A program made the position numbers and the translations under genes. DNA of 64,000 nucleotides. Source: Rhizobium sp. Pop5. Its GTDB lineage: Bacteria; Pseudomonadota; Alphaproteobacteria; Rhizobiales; Rhizobiaceae. How positions within the stretch are numbered: position 1 is the first letter of the stretch; every line of letters begins with the position of its first letter. The notes under the pieces are model-generated. The model saw only the letters and a list, made by a program, of their open reading frames with translations, had not been told where the DNA came from and searched no databases. Of the stretch, positions 1 through 64,000 are shown piece after piece. Location: contig NZ_CP099399.1 of NCBI RefSeq assembly GCF_024721175.1, forward strand, positions 2,108,001 through 2,172,000, read 5' to 3'.

Positions 1-570
1 TCCCTTGTTGCGCTTCATGCCGCCGGCCGAATCCGGCCCGAGCGAATCCGCCTGATCAAGATAGATCAGCATCGCGGGATGGGCCGTGGCGTTGCGCAGG
101 AGTTCGCCGAACTTGCCAGAGATAAACGGCCGGATCGCCTCCGCCTCGTAGAGCGGCACGATGAGGCGCATCGGCAGGCTCTTGTTGGCGCTGGTGGAGA
201 AATGATCGGTCCAGAAGGTCGCCAGCCGCTCGTAAAAGCCGAGAGGCGACAGCACCGCCTGCATCAGCCGCAGGTTCGCATCGTGCTGAAACTGCTGCTG
301 CGCCTGCCGCTGCACGCCCTTACGCATCTCGCGCCGGGTCGGATCGTCGGTCACCGTCTTGGCGTCTTCGCGGATCTGCTTCAGCTGCTCCTGCAGGCTG
401 AGGATCGCCCGATGGCGCATGTCGTTGCCGCCGAGCGGAAAGTCCGGTGTCGCCGCCACGCCCTGGCCGAGTTGGCCGATCAGCTCGTCCTTGCTTTGCG
501 GCGGCGTCTCGCCCGGCCGCAAGCCATAGCCGAAGCGGATCGCCGCCATCGTCGGGAAAGAGAGGCTCAT
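1..570 (-). CDS. DUF1800 family protein, N-terminal part (runs off the left edge)
   Basis: This is the first 190 codons of a protein that continues beyond base 1. The start at 570 follows a strong AGGAGGTGA ribosome site. The product begins MSLSFPTMAAIRFGYGLRP, and further in has a FYERLATFWTDHFSTSANK segment and LLRNATAHPAMLIYLDQADS. This pattern is characteristic of DUF1800 proteins, which often sit next to a DUF1501 gene. The family has no settled biochemical role, and some members are predicted exported or cell-surface proteins. The family's NENxARE-type segment would lie outside the window. The family call is confident; the function is unknown. Confidence 0.85.
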   Translation of the reverse strand, partial: MSLSFPTMAAIRFGYGLRPGETPPQSKDELIGQLGQGVAATPDFPLGGNDMRHRAILSLQEQLKQIREDAKTVTDDPTRREMRKGVQRQAQQQFQHDANLRLMQAVLSPLGFYERLATFWTDHFSTSANKSLPMRLIVPLYEAEAIRPFISGKFGELLRNATAHPAMLIYLDQADSLGPDSAGGMKRNKG

Positions 571-597
571 GGCCTGTCACCTCCTATCGCTGCCCGA

Positions 598-642
598 GCA
601 ATTCCAGCAAATGCGCTGAGCGCGCTTTGCATTCGGAATTGC
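598..642. repeat. GCAATTCC...GGAATTGC palindromic repeat, copy 1
   Basis: The arms GCAATTCC (598-605) and GGAATTGC (635-642) are exact reverse complements, and the interior is a GC-rich inverted segment. Related copies occur at 28389-28436 and 41924-41970. This is the only structure I see in the 389-nt gap between the DUF1800 gene and the RDD gene. Confidence 0.6.
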
Positions 643-959
643 GCAAAAGCAAAAGTCAGGAGCATCTCCGTGGCTCGGAAATGCTTGAGGTGACAGGCTG
701 CCAGCCGATTGCGACCGCATTCTGTAGGAAATGGGGCGATATCAAGACATGGACGATTTGTAATCTATTGAAAAGGCTGAAGTTTATGCCCGGAAAATGA
801 AGGATGCTCCGATTGCGATGAGCGCGAAGCCGATCGCATGGTTCCGTCACCGGCTCCGAGGTGAGGCCGCTAGAGGGCCTGTATCAATCCCGGCGAAATT
901 TGCTACTTCATGTTGAAGGGAGTTCTATCCGCCGGACTAGACGGCATTCAGGGGAGCAT

Positions 960-1796
960 ATGGATTATATAGCAGAGATGCCGCAATCCATCGCTTTGCC
1001 TTCCCGCTACTTCTGGCGGCGGCTTGCAGCCCTTGCCGTCGACATTGTCATTTTTCAAGCTGCCATTCTTATAGCGGTCCATTACATTTCAACGGCCTTC
1101 CCCGAGAGCTTCAGCTTCGCCAACGATGCCTCCATGGAGTGCAGAGAGGGAGTGCCCGATCAACTTGCAAAGCGAATTGACACGAATTGGCCGTTGAAGG
1201 CGAACGAATGGCGCACCAACGATATCTGTGAATCGCGTCAATTTGGTTCGGGAAAGCAGAGATACCTGCAGATAACCGTTGAGATGGAACCTTGGGACTA
1301 TGTGACGCCCACTCAAGTGCTGACCATCCCTGTGGACGCAGACGGCAATCCGGCGAGCAAGACAATACCGGCCTACTCCGGCTTGATATCGGGCTTAGCC
1401 AATACGGCGCTGATGGCGCTGGCTTTCGCCTACTTTTCCGCGAATGGCCGCCGCACATTCGGGAAGGCGGTTTTCTTCCTCAGAGTTCAGTCGATCGATG
1501 GTGAAGGTCCCGACATCGGCACCGCGTTTAAACGCGAAATCCTCAAATTCAGCCCGAACCTGCTTTTCAGTGCCGCCATCTTTGCGATCTCGCTGTTTCC
1601 AGTCTATCCGACGCAAGACTTCGACGCATTGCTTGGCATGTTCCGCGGCGGATACACCCCTTCGAACGATGGGGCGATTGGACTTTACGTCGTCGGGACG
1701 ATAGCAGCCTTGTCTTGGTGGCTCGTGCCAATCATCGCGTGGCAGGGACAGACATATTATGATCGCATCTGCGGTTGCGAGGTCGTGAGCGCCTAA
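960..1796 (+). CDS. RDD family membrane protein
   Basis: The 278-residue product has the RDD signature near its N-terminus (YFWRRLAALAVDIVIFQAAI, with the conserved Arg and Asp at the head of the first membrane segment). Further membrane segments lie around residues 145-165, 205-225 and 245-270. A long polar extracytoplasmic stretch separates TM1 and TM2, which is longer than in typical RDD proteins. The ATG at 960 was chosen because GGGGAG lies 5 nt upstream; the open frame extends to 861 without a better site. RDD proteins are inner-membrane proteins of uncertain function, proposed as transporters in some cases. It looks monocistronic. Confidence 0.8.
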   Translation: MDYIAEMPQSIALPSRYFWRRLAALAVDIVIFQAAILIAVHYISTAFPESFSFANDASMECREGVPDQLAKRIDTNWPLKANEWRTNDICESRQFGSGKQRYLQITVEMEPWDYVTPTQVLTIPVDADGNPASKTIPAYSGLISGLANTALMALAFAYFSANGRRTFGKAVFFLRVQSIDGEGPDIGTAFKREILKFSPNLLFSAAIFAISLFPVYPTQDFDALLGMFRGGYTPSNDGAIGLYVVGTIAALSWWLVPIIAWQGQTYYDRICGCEVVSA

Positions 1797-1849
1797 CAGA
1801 GAATCCGCAGCCGGCAGCCTCGGTATCACGGCCGACGCGCCCAACTGCC

Positions 1850-2650
1850 TCACGCCACCCTGCCTCGACACGCCCACGCCACCGACGCGAACGACCTTGG
1901 CCCATCCGGCTCTCCCGCCTCGTAGGCGGCCCGAAGGGCGGCATCCGCGGCGGCTCGTTTCTCCGGCTCCAGCCCGGCGACATATTTGCCGAGCGGTCCC
2001 TCGCCGGCGGCGATCGGGCTCCAGTAGTCGTCGAAGGAAAGGTAATCCATCCGGATCAGCAGCGACGTCTCCTCGACATCGGCAAGGCCCTGCGCGATGA
2101 ACGTCTGCTTCATCTCCCCCGGCCGCGTCATCGGCTGGAAACAATATCTGCGGCGCAGCGGCAGCGCGTTCTCATCGAGCATGACGACCGTGTCCCACAT
2201 CATCCGCATGCCCGACATGCCGCCGTAATGGTCCCAGACGGCGGCCGCGACCACGCCGCCGGGACGCACGACCCGGGCCATCTCGGCCACTGCCTTGCCC
2301 GCCTCCGGCACGAAATGCAGCACGAGCAGCGATAGCGCACGGTCGAAGCGGTTATCCTCGAAGGGAAGCGCGCAGGCATCGGCCTGCTGGATCGTGATCC
2401 GCGGATCGTTATTGCGCCCTTTGGCTGCCTCGACGAAAACAGGCGAATAGTCGATGGCAGCGATCTCCTGCAGGCCGGGCGTCTGCGCCAGCGTGAATGT
2501 CAGGCTGCCGGTGCCGCAGCCGACATCGAGCACGCGATCCCCGTCCGCCAGCCCCGCGAAATCGATCAGCATCGGCGCCAGCGTCCGGCTCCACCGGCCC
2601 ATCAACCGCTCATAACCATCCGCGCTTTCGACATGGAAACTCGACGGCAT
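1850..2650 (-). CDS. Class I SAM-dependent methyltransferase
   Basis: The 266-residue product contains the glycine-rich SAM-binding motif I (VLDVGCGTGSLTFTLAQ, about residues 40-56). Motif II/III residues follow (AAIDYSP, then ADACALPFEDNRFDRALS), and then a post-motif VRPGGVVAAAVWD. This is the Methyltransf_11/25 arrangement of small-molecule methyltransferases related to UbiE-type enzymes. The start at 2650 is preceded by GGAGGGGAGG. No neighbour suggests the substrate. The fold is confident, the substrate unknown. Confidence 0.85.
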   Translation of the reverse strand: MPSSFHVESADGYERLMGRWSRTLAPMLIDFAGLADGDRVLDVGCGTGSLTFTLAQTPGLQEIAAIDYSPVFVEAAKGRNNDPRITIQQADACALPFEDNRFDRALSLLVLHFVPEAGKAVAEMARVVRPGGVVAAAVWDHYGGMSGMRMMWDTVVMLDENALPLRRRYCFQPMTRPGEMKQTFIAQGLADVEETSLLIRMDYLSFDDYWSPIAAGEGPLGKYVAGLEPEKRAAADAALRAAYEAGEPDGPRSFASVAWACRGRVA

Positions 2651-2836
2651 GAAAGCCTCCCCTCCAAGGACAATGTGCCATCAATATGGCTCCGAGGGGC
2701 GGGCCGCAGCAAGCGGATAGTCAACCTGACCTTGTCAGCTCATCCGCGCGAAAAAGCCTCCGCGCGGAATACCTCTGTTCGCGATGCCCGGGACGTGACC
2801 CGAGCGTCTGCCGCAGTCAACGGCCGTCGCAGCGCG

Positions 2837-3718
2837 TCAGGCGCCGGCGCTGTCGAGAACGCTCCAATCAAACCCCTGCGCCCAATCGCGGTACCGGTGC
2901 CAGCCGACCTCAGGGAAATCGCGGCGCAGGGCGGCGATGTCGGCGCTGTAGCCGGTGCGGTCGAACCATTCGAACATCAGCGCCGAGTCCTCGCTCTGCT
3001 GCCGCATCGCGGCGATCGGCAGTTCACGGAAAGCAATCGGGCGGCCGAGGACCTCGGACAGGATCTCCACCTGCTGCTCGCCTGACAATTCGTCACCGGC
3101 AATATCGAAACGTTTGCCGAACACCTGTTCGCGCCGCTCGGCCAAAGCCGCGACGAACGCCCCGATATCCTTGATGGTGATCTGCTGCAGCACGCGTGCG
3201 GGCGGCAGCGCTGCGGCATAGACGCCCTGTCGGAGTCCATCGATCGCCCAAGGCGCCACCGTGTTTTCCATGAAGGCGACGGGCGCACTGACCGTATAGG
3301 GAATGCCGAGGCCCACGACGTGCTTCTCGACGAGATACTTGCTGTCGAAATGCGGAATGCCGGTCTTCTTGTCGGCATCGCCAACGGAGGAATAGATCAG
3401 GTGACCGACGCCGGCGGCCTTCGCCGCATTGGCGACGGTGATGCCCTGGCGCGTTTCCGCTTCCGTCCCGGCCTCATAGCTGTTGCCCATCAGGAACATC
3501 GTGTCGACGCCGCTTGCCGCCTTCGCCACGGATGCGCCGTCATCCAGGTCGCCGGCGACGACCTCGACCCCTGCCGCAGCCAGCCGCTTTGCGCCGTCGC
3601 CGTCCGGTTTGCGTGAGATCGCCTTGACGCGGTGTCCCCGGGCGAGAAGCGCGCGCACGACCGCTCCGCCCTGCTGGCCGGTGGCGCCCGTCACCAGAAC
3701 GCTTCGTATGTTGCTCAT
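2837..3718 (-). CDS. NmrA-like NAD(P)-binding protein
   Basis: The 293-residue product starts MSNIRSVLVTGATGQQGGAV, an N-terminal Rossmann GxxGxxG motif of the atypical short-chain dehydrogenase NmrA/HSCARG group. These proteins bind NADP(H) and act as redox sensors or as quinone or isoflavone-type reductases. The start at 3718 follows AAGGAG by 7 nt. It is transcribed divergently from the LysR-type gene at 3819, the usual arrangement in which the regulator controls the neighbouring oxidoreductase. That control is inferred from position only. Confidence 0.85.
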   Translation of the reverse strand: MSNIRSVLVTGATGQQGGAVVRALLARGHRVKAISRKPDGDGAKRLAAAGVEVVAGDLDDGASVAKAASGVDTMFLMGNSYEAGTEAETRQGITVANAAKAAGVGHLIYSSVGDADKKTGIPHFDSKYLVEKHVVGLGIPYTVSAPVAFMENTVAPWAIDGLRQGVYAAALPPARVLQQITIKDIGAFVAALAERREQVFGKRFDIAGDELSGEQQVEILSEVLGRPIAFRELPIAAMRQQSEDSALMFEWFDRTGYSADIAALRRDFPEVGWHRYRDWAQGFDWSVLDSAGA

Positions 3719-3818
3719 CTGTCTGCTCCTTGTTGTGAACGATAGAGCAAAGTTAAGGCCTGTCGCATTGATCCATAATAGCCTATAGTTGGAAAACATC
3801 GTACCATCTCAGGATACA

Positions 3819-4739
3819 ATGCTCGATCTCAACGATATCATGATTTTCGCCCGCGTCATTGAAGCTGGCAGCTTTACCGCCGCGGCGCGCCTGCTCGGCA
3901 TGCCGAAGACAACAGTCAGCCGTCGCATTGCCGCTCTCGAGCGCGAACTCGGCGTGCGCCTGCTGCAGCGCACGACCCGCAGCCTCAACCCGACGGATGC
4001 CGGCCGCCTCTATTACGAGGAAAGCAGCCAGGCGCTCCGCACGATCGAAGGCGCCAACCTGCGTCTTGCGGAAGCAAGGACGGAGCCCGCCGGCACGATC
4101 CGGATATCGGCGCCGGTCGGCTTCGGCGGCCTTTTCCTGCAGGATGCGATCTTCGATCTTCTGGCGACCTACCCGAAGTCGAGGGTCGAGTTGCGCCTGA
4201 CCGACGACAGGTTGAACCTCGTCGAAAACGGCATAGACCTCGCCTTCCGCACCGGCATCCTGGAGGATTCCACGCTGATCGCCCGCAAGCTCGGCTCTAC
4301 CCATCGCCTGCTCTGCGCGAGCCCCGACTATCTCGCCCGCTGCGGCGCGCCCGATCGCCCGGCAGATCTCGTCCGCCACGACTGCGTTGTCGCCGGCCAA
4401 TCCACCCATGCACAATGGCTGCTCGAAGGCCCGCACGGCCAGGAAACGGTCTCGGTCTCGGGGCGCTTCGCCGCCAATGAAATGCAGGCGGTCATGGCCG
4501 CAGCGATCGCCGGCTATGGCATCGCCCGATTGCCCCATGGGTTCGCCAATGCCTGCATCAGGGATGGGCGGCTGTGCCGCGTTCTCGACGGTTACACGAC
4601 CCTGACCGGCGGCCTGCACGTCGTCTATCCCAGCAGCCGGCAGCTGCCGCCTCTGGTCAAGACATTCATCCAGCTGGCAATCGATCACCTGAACGCGGGG
4701 AACGGCGCAATCGACGAACTCGCGGTCATATCGCGATAG
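3819..4739 (+). CDS. LysR-family transcriptional regulator
   Basis: The 306-residue product has an N-terminal winged helix-turn-helix (MLDLNDIMIFARVIEAGSF, then a GMPKTTVSRRIAALERELG recognition region). A LysR substrate-binding domain follows from about residue 90 (AGTIRISAPVGFG). The overall shape matches the group that begins with MLDLND and often regulates divergent reductase genes. I chose the ATG at 3819; a TTG at 3789 in the same frame would add 10 residues. It is divergent from the NmrA-like gene, with about 100 nt between them for an operator. Confidence 0.9.
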   Translation: MLDLNDIMIFARVIEAGSFTAAARLLGMPKTTVSRRIAALERELGVRLLQRTTRSLNPTDAGRLYYEESSQALRTIEGANLRLAEARTEPAGTIRISAPVGFGGLFLQDAIFDLLATYPKSRVELRLTDDRLNLVENGIDLAFRTGILEDSTLIARKLGSTHRLLCASPDYLARCGAPDRPADLVRHDCVVAGQSTHAQWLLEGPHGQETVSVSGRFAANEMQAVMAAAIAGYGIARLPHGFANACIRDGRLCRVLDGYTTLTGGLHVVYPSSRQLPPLVKTFIQLAIDHLNAGNGAIDELAVISR

Positions 4740-4740
4740 G

Positions 4741-4995
4741 TCACCGCCAGAGGAAATCCGGTCCGGTGCTCTGCGACGTCAGCTTGAGCGTTCCGTCCGG
4801 CTGCACGACATAGGACTCGAAGACGCGGTAGCCGAAATCGCCGAGAAAGGTGTGCTGGACCACCGTTCCCGGGCGATAGGGCGAATGGACGACCTTTCCG
4901 CCATAGGTGAGACTGTCAGGCAGCGGCTGCGGTTCGCCCGCCGTGCTGGCGCAGGCGGTGAGCGCGAAGAAAACGGCAATGAGCGCGTGCCTCAT
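4741..4995 (-). CDS. Small predicted lipoprotein
   Basis: The 84-residue product begins MRHALIAVFFALTACAST, a signal peptide ending in a lipobox-like LTAC, so Cys15 would be lipidated after export. The mature part is short, with aromatic residues and a pattern (GTVVQHTFLGDFGYRVFESY) I do not recognise as a named domain. The start at 4995 has GGAGGAG about 9 nt upstream. It ends 1 nt from the end of the convergent LysR gene, so the pair probably shares a transcription termination zone. Confidence 0.6.
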   Translation of the reverse strand: MRHALIAVFFALTACASTAGEPQPLPDSLTYGGKVVHSPYRPGTVVQHTFLGDFGYRVFESYVVQPDGTLKLTSQSTGPDFLWR

Positions 4996-5048
4996 CCTGG
5001 CATCTCCTCCCGGTGACATTGGCCACGGAAGAATACGACTTTGCGCGG

Positions 5049-5426
5049 TCAGAAGACAGCGTTTCTGCCTTCGTAGTCCCGGCGCAGGGACTCTGCCCGC
5101 GAGAGCGCGCCGGCGATCCTGTCCTCGCTGAAGGGCTTGGCAATGACATCGAGCGCGCCTTCGAGCCCGCTTCCGACACTCTCCGGGCTGCCGGTCACGA
5201 AGATGACGTCGACGCCGAAGCGGTCGATCAGCCGGCGTGCGAGCTGGGCGCCGCTGAGGCCGTCGGCAAGACTGAGATCGACGAGCGCGACATCGCTTTT
5301 CGAAGCATAGGCGAGAGCCTGCTCGATCGTCGAAACCGGCCCAACGGTCTGGTGCCCGGCATCCTGCACGATACGCTCGAGTTCAAGGGCGATGATGTTG
5401 TCGTCTTCGACGATCATGACTTTCAT
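5049..5426 (-). CDS. Single-domain response regulator (CheY-like receiver)
   Basis: The 125-residue product is a stand-alone receiver domain. It has the acidic pocket E7-D8-D9, phosphoacceptor D50 in ALVDLSLADG, T78 in VTGS and K97 in IAKPFS, and no output domain. Such proteins relay phosphate within phosphorelays or act by protein-protein contact; in rhizobia many belong to stress-response circuits. The start at 5426 is preceded by GGAGGACC. No histidine kinase is adjacent, so its partner is elsewhere. Confidence 0.9.
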   Translation of the reverse strand: MKVMIVEDDNIIALELERIVQDAGHQTVGPVSTIEQALAYASKSDVALVDLSLADGLSGAQLARRLIDRFGVDVIFVTGSPESVGSGLEGALDVIAKPFSEDRIAGALSRAESLRRDYEGRNAVF

Positions 5427-5642
5427 GGATGGTCCTCCTGCCATGAGCAAGCAATCCGGCGGCACACGTCCGGCAATCGATAGAACGCAACTTCCCCTCG
5501 AATGTTTCCGTTTCAAAAAAGAAAGGTGCTGAAAATGGTAACCGATTTATCCCAGCGCATGAGTGAGCAGGAAATAGCGATTGGTGATCAGGAAAAACCA
5601 CCCACTACCCACTACTCACTACCGCGTCGAAGAGGCCTCGCT

Positions 5643-6431
5643 CTACCGTTCCGCCTTTGCGCTTTCCTCCCGGAACGCCGCCTCGCCGGCGTCGGAGACT
5701 TCGACCCATTTCTTGTCGGGCGCGGCGTCGGCGACGTAGCTGTCGTGCCAGTTCCACCATTTGTAGGTCGGCGTCTGCGGATAGCCCGCGGGCGAATCTT
5801 CCCAGACCTCCTGGCGGCCGAGCGGCGTGATGTCGAGATAGTTCCAGGTGCCACCCATCTGTTCGTCGCCGCGGTTGTTGACGAAATAGGTGCGGAAGAT
5901 CCGCTCGCCGTCGCGGTAGAAGACGTTGGTGCCGTGCCATTCGTCGACGCCGAAATCCTTGTCGAAACCGTCGGTGACCGTCACCCAGGGCATCGTCCAG
6001 CCCATCCGCTCCTTCAGCCCGATGATTTCGGCCTGCGGCGCGCGCGAGGCGAAGACCAGGGTCGTGTCGCGGGCGTTGAGATGGGCAACATGGGCGACCT
6101 GATCTGCGACCATCGAACAGCCGCGGCAGGCATGCTCGGGCCAGCCGAAGACGCCGGGCTCGTAGAAGGCGCGATAGACGATGAGCTGGCGCCGGCCCGC
6201 AAACAGGTCGAGCAGGCTCATCCTGCCCTGCGATCCTTCGAAGACATAATTCTTGTCGACCGCCATCCATGGCATCCGGCGGCGCTCGGCGGCCAGCGCG
6301 TCGCGGGCGCGGGTCTCGGCCTTTTCCTTGACGAGCAGCTGCTTGCGGGCCGTCTCCCAGGCCTCCTGCGACACGACGGGCGGCCTGTGCATGGCCTGCC
6401 CGCTCTTTCCATTCCCTGCTGTTCCGGTCAT
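5643..6431 (-). CDS. DUF899 (thioredoxin-like) protein
   Basis: The 262-residue product matches the DUF899 family: a VSQEAWETARKQLLVKEKA start, a RRRMPWMAVDKNYVFEG segment, GWPEHACRGCSMVADQV with a CxxC pair, and a C-terminal TWNYLDITPLGRQE. The family has a thioredoxin-like fold and is common in rhizobial genomes; its substrate is not established. CAGGAG lies about 9 nt before the start at 6431. It stands alone, with a short tandem CACTACC-type stretch just downstream (about 5602-5626). Confidence 0.85.
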   Translation of the reverse strand: MTGTAGNGKSGQAMHRPPVVSQEAWETARKQLLVKEKAETRARDALAAERRRMPWMAVDKNYVFEGSQGRMSLLDLFAGRRQLIVYRAFYEPGVFGWPEHACRGCSMVADQVAHVAHLNARDTTLVFASRAPQAEIIGLKERMGWTMPWVTVTDGFDKDFGVDEWHGTNVFYRDGERIFRTYFVNNRGDEQMGGTWNYLDITPLGRQEVWEDSPAGYPQTPTYKWWNWHDSYVADAAPDKKWVEVSDAGEAAFREESAKAER

Positions 6432-6655
6432 CGCTTCAATCTCCTGATTGGGGCGAATTCCCGCGCTCCATCACCGAAGCCGGTTCATCGCGCATTGATC
6501 GAAGATAGTTTCGCATTGCGGATTGGACAGTGAGAGTAACAAGTGTGACCGGAATTCGCGCGACTGGCGCGGCAGCTCCCCGCCAACAGAACAGTTGCCA
6601 AAACCCGCAGAGTGACGGAAGCTTCACCCCGGCCATCGGCGACGGATTGCTTGAC

Positions 6656-7423
6656 ATGACGACAGCCTCATCAAATGAGCCGGCAAGCCACGGCGGCGCC
6701 AGGATCTGCCGCGGCTGCTGGGACCAGATGCACATGCCGATCCCGATCGGCGGGCCGCTGGCACTCCCCTTCCGCGCCTTCGGCATCACCCGCAGCAAGA
6801 TGAACCCCGATATCTGCACGATCTGCGAGCGTTCCTTCCAATATGTGAAGAAGCAGCGCCAGATCACCGTTGACGCCACCATCCTCTTCGCCGACATCAG
6901 GGGCTTCACCGATCTGTCCGAGCGCATCGAGGCGGTGCAACTCAGCGAAATCGTCAGCCTGTTCCAGGATCGTTGCGCCCAGGCGATCTGGGCGCATGAC
7001 GGCATCGTCAACAAGCAGATGGGCGACGGGCTGATGGCGATCTTCAACTTCCCGATCATCCGGAAGGATCACGCGACCGCCGCGATCCTGGCCGCGCAGG
7101 AGATACAGCGCAATTGCGCGGCGGCGCTGAACGGCCTGGCGCCGGACGCCCTGCCCGGCCGCCCCCTCGGCGTCGGCGTCGGCATCCATTCCGGCGAGGT
7201 CCAGATCGGCGAGTTCTCCAGCTTCCGCAGCGATTTCACCGCCATCGGCGGCGTCGTCAACCAGGCCGCGAGGCTGGAATCCCAAGCTGCGGCGGGCGAG
7301 ATATTGGTTTCGACGGAAACGGCGGCGGAGGCTTCAGCGCTTGTTACCGGCGCGGAAGAACGCACGCTCATGCTCAAGGGCATCGAACACCCGGTGCAGG
7401 CGCGCGTGCTGGTCAAGCGCTGA
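6656..7423 (+). CDS. Class III adenylate/guanylate cyclase with N-terminal CxxC pairs
   Basis: The 255-residue product carries a class III cyclase homology domain from about residue 70. It includes ILFADIRGFTD with a metal-binding Asp, GDGLMAIF, GVGVGIHSGEV and GGVVNQAARLE with the conserved Asn and Arg. It would make cAMP or cGMP from ATP or GTP. Upstream are two cysteine pairs (ICRGCWDQM and ICTICERSF) that could form a zinc ribbon or redox switch. I chose the ATG at 6656; a GTG at 6530 in frame would add 42 unconvincing residues. No ribosome site is strong, so the start is uncertain. Confidence 0.8.
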   Translation: MTTASSNEPASHGGARICRGCWDQMHMPIPIGGPLALPFRAFGITRSKMNPDICTICERSFQYVKKQRQITVDATILFADIRGFTDLSERIEAVQLSEIVSLFQDRCAQAIWAHDGIVNKQMGDGLMAIFNFPIIRKDHATAAILAAQEIQRNCAAALNGLAPDALPGRPLGVGVGIHSGEVQIGEFSSFRSDFTAIGGVVNQAARLESQAAAGEILVSTETAAEASALVTGAEERTLMLKGIEHPVQARVLVKR

Positions 7424-7584
7424 GCGATCGCGCTAGGGCCTTCTTCGAAGATCATCCAACCCGTAACGCGGCAACCGTAGCTTCTCACGCTGTGATTGCG
7501 AAAACTATCGAATTACAAGCGGATTAATCCTCCGGAAACGACCATTGCTTATCGTTCAGCGATTTAAATCGTTGGGGGTATCTC

Positions 7585-8040
7585 ATGGGTAGTTTTTCTT
7601 TGTGGCACTGGTTGATCGTGTTGATCGTGGTCGTCGTGCCATTGATCTTCATCCTGAGAAAACCGCCGGCCGGCCCGAACCGCTTCGGTGGACTGGCGGA
7701 GCCCATGGGTTTCGGCCAGGCGATCGGAAGCTATTTCAGGAACTATGTGACTTTTTCCGGCAGAGCCAGTCGATCGGAATTCTGGTATTCGGCACTCTTT
7801 CAATCTGTCGTCGCCATCGCTTTGCTTGTCGTGGATCGGAGCGAAACCTTGAACCGGATCTGGTCGCTGGTCACGTTTCTTCCGTGGATCGCCATGGCCG
7901 CCCGACGCCTTCACGACGTCAACCGAAGCGGATGGCACCAGCTTCTTGGATTACTATTTCCCATTGGATCGATTGCCGTCCTCGTATGGTATTGCAAAGC
8001 GCCGACGGCGGATCATTCCAGGGAAACCGTTTTTGCTTGA
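7585..8040 (+). CDS. DUF805 family inner-membrane protein
   Basis: The 151-residue product has an N-terminal membrane helix (WLIVLIVVVVPLIFIL). The DUF805 core follows: YFRNYVTFSGRASRSEFWY, two or three further membrane helices, and the conserved AARRLHDVNRSGWHQLL with a final FPIGSIAVLVWYC. DUF805 proteins are small integral membrane proteins of unknown function. The extra N-terminal helix and linker before the DUF805 core make it longer than the minimal family. GGGGG lies about 7 nt before the ATG at 7585. Confidence 0.85.
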   Translation: MGSFSLWHWLIVLIVVVVPLIFILRKPPAGPNRFGGLAEPMGFGQAIGSYFRNYVTFSGRASRSEFWYSALFQSVVAIALLVVDRSETLNRIWSLVTFLPWIAMAARRLHDVNRSGWHQLLGLLFPIGSIAVLVWYCKAPTADHSRETVFA

Positions 8041-8132
8041 GCGAAGTGTGAGGATGGTTTTCGCGGGTTGAGAGCGCTGGCCCGTTGAGGCAGGATACCG
8101 TCATCGGATAGAGACAGGATGGACCGAACATT

Positions 8133-8534
8133 ATGCTGACGGGCTCATGTCATTGCGGCAAGGCGGGCTGGACGCTCGAAGGCGATCCGGGCTCGATCAC
8201 CGCATGCAACTGCACGCTCTGCCGGCGCTACGGCACCCTGTGGGCTTACGATTACGAGGGAGAGCGCATCGCCCTCAGCGGCGAGACCGCCTCCTACACC
8301 CGCGCCGGCAAGGATGACCCGTCGCTCGAAATATTGTTCTGCCCGACCTGCGCCTGCGTGCTCAGCTGGCGTGGCCTGCGCCTGCACAAGGACGGCCGCC
8401 GGCGCATAGCCGTCAACATCCGGCTTGCGCCGCCGGAACTTGTCGCCGACCTTCCGATCGATCATTTCGACGGGCTGGACACCTTCGATGATCTTCCGTC
8501 CGACGGCGGGTGTGTAAGGGATCTTTGGTTTTGA
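8133..8534 (+). CDS. GFA family zinc protein
   Basis: The 133-residue product has the zinc-binding cysteine sets of the GFA (glutathione-dependent formaldehyde-activating enzyme-like, DUF636) fold: SCHCGKAGW, ACNCTLCRRYG and FCPTCACVLSW. Most family members are annotated by fold only, and glutathione-formaldehyde activity is proven for few, so no pathway role is claimed. The start at 8133 lies downstream of an AGGATGG site. Confidence 0.85.
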   Translation: MLTGSCHCGKAGWTLEGDPGSITACNCTLCRRYGTLWAYDYEGERIALSGETASYTRAGKDDPSLEILFCPTCACVLSWRGLRLHKDGRRRIAVNIRLAPPELVADLPIDHFDGLDTFDDLPSDGGCVRDLWF

Positions 8535-8557
8535 GAGCGTCCGGACGAAGCCTGTCG

Positions 8558-8890
8558 TCAGCTCTTCACAGGAGGAGTTGAGGCCGATGCTCCGGCGCCG
8601 TCTTCTTCCTCATTCACCGCCACGCCCGCCTCGAGCGCTGCCAGAATAAAAGCCTGCCGCACCGTCTCGGCCGGCATGCGCCCGGCCAGCCAGGCCCGGC
8701 AGAAATCGATCGCCCGCTGCTGATGGACGCCGCCATTGACCGGCCAGTCGGAGACCAGTGCATAAAGCGCGTCCTGCGGGGAGCGGAGAACCAGCCGTTC
8801 GCCGCTATCAAGATCGATCGAGATCGGTTTCTTCCAGAAGGCGGAATGGTCGTTAATGGCAGTGATACCTGCATCTGAATGGACAGGAAA
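8558..8890 (-). pseudogene. DUF982 gene relic without a start codon
   Basis: An open frame of 111 codons ends at the TGA at 8558. It encodes the hallmark of the rhizobial DUF982 family: KPISIDLDSGERLVLRSPQD, then LVSDWP, a RAIDFCRAWLAGR segment and AFILAALEAGVAV. The frame begins after an in-frame TAG at 8891-8893 and contains no ATG, GTG or TTG before the domain core. The bases just upstream lead into a RIME-like repeat, so the 5' end was probably lost. Translation from ATT at 8857 is a formal but unlikely alternative. Confidence 0.6.
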
Positions 8891-8965
8891 CTAACTGCGG
8901 AAGGCCGATCACGGTTCCACTGGGCGGCGGTGGCAGCGCCAGCGCTCAGGGTAGCCGCAAACGCC

Positions 8966-9031
8966 GGAGAGAGCCTTATTCTGAGGCGCGGAAGCCGAAG
9001 GCTCGAGCCTTGCAGGACGAGGGAAGGTCGG
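8966..9031. repeat. RIME-like intergenic repeat, copy A
   Basis: The segment reads GAGAGCC...CTGAGGCGCGGAAGCCG, then a GAGCCTTGCAGGACGAGG-type end. It closely matches the copy at 36006-36180 and less closely those at 10991-11050 and around the IS110 element. RIME elements are mosaic palindromic repeats described from Rhizobium species. This copy abuts the truncated DUF982 gene. Confidence 0.6.
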
Positions 9032-9224
9032 AAGACACCGCGCCAGCGGGCCGATGCATCCGCCTCGCCTGCGCTTCTCTCTTGGGAAGTTTCTAGCCCA
9101 TCTTGCAAATTACCATTGCAAGTAGATAGTCTCTTCTTGGGGAATTTCTTGATATGTAAAATCACTCGCTTGCGTCTCCAGCAAGCCTGGGTGAAATCGA
9201 TGCTTTTTCAGTGAGAATTTTTGA

Positions 9225-10961
9225 ATGAAGCCGGAAGAATTGCGCAGATCGGAACATGCTTACAACAAAGGCAGATTGCTGCGGCTGCTCTTTATATTGA
9301 TTGCGTTTGCAGCGGCATCCATCTGGATAGGATACTACCCACCAGAGCACAAGGACCCCCTTGTTGTCTGGTTTTTCTCGTTGGTCGGTGCAGGGTTATT
9401 CGGTGGGCTCGCATTGCTGGCGATGCCCCAGCTTTTCTCAAGAGGGCCGGGACTAGTGATGTCGACGGCCGGTATCCGGCTACCGAAATTTCCAGGTCAA
9501 ATCGTGCGGTGGTCGGCTATCCGGCACTTCGAAAGAACCCAAGGCAAGAACGCTGATATCATCACCCTCCGCCTTGATCCTGTCGCCGCTTCTTCATTGA
9601 GCAGGAGGCTTACAGCCGTCCCGCTAGATTGGCTTTTTGGGATGTCGCGTCTCAAATTCGGCATTCCTTTACAGACGCTGCATGGCCAGCCGAACTCCAT
9701 CTTCAACCAGTTCTCTGAACTCTTCACCGAAGCGAAAGAAGCCGAACAGCGGGCCGCCCATGAAGACGGTTCAATTGCCGAGGAAGAGGTCGAAACGACC
9801 GAACCGGTTCTCAACAATGCCCGATATCCGGTCTTCACTTACGCTCTTCTCGCCGTTCTCATTGCCGTCTATGCCGGCGAGCTCGCCTTCGGCGTCGAAC
9901 CGTCCGAAGCCGGTTCTCCCACCATCCGCACCTTGTGGATGCTCGGCGGCACGTTTCGCCAGAACATCGTCGGGGACGGCGAATGGTGGCGGCTGTTCAC
10001 CGCGCCCTTCATGCACGGAAGCATCATCCACCTCGCGCTCAATTGCGTTGCTCTCTGGGTCGCGGGGCGGCTGTTCGAGCGGTTGATCGGCTGGCGCTGG
10101 TTTGCGGCAATCTTCTTCGCCAGCGCCCTTGGCGGGTCCATCGCGTCGGTCTGGATCAATGACGCCAACACCGTGGGCGTTGGCGCCTCCGGCGGCATCG
10201 TCGGACTTTTCGCGGCCGTCATCGTTGCCAGCTTCCATTTCCGGCCGACGCCGATCGCATCTTCGCTGCAAACGGGAGCCATTCAGATTCTGATCCCCTC
10301 GCTGCTGCCGATCTTCAACTCTGCGAGAGACGGTCAGACCATCGACTATGCCGGCCATTTCGGCGGCGCCGTGACCGGCGCGGCACTGTCGCTTCTGCTG
10401 TTGCGCTTCTGGCCACGCGAGCAGCCGACACCTCGTTACGACAGAGTGGCGATCGCCTTCAGCGCCGCATTCGTGATCATTGCGGCGGGAGCGCTGTGGC
10501 CGATCATCAATGCACGCCAATTCTATCTCAACGATCCGATCACCAACTATTTCGGCGGCAGGTATCAGCAGGCGATAACGGGATTTGATACAGAGGCAAA
10601 TCTGAACGGAACCACGGCTCCCTATGCTCGCGTCTGGCGCTATTTCGCTCAAACCAGAGTGGGTGATCCGAAGGCGCTGGACGATCTCAGAGCCGCCGCC
10701 GACAAGGCTGATAAAACGGCATGGCCCTATCCCATCTACCGCCTTTTCCTCGGCGAGCTGAAGCCGGTGGAAATGGAGCTCAATGCGGCCGACAGCAACC
10801 AGATTTGCGAAGCGATCTTCTACGGCGGCGAATGGTATTTGTTTGCGGGAGCCACGGAATACGCGCGCCGGCGGTTCCAAGGCGCCTTGCTGTCCTGCCC
10901 GAGCACCTTCATCGAGCACGAGGCGGCAGGATACGAACTGGCCAAGCTCAAAGCGAAATGA
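9225..10961 (+). CDS. Rhomboid-family intramembrane serine protease with extra N- and C-terminal domains
   Basis: The 578-residue product has three parts. Residues 1-190 hold two membrane helices and a cytoplasmic segment (MSTAGIRLPKFPGQIVRWSA) like those of small membrane-anchored PH-like regions. Residues 200-410 are a rhomboid domain with several helices, WWRLFTAPFMHGSIIHLALN, catalytic Ser322 in GVGASGG and His378 in YAGHFGGAV. Residues 430-578 form a soluble helical tail resembling repeat-type lipoprotein tails. It would cleave membrane proteins within the bilayer. The substrate is unknown, and both catalytic residues are present. Confidence 0.85.
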   Translation: MKPEELRRSEHAYNKGRLLRLLFILIAFAAASIWIGYYPPEHKDPLVVWFFSLVGAGLFGGLALLAMPQLFSRGPGLVMSTAGIRLPKFPGQIVRWSAIRHFERTQGKNADIITLRLDPVAASSLSRRLTAVPLDWLFGMSRLKFGIPLQTLHGQPNSIFNQFSELFTEAKEAEQRAAHEDGSIAEEEVETTEPVLNNARYPVFTYALLAVLIAVYAGELAFGVEPSEAGSPTIRTLWMLGGTFRQNIVGDGEWWRLFTAPFMHGSIIHLALNCVALWVAGRLFERLIGWRWFAAIFFASALGGSIASVWINDANTVGVGASGGIVGLFAAVIVASFHFRPTPIASSLQTGAIQILIPSLLPIFNSARDGQTIDYAGHFGGAVTGAALSLLLLRFWPREQPTPRYDRVAIAFSAAFVIIAAGALWPIINARQFYLNDPITNYFGGRYQQAITGFDTEANLNGTTAPYARVWRYFAQTRVGDPKALDDLRAAADKADKTAWPYPIYRLFLGELKPVEMELNAADSNQICEAIFYGGEWYLFAGATEYARRRFQGALLSCPSTFIEHEAAGYELAKLKAK

Positions 10962-12812
<1,851 letters not shown>

Positions 12813-12914
12813 CATGAGCCGAGAGATTGTTGACCCAATCGGAACGATTCATTCGTTTCCCTTTTGTACTCTTTGCCTCTTCCCTTTCGCGCTGACTCTC
12901 TCCATATTCGCGCC

Positions 12915-15917
<3,003 letters not shown>

Positions 15918-15947
15918 GCTTTGGGAAGCCGTCACCTTTAACAACCC

Positions 15948-16188
15948 TCAGTAACCCATCAATCCGTCAAACTCTCCTTCAAACCTAAACCTTATGAAAC
16001 TTTCATTCCTTCCAGTGGAAATTTCCTCGATCCTTTTTTCAACAGATGCTTTGTCGGGAAACCACGACACGGAGACCTTGTATTCCCTCAAAATCCTCGC
16101 CGGAACTGTCTCTAAACCTTGCACATATAGTCCCCGTCGACACGCCCATCTCGCGACTCGCTTAAACTCCATTACATCAAGAAACAAC
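15948..16188 (-). pseudogene. NACHT gene fragment 5 (C-terminus)
   Basis: This holds the last 77 codons of the broken gene, ending at the TGA at 15948-15950 only 30 nt from the end of uvrB, which points toward it. After removal of IS66-A the frame reads ...KGRELF then LDVMEFKRVARWACRRG and ends GEFDGLMGY. The region 16181-16188 (GAAACAAC) is one copy of the IS66-A target duplication. The C-terminal domain is not one I can name. Confidence 0.8.
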
Positions 16189-16307
16189 GTAAGCGACAAG
16201 CAGCCCCCGTCTGGCATTGATGGCGGCGATTCCGGTATTGCGGTGAGACGATTCACGAACTGTGAGCTTCTATGTCTGCGCCTAGCTCTGGAACTAGAAA
16301 CTTCCAT

Positions 16308-16658
16308 ATGATCGAGGCCGTTCCGGAACGGCTTGAAGGTGCGCCGCGACAGTTTCGGCGGCGCTGGTCCGACGAATTCAAAGAACGGGCAGTGGCCGAG
16401 GCGATGGAGCCCGGCGCCAGTGTTTCGGCGATCGCACATCGCCTAGAGATACATCCCTCACAGCTATTTGGTTGGCGCCGTGATGCTCGTGACGGACGCC
16501 GATCTGCGCGGCAGGATCAGGCTACGGTATCGAGAACGACGTCAAGTGGTGCGCTTGCGGTGATCGACGTGATCATCGGCGACGTTGTGATCCGGGCTGG
16601 CGCTGGGATCGATGAAGCACACCTGCAACGGGTTATCCGAGCGGTGCGCTCGGCATGA
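16308..16658 (+). CDS. tnpA: IS66 family accessory protein TnpA
   Basis: The 116-residue product has a transposase_8-type helix-turn-helix (RRWSDEFKERAVAEAMEPGA, then VSAIAHRLEIHPSQLFGWRR). The tail VIDVIIGDVVIRAGAGIDEA is typical of IS66 TnpA. An ATG at 16272 in the same frame is an alternative start. It overlaps tnpB by 4 nt (ATGA), indicating translational coupling. It is required with TnpB and TnpC for transposition in this family. Confidence 0.85.
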   Translation: MIEAVPERLEGAPRQFRRRWSDEFKERAVAEAMEPGASVSAIAHRLEIHPSQLFGWRRDARDGRRSARQDQATVSRTTSSGALAVIDVIIGDVVIRAGAGIDEAHLQRVIRAVRSA

Positions 16659-16999
16659 TCCCGTCGAACGTAAAGGTCTTTCTCGCGAGCCATCCAATAG
16701 ACTTCCGCAAGGGGCCAGATAGCTTGCTATCGCTGGTTCGAGATGCCGGCAGCGATCCGTTCAGCGGATCTCTCTATGTCTTCCGGGCGAAGCGAGCGGA
16801 CCGGATCAAGATTGTATGGTGGGATGGATCCGGGGTTTGCCTTTATGCCAAGCGGTTGGAAAAAGCGCAGTTCTGCTGGCCGCGCATTGGCCACAGCCGG
16901 GTCCAGCTCAACCATGCCCAGCTCTTGGCATTGGTCGATGGAATGGACTGGAAGCGGGTTCGCTTTACGCCCGTCAAACCGCCTGAGATTGTTGGGTAA
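16655..16999 (+). CDS. tnpB: IS66 family accessory protein TnpB
   Basis: The 114-residue product is a classic IS66 Orf2 (TnpB). It begins MIPSNVKVFLASHPIDFRKG and contains SGSLYVFRAKRADRIKIVWW and a DGSGVCLYAKRLEK segment. Its start overlaps the tnpA stop (ATGA). Its biochemical role is still unclear, but it is conserved across the family. Confidence 0.9.
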   Translation: MIPSNVKVFLASHPIDFRKGPDSLLSLVRDAGSDPFSGSLYVFRAKRADRIKIVWWDGSGVCLYAKRLEKAQFCWPRIGHSRVQLNHAQLLALVDGMDWKRVRFTPVKPPEIVG

Positions 17000-17073
17000 A
17001 ACCACTGCGGCGAAGTGAATCAGGGGCCTGAAACTACGGGCGGATCACGGCAAAATATGCTCTGATCAGATCC

Positions 17074-18666
17074 ATGACGCGACCCGAGATCGAGCTCCCG
17101 GATGATGTTGAGGCCCTAAAGGCCATGGTCCTTGCCATGGCCGAAAAGGCAGCCCGTGTCGATGCTTTGGAAAAGCAGGTCGATGACCTGGAGGCCCGCA
17201 ATGCTGACGCCGACGAGCGTATCGAGAGGCTGACGCAGATCCTCAAGGCCTTCGATCGGGCTCGCTTCGGACGGCGCTCGGAAAAGCTCGGCGCATCGGC
17301 TATCGACGATGAGCAGCAAGCCTTTGTCTTCGAGGAGATCGAGACCGGCATAGCCGCGATTAAAGCCCAGGTCACGAAAGGCAGCTCGAATACGGATGGC
17401 AAACGCGCACCGCGGCCACGCAAGGGCTTTGCACCGCATCTTGAGCGCGTCGAGGTGGTGATTGAGCCGGAAGAGTTACCGGAACACGCGGGCAAGCAAA
17501 GAATCCTGATCGGAGAAGACGTCTCCGAACGGCTAGATGTCGTGGCGGCGAAGTTCCGTGTCATCGTCACGCGCCGTCCCAAATACGCTTTTAAGAACGA
17601 AGACGGCGTCATCCAGGCTGCGGCCCCGCCACACATCATTGAAGGCGGCATTCCAACAGAAGCACTTCTGGCGCAGATCGCCGTTTCCAAATATGCCGAT
17701 GGTCTACCCCTCTATCGCCAGGAAGCGATCTACGCGCGGGACAAGGTCGAACTCGACCGCAAGCTCATGGCTCAATGGATGGGCAAGCTGGGGTTCGAGC
17801 TCGATATTCTTGCTGATTACATCCTGAACGAGATCAAGAAGGCAGAGCGGATCTTTGCCGACGAAACGACCTTGCCGACGCTTGCACCTGGATCCGGATC
17901 GGCAAAGACGGCGTGGCTATGGGCCTACGCGAGGGACGATCGGACCTTTGGAGGCAGCGGTCCGCCGATGGTGGCCTATCGCTTCGAGGACAGCCGAGCG
18001 ACCGAATGCGTTGCGCGGCACCTCAGCGGCTATCACGGGATCCTGCAGGTCGATGGATACGGTGCCTACAGCAAACTGGTCCGCAAGGATGGAGGCAACG
18101 ACGGCGTTGTCCTGGCTGGCTGCTGGTCACATAGCCGCCGGAAGTTCTATGAATTGCATGTTGCCAAGAGCTCGAAGGTCGCCACAGAGACGGTCGAGCG
18201 CATGGCAAAGCTTTGGGAGATCGAGGAAACCGTTCGAGGCCAAAGCCCTGAAGCTCGTGTCGCGGCGCGACAGAAGAGTTCGGCGGTGATCGTCCGTGAC
18301 CTCTTCACACTTTGGCAGGCGACCCTTCCGCGGGTCTCGGGAAAATCCAAACTCGCCGAGGCTCTCCGGTATGCCATCTCGCGTCGAGACATCTTCGAGC
18401 GCTTTCTGACGGATGGGCGCATCGAGATTGACTCCAACATTGTTGAGCGGGCAATCAGGCCTCAAGCCATCACCAGAAAAAATAGCCTCTTCGCTGGTAG
18501 CGACGGCGGCGGCAGGACATGGGCGACGATCGCGACCCTGTTGCAAACGGCAAAAATGAATACCGTCGATCCTCAGGCTTGGCTGACCCAAACGCTTGAG
18601 CGTCTCGCAAACGGATGGCCCAGCAGCGAGATAGATGCCCTCATGCCATGGAACTACACGGCCTGA
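17074..18666 (+). CDS. tnpC: IS66 family transposase TnpC
   Basis: The 530-residue product has an N-terminal coiled coil (about residues 10-60) and an IS66 N-terminal domain. Its DDE domain has the Asp in IFADETTLPTL, a second Asp in LQVDGYGAYSKL and Glu in NIVERAIRPQ, followed by NSLFAGSDGGG. It ends with the family's short WNYTA tail. It lies 74 nt after tnpB in the same transcription direction. All catalytic residues are present. Confidence 0.93.
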   Translation: MTRPEIELPDDVEALKAMVLAMAEKAARVDALEKQVDDLEARNADADERIERLTQILKAFDRARFGRRSEKLGASAIDDEQQAFVFEEIETGIAAIKAQVTKGSSNTDGKRAPRPRKGFAPHLERVEVVIEPEELPEHAGKQRILIGEDVSERLDVVAAKFRVIVTRRPKYAFKNEDGVIQAAAPPHIIEGGIPTEALLAQIAVSKYADGLPLYRQEAIYARDKVELDRKLMAQWMGKLGFELDILADYILNEIKKAERIFADETTLPTLAPGSGSAKTAWLWAYARDDRTFGGSGPPMVAYRFEDSRATECVARHLSGYHGILQVDGYGAYSKLVRKDGGNDGVVLAGCWSHSRRKFYELHVAKSSKVATETVERMAKLWEIEETVRGQSPEARVAARQKSSAVIVRDLFTLWQATLPRVSGKSKLAEALRYAISRRDIFERFLTDGRIEIDSNIVERAIRPQAITRKNSLFAGSDGGGRTWATIATLLQTAKMNTVDPQAWLTQTLERLANGWPSSEIDALMPWNYTA

Positions 18667-18688
18667 ACGGCCTCAGCTTGCCGCTTAC

Positions 18689-19820
18689 GAAACAACTCTC
18701 GCCCCTTAAGTCGGAGCGAATATGCGACCATCGCGCGAAAGATGTTCTTCTCATTAATGATGCCGATGGTTTCTCCTAGTCCTGACGAAGATAAGTTATT
18801 TAACCCAGCACCATCCGTTAAGAGACGTACGGTCTTCTGAACAAGGTCGGGATCTTTGTAGTTGCCGATGTGGTCCCCTATCATCGCCAAACAGGCAGCA
18901 ACCTTCGTGACAGTTCGCGAATTCCTGAGGGAATTTATCAGGAATGAGCTAATTTCTTTAGTTTTTGCACAAGATTCAGCAAGACTAAAATAAGATATGT
19001 ATAACTCATAAACACTCACATTCTTGCTGTTCAGATGATCTTTATTGCTGGAGTAATAAGTTCCGTCAGAAATGAAGCGCAAGATGCTCGAGCCAATTTC
19101 GCCCTTAACTGACGATAAACCTTCTCGAAGCTTCTCTCGCGTCGAGGCTGGCCCCTCCTCCAAGAACGATACAATCTCAGGATTGACATTTGCGAAGAAT
19201 TTTTCAGCTACATCATATGTAAATCTTACCCTGCTTACATACTCCGCGCATAAAAACTCGATATAGCTCTTATGTGGGAAGTAATAAACTCTTCCTTTGT
19301 AGCCAATCGCCCCATCCATGGCGCGCGACTCTATAACACTACCCAGCAGGTTCCTTTAAGGCTCCTTCTAGGCTATTATTAGCGCGCACCTCTACAGGGA
19401 TAAAGCTCTCCGGTATCTCCTCAGCAGTAAATCTATTTTCTTTCTTTACTGTAAAAAGCCACCAAGCTATATTCTGCATGAAAATAGTTCTGATGTCACT
19501 AAAACCAACAATCGTATCGTTTGATTGACTGCTTATACGACGGCTATTCTTCTTTCCCTCCCGCTTCACAAACTCGTAAATGAATATTTTATAGAGCTCA
19601 TACCTATTGAACATAAGCTCTCTGCCGTAGAATTTCTGCATAACACTACAGAACATCTTAAGCTGAACTGGCCTAGATAACACATCCAATTCATTATCAA
19701 GAACGTAGTCTCTTAGCTTTAGAAGACTTTCAGGAACAGAGCCTTTCTTGGAAATGGCGTTATCTAGATATGTTTCAATCTGGTCCCTTGTAAGCATGCC
19801 GATCTCAACCTTTTCGCTAG
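18689..19820 (-). pseudogene. NACHT gene fragment 4 (helical region), with a 1-nt frameshift
   Basis: The fragment reads from SEKVEIGMLTRDQIETYLDN through WWLFTVKKENRF to ...SLEGALK. The frame then shifts by one base at about 19352-19357 and continues NLLGSVIESRAMDG, YKGRVYYFPHKSYIEFLCAE and on to KGRELF. The pattern FPHKSYIEFLCAEY is the usual end of a NACHT helical module (F-H-x-S-F-x-E-F-x-x-A). The frameshift lies away from any insertion site, so it is a separate lesion or a sequencing error. Confidence 0.8.
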
Positions 19821-19822
19821 GG

Positions 19823-20203
19823 TCAGGACTCATTGATCCAAAAGATGAAAACGGCAGCGAGTGCGATTGCAGACAGGAAGGTGTGAGCACATCGGTCATA
19901 TCTGGTGTGGATGCGTCTCCAGTCCTTGAGGCGTGCGAACAGGTTCTCGATCCTATGGCGCTGGCGATATAGGTGCCGATCGTAGCTGTGCTGGACACGA
20001 TGTTTTGCATGGGGCGGGATACAGGGGGTTATCCCTCGATCTATCAGCGCTTGCCGGAAGGCAGCGGAACTGTAGGCCCTGTCGGCCAGCAGGAAGCGGG
20101 CAGGCGGCAGTTGTTCAAGAACGGCGGCTGCCGTCTTGTGATCGTTGGCCTGTCCCTCGGCCAAATGCAGCAGCAGCGGTCGCCCCTTGTCGTCGCAGAC
20201 CAC
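19823..20203 (-). CDS. IS5-family transposase, downstream frame (OrfB)
   Basis: This frame carries the C-terminal half of the DDE transposase: VCDDKGRPLLLHLAEGQAND, LLADRAYSS with an Asp, and RHRIENLFARLKDWRRIHTR with the catalytic Glu. It is open upstream of 20203 (an IGRSRGGLTTKLQVV stretch) and is probably reached by -1 frameshifting from OrfA near the A-run at about 20261-20266. It is unlikely to be translated alone. Confidence 0.75.
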   Translation of the reverse strand: MVCDDKGRPLLLHLAEGQANDHKTAAAVLEQLPPARFLLADRAYSSAAFRQALIDRGITPCIPPHAKHRVQHSYDRHLYRQRHRIENLFARLKDWRRIHTRYDRCAHTFLSAIALAAVFIFWINES

Positions 20204-20217
20204 CTGCAGCTTGGTGG

Positions 20218-20622
20218 TCAGGCCGCCTCGGCTACGTCCAATACATCGGGATAGAGCCCCTTTTTAAGCAGACTGGCCGCTGTGCGGTGCGCCTTGAGGT
20301 GGGTGGCATCGATCATCAACTTGTCGGTACCGCCACCCTGTGCCGCCAGCTCGGCCAGGATACGATTGAACACGCCCAGCCGGCTCCAGCGGATGAAACG
20401 GTTGTAGATAGTCTTGTGAGGACCATAGCCGGCAGGAGCATCGCGCCAGCGAAGGCCATTGCGGATTACGAACAGAATACCGCTCAGTACCCGCCGGTCA
20501 TCGACCCGCGGTACACCGTGCGATAGCGGGAAATAGGGTTCGATCCGCCGCATCTGCTCCGGCGTCAACATCAGCAAATTATTCAAGGCAGCATCCTCCT
20601 GCCACCTTGAATCATCCATCAA
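20218..20622 (-). CDS. IS5-family transposase, upstream frame (OrfA)
   Basis: The 134-residue frame holds the DUF4096-type N-terminal domain (LTPEQMRRIEPYFPLSHGVP, VLSGILFVIRNGLRWRDAP) and the first catalytic Asp (DKLMIDATHLKAHRTA). It ends shortly after a LLKKG segment encoded by a TTAAAAAGGGG run that is a plausible -1 slip site. Together with OrfB it makes a normal-length IS5/IS427-type transposase. Confidence 0.8.
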   Translation of the reverse strand: MMDDSRWQEDAALNNLLMLTPEQMRRIEPYFPLSHGVPRVDDRRVLSGILFVIRNGLRWRDAPAGYGPHKTIYNRFIRWSRLGVFNRILAELAAQGGGTDKLMIDATHLKAHRTAASLLKKGLYPDVLDVAEAA

Positions 20623-20654
20623 GCCTCAATTCAATAAATTAATGGGTCCTGAGC

Positions 20655-21481
20655 CTAGTTGAGCCAACACGTTGAATAGATTCAAAAACTCGATCTTCTT
20701 CGTCGTCCGAAAAAAAGGAATCTGGGCGCCCTAAAAGAACAACCTTCGACTTACCTTCGAATAGGCACGCCATATCAGAAAATGTATCGTCAAAGCTTTG
20801 CACGTCCATTGCATGGCGCATTTCGTCAAAGCCATCAAGTATAAGAAGAAAATGCCCTTGATGCACCAATTGGATGAAAAGGTTATACGTAAAATTCACC
20901 ACATTAGCGCCACCGTCGTTCCCTTGGAGGGCGGCACAAATAAGCGACTTTGTATCGTGGCGGTGAAATAAATCACCCAACGCAATCCTGATCGGTATCC
21001 GAGCAAATGTTCCGCGCTGGTATTGCGCAGTTAGATGGTTGAGCAGATTGAGACTGAAACTTGTTTTACCAATCCCGTATCCGCCATACACAATCAAAAC
21101 ATTGGTATCTGAACTGAGCCATAATTTTGTAAAATCAAACAACGTCGTTTGAGTATCGAATACATATGACGCCATATAGTTTTTAGATGATTCATGCGTC
21201 TTCCAGGAAGCAATATTATCTTCAAGCACATACGAGAAATTCATCATCGACGTAACAAATTTCTCGAAAGAGATATATTCTAAGTTTTCAAGACCTTTTG
21301 CTGTTTTCGATGGCCGCTGCGACAAATCGTGAGGGCCAATAACAATTAAATAATCAATTTCCTTCCCAAATGAAGGACTATATAGCTGGTATATGCCAGC
21401 AAGCGCCGTCGAATCTAAAGGTTTTTCCCAATCCTTGCATTCAATAGCCACTCGATTTCGGCGAAATCTCGAAATATCTTC
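20655..21481 (-). pseudogene. NACHT gene fragment 3 (nuclease end and NTPase core)
   Basis: This is the largest informative fragment. It opens with ISRFRRNRVAIECKDW, containing E-C-K of the PD-(D/E)XK nuclease, then IYQLYSPSFG and IDYLIVIG. The NACHT core follows, with Walker A VLIVYGGYGIGKTSFSLNLL, Walker B HFLLILDGFDEMRH and a VVLLGRPDSFF sensor-like motif. It is bounded by the IS66-B duplication (21474-21481) and the IS5 duplication (20655-20658). Its AT-rich codon use differs from uvrB next door. Confidence 0.88.
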
Positions 21482-21496
21482 GTAACCTACCGATTG

Positions 21497-21793
21497 TTAC
21501 CGCGGAGATTTCGCTTTGAAGCGGGCGACCAGCTCCTCGTCGTCGACAAAGCAGTCGAGGAAGTCGTTCCATTCGTCGGGTGAACGGCGAGCATAGGAGA
21601 GCATCTGTTCCAGTTCCTCCATGCCGTCGTCTGTCAGCGCGGTGATGGATTCGTCCTCCCCGTTATAGACGCTGATGATGCTGCCGTAGGTCAGATTATC
21701 ATCGTTGGAGATGATTGCCCGGAGAAGCTCCGGATCCTCGCCAAGAATTTCAGCGACATATTTGATCGTGCGGACATAGGTGATTGTTGCCAT
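21497..21793 (-). CDS. IS66-B passenger ORF, small acidic protein
   Basis: The 98-residue acidic protein starts [20 protein letters not shown] and continues DDNLTYGSIISVYNGEDESI and DDGMEELEQMLSYARR. Its ATG overlaps the tnpC stop (TAATG), so it is probably translationally coupled. It ends 15 nt before the IS end. I recognise it only as an IS66-linked hypothetical protein. A role in regulating transposition is a guess. Confidence 0.65.
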   Translation of the reverse strand: MATITYVRTIKYVAEILGEDPELLRAIISNDDNLTYGSIISVYNGEDESITALTDDGMEELEQMLSYARRSPDEWNDFLDCFVDDEELVARFKAKSPR

Positions 21794-23415
21794 TAGGCTG
21801 CCTCGGCGCAGATGCTGGTGACAGGTGACCAATTCCAAGGAAGCAGTTCGTCGAGGCGATTGATCTTGTGGTCGTGGATGCGGTCGAGCAGATCGGCCAA
21901 ATAGGCCTGCGGATCGAGGCCATTCATCTTTGCCGTCTCGATGATCGTCATGGCACGCGCCAGGGTCTCCGCCCCGGTGTCGGCTCCGGCGAATAACCAA
22001 TTGCGTCTTCCAACTCCTATCGGACGCAGGGCTCGCTCGGCGGCATTGTTGTCGATGGCGACACGACCGTCGTCTAGGAACAGGCAGAGCGAGGACCACC
22101 GGCTCAGGCCATACCGGAGAGCGGTCGCCAAATCGCTCTTGCCCGGAATGCGGGTCAGTTGCGCTTCGGCCCAGACGCGGAGTGCTTCGACCTTTGCTTT
22201 GCTGTGCTTCTGACGTGCGGCAAGGCGGATATCGGCAGGTTGACCGGCAATGTCCCGTTCGATGTCGTAAAGCGCGCCGATACGGTCGAGAGCCTCGCGT
22301 GCGATCTCGGATTTGTTCGATGTCCAGATATCATGGAAGTCGCGGCGCCAATGCGCCCAACAGGCTGCCTCTCGGAAGCGCGACGTCCCCTCCGCGCCCG
22401 GTTCATAAAGCTTCCCGTAGCCTTTGTAGCCGTCAGCTTGAAGGATGCCGCTTGCCTGCCGGAGATGACGATGGACGTGTTCTTGCTTCCAGTCCGAGGC
22501 GAAGTAGTAGACCGCCCCAGGCGGGGCAGCACCCGCCCATGGCCGTTGATCTCGGACATATGTCCAGATCCTGCCTTTCTTCACGCCTTTGCCCAATCCC
22601 TTGTCTCGTAGCGAACGATCCAGCACCCGGATCGGGGTGTCATCGGCATGGAGGAGGTCACTGCCCATGATCGCCGCTTCGATCCGCTCGATCAAAGGCT
22701 GAAGCACCTGCATGGCGCGACCGCACCAATCGACCAGTGTGCTATCGGGGATATCGACGCCCATGCGGGCGAAGATCTCGTTCAGACGATAGAGTGGCAG
22801 ATGGTCGTCGAACTTCGAGACCAGGATGTAAGCCAGAAGACCCGGCCCCGCCATGCTGCCCGGTATCGGACGGCTGGGAGCCGGCAACTGCATCATCTTC
22901 TCGCAGCAGCGGCAGGATTTCTTCAATCGAGCGACCTCGATGACCTTCATTTGCGCAGCGATCATGTCGAGGATTTCACTCGCGTCCTCGCCAACAAGGC
23001 GCAGTTCACCACCGCAATCGGGGCAGCAGGTACCAGGATCGAGTTCTTTGCGCTCGCGAGCTGCCTTTTCCGACACCCGCGGACGGCGGCGCATTGTCTT
23101 TTCGGGCGTGCCCGCCACAGGTGCGACAGGCGCGGCCTCATCGACCTCATCAAGCGGCTTGGTGCCGCTTTCCGCCGCGGCGATGAGAAGATCCTCCAGC
23201 GCCAATTCCAGCTGCTGGATTTCCCGCTCGATCTTTTCCGAGGACTTGCCGAAGACCTGTTTCTTCAGCTTGGCGATGCGCAGCCGTAACGTCTGGATCA
23301 ACCGGTCGTGCGCCTGCAACGTCGCCGACATCTTCGCATTTTCCGCCTGCAGGGCGGCGATCATTGCCTTCAGGAAGGCCGGATCATCGGGAAGATTTTG
23401 GCTCGCGTTCGACAT
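21793..23415 (-). CDS. tnpC: IS66 family transposase TnpC
   Basis: The 540-residue product begins [18 protein letters not shown] with a coiled coil ([20 protein letters not shown]). A zinc-binding domain follows ([25 protein letters not shown]). The DDE domain has [23 protein letters not shown] and [10 protein letters not shown], followed by [11 protein letters not shown] start at 23457 is possible but has no better ribosome site. It appears intact. Confidence 0.92.
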
Positions 23416-23477
23416 GAACCTGACTAGCATAAGCCAGGAGGAATATCCATAAAACAAGCAAATTCAGAGGGATAAAA

Positions 23478-23825
23478 TCAACCGACACGCGCCGGCGGGG
23501 CGCCCCAGTTGGGACGTCGCCAATCAATCCCTTCCCACAACATCGCCAGTTGCGCCGTTGTCAGTCGGGCCGTTCCATCTGCTGCTGAAGGCCAGGGAAA
23601 ACGCCCCCTCTGCAAAATTTTGTAATACAGACAGAAGCCCTGGCCATCAAAATACAGAAGTTTCAAACGGTCGCCACGCCTTCCTCGAAAGGCGAAGACT
23701 GCGCCGCCCGTCGGCTTCTGGCGCAATACATCCTGCGCAAGCGCAGCCAGGCCCTCAACTCCTTTGCGCATGTCCGTGATCCCGCAGGCAAGATACACTC
23801 GAACACCGGTTCCTGGTCCAATCAT
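23478..23825 (-). CDS. tnpB: IS66 family accessory protein TnpB
   Basis: The 115-residue product starts MIGPGTGVRVYLACGITDMR and continues with GAVFAFRGRRGDRLKLLYFD and GQGFCLYYKILQRGRFPWP. This is the standard IS66 TnpB pattern. The start codon overlaps the tnpA stop (ATGA, 23822-23825). Confidence 0.9.
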   Translation of the reverse strand: MIGPGTGVRVYLACGITDMRKGVEGLAALAQDVLRQKPTGGAVFAFRGRRGDRLKLLYFDGQGFCLYYKILQRGRFPWPSAADGTARLTTAQLAMLWEGIDWRRPNWGAPPARVG

Positions 23826-24196
23826 GCCGCTTCAACCGCCCGGATGAGCCGCGTCAGGACGGTGGCATCGACGCCGCTATCGAAGCGAAGGCTACGCCCA
23901 TAGTTCAGACGCAACTCGATCAGTGCGGGCTCGCGCGCAACCTCCTCACGCCCGAGCGCGGCGTCGTCCATGGCGGACGTATCTATGGGCAGGAAGACCG
24001 TATCGGCCGTGGGCGGCAACAAACCCTTCTTCTTCAGCTCATGCCGCCAGGCGTAAATCTGCTGCCGGGTCACATCGTGCCGATGGGCAACCTCAGTAAC
24101 CGTCGCACCGTCGAGCCCCACCGACATGACAACGTCGAGCTTCTTCTCGTCACCCCAACGCCGACGACGTTCCTGACCAAGAATTTCCACACGCAT
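23822..24196 (-). CDS. tnpA: IS66 family accessory protein TnpA
   Basis: The 124-residue product has the transposase_8-like helix-turn-helix: RRRWGDEKKLDVVMSVGLDG, ATVTEVAHRHDVTRQQIYAW and RHELKKKG. A C-terminal VDATVLTRLIRAVEAA tail follows. It starts about 100 nt inside the right inverted repeat and is the first gene of the minus-strand IS66-B operon. Confidence 0.88.
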   Translation of the reverse strand: MRVEILGQERRRRWGDEKKLDVVMSVGLDGATVTEVAHRHDVTRQQIYAWRHELKKKGLLPPTADTVFLPIDTSAMDDAALGREEVAREPALIELRLNYGRSLRFDSGVDATVLTRLIRAVEAA

Positions 24197-24295
24197 CCCA
24201 TACCTCGCCTAAGATACGTCGCTAACGACGTCGTTAATGACGTGTCTTAGGCCATTAAGGCGCTATTCGGCAGGCGGTGCCAATCGGGTGCTTAC

Positions 24296-24345
24296 ATATC
24301 TTCTTCATAATATATATCCGCAGTGGTTGCGATCAGGCCGTATTC
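24296..24345 (-). pseudogene. NACHT gene fragment 2 (50 nt between two insertion sequences)
   Basis: Only 50 nt of the host gene remain between IS66-B and the IS256-like element, and both ends are target duplications (ATATCTTC and CCGTATTC). Spliced in place it encodes GLIATTADIYYEED, supplying D67 of the PD-(D/E)XK nuclease site. Its perfect fit in frame is the strongest single check on the reconstruction. Confidence 0.85.
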
Positions 24346-25770
24346 GGTCGTGTCCCTACAGATGGTGTAGCTCGGCGGTAGCGAAGCCGCTCGCGAGCGC
24401 GCCCTCAACAGCGCGGTAGTGAGCGGGCGGCGAAGCGGTGGTCATCGATGTTCTTCAGTAGGGTTGGGTTGCTGACACCAACCTGATTCGAAGGAACCAC
24501 CGATGACCGACGACATGATGAACCTGCGTGCGCTCGTGGAGAAGTCCCCCGACGCCGATCTTTTGCGCGAGATGATCGGCTTTGCCGCCGAGCGGCTGAT
24601 GGAGCTGGAGGTGGGCGCTGCCACCGGTGCCGGCTATGGCGAGAAGAACCCGCTGCGGACGGCCCAGCGCAACGGCTACCGCGAGCGGGATTGGGAGACG
24701 CGCGCCGGAACCGTCGAGCTGCGCATTCCAAAGCTCAGGAAGGGCTCTTACTTTCCGGGCTTCCTGGAGCCGCGGCGCATGGCCGAGAAGGCGCTGACGG
24801 CGGTCATTCAAGAGGCCTATGTGCAGGGATCTCGACCCGCTCGGTCGACGATCTGGTCAAGGCCATGGGTATGAGCGGCATCTCCAAGAGCCAGGTCAGC
24901 CGGCTGTGCGAGGAGATCGACGGAAAGGTCAAGGCCTTCCTCGAGCGGCCGATCGAGGGCGACTGGCCATATCTGTGGATCGATGCCACCTACCTAAAGG
25001 TCCGCCGGGGCGGCCGCATCGTCTCCGTTGCCGTGATCATCGCCGTTGGTGTCAACAACGACGGTCGCCGCGAGGTGCTGGGCATGGAGGTCGGCACCTC
25101 CGAAGCCGAGCCGATCTGGACCGAGTTCCTACGCAAGCTGACTCGCCGTGGCCTCAGAGGCGTCAAGCTGGTCGTCTCCGACGCCCACGAGGGCCTCAAG
25201 GCCGCCGTCACCAAGGTGCTAAACGCAACCTGGCAGCGCTGCCGGGTCCACTTCATGCGCAACGTTCTCGCCCACGCCGGCAAGAGCGGTCGGCGTGTCG
25301 TCTCCGCCTTTATCGCCACCGCCTTCGCCCAGGAGACGCCGGAAGCCGCAAGCACCCAATGGCGCGCCGTCGCCGACCAAATCCGCCCGAAGGTCCCGAA
25401 GCTCGCCGCCATCATGGATGATGCCGAAGAAGACGTTCTCGCCTACATGACCTTCCCGAAGGAGCACCGCGCCAAGCTGCACAGCACCAACCCGATCGAG
25501 CGCCTCAATGGCGAAATCAAGCGCAGGACCGAGGTCGTCGGCATCTTCCCCAATGACGACGCCATCGTCCGCCTCGTCGGCGCGATCCTGCTCGAGCAAA
25601 ACGACGAATGGGCTGTCCAACGCGCCAGATACATGACGCTGGAAACCATCAGCCAGATGAGCGATGATCCGCTCATCAGCCTGCCAGCCGTGGCGCGCTG
25701 ATCGTCCCGGCCCATGCCGGAGAACGCGGCGACCAAAGCCGCCACCTACACCACTCCCTGGGACATGATC
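24346..25770 (+). mobile_element. IS256-family insertion sequence with a frameshifted transposase
   Basis: The ends GGTCGTGTCCCTACAGATGG (24346) and, reading inward from the right, GATCATGTCCCAGGGAGTGG (25770) are imperfect inverted repeats that continue into GTGTAG. The 8-bp duplication CCGTATTC is perfect, at 24338-24345 and 25771-25778. The element is 1425 nt and carries one transposase gene on the plus strand. Confidence 0.93.
24503..25701 (+). pseudogene. IS256-family transposase, frameshifted
   Basis: The first frame runs [20 protein letters not shown] to the segment ending IQEAYVQG and then goes out of frame. The second frame continues [40 protein letters not shown] and DWPYLWIDATYLKVRRGG (first Asp). 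It goes on to VVSDAHEGLKAAV (second Asp), the CRVHFMRN motif and HSTNPIERLNGEIKRR (Glu). A single missing base at about 24827-24829 (GGGATCTCG) explains it. Otherwise the protein would be a normal length of about 400 residues. Confidence 0.85.
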
Positions 25771-25949
25771 CCGTATTCAATTTCAACCGCCTTGAATTGA
25801 GTTTTAAGTAAGCCGTATAGCTTGTCTCTTAAGCTTGAACCCGGAAGCTTTTCTTTCGCCTTTTGGGTTCCCGTCCCTTTTATTTTCTTTAGAGATCTTC
25901 TTTGCTTTTGCAACATATCACAGACTGCCCTATCGAAACGACTCTCCAT
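25771..25949 (-). pseudogene. NACHT gene fragment 1 (N-terminus)
   Basis: The start codon at 25949 opens a basic, helical N-terminus, MESRFDRAVCDMLQKQRRSL, that reaches LLKTQFKAVEIEYG at the IS256 junction. An in-frame TGA immediately precedes the ATG, which fixes the start, but there is no clear ribosome site. The IS3 element sits 24 nt upstream, so the native promoter is now about 1.3 kb away. Confidence 0.75.
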
Positions 25950-26050
25950 TCAAGCTATTTCGCAAAGATTTACAATATGAACTGCCCCCACTTTCGACCG
26001 GACACTCAGCATAAGCAGGAAGGCTCAAGCACAGGCTTGAGGATAAGCTT

Positions 26051-26440
26051 ATGTCTAACGAGTTTCGACAGGTTGACTTGATGATCGGTGACGTCCGGCG
26101 GCGACGCTGGACAACGGAACGCAAACTGCAGATCATCGAGGAAAGCTATGCCGCCGGGGAGACCGTTTCCTCCGCGGCGCGGCGGCATGGAGTTGCGCCA
26201 AATCTTCTGTATCGCTGGCGTAGGCTCCTGAGCGAGGGAGGTGCGGTGGCCGTGGATTCTGACGAGCCAGTGATCGGCAATTCCGAGGTGAAGAAGCTGG
26301 AAGATCGAGTGCGCGAGCTTGAGCGCATCCTCGGGCGCAAGACGTTGGAGAACGAGATTCTCCGCGAAGCTCTTTCTAAAGCCCACTCAAAAAAACCGAT
26401 ATCGCGGCCGATCTTGTTGCCGAAGGACGGTTCCCGATGA
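26051..26440 (+). CDS. IS3-family transposase OrfA
   Basis: The 129-residue product has the Tnp-1 helix-turn-helix (RRRRWTTERKLQIIEESYAA, HGVAPNLLYRWRRLL) and a leucine-zipper region (VKKLEDRVRELERILGRKTL, ENEILREAL). GAGGAT precedes the ATG at 26051. The stop overlaps the OrfB ATG (ATGA). Confidence 0.9.
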   Translation: MSNEFRQVDLMIGDVRRRRWTTERKLQIIEESYAAGETVSSAARRHGVAPNLLYRWRRLLSEGGAVAVDSDEPVIGNSEVKKLEDRVRELERILGRKTLENEILREALSKAHSKKPISRPILLPKDGSR

Positions 26441-27264
26441 AGACCGTGGCTGACGTCCTGGGCGTATCGCGGTCCAATCTCGTGGAGCGCCTTAAAGGCA
26501 AGTGCAAGCCGCGTGGATCATACCTCAAAGCGGACGATGCCGAGCTGCTGCCTGCCATTCGTAAACTCGTGGATGCTCGGCCGACCTATGGCTATCGGCG
26601 GATCGCTGCCCTTCTCAACAGGCAGCGGCGAGCTGCTGATCTGCCCGTCGTCAATCGCAAGCGAGTTCATCGCATCATGGCCAATCACGCTATGATCCTT
26701 GAGAAACACACGGCGGTGCGAATAGGCCGTGTCCACGACGGCAAGGTCATGGTGATGCGGTCTAACCTGCGCTGGTGCTCGGATGGCCTTGAGTTCACTT
26801 GCTGGAATGGCGAGGTGGTCCGTCTCGCGTTCATCATCGATGCGTTTGACCGGGAAATTATCTCATGGGCAGCCGTCGCCAATGCCGGGATATCCGGCTG
26901 CGACATTCGAGACATGATGTTGGAGGCCGTCGAAAAGCGCTTCGGCGCAACCAGCGCCCCGCATGCAATAGAACATCTATCTGATAACGGCAGTGCATAC
27001 ACCGCGCGGGAGACCAGGCTGTTTGCCCAAGCCCTCAACCTGATCCCATGCTTCACGCCCGTTGCCAGCCCACAATCGAACGGCATGTCTGAAGCCTTCG
27101 TCAAAACCTTGAAGCGGGACTATATACGCATCTCACCCATTCCGGACGCCGATACAGCTCTCCGGAAGATCGACGGATGGATCGAAGACTATAATGAAAT
27201 CCATCCACACTCAGCGCTGAAAATGGCCTCCCCAAGGGAGTTCATCAAAGCATTGTCTCAATAG
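26437..27264 (+). CDS. IS3-family transposase OrfB (integrase core)
   Basis: The 275-residue product contains an rve integrase core with the catalytic triad: Asp in LRWCSDGLEFTC, Asp in HLSDNGSAYTA and Glu in QSNGMSEAFVKTLKRDY. An upstream HTH_21 region (RPTYGYRRIAALLNRQ) is present. It is overlapped by OrfA by 4 nt. It appears intact. Confidence 0.92.
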   Translation: MKTVADVLGVSRSNLVERLKGKCKPRGSYLKADDAELLPAIRKLVDARPTYGYRRIAALLNRQRRAADLPVVNRKRVHRIMANHAMILEKHTAVRIGRVHDGKVMVMRSNLRWCSDGLEFTCWNGEVVRLAFIIDAFDREIISWAAVANAGISGCDIRDMMLEAVEKRFGATSAPHAIEHLSDNGSAYTARETRLFAQALNLIPCFTPVASPQSNGMSEAFVKTLKRDYIRISPIPDADTALRKIDGWIEDYNEIHPHSALKMASPREFIKALSQ

Positions 27265-27391
27265 CTGATCTGTCCGGCGAAATGGGGGGCACTCCACAAT
27301 ACAAGATTGCACCAAGCGTAAGTCTCCTAGTCGCGCGGTTATTTTGATGAAAACGAGAGTCCCCGCCCAAGCACCAGTTCATCGCTTAGTC

Positions 27392-27603
27392 AAAGTTGCA
27401 TGCGACGCATTCATCCTCGGCGCGTCGGTCCACCCCGGCATGTGCCGGCAAGGCATCGCCACACGGCTGGTCAGGGAAGCCACGCGGATTGGCAGCGAGC
27501 GTGGCGCCGCGCGGCGGCATGTCAATTTCGAACGCACATGACCTCCTTCTATCGCGCCCGCGGCTTCCGGTTCGCAGAAATGGCCCTTCTCAAACTGCCC
27601 TAG
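27392..27603 (+). pseudogene. GNAT acetyltransferase relic, frameshifted
   Basis: The segment encodes DAFILGASVHPGMCRQGIAT, RLVREATRIGSERGAA and, after a frame change near 27525, TSFYRARGFRFAEMALLKLP and a stop. It aligns along its length with the C-terminal half of the intact acetyltransferase at 29834-30220 (HAFILDTSVHPEMRRQGIAT). The N-terminal half is missing, so this is a decayed paralogue or an old partial duplication. Its truncated edge is close to the IS3 target site. Confidence 0.7.
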
Positions 27604-27612
27604 CCCGCCCGC

Positions 27613-28347
27613 TCACCCGCCACCAACTCTCCCCACCCCCTCCACCAGCGCAAAATAAACCCGCTCAACCCGACAGGCAGCACTCCTAGCGCTCGCCTCA
27701 TACCCCGCCGCCGGCCAGCCGCGCCTGGGGCTGCCGTCCGCCGCGATCAGCCAGTACCAGCGTTCGTCAGAGCCGTTGAGATCGATCTTGAAGATCCGCC
27801 CCATGCAGGCATCGCCGTGGAAGCCGATGAAATCGTCGCCGGGCTTTTCCTTCCAGGCGTGGCGCCATTTGCCCCTGGGTCTCTCGTCGCTGAGGATCAT
27901 CTCCCAGCTCTTCCAGCCATTATAGTCGGACTTGGCCGTCAGCGAGCCGTCATAGGGTTTCGGCTCGAAATGCAGGCAAGCTTCGAGAAACACGGCGACG
28001 GATTCGCAGACGGCACGCCACGTCCCGTCATCGCGTGCGGTCAGGTGGTAGGCGGTCTCGTCAGGCAGGTTGCGTAGCGCCTGGGCGATTGCGGAGGCGA
28101 CGCCTTCCCGGCTCGCAGGCTCGCCCCGCGCGGTGATCACGAGATAGGTGCAGAGATAATCAGCCGCGTCCCGGGCGATCGGTTCGATGACATGAAGCTG
28201 TCGTCGCTTGCCGATCGCATAGCCGCCGAAATCCCGGAGCCGGCGCTGGGACTGTTTGCGGAAACTGTTGTTGAGGAACGATCTCAGAAGCGTTCCGGCA
28301 TCATCTCGCACGCGTCGTCCTCTCCTCGTGAGGATGTTTTGCCGCAT
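27613..28347 (-). CDS. Hypothetical protein
   Basis: The 244-residue product has no motif I can assign. The N-terminal third is basic (LLRSFLNNSFRKQSQRRLRD). The middle is helical with FLEACLHFEPKPYDG and WKSWEMILSDERPRGKWRHA. The C-terminus has DDFIGFHGDACMGRIFKIDL followed by a WYWLIAADGSPRRGWPAAGY pattern. That last part looks like a small beta-rich module seen in rhizobial hypothetical proteins. The ATG at 28347 is chosen over a TTG at 28392 that lies inside a palindromic repeat. Confidence 0.55.
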   Translation of the reverse strand: MRQNILTRRGRRVRDDAGTLLRSFLNNSFRKQSQRRLRDFGGYAIGKRRQLHVIEPIARDAADYLCTYLVITARGEPASREGVASAIAQALRNLPDETAYHLTARDDGTWRAVCESVAVFLEACLHFEPKPYDGSLTAKSDYNGWKSWEMILSDERPRGKWRHAWKEKPGDDFIGFHGDACMGRIFKIDLNGSDERWYWLIAADGSPRRGWPAAGYEASARSAACRVERVYFALVEGVGRVGGG

Positions 28348-28388
28348 AGGTCTGGTGGGTGGCTCCCGCCCGAGCCGGTGAAAATCAG

Positions 28389-28436
28389 GCAATTCCAGAG
28401 GCGAACCGCCGCACGCCTTGGCCGGAATTGCTCTAG
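28389..28436. repeat. GCAATTCC...GGAATTGC palindromic repeat, copy 2
   Basis: The arms GCAATTCC (28389-28396) and GGAATTGC (28424-28431) are followed by TCTAG. It lies upstream of the hypothetical gene and overlaps the last codon and stop of the SRAP gene (stop at 28433-28435). Confidence 0.6.
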
Positions 28437-29155
28437 ATCAGCGTCGGTTCCGGATCGTCCTCGACCTCCTCGATGATGTCGGGCCGATCGTTCTTCGGCG
28501 AGCCGACACCCCGGCCGATCTTCCACATCGTCATCAACTCGGCCGGGAAAGGCTTCATCAGATCGTGAGGATCCGGCTCGGGGGAGAGCCAGCGCTCGTA
28601 ATCCTCGCGATGCAGGATGACGGGCATGCGGTCATGAATCTCCGCCATCATCTCGTTCGGCTCTGAGGTGACGATGGCGAAGTTGCGGATCGACACGCCG
28701 TTCGCGTCCTTCCACGTCTCCCAGATGCCGGCGAGCGCGAAGGGAGAGCCGTCCTTCATGGCGATGGCATAGGGCTGTTTGTTCTTGCCTGTGCCGTGAA
28801 TATCCTTCCATTCGAAGAAGCCGTTGATCGGCACGAGGCAGCGGCGCGACCGATAGGCGGCACGGAACATGCCGTTGGAACTGATCCCCTCGCAGCGGAC
28901 ATTGACCGGCGGCGGCCTGCCGCCGGGCTTGGCCCAGGAAGGCATCAGCCCCCAGCGCGCGGTGACAAAGATGGGCCCTGACGTATCCGGCTCACGCACG
29001 ATGTCCCTGACGATGATGGGATAATCCTGCGACGGCGCGCCGTTCCACCTGGGAAAGCGGTTTCCAAGCCCGTCGATATCCCCGCCCTTCACGGCAAAGG
29101 GGAAATTGCTGATCAGTTCCTCAAGAGACGTCCTGACGAATATGCGTCCGCACAT
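28433..29155 (-). CDS. SOS response-associated peptidase family protein (YedK/HMCES-like)
   Basis: The 240-residue SRAP protein would form a covalent link to abasic sites in single-stranded DNA, shielding them during replication. The nucleophile Cys2 is present (MCGRIF), together with N85 (PPVNVRCE), E115 (NGFFEWKD) and H174 (IHDRMPVIL). This is the full active-site set known for YedK/HMCES. The start at 29155 follows CGGAGAA. The length is typical. The gene stands alone, and no LexA box is evident to me. Confidence 0.93.
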   Translation of the reverse strand: MCGRIFVRTSLEELISNFPFAVKGGDIDGLGNRFPRWNGAPSQDYPIIVRDIVREPDTSGPIFVTARWGLMPSWAKPGGRPPPVNVRCEGISSNGMFRAAYRSRRCLVPINGFFEWKDIHGTGKNKQPYAIAMKDGSPFALAGIWETWKDANGVSIRNFAIVTSEPNEMMAEIHDRMPVILHREDYERWLSPEPDPHDLMKPFPAELMTMWKIGRGVGSPKNDRPDIIEEVEDDPEPTLI

Positions 29156-29300
29156 GCAGTTTCTCCGCCGGTGAAATATTAGATGTTCCTATTATGTTCA
29201 CGGCTGGAAGGGTGTCAAGATAGCCACAGTTGCGCCTCCTCAGGAATGCCCGCATCTGCGACTCGTGCTATAGTTTTCCCCTCGACCCAAAGGAGCCCGC

Positions 29301-29759
29301 ATGCGCCTGCCCGCCCTCGCTCTCGCCCTCTCCGCGCTGATCGCCTCTCCCGCCTTCGCCGAGACCTTCAAAACCCCGAAGGCGCTGCTGCAGGCGCTCT
29401 ACAGCTTCGATGCCGCCAGCAGTGACGACAGCCCCTCGCCCTATTCGGCCTTTTTCTCTGACCATCTGAATGAGTTACTGCAGGCCGATCTCGACAAGAC
29501 CGCTGAAGGTGATGTCGGGGCGATCGATTTCGATCCCGTCATTGCGGGGCAGGATGGCGAGGCAAGCGACCTCAGGATCGGCCAACCGATCCTGCTGAAC
29601 GGCCGGGCTGAACTCGAGGTGCAGTTTCGCAACGGCGAAAACGTGACGCTCTATTACAGGCTGGTGAAGGAGCATGGCGGCTGGAAGGTGGAGGATATCG
29701 CCAACCAGCAGGGCGAGGCCCCCTGGAGCTTGAGTGCGCTGCTGGGCGATGAGGAATAG
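29301..29759 (+). CDS. Exported DUF3828-like protein
   Basis: The 152-residue product has a signal peptide (MRLPALALALSALIASPAFA, cleavage after AFA). A short domain follows with LLQALYSFDAASSDD, FDPVIAGQDGEASDLRIG and RNGENVTLYYRLVKEHGGWK, then VEDIAN. This is the pattern of periplasmic DUF3828 proteins, whose fold resembles NTF2-like domains. AAAGGAG precedes the ATG at 29301. The function is unknown. Confidence 0.7.
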   Translation: MRLPALALALSALIASPAFAETFKTPKALLQALYSFDAASSDDSPSPYSAFFSDHLNELLQADLDKTAEGDVGAIDFDPVIAGQDGEASDLRIGQPILLNGRAELEVQFRNGENVTLYYRLVKEHGGWKVEDIANQQGEAPWSLSALLGDEE

Positions 29760-29833
29760 GCGGCGGCCACGACCCTCTCCTTCGCCGCTCTTGATCGGAA
29801 AGCTCCGTGCCCGCTGAACGAAGGCAATCGCCC

Positions 29834-30220
29834 ATGCCGGAACTGCGCATCGACCCGTTCCCTTCCGCCGCCGAGCTGAACGCGCTGTTTTCGGCCGCCT
29901 GGGGCAGCCCGCACAGCCGGGATTTGACCACCATCCTGTGCCGCAGCCTCGGCCATATCGGCGCCTACCACGACGACAGGCTCGTCGGCTTCGTCAACAT
30001 CGCCTGGGACGGCGGCCTCCACGCCTTCATTCTCGATACATCGGTCCATCCCGAGATGCGAAGACAAGGCATCGCGACGCGCATGGTCCGCCAGGCAACC
30101 GCCCTCGCCCGCGAGCGCGGCGCCGAATGGCTGCATGTCGATTTCGAACCGCACCTGACCGGCTTCTACCGCGGCTGCGGATTTGCCCCGACAGAGGCTG
30201 GGCTTATCAAGCTCGTGTGA
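29834..30220 (+). CDS. GNAT family N-acetyltransferase
   Basis: The 128-residue product is a compact GNAT domain. It has VGFVNIAWDGGLHAFILDTS, the acetyl-CoA binding motif A VHPEMRRQGIATRMVRQAT (R/Q-x-x-G-I/A) and FEPHLTGFYRGCGF near the end. It would move an acetyl group from acetyl-CoA to an unknown amine. AAGG lies about 9 nt before the ATG at 29834. A decayed relative lies at 27392-27603. Confidence 0.88.
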   Translation: MPELRIDPFPSAAELNALFSAAWGSPHSRDLTTILCRSLGHIGAYHDDRLVGFVNIAWDGGLHAFILDTSVHPEMRRQGIATRMVRQATALARERGAEWLHVDFEPHLTGFYRGCGFAPTEAGLIKLV

Positions 30221-30603
30221 GCGGCGCCCGCGGGCAGCAGGAGCAACTCGAAGCCGCACCAACCTGCGATGGTGGCACGGAGCGACTGCGCGGCGCAACA
30301 TCGCTGAAGCGCGGCTGAAAACACAATTTTTCCGAGAGCCATCCCCGCTGCAAATCAAACATAATACTATTTAGAAGACCAAAATATGCCTTTGAGTTCT
30401 CAAATTAAAATGCGTCTCCCAGTATTTTATCCTTAGTTTTTCATTAAAAACGCAATGAAAAGACACAATTTTGCATTGAAAACCTCATCGGGGGTTGGCA
30501 TAGATCCCCAGGGGGTTGTCGTCCGTTGAAGCTGCAAGAACAGTTCTTTCGGGGATGTCTCATATTGCCGAGTACAACGCATCTTTTGGGGAAAGATATA
30601 TAT
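30221..30603. other. AT-rich intergenic region upstream of the RTX gene
   Basis: I find no gene here. The right two thirds (about 30320-30480) are much more AT-rich than the surroundings and probably hold the promoter and leader of the RTX gene. No operator or transporter gene can be recognised. Confidence 0.4.
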
Positions 30604-33402
30604 ATGGCCTTGAATATTCTGGACACGAACGGCGCAACGATTACCAAGACCGGCGCCGAGTTCGAAGCTTACGACGTCATCCGCGATTCCGCCGCACATC
30701 CTTCCGCGCCTGTCACTCTGGTTGTCTCGGATTCCGGCGCGGCCGATCTGGCCGACGAACTGGCTTCGGTCTCCGCGAACGTGACGGGCTCGAGCGGCGA
30801 CAATGTGATCACGACGGGCGCCGGCAACGACCACATCGATGGCGGCGACGGCGCGGACACGCTGAACGGCGGCGCCGGCAACGATGTCATCATTGGCGGT
30901 AGCGGCAACGACAAACTGATCGGCGGCGACGGCAACGACAGCATTACCGATGGTGGTTTTCCCATCTTTCTGCCGGGACCTGACGGCTTCCAGCCGGAAC
31001 ACATCGACATTGACGCCGGCGCGGGCGACGATTCCATATTCATAGACAGATTCGCTTCATTCATTTCTGGAACAATCGACGGCGGCGCCGGGATCGATAC
31101 GCTGCAAGCGTCCTCGCTCAACGGCCTGACGCTCAAGAACATCGAAGTCCTTAAGACCGAATTCTCGCAGGTTAGCGGTTCGAGCGCGCAGTTCGAAAGC
31201 TTCGACAAGATTGTCGGATCGTCCATTCCGTTCCCTGATTCTCGTCCATCATTGTCGGTTACTGACAGCGCCCACCTCGATCTTTCCGACGAGCTGGGAA
31301 ATCTCGGAGCTTTTATCACTGGCTTCTCCGGCGTCGACGCCAAGACCGGCGCCGGCAACGACGAGTTCGCGGGCAGCGACGTCGACGACATTTTCGACGG
31401 CAGCGGCGGCAACGACCTCATCAATGGCAACGCCGGCAATGACAAATTGACCGGCGGCGCCGGCAACGACACCATCAATGGCGGCGACGGCATCGACACC
31501 GCGGTCTTCTCCGGCAACTTTGCCAACTATTCCCTGGCGATCGACAATGGCAACCGTGTCGTGACGAGCGCGTTGGAAGGTAAGGACACGCTGACAGGCG
31601 TCGAATTCGCGCGCTTTGCCGATGGCGTCTACAATTTCGCTACTGAGACTTTCACCGTCAACGGTCCTGGGCCGGGTACTCCACTGAATATCCTGGATAC
31701 GCACGGCGCCACGATTACCAAGACCGGTGCCGAGTTCGACGCCTACGACGTCATCCGAGACTCCGAAATCAACCCTCTCGTCCCGGTCAACCTGGTCATC
31801 TCGGATTCCGGGACGGTAAACCTTGCCGACGAACTGGGCTCGGGCTCCGCAAACGTGACGGGTTCAAGCGGCGACAACGTGATCACGACGGGCGCCGGTC
31901 ACGACCACATCGATGGCGGTGACGGCAATGACACGTTGAACGGCGGAGCCGGACACGATGTGATCCAGGGCGGAAATGGCAATGACACGCTGAACGGCGG
32001 CGATGGCAATGATGATATAACCGGCGGCATCGGAAACGACGTCATCAGAGGCGGCGCCGGCAACGACACGATCTCCGATGGCGAGCATTTCGTCCATACC
32101 CCGGAGGTCTTCGATATCGACGCGGGCGACGGCGACGATGCCATAACCGTGGAGACATCCGCTCCATGGGCCTCCGGAACCATCGACGGCGGCGCCGGGA
32201 TTGATACGCTGCAGGTCGATTCGCTTCAGGGCCTTACAATCAAGAACATCGAAGTCCTTGAAACGGCGGGAGTTTGGGTTGCCGGTTCGAGCGCTCAGTT
32301 CGAAAGCTTTGACAAGATCGTCTGGTCAACCGATCGGTTCTCTGATTTCAACCCCTCTTTGGCATTGACGGATAGCGCCCACCTCGATCTTTCCGACGAG
32401 CTGGGAGATCGCGGATCTTTCATCCACGGCAATGTCCTCGGCATTGACGTCAAGACCGGCAACGGCGACGACGAATTTACCGGCACCGACGGCAACGACA
32501 TTTTCGACGGCAGCGGCGGTAATGACATTCTCAATGGCAATGGCGGCAATGACAAACTGACCGGCGGCGCCGGCAACGACACCATCAATGGCGGCGCCGG
32601 CATCGACACCGCCATCTTCTCAGGCAATTTCGCCAATTACTCCTTCGCGACGAACGGTAGCGATCACATCCTGACGAGCGCCGCGGAAGGAACGGATACG
32701 CTGACGGACGTCGAATTCGCCCGCTTTGCCGATGGCGTCTATGACTTCGCCACGCAAACCTTCACGCCCAAGGGTAATGCCGCACCGACCGATATCCAGC
32801 TCTCGAAAACCGCCCTTTCCGAGGATACGCCGCTCTGGACGACGGTCGGCTTGCTCAGCGCCAAGGATGCAGACGGTGACACGCTCACCTATAGGCTGCT
32901 CGACGGCGCCGGCGACCACTTCCGCCTGAAGGACAACCGCATCGTCACCTCGAAGGCACTCGACTACGAGACGGCCAAGTCGCACACGATCAAGGTGGCC
33001 GTCTCCGACGGCAAGGTCACCGTCGAAAAGGACATCGTGATCAACGTCCTCGACGTCAACGAAGCCCCCGTCAACAAGGCGCCTGTTAATCTCGCCTTCT
33101 CGCGCAGCTCGATCTCCGAAAATGTCGCGATCGGCACCGCGGTTGGCCTTCTCTCGGCCGTCGATCCGGAAGGCGGCGCCGTGAAATGGCGGTTGACGGA
33201 TGATGCCGACGGCATCTTCAAGCTCGTCGGCAACAAGATCCAGACGAAGGCGGCGATCGACTACGAAAGCCACCACAGCCTGACTTTCACCGCCGAAGCC
33301 TATGACGCGGCCGGAAACACTACCAGCCACGACTTCAAGATTGACGTGAAGGACGTCTTCGAGCCGTCCTTCTCTGGGCTGTCGCATGAGGCGCTGATCT
33401 AA
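30604..33402 (+). CDS. Large RTX (hemolysin-type Ca-binding) protein with cadherin-like domains
   Basis: The 932-residue protein is probably exported by a type I system: it has no N-terminal signal and is rich in GGxGxDxLx nonapeptides (GAGNDHIDGGDGADTLNGGA and similar). Residues 2-360 and 361-722 are two copies of one unit, each starting LNILDT(N/H)GATITKTGAEF and each holding two RTX blocks. Two cadherin-like domains follow (about 725-830 and 830-920), with LSAKDADGDTLTYRLLDGAG and a VLDVNEAP link. It ends in a short hydrophobic tail (FSGLSHEALI), as in type I substrates. GGGGAAAG precedes the ATG at 30604. No secretion genes are adjacent. Confidence 0.88.
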   Translation: MALNILDTNGATITKTGAEFEAYDVIRDSAAHPSAPVTLVVSDSGAADLADELASVSANVTGSSGDNVITTGAGNDHIDGGDGADTLNGGAGNDVIIGGSGNDKLIGGDGNDSITDGGFPIFLPGPDGFQPEHIDIDAGAGDDSIFIDRFASFISGTIDGGAGIDTLQASSLNGLTLKNIEVLKTEFSQVSGSSAQFESFDKIVGSSIPFPDSRPSLSVTDSAHLDLSDELGNLGAFITGFSGVDAKTGAGNDEFAGSDVDDIFDGSGGNDLINGNAGNDKLTGGAGNDTINGGDGIDTAVFSGNFANYSLAIDNGNRVVTSALEGKDTLTGVEFARFADGVYNFATETFTVNGPGPGTPLNILDTHGATITKTGAEFDAYDVIRDSEINPLVPVNLVISDSGTVNLADELGSGSANVTGSSGDNVITTGAGHDHIDGGDGNDTLNGGAGHDVIQGGNGNDTLNGGDGNDDITGGIGNDVIRGGAGNDTISDGEHFVHTPEVFDIDAGDGDDAITVETSAPWASGTIDGGAGIDTLQVDSLQGLTIKNIEVLETAGVWVAGSSAQFESFDKIVWSTDRFSDFNPSLALTDSAHLDLSDELGDRGSFIHGNVLGIDVKTGNGDDEFTGTDGNDIFDGSGGNDILNGNGGNDKLTGGAGNDTINGGAGIDTAIFSGNFANYSFATNGSDHILTSAAEGTDTLTDVEFARFADGVYDFATQTFTPKGNAAPTDIQLSKTALSEDTPLWTTVGLLSAKDADGDTLTYRLLDGAGDHFRLKDNRIVTSKALDYETAKSHTIKVAVSDGKVTVEKDIVINVLDVNEAPVNKAPVNLAFSRSSISENVAIGTAVGLLSAVDPEGGAVKWRLTDDADGIFKLVGNKIQTKAAIDYESHHSLTFTAEAYDAAGNTTSHDFKIDVKDVFEPSFSGLSHEALI

Positions 33403-33840
33403 AGGACGCCCGCGCAAAGCCGTGCGGCGGTTTTGAGCGGGCTTGCGGAGAACCAAAAACCTGAAGGGTGACAAGCGAGATCCGAGAAGATCGCGACACG
33501 GTTCTTCCCGACGCAGAGATGCGTCGGGTATGGTTTGAGAGATCGGAGCGCCGGCAAGACATGCTGGCGCTCCCGCTTCGAAAGAGCGTCTGTGCTTCGA
33601 GGCTCAGCCTGTGGATTTTGCGCCTCGGCATGAGCGGGTGCTCGCCCCGTCCGCAAGGTTAAGACTATCTAAAGTCCCGCCTGGATTTCATCAGACATCG
33701 AATAACACGCTCGCCGACGGCCGCGTCCTGGGGTTGCCTTGCTTGCCCGGGCTGCAGGAGCGGAATCGATTCCCTGATGCGACTCCGGCTTAGGGATAGG
33801 CGGAAACGCGGCGCGGGCTTAAATGTCGAAGGGATAAGCC
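33403..33840. other. Intergenic region with a stable hairpin
   Basis: There is no gene here. CCCGACGCA (33507-33515) and TGCGTCGGG (33520-33528) form a perfect 9-bp stem around a GAGA tetraloop, without a following T-run. It may slow transcription after the RTX gene or be part of a small RNA. Nothing else stands out. Confidence 0.45.
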
Positions 33841-34140
33841 ATGCTCATGATTGTTTTTATACTCGGCTTTTCGATCGTCGTTTCGCAGCTCATCTGCAGG
33901 CGGTTGCCGACCGGCTTCATCTATTCCTTGCTCGCCTGGCTGTGCACCGTTGTGGCCGCCCTCGCCGCCACCGTCCTGGCGTTCCTTGCTCTCTATTTCA
34001 CCGTCCCAGCGGCCATTGCGCCCAACGAACTCGTGGCGTCGTCGGCGATCAATTTCACGGAGGCATTCCTGCTCTCGCCATTCGTGGTCTGGTTCCTGCG
34101 CCGAAAGGTGCGCAAACAAACCGCCACGCCCGAAACATGA
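33841..34140 (+). CDS. Small membrane protein, three predicted helices
   Basis: The 99-residue hydrophobic product begins MLMIVFILGFSIVVSQLICR. Its second and third helices are YSLLAWLCTVVAALAATVLA and the region up to FLLSPFVVWFLRRKVRK, which suggests a cytoplasmic C-terminus. AAGGGATAAGCC lies before the ATG at 33841. I do not recognise the family. Confidence 0.6.
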   Translation: MLMIVFILGFSIVVSQLICRRLPTGFIYSLLAWLCTVVAALAATVLAFLALYFTVPAAIAPNELVASSAINFTEAFLLSPFVVWFLRRKVRKQTATPET

Positions 34141-34437
34141 AGCGAGACAGGCACGGATTTGTTGTCCGCGAGGTAACTCCGCCATGAAAACCACTTCTAA
34201 GGGAATCCGGGGCCGACTATCGAAATTCACCGCGTCGTCCCGTCTCGGCACGGAATCCCGATATGGCACAGCCGTGCAACCATATGCTAACTTTTCGTCA
34301 AGTATCTGAATCTTCGGCATTTCCTGTCATAATAGAGGCCATGCCACAATAAAGTGGCTTGCTTTTTGCCCGAAATGCTGGCACCAATCCAAACACTCGG
34401 GCATTTGCATGCCGGTGACTGGACCGATGTGGTAATC

Positions 34438-34479
34438 CCTTCCGTGACGGAAGGCGCGCGGGAATACCCGCCTACGTAG
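34438..34479 (+). promoter_or_regulatory. Structured leader upstream of the cold-shock gene
   Basis: Three hairpin elements lie in a row: CCTTCCGT/ACGGAAGG (34438-34454), GCGGG/CCCGC (34458-34471) and the palindrome CTACGTAG (34472-34479). They are 130-170 nt upstream of the cold-shock start, consistent with a long, structured 5' leader that regulates cspA-type mRNAs by temperature. The remaining bases of the 467-nt gap from 34141 show no gene. Confidence 0.4.
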
Positions 34480-34607
34480 ACGTTCTTTCCCCGTACGTGA
34501 CTTCTCCGACTGACCCTTCGTCCCAATAATCGGGGCGAAAGCTAAAGCCGTCCGCTTCCTCTCGGGGGCGCGGATACTACACAGACTAAGGGAAAAGGAC
34601 TATCCCA

Positions 34608-34820
34608 ATGGCCACCAAGGGCACCGTAAAATTCTTCAACCAGGACAAGGGTTTTGGTTTCATCACGCCGGACGGCGGCGCAAAGGACGTTTTCGTCCAC
34701 ATCTCCGCGCTGCAGGCTTCTGGCATCCAGTCGCTGCGCGAAGGCCAGCAGGTCACCTTCGACACCGAGCCGGATCGCATGGGCAAGGGCCCGAAGGCCG
34801 TCAACATCTCGGCTTCGTAA
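34608..34820 (+). CDS. cspA: Cold-shock protein (CspA family)
   Basis: The 70-residue single CSD protein binds single-stranded RNA and DNA and acts as an RNA chaperone. RNP1 is KGFGFI and RNP2 is VFVHIS; the protein starts [26 protein letters not shown] lies about 9 nt before the ATG. The long structured leader upstream and the terminator directly downstream indicate a monocistronic gene. Rhizobia have several paralogues, so the symbol denotes the family. Confidence 0.93.
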
Positions 34821-34846
34821 GTCAGATTTCCGCTTCTGCGGCATCG

Positions 34847-34878
34847 ACGGCGCTCCGCAAGGGGCGCCGTTTCTGTTT
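34847..34878 (+). terminator. Intrinsic terminator after the cold-shock gene
   Basis: ACGGCGCTCC (34847-34856), a GCAA tetraloop and GGGGCGCCGT (34861-34870) form a strong stem with one G:T pair. It is followed by the T-rich tract TTCTGTTT. It lies 26 nt after the stop codon. Confidence 0.8.
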
Positions 34879-35001
34879 GCGCAGCAGGATTTGTCGATCG
34901 CACCTCCAGATGTTATATGCGCGCTTGATGGATGATCCCGCCCATGCGGCGGTGCGGCACCCGCTTTGAGGCGCCATGAAACAAGGAACAATGGAACGTC
35001 G

Positions 35002-36003
35002 ATGACTGAGAAGAGGCCGATATTCGCGGTCGCCCCGATGATCGACTGGACGGACCGGCATTGCCGTTACTTCCACCGCCAGATCAGCCGGGAGGCGCTG
35101 CTTTATACCGAGATGGTGGTGGCCGACGCGATCATCCACGGCCCGCGCGAGCGCCTGCTCGGTCATGACCCGGCGGAACATCCGCTGGCGCTGCAGCTCG
35201 GCGGCTCGGACCCGGTTAAGCTCGCCGAAGCGGTAAGGCTCGCCCAACCCTATGGCTATGACGAAGTCAACCTCAATGTCGGCTGCCCCTCCGATCGTGT
35301 GCAGTCGGGCACCTTCGGCGCCTGCCTGATGCTGACGCCGGAAACGGTGGCCGCATGCGTGGCGGCGATGAAGGCGGTCGCAACCGTGCCGGTGACGGTG
35401 AAATGCCGGATCGGTGTCGACGAGCAGGAGCCGGAAGAGGCGCTGCCGGCGCTGATCACCCGCGTGCTCGACGCCGGCGCCGACGCAATCTGGATCCATG
35501 CGCGCAAGGCCTGGCTGAAAGGCCTGAGCCCCAAGGAAAACCGCGAGATCCCGCCGCTCGACTACGATATCGTCTACCGGATGAAGGAGAGCTGGCCTGA
35601 TGTCTTCATCGGCATCAACGGCGGCATCCGCACGCTGGACGAGGCAGAAGCCCACCTGGCCCATGTCGATGGCGTCATGCTCGGCCGCGCCGCCTATCAG
35701 AACGCAGCAATCCTCGCTGATGTCGACCACCGCTTCTTCGGCGCTCCGGCCGCCGAGCCGGACTGGCAGGCGCTCCGCGACCGGATGATGACCTATGCCG
35801 AACGCCACATCGCCAGCGGCGGCCGGCTGCAGCACGTCGCCCGCCACATGGTCGGCCTCTTCACCGGTCTCCCCGGCGCCCGCCGCTACCGCCAGATCCT
35901 CTCGACCGATGCCGCAAAAAACGGCGCCGGCCCGGAAGTGCTGGCCGCGGCCTTCGCGGCCGTGGATTTTTCCGGGGCGGAGCAGGAGGCGGTCAGCGCG
36001 TAA
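35002..36003 (+). CDS. dusA: tRNA-dihydrouridine synthase A
   Basis: The 333-residue flavoenzyme reduces uridines in the tRNA D-loop. It has the FMN-barrel start FAVAPMIDWTDRHCRYFHR, QLGGSDP, the catalytic Cys95 in VNLNVGCPSDRVQSG, FGACLM and later VTVKCRIGVD, WIHARKAWLKGLSPKENR and VFIGINGGI. This is the DusA subgroup signature. The start at 35002 follows a GGAACG site; the frame is open further upstream. dusA is a recorded insertion target of many islands, but here it is complete and the phage genes begin after its 3' end. Confidence 0.93.
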   Translation: MTEKRPIFAVAPMIDWTDRHCRYFHRQISREALLYTEMVVADAIIHGPRERLLGHDPAEHPLALQLGGSDPVKLAEAVRLAQPYGYDEVNLNVGCPSDRVQSGTFGACLMLTPETVAACVAAMKAVATVPVTVKCRIGVDEQEPEEALPALITRVLDAGADAIWIHARKAWLKGLSPKENREIPPLDYDIVYRMKESWPDVFIGINGGIRTLDEAEAHLAHVDGVMLGRAAYQNAAILADVDHRFFGAPAAEPDWQALRDRMMTYAERHIASGGRLQHVARHMVGLFTGLPGARRYRQILSTDAAKNGAGPEVLAAAFAAVDFSGAEQEAVSA

Positions 36004-36005
36004 GC

Positions 36006-36180
36006 CGTGCCCCCCAAGAGAGCCTCATACTGAGGCGCGGAAGCCGAAGGCTGAAGCCTCGAAGGACGAGGCGGGCGCGTTTGCGGTTGACGAACGCAAG
36101 GAGCAGCGTTGAATGTGTGCTTCGAGGCTTCGCCTTGCGGGCTACGCACCTTAGCATGAGGGACGTTAGAGGACGCCCGC
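36006..36180. repeat. RIME-like intergenic repeat, longest copy
   Basis: This copy keeps both parts. AAGAGAGCCTCATACTGAGG plus GAAGCCTCGAAGGACGAGGC form the left palindrome. An inverted right part contains GTGCTTCGAGGCTTCGCC and CGCACCTTAGCATGAGGGAC. It separates dusA from the prophage endolysin gene and serves as the reference for the interrupted copy at 11545/12758. Confidence 0.7.
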
Positions 36181-36248
36181 ATCCCTGATGCGATCTCTAG
36201 GATCACCTAGGATCTGGGGGCAACCCGAAAAAGCCGCCCCGCTCCAGT

Positions 36249-37049
36249 TCACGACACCTTCGCCAATGCCTGATAGGCCGTAGCGCGATCCCTGCTCTGC
36301 CGCGCCTTCACCGCCAGCATCCCCGCCGCCACGAGAACGACGGCGAAGACACCCGCGATCAGCAGCCAGTTGACCTGCCCGCCGAGCACCACATTCGAAC
36401 CGACGCCGCCGGTTGCCAAGGCAGTGGTCCCGCCGGCGCTGCGCCGCTGCTTCCTGGCCGCCGCCTCTGCCTTGCCGGCCTCCTCCAGTAGCGCGCCTTT
36501 CGGATCGGCATGCGCCGAGGCCGCAAGCCACATGGCGACACCCCTTGCCTCAACATCGGCGACCCGCCTCGACCACCCGCCGCGGAAGGTCGTCCAGGTC
36601 TTCAACCCCTGCAGAAAACCAAGCCGCTTTGCGCAAAGCGCCTGGATCGCCTGTTTGACATCGCTCGCCGCCGCCTTCTTCAGCGTCTCGCCGCCGACGA
36701 CGCCGTCGGCGGTCGCGCCGACCACCGCCTGCAGCGTCTTGGCTGCCCGCGCCGTGCCGGAATTGATGCCGAAATCGAATGTCACCAGATCGAGACCTGC
36801 AGGCAGCGCCTCGGCACCGAGCGGCCGCCAGTAGTTCCGCTGATAGATCGGCGTTACGTCGGCGAGCGTCAGCCGGGCGATATCGAGATTGGGGTAGCTC
36901 GCAGCGGCTATGCCGTATTTCGTGCCTTTCAAGGTGCCCTTGCCGACGGCGCCGCCGGTCCAATTCCCCGGGTCGCGCATGTCTGACGTGAAGCCGCCTT
37001 CGTAGTTAAGCGTGATCGGCAGGCAGGCAGACAAGTTTCCTTTGGCCAT
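36249..37049 (-). CDS. Phage endolysin, glycoside hydrolase 108 type, with C-terminal membrane segment
   Basis: The 266-residue N-acetylmuramidase would cut peptidoglycan at lysis. The GH108 motif is LPITLNYEGGFTSDMRDPGN, with catalytic Glu17. KYGIAAASYPNLDIA and WRPLGAEALPAGLDLVTFD then lead to a PG-binding_3 region (FGINSGTARAAKTLQAVVG). A C-terminal membrane helix (NWLLIAGVFAVVLVAAGMLA) is unusual for endolysins of this family and would anchor the enzyme. GAAGGG precedes the ATG at 37049. It is the last gene of the leftward early arm. Confidence 0.88.
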   Translation of the reverse strand: MAKGNLSACLPITLNYEGGFTSDMRDPGNWTGGAVGKGTLKGTKYGIAAASYPNLDIARLTLADVTPIYQRNYWRPLGAEALPAGLDLVTFDFGINSGTARAAKTLQAVVGATADGVVGGETLKKAAASDVKQAIQALCAKRLGFLQGLKTWTTFRGGWSRRVADVEARGVAMWLAASAHADPKGALLEEAGKAEAAARKQRRSAGGTTALATGGVGSNVVLGGQVNWLLIAGVFAVVLVAAGMLAVKARQSRDRATAYQALAKVS

Positions 37050-37263
37050 GGCAATTTTCCCTTCGGATGAAACCTGCGCCAACCATTGCCGATGAAGAGT
37101 TGTCGGATCGAACGCCTGCGGCCATCCGCTGAAAATGCTCCTGAAGGTGGTGGCCGTCCTCGTCCTTCGCCCGCGCCTCAGGATAAGGCCGGAGTGGACG
37201 TCGGCACTCGTGGCTAAAGAGAGAACGGCAGGCGCCAGGTTAGCCCTCATGGACCTCCCGTCT

Positions 37264-38694
37264 CTAGAACACCTTTCCCTCACCACCCTCATCAAAGATC
37301 GGATTGAGAAACACCACCCGGTCCTCGCCGCCCCTGCGGTCGCGGCTGGCGGTCCAGCCGAGTTTCTTCACGATGCGGCCGATGCGGCCGGCGTGGCGCC
37401 AGTCGGCGTCTTTCGCCGCTATGCCGAGGCTCTTCAAAATCTCGTGCTGGGAAAGCGATCTCTCGCCTTTCAGTGTCGGAACGATCACCTCGACCCAGAC
37501 GTCGACATCGGTGCGCTTCTCCTGCTCGGCGACGACGGCCTGCTGCTCCTCCTCCTGCACCCACCAGGGCGTCTTGGCCTTGTAGAGAGCCACGGCCTCC
37601 GCCCAGAGCTGGTCACGGTCGGCGGCGATCGCTTCGATGTCGATGCGCCCGACCGTCAGCGGCCAGAAGCTGCGCCCGCCTGTGGTATCTTTGAGATAGG
37701 GATTGCCGTCGGGACTGATCGTGCCGCAGAGGCAGACGCGCCGCGGCGCCTCGACAACCGACCGGCCGTAAGGCGGGCGGAAGCGATCGGTCTGCTTGCG
37801 CAGGAATTTTTTGACCGCGCTGGTCTCCGAGGCGTTGAAGCGATGCATTTCCGCAACCTCCAGGCCCCAGATGCCCTGCATCTCCATCATCGCGTCCTTC
37901 GAGCCGATGTCGGACAATTCGTCGGTGAAGAAATCGTCGCCATAGAGCATGCGCACGGCGGTGGATTTCCGCGCCCCTTGCGGCCCTTCGAGGATCGGCA
38001 TCGTATCGACCTTGCAGCCCGGCTGCAGCCCGCGTGCCACGCTCGATATTAGCCAGCGCAGGCCGACAGTCCGGGCGTAGGGCGTATCTTCGATGCCCAT
38101 GTAATAAGTCAGCCAGTTGTGCAGCCGCGGCCTGCGATCCCAGACGAGCCCCTCGAGATAATCGGTCAGCCGGTCGAAACGCGCATGTTCGGCCACCGTC
38201 TGGATCACCGGGGCGATGGTCGCGACCTTCGGCGTCATGTCGTTCGCCTCCAGCCACATGACGGCCTCGCTGTAATCGCGATCCTGCAGCAGGCGTTCGC
38301 GCCAGCGGCCCCTGGCCGCGTCCCAGGGCGGCCGGCGCATCAGCACGACGCCCATCTTGAACGCGTCGAAGGCGAAGATACCCGAGAGATCAGGGTGATG
38401 TTCGAGGAACAGCGCCCAGTTGCGCGTGGCGCCTGGCTTGATCCTGCCCTTTTCACTGCGCAGCAGCTCCATCTGCCAGCCATTGTCGGCCGCGATGGTT
38501 TTGCCGGCGGCCGCTGGCCGAGCCTGGCGCGCCTTCGGAGCCGCGGGCGGCGTCCATGGCCGCGCCGCTGCCTGGATGAAGCCGGAGAGCTCGTCCTCGC
38601 TCCAGCCGTCGCCGACGGCATCGGCCGCATCCCAGCCCTTCGGGGGCACGCGCCCGGAAAGCCAGTCGGCATAGAGATAGGGAGGGGATGTCAT
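37264..38694 (-). CDS. VapE-family phage NTPase/helicase-like protein
   Basis: The 476-residue product carries the virulence-associated E (VapE/DUF5906-like) P-loop domain: Walker A EGPQGARKST (237-245), GIWGLEVAEMHRFNASETSA, then RPPYGRSVVEAPRRVCLCGT with TTGGRSFWPL. Such proteins replace helicases or origin-activating NTPases in phage replication modules. Gene order (primase, then VapE) supports this. The start at 38694 lies 17 nt after the primase stop, so they are co-transcribed. Confidence 0.88.
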   Translation of the reverse strand: MTSPPYLYADWLSGRVPPKGWDAADAVGDGWSEDELSGFIQAAARPWTPPAAPKARQARPAAAGKTIAADNGWQMELLRSEKGRIKPGATRNWALFLEHHPDLSGIFAFDAFKMGVVLMRRPPWDAARGRWRERLLQDRDYSEAVMWLEANDMTPKVATIAPVIQTVAEHARFDRLTDYLEGLVWDRRPRLHNWLTYYMGIEDTPYARTVGLRWLISSVARGLQPGCKVDTMPILEGPQGARKSTAVRMLYGDDFFTDELSDIGSKDAMMEMQGIWGLEVAEMHRFNASETSAVKKFLRKQTDRFRPPYGRSVVEAPRRVCLCGTISPDGNPYLKDTTGGRSFWPLTVGRIDIEAIAADRDQLWAEAVALYKAKTPWWVQEEEQQAVVAEQEKRTDVDVWVEVIVPTLKGERSLSQHEILKSLGIAAKDADWRHAGRIGRIVKKLGWTASRDRRGGEDRVVFLNPIFDEGGEGKVF

Positions 38695-38711
38695 GAGTAC
38701 TGCGCGCCGCC

Positions 38712-39608
38712 TTATCGAACGACGCCGAGGACACGATAGCTGCAGCCGAGGCCGGTGAGGATCGTGCCGATATCGTCAGCGGCTTTCATGCCGGCGATGA
38801 CGCCGGTTTCGGGATGCGGCCGATCGGCATCCGGCCACATGAGGATGTTGCGGCCGGCAAGCGGCGACCAGTCGGCATGCTTGACCCCTTGCGTGCCGCC
38901 GGGCCAGGAAACCACGGTGCGCCCAGTGGCCGCCGACAGCGCGTCGCGGCACTTCTCTCCCTCGACGACGAGAACCGCCCTCGCCGCGCCGAGCTGGCCG
39001 AGCCCATAGAGCGGGCGCGGTTTGGGAAAGGGAAAGCGGCACCAGGTCTCGGTACCATCAGGCAGACGCACCCACATGACCATCGGCGTTTCCTTGCCGC
39101 CCCCGCCAAGCTCGTGGCGCAGGACATGGCCGATCAGCCCGCCCTCCTGCCCGCGATAGGGAAAGACCATCGACGGGGCGAAAGAGCCCCACTCGGCTCT
39201 TTCGCCCCGTCGCTTCGGATTGTAAAGCCGCACCGGCCTGCCGCATTCGATGGATGCGGCAGGCGGCGTCAGTGGCACGATCCCGGCATAGACGTCGAGC
39301 GCCACCGTTCTCGGCAGCGCAGGATCGGGCGCTGCAAAGCGGCCGCCGAGGATCTCGATCGCTCCCGCGAGGTCGACGCCTTTGATTTTCCTGACGAAAT
39401 CGATCACGTCGCCATGCGCGCCGCAGCCGAAGCAGTGGAAACGCTCGACATGGTCCTTCCCGGGAAAAATGGTGAAGGAGGGTGTCGCCTCGGCATGGAA
39501 GGGGCAGCAGGCGACGAATTCGCGCCCGGCCCGCTTCAGCGCCAGCCCGTGGCGAGCCGCCTCCTCGGACAGGCAGATATCACGCCTGACACGTTCGACT
39601 TCGGTCAT
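38712..39608 (-). CDS. Phage DNA primase (CHC2 zinc finger plus Toprim)
   Basis: The 298-residue product has an N-terminal CHC2 zinc motif (ACCPFHAE..., then FHCFGCGAHGDVIDF; ligands C35, H38, C59, C62). A Toprim domain follows, with VLVVEGEKCRDAL (Glu) and NILMWPDADRP (DxD). It would synthesise primers for prophage replication. It is shorter than DnaG because the middle RNA-polymerase region is reduced, as in phage primase-like proteins. CAGGGG precedes the ATG at 39608. Confidence 0.88.
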   Translation of the reverse strand: MTEVERVRRDICLSEEAARHGLALKRAGREFVACCPFHAEATPSFTIFPGKDHVERFHCFGCGAHGDVIDFVRKIKGVDLAGAIEILGGRFAAPDPALPRTVALDVYAGIVPLTPPAASIECGRPVRLYNPKRRGERAEWGSFAPSMVFPYRGQEGGLIGHVLRHELGGGGKETPMVMWVRLPDGTETWCRFPFPKPRPLYGLGQLGAARAVLVVEGEKCRDALSAATGRTVVSWPGGTQGVKHADWSPLAGRNILMWPDADRPHPETGVIAGMKAADDIGTILTGLGCSYRVLGVVR

Positions 39609-39694
39609 ACCAGACCCCTGATCTGATCGTTGTGATCGCCGCAACATTTGGCGGGTGCAAGCTCGGGCGCGGAATTCAGTTCACTTGCCCGCCG

Positions 39695-40165
39695 TCAGGC
39701 GCGGCGAGCCGGCGCAATCTCGCCTGCCATGATCAGCCGGTAGCCCTGGCGATAGCCGACATTTTCGATGCCGATGCCGGAACCTTCCAGCCGGGTACGG
39801 AGATGGCAGAGCGCCACCTTGAAGGCGGCATACATGCGCGTCGGCGACGGCCCGCCATCGGCATCGTCGACATACATCGCATCGAAGATCCGTTCGGTTT
39901 GAACAGGCATGCCCCTGCCGCGCCAGACCGCGCCGAGGATGCGCGCCTGCAGCGGCGTCACATGATAGCGATCGACGACGATTTCGAGCGTGGGCGCTGC
40001 CACCGGCTGCTTGCAGCACGGGCAGTTGATCGGCTCCATCGCCGCGGGCCCCGCCCCCGCCTTCTCCATGACCCGCTCTTTCCGAGCCGGCTCAACCGCC
40101 TCGCCCGAAACCGGCCGCCTCATCGCGGCCGGCGCCAATCTGACTTTCCTGTCTGCTGCCGTCAT
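39695..40165 (-). CDS. Winged-helix DNA-binding protein with a CxxC pair
   Basis: The 156-residue product has a basic N-terminus, a cysteine cluster (INCPCCKQPV) and a C-terminal winged helix. That domain reads EIVVDRYHVTPLQARILGAV, LCHLRTRLEGSGIGIENVGY and QGYRL, resembling the OmpR/PhoB effector domain without a receiver. In the early arm it is likely a phage transcription factor. AAAGGTG lies before the ATG at 40165. Confidence 0.7.
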   Translation of the reverse strand: MTAADRKVRLAPAAMRRPVSGEAVEPARKERVMEKAGAGPAAMEPINCPCCKQPVAAPTLEIVVDRYHVTPLQARILGAVWRGRGMPVQTERIFDAMYVDDADGGPSPTRMYAAFKVALCHLRTRLEGSGIGIENVGYRQGYRLIMAGEIAPARRA

Positions 40166-40170
40166 CGGAT

Positions 40171-40440
40171 TCACCTTTCCTTTGCGTCTGTTCGCCGTCC
40201 CGTTCGTCCGGCCTGTCTCCAAACTTCATGCGGTCGCCCTTTCGGGCGAGCGATCATCAACCGGCGATCAGCCGCCGGATCTCGTAGCCGTGCCAGCGCC
40301 TGAAGCTCCCTGGCTTCAGCGCCGGTGATCCCGATCAACGCCTCGCCCGCCGGCACGCCACCGCGCATCAGGCAATGGCCGACCATCCCGTCGAGCAGCT
40401 CCGCCTGCCGGAGAAGGCTCGGGAATGTCCGCCCGCTCAT
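40171..40440 (-). CDS. Hypothetical early phage protein
   Basis: The 89-residue product starts MSGRTFPSLLRQAELLDGMV and is helical. A basic C-terminus (RRLMIARPKGRPHEVWRQAG) suggests nucleic-acid contact. Its ATG overlaps the stop of the Cro-like gene (ATGA, 40437-40440). I do not recognise the family. Confidence 0.6.
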   Translation of the reverse strand: MSGRTFPSLLRQAELLDGMVGHCLMRGGVPAGEALIGITGAEARELQALARLRDPAADRRLMIARPKGRPHEVWRQAGRTGRRTDAKER

Positions 40441-40670
40441 CGCCGCTCCGGCAGCATATCGTCGGCCGAAAGCTCGATAGCGCGCTCGCGCGCCACCTTG
40501 ATCAGCAGCAGCTGGTCGCGGCCACCGATCAAACCCTCATCATCGCCGAGCGCCCGGCTGATCTTGGAGCGATGGCACCCCATCGCTCGCGCCAGTTCCG
40601 CCTGGGAAAGGCCGATCTTCTCGTAAACCTTCCGCCATGGAGTCTTGTGGTCCTGACAGAGCCTCTGCAC
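40437..40670 (-). CDS. Cro-like helix-turn-helix regulator
   Basis: The 77-residue product is a single XRE-type helix-turn-helix: WRKVYEKIGLSQAELARAMG, CHRSKISRALGDDEGLIGG. It is divergent from the CI-like gene at 41034 and heads the leftward early operon, which is the position of a Cro-type repressor. The 363-nt space between the two contains dyads that could be its operators. Confidence 0.8.
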   Translation of the reverse strand: MQRLCQDHKTPWRKVYEKIGLSQAELARAMGCHRSKISRALGDDEGLIGGRDQLLLIKVARERAIELSADDMLPERR

Positions 40671-41033
40671 GTGCGCTCCCCGATTGATGCGATAATAGCA
40701 ACATATGATGCGACAGCAGCATCGTCAAGCCTGACTAGGCCGATTATGGGATTTTATTCCGATAAATCGAGGAGCGATAGCGTGCAACAATTCGATACAG
40801 GAATATTTTCCTCATTGATATTGACTCCAGAAGGCAAAGTCAATTATCTAGGTTGCAGAACGAAGAAGGAACGCCGAAAGTTCTCAACCACCGTCGCGGC
40901 CGAAATGCCGCCGGCATCAGTCATGAACTCATGCAATTTACGCAACGTGATGCGACAACGTCTCATCCGCTTGCCGTTTGTTGCGAAATCTGCAACAACT
41001 CGGTTCCATCAAATGATGTTTGAGGAAACCGGG
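40671..41033. promoter_or_regulatory. Prophage immunity control region
   Basis: Between the divergent Cro- and CI-like genes are two dyads: GATGC/GCATC (40707-40723, 7-nt spacer) and TTGTTGC/GCAACAA (40978-40998, 7-nt spacer). Extra half-sites GATGCGA (near 40685 and 40949) and GCAACA (near 40699 and 40784) also occur. The region is more AT-rich than the phage genes. These are the best operator candidates; no promoter can be assigned with confidence. Confidence 0.5.
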
Positions 41034-41654
41034 ATGACCGAAATCGATAAGAAGTGGTTTTTCCAGAAGCTGGACGAACGGCAGAAATCTGTCAGAGGCC
41101 TCGCGCGGCATCTCAGCATAGATCCTTCGGCCGCCTCGCGCATGCTGTCTGGCACGCGGAGAATGAAGATGGAAGAAGCAAACCAGATTGCGTTGTTCCT
41201 GGGCGTTTCGCTCTCGGACGTTCTCAATCACGCCGGCGTTTCGGTCGAGCCGGACGGAACCCCTACCCGCATCCTGCTGGCAGCTGTTATCAACGAGACA
41301 GGCTCCGTCGAGCGGCTGAAGGAGCCGCGCCCGCTGCCGCAGGCCGTCATCGACCGCGCCAAGGCGGCCGTGCGCGATTTCGTCGAAGGCCAGGTCATCG
41401 CCGCCCAGGTGCGGGCGGCCTCCGGACCGCTGTCGATCTGGGACGACGCCGTCATTCTCTTCGGCCATACCGACGAGGTCGAGACGGCGGCGATCGGCGT
41501 CCTCTCCATCTGCCGCACCCGGGACGGCGACCAGATCATGGCCAAGGTCGAGCGCGCCCGAAAGACCGGCGAGGCCCGCATCCAGACCGCGTCAGGCGCC
41601 ACCGAGGAAACCCTGCTCGACACCGCCACCCCGGTCCTTGCGGTCATTCCGTAG
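41034..41654 (+). CDS. CI-like phage repressor
   Basis: The 206-residue product has an N-terminal helix-turn-helix (RQKSVRGLARHLSIDPSAAS, RMLSGTRRMKMEEANQIALF). A C-terminal region, LSIWDDAVILFGHTDEVETA, has no clear S24 protease serine/lysine pair that I can see. It would maintain lysogeny by binding the dyads upstream. GAGGAAACC precedes the ATG at 41034. The frame is open far upstream, but no better start is visible. Confidence 0.75.
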   Translation: MTEIDKKWFFQKLDERQKSVRGLARHLSIDPSAASRMLSGTRRMKMEEANQIALFLGVSLSDVLNHAGVSVEPDGTPTRILLAAVINETGSVERLKEPRPLPQAVIDRAKAAVRDFVEGQVIAAQVRAASGPLSIWDDAVILFGHTDEVETAAIGVLSICRTRDGDQIMAKVERARKTGEARIQTASGATEETLLDTATPVLAVIP

Positions 41655-41705
41655 GGCGGGTGCACTGACGAAATCGGCTGCTGCATAGGACACCGCCCAC
41701 CTGCC

Positions 41706-41822
41706 TTGTCCTTCGAGGCACCTGCAGGGCATATCGAGATCAGGCGCTCTCGGGTCTTGGCGCGGCATTCTCCACCGTCCTCATCCAGGGGTGCGATCCG
41801 CAGGATCGCCTCGAAGGACACG
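41706..41822. repeat. Palindromic intergenic repeat, RIME-related
   Basis: TGTCCTTCGAGGC near the left end is inverted as GCCTCGAAGGACA near the right end. CTCATCCAGGGGTGCGATCC lies between them. It belongs to the same sequence family as the GCCTCGAAGGACGAGGC part of the RIME-like copies. It lies between the CI-like gene and the protease gene. Confidence 0.55.
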
Positions 41823-41923
41823 CCGCAACGCCACGTCTGCGCGGCCCTGACGCCGAAACCGCCCGCCCAGAGCGGTTCAATTTTTCACGGAAGCTCAGAA
41901 CCGCTCAACCTTTTTGTTTTTAC

Positions 41924-41970
41924 GCAATTCCCGGCCAAAGCGCTTCGCGCTTTGCCTGGAATTACTCTAG
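41924..41970. repeat. GCAATTCC...GGAATTAC palindromic repeat, copy 3
   Basis: GCAATTCC (41924-41931), an inner palindrome AAGCGCTTCGCGCTTT and GGAATTACTCTAG (41958-41970). The end overlaps the stop codon of the HtrA-like gene. It matches copies at 598-642 and 28389-28436. Confidence 0.6.
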
Positions 41971-42923
41971 GACCGCGCCATCGGCACCAGGCTCTTCTTC
42001 TCGATCCGCCCGGCCACGGAAAACACCAGGATCTCCGTCTCCTTGCCGATCCTGCCGCCGTCCATCAGCCTGACGATATCGTCCACGCCGCCGACCGGGC
42101 TGCCATCGATCGCGAGGATATAATCACCCTCCTGCAGCCCGCCCTTCGCCGCCGGCCCGTCCGGTTCGACGCGCCGGACGCGGACGGAAGTCGTCTGCGC
42201 CGTGCCGGCCGCAAGTGCCACCCGGCGCGGCAGCACGATCGTATCGCCAGCAATGCCGATGACGGCACGCCGCACCTGGCCGTGGCGCAGGATCTCCGAA
42301 ACCACGAAATTGGCCGTATTCGACGCAACCGCGAAGGCGATGCTCTGCGCGCCCTGAATGACGGCGGTGTTGACGCCGATCACCTCGCCGCCGGAGGAGA
42401 CCAGCGGCCCGCCCGAATTGCCGGGATTGAGCGCAGCATCGGTCTGGATCACATCCTCCATCAGCCGGCCGCTTGCCGCCCGCATCGAGCGGCCAAGCGC
42501 CGAAACGATGCCGGCGGTGACCGTCCATTCGAAGCCGAGCGGATTGCCGATCGCAATCGCGATATGGCCCCTGCGCAGGCGCTGGGAATCCCCGAGCTTC
42601 GCCCAGGCGCCGGTGCTGGAATCGGCGCGGATGAGCGCGATATCCGTATCGACATCCCGGCCGAGCACTCGCCCCTCGGTCACGAATCCGTCGGGCGTGG
42701 TGATGCGAACGCCCCTGGCGTCGTCGACGACATGGCTGTTGGTGATGATGAGCCCATCCGGCGAAATCGCAAAACCCGACCCATGCCCCTGCCGGCCGCC
42801 GACCCTCTCGATCCGGCTGACCGCCGGCCCAACCATATCGACCGCCGCCGCAATCGACTGCGAATAGGCATCGATCAGCGCCCCATCATTCTGAGGCACG
42901 ATCTCCTTATCCATATAACCCAT
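41967..42923 (-). CDS. HtrA/DegP-like serine protease (S1C) with one PDZ domain
   Basis: The 318-residue product has a trypsin-like domain with H64 (IITNSHVVDD), D94 (RDVDTDIALIR) and S170 (LNPGNSGGPL). One PDZ domain follows from about residue 225 (VRRVEPDGPAAKGGLQEGDY, ILAIDG). Unlike periplasmic DegP/DegQ it has no signal peptide and so is probably cytoplasmic. GAGGAT lies before the ATG at 42923. Its place between immunity and lysis modules, with repeats on its 3' side, suggests cargo rather than a phage gene. Confidence 0.88.
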   Translation of the reverse strand: MGYMDKEIVPQNDGALIDAYSQSIAAAVDMVGPAVSRIERVGGRQGHGSGFAISPDGLIITNSHVVDDARGVRITTPDGFVTEGRVLGRDVDTDIALIRADSSTGAWAKLGDSQRLRRGHIAIAIGNPLGFEWTVTAGIVSALGRSMRAASGRLMEDVIQTDAALNPGNSGGPLVSSGGEVIGVNTAVIQGAQSIAFAVASNTANFVVSEILRHGQVRRAVIGIAGDTIVLPRRVALAAGTAQTTSVRVRRVEPDGPAAKGGLQEGDYILAIDGSPVGGVDDIVRLMDGGRIGKETEILVFSVAGRIEKKSLVPMARS

Positions 42924-43061
42924 TGTCTGATCCTCAGGCAGCAAGAACGGCCGCCCCGCTGCCGGCAAAGCCACCGCGATTGCGAGGGTTGGCCATGGCG
43001 CTGTTGTGTAGAGATTAGATGGTTGGGATGAGGGTTGCGTTCAAGTAGATGGCGGCCGACC

Positions 43062-43457
43062 TCACCGAGCAAACCGCCGTGCGATCAATGCGCCGGCATC
43101 ACCGATCACGATGGCGGGAACCAGCACCAAGGCCATGCTGTGGATGTCGGGAGGAACATCAACCACGACGAGATGAAGCCCAAACCATGGATTGACGATC
43201 TGGACGAGATAGATCGACGCCCACCAGATGCCGAAGGGAACGACGATCAGCCAGCGGCCGACCCGTGTGGCGCTCCAGCGATCGGCGGCCTCGGCAACCG
43301 CGATATCGCGCGCCGCCTCGATGCCTTTGATCGCCTGCTCGGCAGCAAGGCGCTTTTCATCGGTCTCGGCATCGAGCTTCGCCTTCCAGGCGGAAAGCAG
43401 CGGCGCCGTGAATGTCTCCATCACGCCGCCGAGAAGAAGCTTCGCCAGCCAACTCAT
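43062..43457 (-). CDS. Probable holin-type membrane protein
   Basis: The 131-residue product begins MSWLAKLLLGGVMETFTAPL, has a charged helical middle (AKLDAETDEKRLAAEQAIKG) and two membrane helices (RWLIVVPFGIWWASIYLVQI and MALVLVPAIVIGDAGALI). This resembles three-segment phage holins. Its ATG overlaps the stop of the preceding holin gene (ATGA). With its neighbour and the 84-residue protein it forms a lysis cassette, although the endolysin lies 6 kb away. Confidence 0.65.
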   Translation of the reverse strand: MSWLAKLLLGGVMETFTAPLLSAWKAKLDAETDEKRLAAEQAIKGIEAARDIAVAEAADRWSATRVGRWLIVVPFGIWWASIYLVQIVNPWFGLHLVVVDVPPDIHSMALVLVPAIVIGDAGALIARRFAR

Positions 43458-43657
43458 CGCGCCCACCCGAACCGGCTGGCAAGATAGTACCAGGCTTCGG
43501 CAGACAGACCGATAACGGCGCCGGCGGCGATTTCGACTATCATCGAAATATCGGGGTCATTGGAAAGAAGATTGCCGACATCAGGCGAGAAAACGCCCTT
43601 TGCCACCAACGCGGCGGCGAGATAACGCAAGGCAATGCGAACAACAACGCTCATCAT
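43454..43657 (-). CDS. Small phage holin (Pam3-gp28-like)
   Basis: The 67-residue product has two hydrophobic segments (VRIALRYLAAALVAKGVF and IVEIAAGAVIGLSAEAWYYL) separated by a short polar turn. This is the layout of Pam3-gp28-type holins. AAGGAGACC precedes the ATG at 43657. It overlaps the next gene by 4 nt. Confidence 0.7.
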   Translation of the reverse strand: MMSVVVRIALRYLAAALVAKGVFSPDVGNLLSNDPDISMIVEIAAGAVIGLSAEAWYYLASRFGWAR

Positions 43658-43711
43658 ATCAGAGGTCTCCTTGGAGCCGCTATCCTAGCCCGGTAAGAGT
43701 TGAGCGCCGAA

Positions 43712-43966
43712 CTACGGACCGATATGCGCGAGAGAGCCAGACGCGATGATCTTAAAACCGGCGCCGACTGCCAGGACGATGACAGGGGTAACAACAGCCC
43801 AGATGGCCCTGCCGATCCTGTTCGTCAGCTTGTCGACGCTGCCCTCGATCCGCGCCAAGGCGGCGTTGATGTGCGGATGCTGCGCCTCTAGATTGACGAC
43901 GCGCTCTTTCAAGCCGCTCACCCTTTCGTGCAGTTTCTCGATCTCTGCTCTAAATTGCTGATCCAT
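43712..43966 (-). CDS. Phage membrane protein with coiled coil, lysis-associated
   Basis: The 84-residue product has an N-terminal coiled coil (IEKLHERVSGLKERVVNLEA) and one C-terminal membrane helix (IWAVVTPVIVLAVGAGFKII). Similar small proteins sit in phage lysis cassettes. It is not a clear spanin because the helix is C-terminal and no lipobox is present. The function is uncertain. Confidence 0.6.
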   Translation of the reverse strand: MDQQFRAEIEKLHERVSGLKERVVNLEAQHPHINAALARIEGSVDKLTNRIGRAIWAVVTPVIVLAVGAGFKIIASGSLAHIGP

Positions 43967-44023
43967 GGATTTACTCGACGTGGTTTTGCTCTTTGGGTGG
44001 CGACGGCTGTCGGCAACGCCGTG

Positions 44024-44431
44024 TCAAGAGGCGGGTTGAAACTGGGAGGCCCAGCGCCAAAGGTCATCCATCTCAGCGGGCGTGATGCCCATCGTTTGGC
44101 CAAGGAGATCAATTCGAGGGTCCTCCCGATGATAGGCTTGGGTATCCTCGACCATGATCCTGATGGCCTCCTTCTCCTGCGGGGTTTTGTCAGCCATGGT
44201 GGAGATGACCTCCATGATATCGACCTTGTAGACGGGCGGTTCCAGCTCCAAAGCGGCGAGCCAGAGCTGCCATTTCTGAAGTACTGGAAAGCCCGTTGAC
44301 GGGCTCAGAAAGGTGACGACATCAGGATGTTCATCCGAGATGGCTTCAAGACCTTCCATGGCTGTGGGGCTAGAGAAGACCCCGGCAACCCTATGGGACT
44401 CCGGATCCCTACGGACGTGCACAACTCTCAT
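44024..44431 (-). CDS. Probable tail fibre assembly/chaperone protein
   Basis: The 135-residue product starts MRVVHVRRDPESHRVAGVFS and continues with PVLQKWQLWLAALELEPPVY. Its ATG overlaps the tail-fibre stop (ATGA). A short protein coupled to a tail fibre gene is typically a fibre assembly chaperone, so the call rests mainly on position. No domain is diagnostic. Confidence 0.5.
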   Translation of the reverse strand: MRVVHVRRDPESHRVAGVFSSPTAMEGLEAISDEHPDVVTFLSPSTGFPVLQKWQLWLAALELEPPVYKVDIMEVISTMADKTPQEKEAIRIMVEDTQAYHREDPRIDLLGQTMGITPAEMDDLWRWASQFQPAS

Positions 44432-46047
44432 GCTTGTAACCTCGCTACTGTGTAGTCATCCCAACCATGGGTAAACAAGCTGACATCGCCGCTGCCGACG
44501 GGGATGTCGAAGCGCGCCCACAAAGTACCTGTGCCGGTTGTTCTCACCCTGGCACCCATCTGGAAGCGAACGGGAGAAACGATATTGAGGAATATGTTGG
44601 CGTCCCCATTGGTGCTGGCATGCTCCTCCGTATCGCAGCGGAAGTTGACAACGGAGCCGTTGCTTGCGGCAGCTTGAATAAGCAGGCGTGCATCGACGGA
44701 GATGCCGTCAGGGAGACCGACTGGGTTATAGGCTACACTGTCAAACGGGGAGTTGGCGGAAAACTCCGTTGTCCCAGCGACCAGCTTCACCCTGCTCCCA
44801 TACTGCTTGAACCCCACAATCTGCGAACTCGCATTCGTCAGGAAAGACCCAATCCGGCCATTCGTCAGAATCTCCCACCCAGCCGGCACCGTCACCCCTG
44901 CCGAGGTATTCGAAAGCGACGCGATGAAATCGCCAATGCTGATGTCGGAGAGCTTGCGCAGCACATAGACATGGTATGTCTTGCTTGCCGCGACCGTGCC
45001 GGTGTCCAGGAAGCCACCGCCCGTTCCCGCCGACCAGGCAGCGTTCAGCCTCTTGGTCAAAACGGTGCTGAAAGAGGTGTATTTGCCGCCGAAGCGTGCA
45101 TCGCCGGCGCTGATGTCGAGGCTGGTGAGCGGTACGCCGGCATTGGGGTTCGGCACCAGCCCGCGAACGAAATCGGGCATGACGAGCTTTGCCGCGATAG
45201 CGTCCCTGTCAGCCTGCAGGTCGGAGATTTTTGCGGCCGTCACGGTTCCGTCGGTCGGCACCCAGCCCGCGGAGCCATAGACCCGCATCCCCCGGTCCAC
45301 GTTGTTGAAATAGAGGTCGCCCTCCCGCAGCGCCGATCCGTCTGCTCTTAGAGCCGGGTTGACGGCGGAAGCACCGAGATAGACATCGGCAAAATTCGTC
45401 ACATCCTGGATATTGGCCGCCACGGTCCCGACATTCCCCGCCACGCCGGCAACGGCGACCGTCTGCGCCGCGATCGCGGCAACGGCGGCCACCTGCGCCG
45501 CTACGGTGGCAACGGTCGCGATCTGCGCGGCGACGTTGGCCGCCGGCGGAATGCTCTGCGCCACGCTCGCCAGTTCCGTCACCGGCTCGATGATCGAGGC
45601 CAGCCGCAAGACGCCGTTGATGAGCTCGGCGATCTCCGTCGGCGTCGAGGTCGGAGAGACGACGATCGCCCGGTCAAGCCGCTCGCTCAGCTGCAGGTCG
45701 CGCTGGGCGGCGATGTCGAGCGCGGTTTCGATGGTCTTTGCCGAAAACGGCCCCTGGTTCTCCAGCTCCGTTTCCTGGGTAAACGGCACGTTGAGCAGCA
45801 GGGTAACCGTCTCCTGGGCGGAGGGAGCGCAGCTCGCCCCGGTATTGATCGAACCGCCCTCGGGATTGCCGACGCCGGAGACGCTGTAATCGGCGTCGAG
45901 CGTCAGGATCTCCTCGTCGCCATTGGCGCGCCGCTTGATGACGAGCAGATGCCGCTCGTCGGCGATGAAGAAATCATAGTCGAAAACGGTCGTCACCGCA
46001 TTGCCGGGATAAGGGCCGGATCGATTGTTCGTGCTTGATATCGTCAT
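44428..46047 (-). CDS. Phage tail fibre protein
   Basis: The 539-residue product begins with a T7-like fibre attachment domain (SGPYPGNAVTTVFDYDFFIA). A long alanine/valine-rich heptad region at about residues 165-215 (AAQIATVATVAAQVAAVAAI) suggests a trimeric coiled stalk. A receptor-binding part follows from about 280 to the C-terminus. It would contact the cell surface of the rhizobial host. Low-complexity codon repeats underlie the stalk. Confidence 0.8.
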   Translation of the reverse strand: MTISSTNNRSGPYPGNAVTTVFDYDFFIADERHLLVIKRRANGDEEILTLDADYSVSGVGNPEGGSINTGASCAPSAQETVTLLLNVPFTQETELENQGPFSAKTIETALDIAAQRDLQLSERLDRAIVVSPTSTPTEIAELINGVLRLASIIEPVTELASVAQSIPPAANVAAQIATVATVAAQVAAVAAIAAQTVAVAGVAGNVGTVAANIQDVTNFADVYLGASAVNPALRADGSALREGDLYFNNVDRGMRVYGSAGWVPTDGTVTAAKISDLQADRDAIAAKLVMPDFVRGLVPNPNAGVPLTSLDISAGDARFGGKYTSFSTVLTKRLNAAWSAGTGGGFLDTGTVAASKTYHVYVLRKLSDISIGDFIASLSNTSAGVTVPAGWEILTNGRIGSFLTNASSQIVGFKQYGSRVKLVAGTTEFSANSPFDSVAYNPVGLPDGISVDARLLIQAAASNGSVVNFRCDTEEHASTNGDANIFLNIVSPVRFQMGARVRTTGTGTLWARFDIPVGSGDVSLFTHGWDDYTVARLQA

Positions 46048-46192
46048 GTGCCGTCACTCGCTTGGTTTCAGAAAGACCATAAGCGCCGATGGTTGTTTCC
46101 CCATCTGGCTGGAGTGGATATTTCGCGGGAAAGGTAGGCCGTCCGCCGGCAGACCTCGACCAGACGATCGAATGATGGCTGGCTTTGGCATC

Positions 46193-48631
46193 TCAGGGCG
46201 CTTTCCTCGCAATGGGATTTGTCTTCCGGTTCACACGGGCGGTTTCAGCGGCCTTATTCACACCCTCGATGGCACGACGTGCCTGTTCATCCAGGTCGAC
46301 GGCCTTGGCATCGCCAGAAGCCTTACCCGCAAGGCGTCCTGCCTTCTCGTTGACGCTAGCGGCTTCGGGGTCTTTATCCACGCCCTCGACAGCCCGCCGC
46401 GCCTGTTCGTCCATATCGACGGCCCCGTCATCTCCAGGTGCTTCTTTTGCGAAGCGTCGCGGGGCACGATTGACGCGGGCGGTTTCAGCATCTTTCTCCG
46501 TGCCTTCGACGGCGTCACGTGCCTCCTGGTCGATGCGCGCGCCTTCGGCATCTTTCTGCGCCTCTTCCTCACGCCGTTTAAGTTCCTTGGCCTCTCGCAT
46601 GGAGATGTCGCCGGGGCGCAACTTTGCATTCTCCTTAAAGAACTCATCATGTTCGAAGCCGGCAATTCTTGCAGCATAGGTCGCAGTCGAGATTTTCAGA
46701 TCGCCGCCAGCGGCAAGCGCGTCGTCAAGATCGCTGCGGCTGACCAAGCCGAGGCGGTTAATCTCCTTACGAGGATCGATTCCCCGCTTCACGAAATAAT
46801 CGACAAACCTCTGGGCCGGAACATAAATGCTCTCAACAGGACCGTTCCGCATTGCCTGCGCGACAAACCACCGAAATCTATCCGGATCACGCTGACGCAG
46901 TTTGGATGCCTGCGCCTGCCGGGATATTTCCCCGATGGTGACTTCCGTTTTCCCAGGTCCCCCGTCTTGCAGCCGACTGCCGGGACTGCTGGAGAATTTT
47001 GCGCCCTTTATCATCGCGCGGACGGCCAGATCCATCGCGGTGACAAAGGCGCCTGCGGAAAAATTGACCGCAACGCCGTCGATCAGGCTTTTGTCAGGCG
47101 CATAGAGATATTTCGCGATTGCGTTCTGCAACGCTTGCTGACCGGCATTCTGAGTTCCCGAAATCACGGCCTGCAGGCCAACGTATTTGAGAAATGCTGC
47201 CGCGCCCGCCTTCGCGACAGGAGCGGGAATGAAGCGGCTAACCGGAACGCTGCCGAGAATGCCCGGAACGATGCCGCCATAAGCAGCTATCGTCTGCGTA
47301 TGCTCGTCCTTGCCAGCCTTGCGGGCTGCTGAAGCTGCGTCGCCAGCGTTCTGCGCCGCACTATAGGCGACCGCTGCGCTGCCGCCCGACGCAGCAGCAA
47401 TGACAACCAACGGCAACATAGAGCCAAAAGCCTCTCCGAACTTGCGACCGGGACTATTCTCCATTCCGGGCCGGGCCTTCCAAAGACGCCCGCCAAAGTC
47501 CTGTGTCCACGCACCACCCGCCTGCAGGTCCATTGCCAACGCATTCAAAGGATCCTCAAGCCTCGCCGCAGCCCCCTCCGGTGTCTCGTCGCCGGCTAAC
47601 AGGTCGCTGACCACGGATTGAGCAATATTCGGGTTGATCTCGCCCTGAGCCCATATCTGATCGCGCAGTTCCTTCTCTTGTTCTCGGGATAGTGTTTTGC
47701 CGTAAATCCCGATAATGGCCGCCGCCAATGCTTTGCGGGACTCGGAGCCTGCAGAGAAGACCGACGCAAACACCTGGCCGGTACCTTCCATCGCCTTTCC
47801 GACCGACCCAACGGCGCCACCAGGGACACCTTTTACAGCCTCGACAACCTCTAAAGCGTCGCGGGGTGTCTTCGGATTGAGCACAGCCAGGGCTTCCTCG
47901 CCCGTACGTTTGCCGGCTAACACGTCTTGAAGAACCGATTGAAAGTTCTCCCGGTCGAGATCCAGCTGCACCTCTATCCGGTCCTGTAGCGCAGCGATCT
48001 CTTCCTTGCTCTTGCCCTTCGCTTCGGCGACCTCTTGGGCTAGCACCTCCTGGATGGATTTCTCGGGTGCGGCCGGGGTGCTCGCGTTGTGCAGGGCAGC
48101 CGGTGGCGTATTGACACCCGGGCTGTCCGCGTCCACCGGGCGCACATTCGGCCTGCCGAGCCGGTCAAAATACGCGAGCGTCGCCAGGTCGTCGGCGGCC
48201 AACGCCGCATTTCCAGGCGTGAGCAGCCAGTCGGACAGTACCGGCGCCTGGGAAAGAATCGTCGCGTTCTGCGCCTCCTGCAGTGTCTGCTGAAAGCTGT
48301 CGCGATACTGCTTCACCAGCGCTAACGGCGGCACCGGACCGTCCGTCTCCCTCGCATAATCCTCAGCAAGGCGGAGATCGCTCGCCACCTGATCGGGGTC
48401 TTCATTCGAGGAGCGGAGCATGATACCCGCCGCCGCGGGCGGAAGGCTGTTCGGTATTGTTGGTTCCGTCAGCGGCGCCGGAACGCCTGTCGTCTGCGCA
48501 GTCTCGTTGGCGGGGAGAAGATCGCTCGCCGGTTGCTCAGGGGAACCGTCGGCGGCAGCATTGGCTTCTGGCCCACCCGTAGTTGTTATCTTCGTTTCCG
48601 GCAGCGTTTCCAATAGCTTGTCTCCAAACAT
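46193..48631 (-). CDS. Large ejection (internal virion) protein with C-terminal tandem repeats
   Basis: The 812-residue product is helical with a hydrophobic region at about 405-430 (GSMLPLVVIAAASGGSAAVA) and another near 455-475. This fits a phage ejection protein that inserts into membranes during DNA entry, like the last virion gene of T7-like phages. Residues 690-812 hold three tandem units of about 38 residues (D-x-D/E-Q-A-R-R-A-V/I-E-G-V-x-K-x-x-E-A/T-A-x-V-N). It is shorter than many such proteins, so a C-terminal truncation is possible. The start at 48631 lacks a clear ribosome site. Confidence 0.65.
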   Translation of the reverse strand: MFGDKLLETLPETKITTTGGPEANAAADGSPEQPASDLLPANETAQTTGVPAPLTEPTIPNSLPPAAAGIMLRSSNEDPDQVASDLRLAEDYARETDGPVPPLALVKQYRDSFQQTLQEAQNATILSQAPVLSDWLLTPGNAALAADDLATLAYFDRLGRPNVRPVDADSPGVNTPPAALHNASTPAAPEKSIQEVLAQEVAEAKGKSKEEIAALQDRIEVQLDLDRENFQSVLQDVLAGKRTGEEALAVLNPKTPRDALEVVEAVKGVPGGAVGSVGKAMEGTGQVFASVFSAGSESRKALAAAIIGIYGKTLSREQEKELRDQIWAQGEINPNIAQSVVSDLLAGDETPEGAAARLEDPLNALAMDLQAGGAWTQDFGGRLWKARPGMENSPGRKFGEAFGSMLPLVVIAAASGGSAAVAYSAAQNAGDAASAARKAGKDEHTQTIAAYGGIVPGILGSVPVSRFIPAPVAKAGAAAFLKYVGLQAVISGTQNAGQQALQNAIAKYLYAPDKSLIDGVAVNFSAGAFVTAMDLAVRAMIKGAKFSSSPGSRLQDGGPGKTEVTIGEISRQAQASKLRQRDPDRFRWFVAQAMRNGPVESIYVPAQRFVDYFVKRGIDPRKEINRLGLVSRSDLDDALAAGGDLKISTATYAARIAGFEHDEFFKENAKLRPGDISMREAKELKRREEEAQKDAEGARIDQEARDAVEGTEKDAETARVNRAPRRFAKEAPGDDGAVDMDEQARRAVEGVDKDPEAASVNEKAGRLAGKASGDAKAVDLDEQARRAIEGVNKAAETARVNRKTNPIARKAP

Positions 48632-48667
48632 GATGAGGAGACAAGCTTAGAATCCAGACGGTTGGCA

Positions 48668-50893
48668 TCATGAATGGCGGATGCCGCCATCAGCCCCGGC
48701 AGCCAGCGCAAGCAGCGAAACGATGCCCTTGTAATAGCCCATCGCCTCAGCCTCATCAGGCTCCCTGCCGAGGTCGCGCGAAAGTTCGGATGCCAGCCCT
48801 TGCCGGGCGTCGGGCGGGAGATCCGCCCAATCGGCCAGTTCAAGCATAGGGACTTCCGCAGCCGGCTCCGGCTCGCGCAGCACCAGCGGCAGCAGCAGCT
48901 TGTTGCGCATCGATGAAATATCGAATTCGTTCGGCGTCCTGCCGTTATTTTCTTTCTTGAACGCCGCGATCTCGGAAGCGAGCGCGTTCTGAAACCGCGC
49001 TATCTGCTGTATCGCCGCTTGCCGCTCGGCTCCGAACTTGCCGTTTGCAGTAATGCCGATGGATTCGAGCTGCTTTTGCGATTGCGCGAAGGCATCGGCG
49101 AGCTGCAACCCCTCGCGTTTCATCGCCGCCTGCCCGCTCAGCGCGTCGTTCTGCAGCTCCGACAGCTCGCGGAATGCGCCTGTCCCCAGCCGACCGCGAT
49201 AATCGCTGAGATCGACACCGGCGAATCCATCAGGGTTCATGGCGGCATACCTGCGCATGTCATAGAGCAACACCTCGTCGCCCTGTCCCGCCCGGCCCTT
49301 GGCCACCGTCTGCATATAATTCCATGCCGCCGAGACCGCCTCCATGCCAGCCGCTTGCCGGATCTCCCGCGGCACGTCATCAGGCGTCTTGCCCGCGTCG
49401 ATCACCCGCCAAAGCTCCGCTTTGGCCTGCTTTATCCGCGCGTCCTCGGCTCTCGCCTGCGTTTCGAGCGTCGTCTGGACGCGCCGCTGGGTGAGTTGGC
49501 GCACCTTGTCGTCGCCGATGCCGGCAAGGCTCCGGTCTATATCCTCGGTGGAAGGGCCGAGCGCACGCTGCGCCACCCGGTTGCCGCGCGGCGCCACCGT
49601 GCCGCCGCGCGTCGAAAACGGCGCGGCCTGCTCGGGATCGTCGGTCACGGGGAAATACATGCCGTATCGGGCGGCGTTGTCGTGGATATAGTCGTACACT
49701 TCCTTCGGCGCCGCCCCGGATTTCAGCGCCTGGCCCTTCCAGCCGAGATCGACGGAATCGGGCGCGCCTTTGGAGCTGCTGATGATCTGCAACCCGTCGC
49801 GAATGGCGGGCGGCGCATCCTCGATCATCGCCGCAAGGTTGGTGGCGAAACTCTCGCCGAGCCTGTCGATCGTCTCCGTCGCCTTGCCGGGCACCCGCGC
49901 GGCAAGGTCCTGGCGGATCCTGGTCGGTCCGGCGGCCGCAACCGTGCGGGCCGATGGCGAGCCGGCATCCGTGAGATCGCCGGCAGCATCGTCCGATGGT
50001 GCGGGAGCGCGTCGGCCGCTGGTCAGGATCGCGCCGGCCTCACGCTTGGAATGCTCGTTGCTGATCTCGCTTTCCAGCGCCTGCGTCAGCATGTCGTGGT
50101 CGGCGCCGGTCATCTGCCCGGCATGATCCTTCTGGTAGCGGTCGGCGGCGATCGGGTCGTCTTGGGCCAGCCGAAGCGTGATGTCCCTATGAACGCCGGA
50201 GACGAACGCGCTGCCGCGCGCCATCATCGTATCGCCGCTCCAGCCCTCCAGCCGCCCCTGCTCCTGGAGTTCCAGCAGACCGGCCGCGACGTTTTTCGTC
50301 ACCAGATCGGGTCTGGTGAAATTCACCACCGCATCCCTTGCGAAGCTGTCGACGCGCTGGGCGGCATTCTCCTGAAACCAGACCTTGCGCTGCTGGCCGG
50401 AATAGACGACGGCGCTTTGCAGCGAGGCATTGATCCTGGCGTCGGCGGCCCGGCCATAAAGCGCGGCCGCCTCGCCCGAAAGGCCGGCGCCGAATTCCCT
50501 ACGCTTTTCCATGAGCCGCCGCTCGTAGTCGGCGCGGCCATCCACCGCCGCCCGCCCGGTCAGCGTCATGAAGCCGCCCTCGCCATATCGGGCGGCGCGA
50601 TCCCAGGCCGCAAGCTGGTTCTCGCGGTCCTTGGCGCGCATGACGTTGTCGAGCGCCATGGGATCGACTGCCTTCTGTTCGGCAGCGCCGCCGTTCGCCG
50701 TCTGCTGAGCGTCCTGGCGCTGCTTCTTGACGTTGGAGATCGATGTCCCCAGAGCTTCGATACCCTTCGCCAGATCCCCCATGCCCCTGCCGACGGCCGC
50801 GCCGAAGTTGTCGGCGTCGGCCTTGACGTCAAGCTTGCTTTGAAAAATCGGCCGCGTCGCGATGCTGGCCTGGTATTCGGGAACGGTGACCAT
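48668..50893 (-). CDS. Ejection/internal virion protein
   Basis: The 741-residue, largely helical product begins MVTVPEYQASIATRPIFQSK. It lies between the Gp14-like and the large ejection gene, the place of T7 gp15. The segments VRQLTQRRVQTTLETQARAE and DEAEAMGYYKG near the end are typical of such helical virion proteins. I see no enzymatic motif. GAGGGCG precedes the start at 50893. The call rests on order and composition. Confidence 0.65.
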   Translation of the reverse strand: MVTVPEYQASIATRPIFQSKLDVKADADNFGAAVGRGMGDLAKGIEALGTSISNVKKQRQDAQQTANGGAAEQKAVDPMALDNVMRAKDRENQLAAWDRAARYGEGGFMTLTGRAAVDGRADYERRLMEKRREFGAGLSGEAAALYGRAADARINASLQSAVVYSGQQRKVWFQENAAQRVDSFARDAVVNFTRPDLVTKNVAAGLLELQEQGRLEGWSGDTMMARGSAFVSGVHRDITLRLAQDDPIAADRYQKDHAGQMTGADHDMLTQALESEISNEHSKREAGAILTSGRRAPAPSDDAAGDLTDAGSPSARTVAAAGPTRIRQDLAARVPGKATETIDRLGESFATNLAAMIEDAPPAIRDGLQIISSSKGAPDSVDLGWKGQALKSGAAPKEVYDYIHDNAARYGMYFPVTDDPEQAAPFSTRGGTVAPRGNRVAQRALGPSTEDIDRSLAGIGDDKVRQLTQRRVQTTLETQARAEDARIKQAKAELWRVIDAGKTPDDVPREIRQAAGMEAVSAAWNYMQTVAKGRAGQGDEVLLYDMRRYAAMNPDGFAGVDLSDYRGRLGTGAFRELSELQNDALSGQAAMKREGLQLADAFAQSQKQLESIGITANGKFGAERQAAIQQIARFQNALASEIAAFKKENNGRTPNEFDISSMRNKLLLPLVLREPEPAAEVPMLELADWADLPPDARQGLASELSRDLGREPDEAEAMGYYKGIVSLLALAAGADGGIRHS

Positions 50894-50902
50894 GGCTCGC
50901 CC

Positions 50903-51442
50903 TCACTTCGTCTTGGCTGTCGTTGGTGTCGTGGCTGTCTTGGGCTTGCTGTTGAGCCCCTCATAGTACTTGCCCGCCCCGGTCAGGATCGTGCCCGCCG
51001 CCGCCAGATATCCGCCCTTTGCGGCCGCATCTCCCTTCGCTCGCTCCAGCGTGCCGCCGGCCCGCTGGTTGACGGCGTCGACTCGGTGGTCATAGGCCTC
51101 GCGATAGGCATTGGTGCGGATCGTCAGTGCATCGAGCTCACCAAGCGTTGCGGTATCGACAAGCGTGTCGAGCGGCGAGCCGAAGGTGATGTCGAGGCCG
51201 TTCGCCGCCATTGCGGCGGTCTGCGCTCCCTGGATCCTCGCCACTTCCTGACGCTTGCGCTGTTCCTCCTGCTGGCCCCGCTCCAGCGCATCCTGCGCGC
51301 GGCGCTCGGAGAGTTCGGCATTCATTTCGGCGACCTGCTGATTGTATTTGCCGGCCGCTTTCGCAGCCTGCCCCTGCTGCACGGAGCCGGCAGCGCTGAC
51401 CAGTGTCGAGCCGAGCGCCAGGGCAAGACCGATATCACACAT
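50903..51442 (-). CDS. Internal virion protein (T7 gp14-like)
   Basis: The 179-residue product starts MCDIGLALALGSTLVSAAGS with a hydrophobic N-terminal region, followed by a long helix (KYNQQVAEMNAELSERRAQD). It then has QTAAMAANGLDITFGSPLDT and a glycine-rich C-terminal part. This matches the virion core protein of podoviruses that forms part of the ejection channel. It overlaps the Gp13-like gene by 8 nt. Confidence 0.75.
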   Translation of the reverse strand: MCDIGLALALGSTLVSAAGSVQQGQAAKAAGKYNQQVAEMNAELSERRAQDALERGQQEEQRKRQEVARIQGAQTAAMAANGLDITFGSPLDTLVDTATLGELDALTIRTNAYREAYDHRVDAVNQRAGGTLERAKGDAAAKGGYLAAAGTILTGAGKYYEGLNSKPKTATTPTTAKTK

Positions 51443-51902
51443 CGAAGCACCTCAATTCGAATGGGCGGAATTCATGACCGCGCAGGCTGACAGGATCGAA
51501 AATCGAAAACCCCAGCCAACGCAGCCAGCGCAGCGAGACGCGGTTGTCGGCATCGACGAGGTTTCTCAGAATGGGATAGTGCCGCAACAGTTGGTCCCTC
51601 CACTCGATCGAGCCCCGGAGAAAGCCGGCCGCATGGCGTTCGATGGCGTCGGTTCCGAGCAGCCAGGGCGCGCCGACGCCGGCAAGGATGTTGATGGCGC
51701 CGACGCCGAAGATCACCTCGGCCCGCCCATCGATGAAGACAGTCCAAGCGGCCGAGGACTTGCGCAGCGAATAGCTGAGCGCCCGAACCGGGCTCATGCC
51801 GGATGCCTTCCACACCTCGTCGCGGTCGGCCTGGCGCATGCGCCGGGCGACCTCGCGCACGTCAAGCGCGCGGACGGGCAGAACGCGGATCTCAGCGGCC
51901 AA
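51435..51902 (-). CDS. Gp13-family phage protein
   Basis: The 155-residue product resembles the DUF2833/Gp13-like family of T7-type phages (GMSPVRALSYSLRKSSAAWT, VFIDGRAEVIFGVGAINILA, GTDAIERHAAGFLRGS). The family has an acetyltransferase-like fold and is needed for virion assembly in T7. It overlaps tail tubular protein B by 11 nt and the Gp14-like gene by 8 nt, showing tight coupling. Confidence 0.75.
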   Translation of the reverse strand: MAAEIRVLPVRALDVREVARRMRQADRDEVWKASGMSPVRALSYSLRKSSAAWTVFIDGRAEVIFGVGAINILAGVGAPWLLGTDAIERHAAGFLRGSIEWRDQLLRHYPILRNLVDADNRVSLRWLRWLGFSIFDPVSLRGHEFRPFELRCFDV

Positions 51903-53972
51903 GGGTGATATCCGGCATGATGGCGAGAATGGTCATCGGCAGCGGATCGAACTGCTTGATCCACATATTGCCGCCGGTGTCCCAGTCCCATTGCGGCGTC
52001 AGCGAAATGTCGCCGGTGATGGGCTCGATCGGATCGCCCCAATCTTCCGTCGAGCGCTGCTTGTATTCGACGAGATGCTCGTCGCCACGCGCCCCATCGC
52101 GGGGGCCGATGAAGATGCCGCGCGTCTGCTCGACCCTCAGCGTCACATTGCTCACCGATTTCTGCCGCCCCTGCACGGTGCCGAGCCCGCCGACATTGCC
52201 GAGATCGATATCGAGCGTCTGCAGCGCCGCCACCACGGGCAGGCCGACATGCACCTTGGAAGCAGCGACCTCGAGCGTCACCGCCCCGCCTGTTACCGTG
52301 AGGTTGCGCACGACATTGCCGTCGGCAAGGGCCACCACCTTTTGGCCCTCGAGATGCGAAAGCCCGCCGATCATGGTCGCCGGCGCCCCGCTGTAGGTCA
52401 GGCCGCAATCGACGAAGAAGGCGTCGTTGACCGATTGGAAGACGCGGCTGTGCAGCCGCTCGATATATCGCCGCGGCTGGCCGCCGATCGTGCGTTTGAC
52501 GAGAAAGTAAGGCACGTCCTCATTGCCCTCGGCAATCACGGTTACGTCCTCGAAAACGGCGTCGTTGTCAGCTCCGCTTTCATGGCGCGTCCAGGCCCAG
52601 ACATTGTGCTCCTTGAGATAGGTGAGCGAAACGAGCGCGCCGTTGTCGAGCACCACCCAGGCGATCGAATAGGGCGCCTGCGCATAGGCCCAGGCCTTGA
52701 CGCGCCGGTTCTCGAAGAGGTGGCGGGCAAGGATGGTGAGGTCTTTGCCGACGAAGCCGTCCTCGGTATAGACGTAGCTGAAGTCGCGCACGACGCCGCC
52801 GCGCTCTTGGGCAAACAGCACCGTGTTGCCGACGACGATCGGCTGCACCCGCGCCGCGCCTCGATAGCCCTGATTGTCGATCTTGATCGACGAGGGAGAA
52901 ATCGCGTCGGATTGCAAGCCGCCGCTGACGATCCACTCGGCGCCCGATGTCAGAAGCATCAGCCCGCGCAGCGCCAGCATCGAGCGGATCTCGTTCACCT
53001 GCCGGGCACGGATGCGGAAGGTCACAGCGTCGCTCGCCTTGGAGGGCGAGGAATAGCCGAAATTCTCGTAGTTAGCCGATTGCGACAGCCACACAGCCTG
53101 CGGATCATTCTTGGTCGAGGCGAAGGCGAGCCGCTGCTCGATGAAGGTCGCGCAGCGCGGATAGTTACCGACACTGTTGAAGGGGTTGCGCGCCGTCTGC
53201 GGCGTATCGGCAAGATCGGCCGCGATATTGTCGTCGTCGAACAACAGTCCGGCCGTGCCGCCGATATAGCCATAGACGCCGTTGTCGCTCTTATAGACGA
53301 TATAGCGCGAGGCGCCCGCCACCGCAGCCCAGGTGATGCGGTTTTTGCGACCGCTCACCGTCAGGTCATTGTTGACGAAAACAGCCGTCGAAGGAAGGCT
53401 TTCCTCGCCGCTCTCATTGTCGATGGCCGAAACGCAATAGCCGTTTGTCGTGCCTCCCGATCCGCCGAGCGGGACGGCAGCAACACCTGTCGGTGCCGCA
53501 ATTTTCGGTGCGAAGGTGACGACGGTGAGCGTCCAGTTGTTGTCGGCATGGCGCGCCAGTTTGCGCACGGGATAGTCGGGATGGCAGATATACATGACAT
53601 CCGCCTCCTGCACGAACACCAGCTCGTCGAGCGCCGTATGCACATAGGGCGTTGTCACCTCGTAAGGTGTGGCACCTGTTAGAACGAGCCCGCCATCGCG
53701 GAAGACCCGAAAGTAAAGATGGCCGAATTCCAGCACGTAGGATTGCTCGGTGTTGAACTGGAAGGGGATCAACCGCGCCTTGTTGGCGCTCGCCTTGACC
53801 TCGCGGATGAAGGCGAGACCGGCGCGGTTCGATGCACCGCCATGCGGATTGATGAAGAGGTTCAGCGCCGTCTTCAAGCCGATGGCATATTTGCCCTGGT
53901 CGACGCGCGCCCAGAGCGCCGGCGAGAGTTCCCCTCCCCGAAGGACGGCTGGTAGGCGCGCAAATCAGCCAT
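51892..53972 (-). pseudogene. Tail tubular protein B (T7 gp12-like), 1-nt frameshift near the N-terminus
   Basis: The start at 53972 gives MADLRAYQPSFGEG, after which the frame shifts. One base earlier in phase the sequence continues ELSPALWARVDQGKYAIGLK, TALNLFINPHGGASNRAGLA and on for 661 residues to the stop at 51892. This start motif is standard for gp12-like tail nozzle proteins, so a G is missing from the GGGG run at about 53931-53934. A TTG at 53877 could start a shorter product. Whether the lesion is real or a sequencing error decides whether the prophage can build tails. Confidence 0.8.
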
Positions 53973-54597
53973 TGCCCCGCCCTCCCGTCAGTCCGTCCCG
54001 ATCGTCGGCGCCGCCCCAAACCTCGTTGGCATCCGCCGTCTGGGCGAGCGCCTGCGTGCTCGTGGCCAGCTGGAATGCATCGGCGCGCACCTGCGCATCG
54101 CGCGTCAACGGCATGGCGAGCCGCACCGCCAGATGCCAGGCAAGCGCGTCGATGAACAGCGGCGAATATTTTGTCGGGTCGGTCAGCCGTTCGGTGAAAT
54201 TCAGATAGGCGGGCGAAACATTGCAATAGATCACACCGCCCTCGGCGTCATAGGCATGCCCGGTCGCCGTGGAAGTCGCCCCACCGGAAAAGACACCACC
54301 CGCCGCCGAAGCGTCACCCGTCACGTCAAGTGCGGAGCGAACGCCCCTCACCGCCAGGCAGTCGACCGGCCGGTCATAGGCATAGGCCCACTCCCCCGGC
54401 CGATCGTTCTCGATCGCCGCAAGCGAACGCGTCCTCCCGGCAAAACGCCAGGGATAGGCCTGCAGCAGCGCATCGCGCGCCGGCGCAAAGAACCGATTGC
54501 ATGCCCGCGCCTCCACCGTCGGCTCGGTCAACGCATTGATGCTGTCTTTGCCGATGGAAGCAAGCGCCAGATTGCAGATGGAAATAATGGATGTCAT
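53965..54597 (-). CDS. Tail tubular protein A (T7 gp11-like)
   Basis: The 210-residue product starts MTSIISICNLALASIGKDSI. It contains VEARACNRFFAPARDALLQA and YPWRFAGRTRSLA, the typical gatekeeper signature, with WAYAYDRPVDCLAVRGV and SPLFIDALAWHLAVRLAMPL further on. It links portal and nozzle in podoviral tails. It overlaps the start of tail tubular B by 8 nt. Confidence 0.88.
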   Translation of the reverse strand: MTSIISICNLALASIGKDSINALTEPTVEARACNRFFAPARDALLQAYPWRFAGRTRSLAAIENDRPGEWAYAYDRPVDCLAVRGVRSALDVTGDASAAGGVFSGGATSTATGHAYDAEGGVIYCNVSPAYLNFTERLTDPTKYSPLFIDALAWHLAVRLAMPLTRDAQVRADAFQLATSTQALAQTADANEVWGGADDRDGLTGGRGNG

Positions 54598-54964
54598 GGT
54601 CGATCAACCCCGTGGTTGACCTGACCTTAGTGCGTGGATGGTTGTGGCCATGAAATGCGTACAGTGGTTTGTGAAGATACCGTGCCTACTCAGGAGGGCC
54701 TCACGCCCCGAAGCCTCATCCAGGGCGAGGCGTGCGCTCGGCATAAAAAACTTCACCCCAGGAACTTGCACGCTGTGACCTCCGCAGCTTTACTTATCTG
54801 CGCTCTCACTTATGGAAATCTGTCATATCAATTCGGTAGAAACCCGGATTAGATAAACACATCAGCACCCGGCGCGATTTCACCCGCGCCCGTGACCTTG
54901 CCCAATTGCGCCGGCGACGGCGCAGACTTCCGCCTGCAATATCCAACCAACACGGAGCAAAAAG
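54598..54964. other. Left boundary of the prophage cargo block
   Basis: The 367-nt gap separates phage tail genes (minus) from the chloroperoxidase-like gene (plus). Around 54700-54740 is a short RIME-related piece (AAGCCTCATCCAGGGCGAGG). There is no phage gene. A promoter for the plus-strand hydrolase must lie here. Confidence 0.4.
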
Positions 54965-55801
54965 ATGAGCACAGTCACTACCAAGGACGGCGTTGAGATC
55001 TTCTATAAGGATTGGGGGTCGAAGAGCGCCCAGCCGATCATGTTCCATCACGGCTGGCCGCTGAGCTCGGACGACTGGGACGCCCAGATGCTGTTCTTCC
55101 TGGAGAAGGGCTATCGCGTCGTCGCCCATGACCGCCGCGGCCACGGCCGCTCCACCCAGGTCGGCGACGGTCACGATATGGATCATTACGCCGCGGATGC
55201 CGCCACCGTCGTCGAGCACCTCGATCTCAGGAACGCCGTCCATGTCGGCCACTCCACCGGCGGCGGCGAGGCAACGCATTATGTCGCCCGCCACGGCCAA
55301 CCGCAGGGCCGCGTCGCCAAGCTGGTGATCATCGGCGCCGTTCCGCCGATCATGGTCAAGACCGAATCCAATCCGGGCGGCCTGCCGATCGAAGTCTTCG
55401 ACGGCCTGCGCAGCCAGCTCGCCGCCGACCGCGCGCAATTCTACCGCGATCTCCCGGCCGGCCCCTTCTACGGCTTCAACCGCCCGGGCGCGAAAGTGTC
55501 GGAACCTGTTATCAACAATTGGTGGCGCCAGGGCATGATGGGCGGCGCCAAGGCCCATTACGACGGCATCAAGGCCTTCTCGGAAACCGATTTCACCGAG
55601 GACCTGAAAATTATCACCGTGCCGACTTTCGTCATGCACGGCGATGACGACCAGATCGTTCCGATCGCCGATTCCGCCCTGCTCTCGTCCAAGCTCCTGC
55701 AGAACGCGACGCTGAAGGTCTACGAGAAATTCTCGCACGGCATGTGCACCGTCAACGCCGACATCATCAATGCCGACCTGCTGGCCTTCATCAAGGGCTG
55801 A
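54965..55801 (+). CDS. Alpha/beta hydrolase, non-haem chloroperoxidase-like
   Basis: The 278-residue product has the catalytic triad S97 (VGHSTGGGE), D228 ([10 protein letters not shown]) and H258 (KFSHGMCT), the oxyanion segment [13 protein letters not shown] and [12 protein letters not shown]. This matches cofactor-free haloperoxidase/perhydrolase-type esterases. The natural substrate is unknown. GGAG precedes the ATG at 54965. It is the only plus-strand full-length enzyme gene inside the phage late region and is likely cargo. Confidence 0.9.
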
Positions 55802-55849
55802 GTCGCAAACACCGGGCGCCGACAAGGCGCCCGGAATGCCGGGCATGCA

Positions 55850-56758
55850 TCAAAACGCACCGTTCACCGTCATGGCGGCAGGAGCGAAATCCATCTTCAG
55901 GCGGTCGAGCTCGACAAGCATGCGGCGTGTTACCCGTTCAATGCTGATATCGGAACTCAACTGGCCGTCAGCCTGACTGGCCTTCTTCAGTGCACCGATA
56001 GCGGTGGCCAGCGGCAAACCGAAACCGAAGCTGAAAAATCTGTCCCGACGCTTTCGCATGGCGTAGACGAAACGTCGCTTTCCCCAAAAGAAGCTCATCA
56101 GCCATTCCAGCGCGTTAGATGGCCCAAGCCGCTGGAAATCGATCTTGAGATCGAGCACGCTTGCCCAGTCGTGCCATTTATTCCGATGGTTTGGATCGTG
56201 TGGCAGGATCGCCTTCCACGGCACCCGCAAGGCATCTGCGATGATGACGCCGTGCATGGCTTCGGAAACCAGGAGTTCAGACGACAGCATGTGCTCGAGC
56301 ACGACATCCACGTCCCATCGCGGATCGATGAAATTGATGCCGAGCTTGTTGCAGATTTTTTGCCAGCTGCCGAACATCGCGCTTTCGTAATGCGGCATGA
56401 AGGAAACGCGAAAGCGCTTTTCATATTGCGGAAGCGTCACAGCCCTTATGAGGATGCCGGAATCACCGACTGCCATGTCTTCAGGCAGATTCAAGGCTGC
56501 GGCGGTGTTCTTGCCGCGCACGAAATAGAGCTTCCAGGTCTCGTCGATGGCCGGAGGCGCCGAATATCCGGCATAGCCTGCTCCGAAAACAACTTTCTCC
56601 GCATTGGCGGAATGGTTGTCATAGAGGATAGAGCCGATCCCGAGAAACAGCCGGTCGTCATTTTCAGTGAAGAACCCTCCGGGCAAAAGTTTGGGCCAAA
56701 GCCAATGATTTAACTGGTCCCCGAAATTGGAAACTTTACTGAAGGCGAACATTTTCAT
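55850..56758 (-). CDS. Polysaccharide pyruvyl transferase family protein
   Basis: The 302-residue product begins MKMFAFSKVSNFGDQLNHWL and contains RLFLGIGSILYD, VVFGAGYAGY, YFVRGKNTAAALNLPED, VGDSGILI and the C-terminal LLVSEAMHGVIIADALRVPW. This is the WcaK/ExoV-like pattern of enzymes that add pyruvyl ketals to exopolysaccharide sugars. GGGGGTC lies before the ATG at 56758; the frame is open to 56905. It pairs with the flippase gene upstream on the same strand. Lower GC than the phage genes suggests separate origin. Confidence 0.85.
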   Translation of the reverse strand: MKMFAFSKVSNFGDQLNHWLWPKLLPGGFFTENDDRLFLGIGSILYDNHSANAEKVVFGAGYAGYSAPPAIDETWKLYFVRGKNTAAALNLPEDMAVGDSGILIRAVTLPQYEKRFRVSFMPHYESAMFGSWQKICNKLGINFIDPRWDVDVVLEHMLSSELLVSEAMHGVIIADALRVPWKAILPHDPNHRNKWHDWASVLDLKIDFQRLGPSNALEWLMSFFWGKRRFVYAMRKRRDRFFSFGFGLPLATAIGALKKASQADGQLSSDISIERVTRRMLVELDRLKMDFAPAAMTVNGAF

Positions 56759-57178
56759 TGAGACCCCCATCTCAAAGCCGCCCTGAACTTCAGAGCAAGC
56801 AAATTCCATCAAATATATTCCCTGCCGATCTATTGATCGGCCCCCGCTCTTATTGAATGCACAGGAAGTGCCTCCAGATAAGAGGTTCTGGCTGTAATCA
56901 CTCAATATCCACAGAATTGAAAATCGAAATCATACTAGCACGCTAGTATCGCCTACCTGTATTTTACGGCGAGATAAACAAGACTCTTCAAGTAAGGTAA
57001 ATCGATAAAAAGCAACTTAAAATATAAGACGGAGAATTTCCCAGACGATATTTCAGCCTTAATATTAATTGGCAGGCACGTCATTGAAGGCATGTAATAC
57101 CAAAAAAAATATGGCGATCGCCTCAAAGGGCGCTCGCCATACATGGGAAAGCTGATGAGCTTATTGCTGATCGCAACT
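56759..57178. other. AT-rich spacer between flippase and pyruvyl transferase genes
   Basis: No gene is evident in these 420 nt. ATACTAGC (56932-56939) and GCTAGTAT (56942-56949) form a perfect 8-bp dyad with a 2-nt centre, a plausible operator for the pyruvyl transferase gene. The segment 56990-57110 is strongly AT-rich. Confidence 0.45.
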
Positions 57179-58642
57179 CTAGCTGAATTTTTCGGAACGC
57201 GATCTTGATAGCTGGATCAACCAGATAATCGATTGACGGTCGGTCAGAAACAAGACTCCCGCATAGATGATCATCCCGGCGCTGATCGCAGTAACGAGGC
57301 GCAGAATTACATTGTGGATCGGCGCAAGCCCGTACGTCGTCAGGCAGTAGCACGAAACTGCCATGATCAGCGCAGCCATCAGCGGCCGCAGGATCGCCTG
57401 CCCCGCTTCTGACAATGAGCATCCGGTATGAGGTTCGATCAGTTTGATCTGGTAGGGGATCATCACATATCCGCGCGCGAGCAGTGACAATATGATAGGC
57501 CACACGCCGAAAGGCGCGGCAGCGAGAGCAAATGCGACGGTGACGAAAAACTGTATGGTGGTAAAGCGAAGAGCCTTCTTGGACTGACCGAAAGAGGTCA
57601 GCATGGAAAGGAAGAGCAGGCCGAATAGGCTCGGTATGCAAAAGAGCGACAGCGCCTGCAGCATCGGCACGACTTCAAGCCACCGCTCTCCGTAGAGGAT
57701 TGCCACCAGATCCTTGGCGACCGCAGCCAGGCCGAAGAATGCTGGAAATGACACCGCGCCGGCCACACTCAACAAACGGACGAACGTCTGCTTCACCCGT
57801 GCCTGATCCTCACGGATGGTGACGAAGAGATTCACCGAGACCGTGGAAATGGGCGTCAGCGTACCGATCGAAAGCATGTCGATCGTCCGGCGAGCGACGC
57901 GATAAAAGCCGACAGACGCCGGACCGACGAAAACCCCGATAATCATATCCTGCACGCGGGAGATAATCACGCCGATCAGTTTCGAAGCGGCCATGCTCAC
58001 GCTGAAGGGGAGAACCTCCATAAGCTGTGCGCGTGTGAAACTGACCGATGGCCACCAACGAAAGGCAAGCCACGCCGTCAGCATTGTAACGAGTTCGGTG
58101 ATGAACCTCTGTATCACCAGGGCGTAGACGCCAAAATTCTCATGGGCCGCCCAAACAGCAGCGGCGCTGCCGATCAATCCCGCAATGATGGATCGAATGG
58201 CGAGTGTCTTATGCCCGAACCGCCGCAACCGGCGCGCCATGTGAATTGCTCCGCCGGCAGAAATGGGAAGTGTCCAGGCAAGCGCAATGAGAACCCCCTC
58301 CAGCCGATCACTTCCCATAAGCCATGAAATCGGTCGAGCAAGCATCGTAATGAGCACCGCACAGGCGACAGCCATGCCCATGTTTCCCCAGAACGCGGCT
58401 CGCGAAACGATTTCCTCGTCGTCCTCTCTCGCTTTCGTTACCGCATCGGAGAAACCGGAGGTCGCGAATATGCGTCCCATCTCGGAAACAATCATACCGA
58501 GGGCAAATAATCCGACCTCGACCGGTCCGAGGATACGGGCAACAACCACAAATACGACAAAAGAAAAAACTTGATCTACGCCGATCCTGACAACAGACCA
58601 CAGCGCAGACGCCACAGCCTTTTTCTTCACACTAGCAGACAA
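57179..58642 (-). CDS. Lipopolysaccharide/exopolysaccharide flippase (Wzx-like)
   Basis: The 487-residue integral membrane protein has about 12-14 helices. Its N-terminus (ALWSVVRIGVDQVFSFVVFV, ARILGPVEVGLFALGMIVSE) is diagnostic of the polysaccharide biosynthesis/MATE-like export family, as is FVGPASVGFYRVARR. It would move lipid-linked saccharide units across the inner membrane. It is followed at about 420 nt by the pyruvyl transferase, so both may alter a surface polysaccharide. Confidence 0.88.
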   Translation of the reverse strand: MSASVKKKAVASALWSVVRIGVDQVFSFVVFVVVARILGPVEVGLFALGMIVSEMGRIFATSGFSDAVTKAREDDEEIVSRAAFWGNMGMAVACAVLITMLARPISWLMGSDRLEGVLIALAWTLPISAGGAIHMARRLRRFGHKTLAIRSIIAGLIGSAAAVWAAHENFGVYALVIQRFITELVTMLTAWLAFRWWPSVSFTRAQLMEVLPFSVSMAASKLIGVIISRVQDMIIGVFVGPASVGFYRVARRTIDMLSIGTLTPISTVSVNLFVTIREDQARVKQTFVRLLSVAGAVSFPAFFGLAAVAKDLVAILYGERWLEVVPMLQALSLFCIPSLFGLLFLSMLTSFGQSKKALRFTTIQFFVTVAFALAAAPFGVWPIILSLLARGYVMIPYQIKLIEPHTGCSLSEAGQAILRPLMAALIMAVSCYCLTTYGLAPIHNVILRLVTAISAGMIIYAGVLFLTDRQSIIWLIQLSRSRSEKFS

Positions 58643-58949
58643 TTTGGAGTCCTACTTTCCAGTGCCGAGATATGACACGCCGATTCAATCATGAAGCATG
58701 AAAAAACTAATTAGTCACGCAGGCCCCATCCTTGCGAAGAGATCATCTACAACACTCGAAGAGGAATTCCGTCCGCTTACCTCTGGGTTTTCGCGTAATA
58801 ATCTAGAATGTCATTTTTTTATAAGAGAAATTACAGAAATACTTAATGCCAGACTTCCTGGTATTGATGCCTCCGGTAGCCCGCCCAACGGTTGCCGCAG
58901 ATTTCCCATTTCCGATGAAACCGTTTCCGCCCCTTGGCGTTTCAAAGCC

Positions 58950-59126
58950 ATGACAAGAGAACGTGAACCCTCATCAAAGGCTTATCGGCAGCATCGCTTC
59001 GAGAATACCGAACGGACCGCAAAGGAAACGATCGAGGCCGAGCAGCGGGCGCGCAGGGAGAAGACAAAGCGGCTGAAGGAGCTGCGTCTGTCGCGCGAAG
59101 GCGGCAAGGCTCCCGGGGCGGAATAG
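58950..59126 (+). CDS. Small basic rhizobial protein
   Basis: The 58-residue product starts MTREREPSSKAYRQHRFENT and continues ERTAKETIEAEQRARREKTK, a charged helix of a type common as a conserved hypothetical in rhizobia. The frame is open to 58698, but the upstream part is AT-rich and looks non-coding, and no ribosome site supports either start. The 307 nt before it hold nothing else recognisable. Confidence 0.5.
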   Translation: MTREREPSSKAYRQHRFENTERTAKETIEAEQRARREKTKRLKELRLSREGGKAPGAE

Positions 59127-59267
59127 GTCGCTCGTTTTGGCGATCGGCCTTCGCTTGCCGCTTCCGGATTGTCTTGAAATTCGGTCCTTCGTCCATCTTG
59201 AAGAAGAAACATCGCGAAATTATCTTTTTTCGAAAGCGACTCATGGGCATCGAAAAAGGGCTAGGCG

Positions 59268-59483
59268 ATGTCGGATAAGCTGTTCAACACACGCGACGAA
59301 CCGCTCTCTTCGGCGGATCTCGACATATGTCGCCGCGTTCACGAAGCCGTCTGCACCGACCTCGATATCGAAAGATCCAGCGAGAGAGCCGACAGCATCG
59401 GCGCCCTCATCATCGAGCTCTACCGCCAGGGCGTCCACGATGAACATCAGCTTCGCTTGATGGCTGGTGGACGGCTGGCATAA
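59268..59483 (+). CDS. Small conserved rhizobial protein
   Basis: The 71-residue acidic protein starts MSDKLFNTRDEPLSSADLDI and continues CRRVHEAVCTDLDIERSSER and ALIIELYRQGVHDEHQL. Proteins of this type are frequent chromosomal hypotheticals in Rhizobium. AGGGCTAGG precedes the ATG at 59268. It is convergent with the phage gene that ends at 59517 and marks the right edge of the cargo block. Confidence 0.65.
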   Translation: MSDKLFNTRDEPLSSADLDICRRVHEAVCTDLDIERSSERADSIGALIIELYRQGVHDEHQLRLMAGGRLA

Positions 59484-59516
59484 GACGAGGCCTGAAGGGC
59501 GGGCCTCTGAACAGGT

Positions 59517-61538
59517 TCACGCCGCCTTCAATTTCTCCTTCTCGCCCTGCGCGATCCCCAGCCTGATCCGCTTTGCCATGGCGGGATAGGGATGCACGCC
59601 TTCCGGCGACACCGCCTGCCTGACGAGGCTGCCCGCCGGCAGCACCGTCGCCGCGGCCGCGAGCGTGAGGACGTTGCCGATCACGGCTGAAATCGTCGGG
59701 GAGCGCAGCAGCGTCAGGCCGTCGGCGCTGTAGATGCGAAGCGGCTGTTCGGGGGAAAAGATCGAGCCGTCGGCCACCTGGATTGAGGTATAGGTGGCGA
59801 CGCCGTCCGAGCCGGCCTGAGCGGTCAATAGGCTGGAGGGCAGATCGACTTGCCCCGGCCATTTGCCCATGCCGGCCGGTCCCTGCCAGGCGGCGAGCGT
59901 ATCGATGCTGTCGTCGCAGCAGGCTGACGTCTTCGCCAGGATGTCGTTACGCAGGCGCCATTTGTTCGAGGCATCGGTCCCGTCGGCGGGATAGCTGTTC
60001 TGCGCGGCGTATGTCTGGCTTGCCTCGGTCCTGAAATCGTCGGCGGCGGTGATCGTGCCTGTCGCCGGCGACGTGCCTCCGGCGAATGTATAGGTGAAGG
60101 TCGTCGGGCTCGTGACCGATATCGTGTAGGTCCCGTTATAGGCCGTGGGCGTAGCCCCTGCGATTGACAGGCTCTGACCCGAAACCAGATGTGCCGTCGA
60201 GGCGCAGGTCGCCGTCGCCAGCGTGCCGACGGAGGTCAGCGTGATCGAGATGGTGGCATTGGTCCGCCCGAGCGGCGGCAGCGCGACCACCTTCACACCG
60301 CTGTAGCGTGCCCGCAGCCGATTGACGAAGCCGAGATATCGCGTCGTGAAAAAGGTGGAATAGGGCGTCGTCGTATCGTTCTGCCCCATCTGGTTGAGGA
60401 TGACGGTAAACGGCCGCTTGCCGCTGTTGAAGGCAATGATCTCATCGACGATCGCCCAGCGTCGCGTGGCGATGCTGGCCCCGGAGCCGGTGAGCTCGCG
60501 GAAGGCCGCAGCACCCGGCATGCCGATCATCAGATGCGGAATCCGCCAGCCGGAGTCGAGCCATTTCCTCAGCCAGCCGAGATTGCCTCGCTGGTCTGCG
60601 GCCGCGGAAAATTCCTGCCTCGCCTCGCCGATGCTGTCGCAGGCGACGAGCGCGACCGGCCGGCCGTCCCAGTCGCCCTTGGCCACCATGAAATCCGGCC
60701 CGTAATATTGCGGCTGCGTCTGGCCGCCGTAATTCGTGTCCAGCGCCGCCGTGCTGTCCGCATCGGGCGTGTCCTTGAAGGCAACGAGCGATGCGTAATC
60801 GGCAGCCCCCCAAATGCGTTCGCCGCGGTGTTTCTGGATGCGGTAGACCGGCAGCTGCATCTGCCCGGCATCGGTATGGTAGAACAGCCAGATTTCGATA
60901 TCCGTCTCGGCGGCCACGGTTTCGGCAAGCGTCAGCGGATCGCTCCACACGCCCTGCGATTGATCGGGGATCGTGACGCCGGCCGCTCCGGCAAAGTTGC
61001 AGGCATGGAACACGCCGCCGACCCGGATCGAGAGCCCGTCGATAACGGTCGCATTGCCGGCATAAACCGTTTCCTGCGGGCTGTTGCCGCCTTCCGTGCA
61101 GGCGAAGCCGGAGAAATGGAAACGGAAGCTGTTGGTCCGGTAGGATGGCGACGACACGACGATTTTCGAACAGACATAATTGGTGCCCGCCGCTGCCGTG
61201 ACGAGCCCGCCTGACGGCATGCGGTTGCGCGTCGCGAAGAACATGTAGCGATCGGGATCGACGGGTGCTGCGCCGCTGCCGCTGACCGTCACGACCGGCA
61301 TCCCGTTATAGAGCGTGCGGCCGTCCCGGATGATCACCGCGCCGATGACGACCTGCTCGTTATAGATCACTTCATTGCCGGAGAGCACACTGACGCCGAG
61401 AACCCGCCGGCCGCCGGTAAACAGCACGCCGCTATCGGCCTCGCGGATACCCACCACACGCCGCCCATTGTGTAGCACCGTCCCGTCGGGAACGATGTGC
61501 ACACCGATCACACGCTGCTCATTGAAAATCTCGGCCAT
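59517..61538 (-). CDS. SGNH-hydrolase-like virion protein
   Basis: The 673-residue product has four short N-terminal repeats (about residues 8-83; consensus VIGVxxxxDGxxLxNGRRVVG). A jelly-roll-like segment follows, then a SGNH/GDSL hydrolase domain with S302 in LVACDSIGEAR, GMPGAAAF, ILNQMGQND and H649 in SPEGVHPYPAMAKRI. An Ig-like insert of about 70 residues (about 436-505) interrupts the hydrolase domain. It lies between the head genes and tail genes. It may be a decoration or tailspike-like esterase that trims host polysaccharide. The His is preceded by Glu rather than Asp in the E-x-x-H pattern. Confidence 0.75.
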   Translation of the reverse strand: MAEIFNEQRVIGVHIVPDGTVLHNGRRVVGIREADSGVLFTGGRRVLGVSVLSGNEVIYNEQVVIGAVIIRDGRTLYNGMPVVTVSGSGAAPVDPDRYMFFATRNRMPSGGLVTAAAGTNYVCSKIVVSSPSYRTNSFRFHFSGFACTEGGNSPQETVYAGNATVIDGLSIRVGGVFHACNFAGAAGVTIPDQSQGVWSDPLTLAETVAAETDIEIWLFYHTDAGQMQLPVYRIQKHRGERIWGAADYASLVAFKDTPDADSTAALDTNYGGQTQPQYYGPDFMVAKGDWDGRPVALVACDSIGEARQEFSAAADQRGNLGWLRKWLDSGWRIPHLMIGMPGAAAFRELTGSGASIATRRWAIVDEIIAFNSGKRPFTVILNQMGQNDTTTPYSTFFTTRYLGFVNRLRARYSGVKVVALPPLGRTNATISITLTSVGTLATATCASTAHLVSGQSLSIAGATPTAYNGTYTISVTSPTTFTYTFAGGTSPATGTITAADDFRTEASQTYAAQNSYPADGTDASNKWRLRNDILAKTSACCDDSIDTLAAWQGPAGMGKWPGQVDLPSSLLTAQAGSDGVATYTSIQVADGSIFSPEQPLRIYSADGLTLLRSPTISAVIGNVLTLAAAATVLPAGSLVRQAVSPEGVHPYPAMAKRIRLGIAQGEKEKLKAA

Positions 61539-61567
61539 CAGGATGTTTCTCGTCTGGAGTGCGGTAA

Positions 61568-61752
61568 GGAGGGCAACGCGCCCTCCCGGTTTGTCGACGA
61601 ACCCAGCTCTTCACCCTGCGTCATCCTCGGCCCTGTGCCGAGGATCTCATGCCCTACCGAGCGGAGGCAGATGCTCGGGACAAGCCCGAGCATGACGAGA
61701 GGGAAGTTGGCAGCTTTGTCGTCAGTCTGAGGGAGGGCAACGCGCCCTCCCG
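61568..61752. repeat. Paired 21-bp repeats bracketing two hairpins
   Basis: GGAGGGCAACGCGCCCTCCC occurs at 61568 and again at 61732 as direct repeats that are each self-complementary (GAGGGC/GCCCTC). Between them are two perfect 9-bp stems, ATCCTCGGC/GCCGAGGAT (61623-61645) and ATGCTCGGG/CCCGAGCAT (61671-61693). The whole unit sits in the 229-nt gap of the phage late operon and looks like an inserted chromosomal repeat. Confidence 0.7.
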
Positions 61753-61767
61753 TCAACCCTTTCCCGG

Positions 61768-62193
61768 CTACGACGCGCCAGGCACGACCCAGTCGGGCTG
61801 TTGCAGCCCGAGCGCCTCCTGGATACCATTCCCGGCCACCTTCTCGCCATCCGAGCCAGCCTCCGCCGCACGCCGCTCGATCTCGGCGGCGATCACGCCA
61901 TCGGCGTCCTTCATGTTCGCCACCAACTCCCCGGAGATCGATCTCGCCAGCGCCTTGCGTGCGGTCGCCGAGAGGCTCTGCCAGTCCTCGGGGATCTCGG
62001 CGACGACATCATCGCCCGCGCCGCCTTTCGGCTTGACGATCCTGGCGCCGCCCGCACCCCGCGGAGCAAGGCTTGCCCATTTCGGCCGCCGCTCCTCGTC
62101 GTTCCAGAGTTCATCCGGCACGACGAAGCAAGCGCCGATTTCGCGCAGCTCGCCGTCGAAATAGCCCCTTTCGTTCGCGATCACCGTCACCAT
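61768..62193 (-). CDS. Hypothetical phage structural protein
   Basis: The 141-residue product begins MVTVIANERGYFDGELREIG, ACFVVPDELWNDEERRPKWA. The linker is glycine-rich, and the C-terminus (ATARKALARSISGELVANMK) is helical. It lies 5 nt after the cement-protein gene, with GGAG upstream of its start. Small head proteins of this kind act in head completion, but the role cannot be fixed from sequence. Confidence 0.55.
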   Translation of the reverse strand: MVTVIANERGYFDGELREIGACFVVPDELWNDEERRPKWASLAPRGAGGARIVKPKGGAGDDVVAEIPEDWQSLSATARKALARSISGELVANMKDADGVIAAEIERRAAEAGSDGEKVAGNGIQEALGLQQPDWVVPGAS

Positions 62194-62198
62194 GGCGG

Positions 62199-62603
62199 TT
62201 ACTCCGTCGCCGCGACCACGCCGGCGGTGATCTTGCCCGTTGTCGGCGCCGTTCCCGTCACGTCGTAATAAAGGCGGAAGAAGCGCTCGTCGGCGTCGCG
62301 CGGCACGCTGTCGATATTGATCTTCTTGCCGAGCGCAAGGTCGGCAAGAGCAAGCAAGCCCGTCGTGCCGATCTGCTTCGGCGAAGCGAAGGCTTCGTTG
62401 TCGTCGACCTGCACCTTGACTTCGAGCGAGGTCAGGTTGTTGAACGCCTCGACCACCTGGATCGAAAGCGGGATCTTCTTACCCTTGCCGATATTGCGCA
62501 CCGTGCCGGTAGCGATCGGGCCAAGGTTGATCACATTGGTGCTCGCCGCATCGGCGGTGATCGCCTGCGCGTCGGAAAGCAGGCTCTGCTTGTCGAAAAT
62601 CAT
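62199..62603 (-). CDS. Capsid cement protein (Bbp16-like)
   Basis: The 134-residue product starts MIFDKQSLLSDAQAITADAA, STNVINLGPIATGTVRNIGK, and contains IPLSIQVVEAFNNLTSLEVK and RDADERFFRLYYDVTG. This matches the Bbp16 family of capsid-stabilising proteins first described in Bordetella phage BPP-1. GAGAGG lies before the ATG at 62603. It follows the major capsid gene by 83 nt. Confidence 0.8.
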   Translation of the reverse strand: MIFDKQSLLSDAQAITADAASTNVINLGPIATGTVRNIGKGKKIPLSIQVVEAFNNLTSLEVKVQVDDNEAFASPKQIGTTGLLALADLALGKKINIDSVPRDADERFFRLYYDVTGTAPTTGKITAGVVAATE

Positions 62604-62686
62604 CTGAGATGCCTCTCGGGTCTGGTGATGTCTTGGGAAGGTTTGCCCGGCGCCATTGGCGACGGGCATATGCCGATGAGCCGCCG

Positions 62687-63706
62687 CTAGACCGCAGCCG
62701 GCACTGCCGCCTCGGTATTGAGGATGGCGTCGGTCTCGCGGATCGGAATGCCGCGATAAGCCCGCACTTCCTTGCCCTCGACGGTCATGTGCGTCAGGCC
62801 GGTATAGTTCGGGTTGGCCGCCAGCAGGCTTCGGTCGCTCGACTGCACGTCGAGGATTTCGAGCACGTCGCGGTTCATGTAGATCGCGATGCGGCTGGCA
62901 ACACCGTCGCGGCGGCGCGACTGCAGGCGATAGTAGGCCTTGCGCATCAGCGCCCAGAGATCGACGGAGCCGGCGAGCATGTTGGACACGTCGATATTGG
63001 CGACGCGGGCATTGTAGCGCCAGTCCTTGACGAACATGCCGACATGCCAGCACCAGTAGTCTTCCTTGCGGAAATAGGGCTGGCCGCTTTCGTCGAGCAC
63101 ACGCTGCTCGCCCTTGTCCTCATGGCTGACGCCGGCCTTGGTGCCCTTGGGATAGATCAGCGAGCTCGCATGATCGCCCCAGGTGACGAACCAGATCGAG
63201 GTATTGTCGCTGCCCGTGCCGCCGCCGTTCACCACCTGGTTTGCGATGGTGCCGCGCGTGTCGGAATAGCTGGAATAGCGGGCAGAAAGTCCCTTGAACT
63301 TCTCCGGCGTCGTCTCGGTATTATGGTAGAAGATGCCGGTCGCCACCTCCTGGTTCATCGCCTCCATGAAGGGTGCTGCCGAGGTCAGCCGTTCCTTGGC
63401 CGGATCGGGTGCGAGTTTCAAGAGGCGCACGTCGACGCCGGACATGGCCTCGACGAAGCCTGTGGTGTCGTCGACCTGCTGCATGGTCGCCTTGGATTGC
63501 GGAACGCCCTGGTAGAGGCGGCCCCAGGCGACGGACGGCAGGCCGGTGCGGATCATGTGGCGGTGCGAGGCGCCCATGTTGCATTCGGTCGCGATCGCGT
63601 CGTCGAGAATGGGGTTCTGCTGGGACAACAGTTCGACAACCGAGCCCTCCGTCGAGCCCTTGTGCATGTCGATCAGTTGAGGGAAGCTATTGCCGATTGT
63701 TGCCAT
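62687..63706 (-). CDS. Major capsid protein
   Basis: The 339-residue product is the head shell protein, probably of HK97-like fold (Bbp17-like). Features are NSFPQLIDMHKGSTEGSVVE, LPSVAWGRLYQGVPQSKATM, VEAMSGVDVRLLKL, WFVTWGDHASSLIYPKG and IAIYMNRDVLEILDVQS, with VEGKEVRAYRGIPIRETDAI near the C-terminus. AAAGAG precedes the ATG at 63706. The gene lies between the scaffold and cement genes. Confidence 0.85.
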   Translation of the reverse strand: MATIGNSFPQLIDMHKGSTEGSVVELLSQQNPILDDAIATECNMGASHRHMIRTGLPSVAWGRLYQGVPQSKATMQQVDDTTGFVEAMSGVDVRLLKLAPDPAKERLTSAAPFMEAMNQEVATGIFYHNTETTPEKFKGLSARYSSYSDTRGTIANQVVNGGGTGSDNTSIWFVTWGDHASSLIYPKGTKAGVSHEDKGEQRVLDESGQPYFRKEDYWCWHVGMFVKDWRYNARVANIDVSNMLAGSVDLWALMRKAYYRLQSRRRDGVASRIAIYMNRDVLEILDVQSSDRSLLAANPNYTGLTHMTVEGKEVRAYRGIPIRETDAILNTEAAVPAAV

Positions 63707-63712
63707 GTCTCT

Positions 63713-64000
63713 TTAGCCTTTCGGTGCATCGTTCGGAAACAGAACATGCGCTGGATCGACGGGTCTGCCCGTGCCTCCGGCGCCGCCGGTGGCCGGATCG
63801 TCCTCTCTGATGAGCGCCCCGGCCTTCGCAAAAATACGAATAAGCTCCGGATGGTTGCCGCCACCACTCGCCTCCAGATATTCGCGCAGAGCCGGCGTTC
63901 CCATCGTGTTGACGAAGCGGCGGCTGTCGCGCACGGTGCCGTCCCACTTGCGCCCGCCGATCTCGGCATCGGCCTTCGCATCGTCGGCCCATTTCGAAAT
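63713..64000 (-). CDS. Phage scaffold-like protein, C-terminal part (runs off the right edge)
   Basis: The last 95 codons read SKWADDAKADAEIGGRKWDG, TVRDSRRFVNTMGTPALREY, LEASGGGNHPELIRIFAKAG and ALIREDDP, ending APKG at 63713. The FGTP/MGTP...GNHPExxRxFxKxG pattern is typical of phage head scaffold or protease-scaffold proteins. The stop is 6 nt before the major capsid start, as usual for a scaffold-capsid pair. Confidence 0.8.
   Translation of the reverse strand: MSKWADDAKADAEIGGRKWDGTVRDSRRFVNTMGTPALREYLEASGGGNHPELIRIFAKAGALIREDDPATGGAGGTGRPVDPAHVLFPNDAPKG

What the first reader, a model, noticed from the sequence alone, without database searches (positions are those of the whole stretch)
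15948..25949. A PD-(D/E)XK-NACHT NTPase gene can be rebuilt exactly from five fragments
Taking out four IS elements and one copy of each duplication joins the minus-strand pieces into 2401 nt. Removing one base near 19353 gives 2400 nt, exactly 800 codons including the stop. The product combines a restriction-nuclease site (D67, E85, K87, Q103) with a complete NACHT NTPase (Walker A 204-211, Walker B 283-291), the design of bacterial NLR-like anti-phage proteins. Each junction keeps the frame. It would be missed by normal annotation because no fragment alone looks like a full gene.
Basis: partly seen in the sequence, partly recalled or inferred. Interest (0 to 1): 0.92.

Follow-up and report, generated by a model that had tools for sequence, protein, structure and literature searches.

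The report
Transposon-shredded nuclease-NACHT defence gene
A Rhizobium-type bacterium carries a gene of the kind that couples a DNA-cutting domain to an immune-receptor-like switch, probably an anti-phage defence gene, but four jumping elements and a reading-frame break have split it, so here it looks dead.

Summary
Four IS elements, each with its own target-site duplication, sit inside one minus-strand gene; removing them and one copy of each duplication leaves 2401 nt. The closest, P0032 (794 aa), aligns with every piece, in order and on one strand, at 45-80% identity; of 82 homologues, 75 match three or more pieces and all 75 are collinear. The intact protein is a PD-(D/E)XK nuclease fused to a NACHT NTPase, the layout of the tested anti-phage proteins bNACHT25/32. 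Known defence genes lie beside intact relatives in 5 of the 10 nearest named loci. Corrections: Q103 is not conserved (0 of 48 relatives); 'exactly 800 codons' is not evidence, because relatives have a codon where the window has one base; a fifth IS (IS3 family) lies 28 nt upstream of the start; and the relatives are not beside uvrB. Best verdict: an ordinary, recently broken pseudogene of an uncatalogued but recognisable defence-protein family.

The parts
25773..25949 (-). Fragment 1: start codon and N-terminal part of the nuclease domain
   Evidence: ATG at 25949; matches P0032 residues 16-49, 76% identity, E 2e-9
24346..25770 (+). IS256-type element (Transposase_mut), 1425 bp, with 8-bp target duplication CCGTATTC; its transposase frame is itself broken by a 1-nt deletion relative to five other copies
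24304..24345 (-). Fragment 2: short stretch with the catalytic aspartate (TTADIYYEED)
   Evidence: matches P0032 from residue 48, weak alone (E 0.001); catalytic D conserved 48 of 48
21482..24295 (-). IS66-type element 1, 2814 bp, 8-bp target duplication ATATCTTC; no other full copy found in the genome
20660..21481 (-). Fragment 3: ExK nuclease motif, Walker A and Walker B of the NACHT domain
   Evidence: P0032 residues 62-335, 80% identity, E 1e-141
19821..20654 (-). IS5-type element (DUF4096 transposase piece), 834 bp, CTAG target duplication; one other identical copy in the genome
18693..19815 (-). Fragment 4: rest of the NACHT module and start of the C-terminal region, with a frame break between 19351 and 19349
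   Evidence: P0032 residues 338-492 (70%) and 494-716 (62%), joint E 2e-141
16189..18688 (+). IS66-type element 2, 2500 bp, 8-bp target duplication GAAACAAC; four other copies in the genome, three identical and one with one mismatch
15948..16187 (-). Fragment 5: C-terminal end and stop codon
   Evidence: P0032 residues 716-794, 59% identity, E 2e-25; stop TGA
25978..27296 (+). Fifth element, IS3 family (rve integrase core, HTH_21), 28 nt upstream of the start codon, 4-5-bp target duplication ((C)AATA); three other ~100% copies

Best explanation
A pseudogene. A low-GC gene for an ~800-residue protein was acquired between uvrB and its neighbour and later broken by four IS insertions inside it (a fifth lies at its 5' side) and by one small indel. 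Shown: the pieces, the insertions, the frame break, the collinear intact relatives. Inferred from the intact relatives: the protein would have been a single-gene, three-part immune switch. The C-terminal helical region senses a phage-linked signal, the central NACHT NTPase exchanges nucleotide and oligomerises, and the N-terminal Mrr-like PD-(D/E)XK nuclease then cuts DNA and stops infection, probably with the cell. In this strain no piece carries the whole nuclease plus switch, so it should give no protection.
Against: No function is tested. The window piece and P0032 stay below Pfam's NACHT cut-off; no PADLOC or NCBIfam model claims the protein. Foldseek alone gives the nuclease domain no match at E<=0.001 (best 1.6e-3). 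5 of 10 neighbour loci show no known defence gene, and two of the five positives (L062, L063) carry nearly the same nuclease domain and both carry Gabija, so they are not independent. The frame break and the 1-nt deletion in the IS256 copy could be assembly errors; the reads were not available.
Confidence: 0.9

Rival explanations
1. The gene was broken because it was costly (self-triggering nuclease), so that repeated IS hits were selected, rather than accumulating passively after the first hit.
For: Four different IS types inside 2.4 kb and a fifth 28 nt upstream, with no other in-frame stop in 800 codons, so breakage is recent relative to point decay. A point mutant of bNACHT25 (H506L) is reported to act without a trigger (passage seen in PMC12169576).
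Against: One hit would suffice; later hits in a dead gene are free. IS families were picked because they lie here, so no fair clustering test was made; a genome-wide IS inventory was not built. A low-GC insert may simply be a preferred target.
Confidence: 0.15
2. The intact protein is not a phage sensor but a restriction-type or plasmid-exclusion ATPase that uses the NACHT module as a motor or regulator.
For: N-terminal domain is Mrr-like (fold); relatives are sporadic and also occur on plasmids (13 of 72,556 records matched, all below 60% identity).
Against: The central module matches NLR NACHT domains across 352 residues, and the layout equals that of bNACHT25/32, which defend against phages (passages in PMC12169576).
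Confidence: 0.12
3. The frame break is an assembly error and the gene is broken by the IS elements alone.
For: It is the only frame break in the pieces; the neighbouring IS256 copy also differs by one missing base from five other copies.
Against: The other elements in the region (IS5, IS66 type 2) are identical to their copies, one mismatch in one copy apart; no reads to check.
Confidence: 0.3

Closest known systems
bNACHT25 and bNACHT32 of E. coli (clade 6 bNACHT proteins)
   Same: Single protein, N-terminal PD-(D/E)XK DNase, central NACHT, C-terminal helical region; a catalytic aspartate early in the protein (D48 there, D57 in P0032). From passages of PMC12169576.
   Different: Sequences not compared directly (none was in hand); the NCH1 C-terminal domain named for them was not seen by Pfam at E<=0.1 in the relatives scanned. 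The window copy is broken.
Mrr-like restriction endonuclease domain (Pfam PF04471)
   Same: Same N-terminal position, D and ExK motif, fold of the PD-(D/E)XK type.
   Different: Close relatives (P0032, P0029) are not detected by the Pfam model; only distant homologues are.
Avs (AVAST) STAND nucleases such as Avs4
   Different: About 800 residues against 1534 for the Avs4 chain listed; no PADLOC model matched at E<=0.1 in the two full relatives.
Animal NLRs (NOD2, NLRC4, NLRP3)
   Same: NACHT fold of the central module.
   Different: 11-15% identity, nuclease instead of CARD/PYD; no leucine-rich repeats listed by Pfam in the proteins scanned.

Membership tests
NACHT-module STAND NTPases (bNACHT in the broad sense) | Walker A (GxxGxGKT) and NACHT Walker B (hhhhDGFDE) | tested here: met
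   Both present uninterrupted in window fragment 3; core residues invariant in 48 aligned relatives
NACHT-module STAND NTPases (bNACHT in the broad sense) | NACHT fold including helical and winged-helix parts | tested here: met
NACHT-module STAND NTPases (bNACHT in the broad sense) | Pfam NACHT score above curated cut-off | tested here: inconclusive
   Window piece 23.9 bits, P0032 23.8, cut-off 26.7; distant homologues P0064, P0071, P0113 are above it
PD-(D/E)XK nucleases | Catalytic D ... ExK | tested here: met
   D in fragment 2, ExK in fragment 3; conserved 48, 47 and 47 of 48
PD-(D/E)XK nucleases | Core fold | tested here: met
   Q only in the window copy; N in 28 and Q in 0 of 48 relatives at that column
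Clade 6 bNACHT (bNACHT25/32) | PD-(D/E)XK effector plus NACHT | tested here: met
   definition from passages of PMC12169576
Clade 6 bNACHT (bNACHT25/32) | NCH1 C-terminal domain and placement in the clade by tree | tested here: inconclusive
   No C-terminal Pfam domain at E<=0.1; whether Pfam holds an NCH1 model was not checked; no bNACHT25 sequence in hand, no tree made
Clade 6 bNACHT (bNACHT25/32) | Protection against phage | not testable with these tools
   -
Avs (AVAST) systems | Match to known Avs protein models | tested here: not met
   0 PADLOC families at E<=0.1 for L006 and L007 proteins; P0001 only a weak PDC-S20 match

The most novel reading that the evidence does not exclude
The ~100 homologues form an uncatalogued, largely alphaproteobacterial family of single-gene Mrr-NACHT immune switches, distinct from the named bNACHT clades, and the window shows a copy lost by repeated, possibly selected, IS insertion: a natural record of a host shedding an NLR-like immune gene because it was costly.
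Probability: 0.15. Interest if true: 0.55.

Novelty: new member of a known kind. Interest (0 to 1): 0.35.

Why it matters
It shows that an NLR-like immune gene can be hidden from annotation because no fragment passes profile cut-offs, and that defence genes of this kind come and go in rhizobia. The intact relatives are the useful objects: they fall under no PADLOC or NCBIfam model tested here and below Pfam's NACHT cut-off in the close members, so surveys that rely on these libraries would undercount them. If loss by repeated IS insertion is selected, it would offer a natural measure of the cost of bacterial NLR-like immunity.

Tried and rejected
Considered and dropped: a chance stitching of unrelated fragments (excluded by collinearity); a programmed frameshift (relatives run through without a break; no slippery run was tested for); a mobile integron or phage origin (tblastn of P0032 in 50,697 phage records: no match); a conserved uvrB-linked defence site (0 of 29 uvrB loci hold a P0032 match).

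Led nowhere: PDB sequence search (one chance-level row); PADLOC and NCBIfam on the NACHT proteins; P0032 in 394 genomes of the family gave no relative outside the window beyond weak NACHT-like matches in 3 genomes (drawn evenly, so it need not have held G013 and G126, which one search found). A search for papers on IS inactivation of defence systems in Rhizobium gave four unrelated listings. The founding bNACHT paper (PMC10294775) is not held; the name Kibby et al. was seen in a reference list. One search tried to frame other NTPase loci and was informative for L004 only. Searches read wrong frames and were not used. The PADLOC hit in L066 (RT_UG29 / DnaG-like) was dropped from the defence count, because the same models hit a primase-like gene of the window used as control.

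Chance of IS clustering: not calculated, because the IS families were chosen for being here.

Full report
What was claimed.

Setting. The window is G000:C2:2108001-2172000 of a 6.74-Mb, 5-contig genome.

The observation. IS ends and target-site duplications were found at all four elements: 16189-18688, 19821-20654, 21482-24295 and 24346-25770, with duplications of 8, 4, 8 and 8 bp; the arithmetic remainder is 2401 nt. Copies elsewhere in the genome support the ends: five other full-length IS256-type copies, four of the second IS66 type, one of the IS5 type, none full-length of the first IS66 type. Pfam names the transposases as Mutator/IS256, IS66 (twice) and IS4/5.

Do the pieces belong together? 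Fragment 3 was searched in 148 genomes of the genus: 5 matched at E<=0.001, one being the window itself, two strongly (G126, 55%; G013, 54%; uninterrupted frames of 825 and 809 aa) and two weakly. The G126 protein was then searched in the large protein collection: 82 proteins at E<=0.001 among the 7995 best-sharing candidates. Each was laid on the window by tblastn. All 82 match at least one piece; 75 match three or more, and in all 75 the pieces are collinear and on the minus strand. The closest, P0032 (794 aa, source NCBI, no name), matches all of them: 76, 45, 80, 70, 62 and 59% identity from N to C terminus. A second search from P0032 found only one other protein at that level, P0029 at 74%.

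The frame break. In P0032 the residue between the two frame segments has a codon, where the window has one base (coordinates 19351 and 19349). No other in-frame stop occurs in the 800 codons of the pieces. The IS256 copy here also lacks one base relative to five other copies, so an assembly error in the region cannot be excluded; the IS5 copy and three of four IS66-2 copies are identical to the window's, the fourth has one mismatch.

A fifth element. An IS3-family element at about 25978-27296, with a 4-5-bp duplication, begins 28 nt upstream of the start codon; three other copies exist at about 100%.

How it came there. The pieces have 42.4% GC, uvrB 64.4% and the window 60.8%. In 29 relatives' uvrB loci (of the 30 fetched, the other being the window itself; 59 of 60 genomes matched) similarity past uvrB stops at about 15910 or just before uvrB's end; in 3 (L036, L041, L043) it resumes at 27612-27629 after 78, 87 and 91 nt. 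None of the 29 has a P0032 match within the stretch held. No uvrB lies in the 7-20-kb stretches round the ten nearest named relatives. So the gene was gained here, or lost elsewhere, independently of uvrB.

Is it defence? Of the ten nearest named loci, five have known defence genes nearby: L061 (scanned as L060: Hp1-3, PD-T7-5), L062 (scanned as L059: BovA, GajA, GajB), L063 (Gabija), L065 (Gabija), L068 (type IV methyl-directed restriction, PDC-M36A). For L063-L070, 29 of the 54 predicted neighbour ORFs were scanned at E<=1e-15; L059 and L060 were scanned with ten proteins at E<=1e-3, so the thresholds differ. L064, L067, L069 and L070 gave none; L066 gave only a primase-like hit that also occurred in the control (1 of 10 window genes, that one). 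L062 and L063 are not independent.

How it works. By established knowledge of STAND NTPases and by the passages seen in PMC12169576 (introduction and matched passages read), such proteins have a C-terminal sensor, a central NACHT switch and an N-terminal effector; bNACHT25 and bNACHT32 pair a PD-(D/E)XK DNase with NACHT, and a D48A mutant loses defence. The intact relatives here have the same layout. That they sense phage and degrade DNA is inference. The window copy should be inactive: no fragment holds the catalytic D together with ExK.

Novelty. The layout is known; the family is not labelled by PADLOC (2023), NCBIfam or, for close members, Pfam above cut-off. That it is not in print was searched only by four paper queries, which returned no alphaproteobacterial Mrr-NACHT family in their listings. 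The broken copy is ordinary as genome decay goes.

Noticed in passing
window 24346-25770: The IS256-type copy lacks one base relative to five other copies in the genome, which breaks its transposase frame.
   Followed up: partly
G000:C2 about 4363431-4391453: A second IS-rich region holds further copies of the IS5-, IS3- and IS66-2-type elements close to an nSTAND1 NTPase gene (L004; Pfam nSTAND1 5.7e-26).
   Followed up: partly
window 37267-39647: Primase-like and VirE-type (by eye) genes, suggesting a phage-related or integrative stretch; the primase-like gene matches PADLOC RT_UG29/DnaG-like models, which looks like a shared domain, not a defence system.
   Followed up: no
window 27344-27567: What looks by eye like the remains of an acetyltransferase gene next to the IS3 element; similar DNA lies downstream of uvrB in some relatives (L037, L042).
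   Followed up: no
L059 and L062: An intact NACHT gene lies within about 10 kb of BovA and of a Gabija pair (GajA, GajB).
   Followed up: yes
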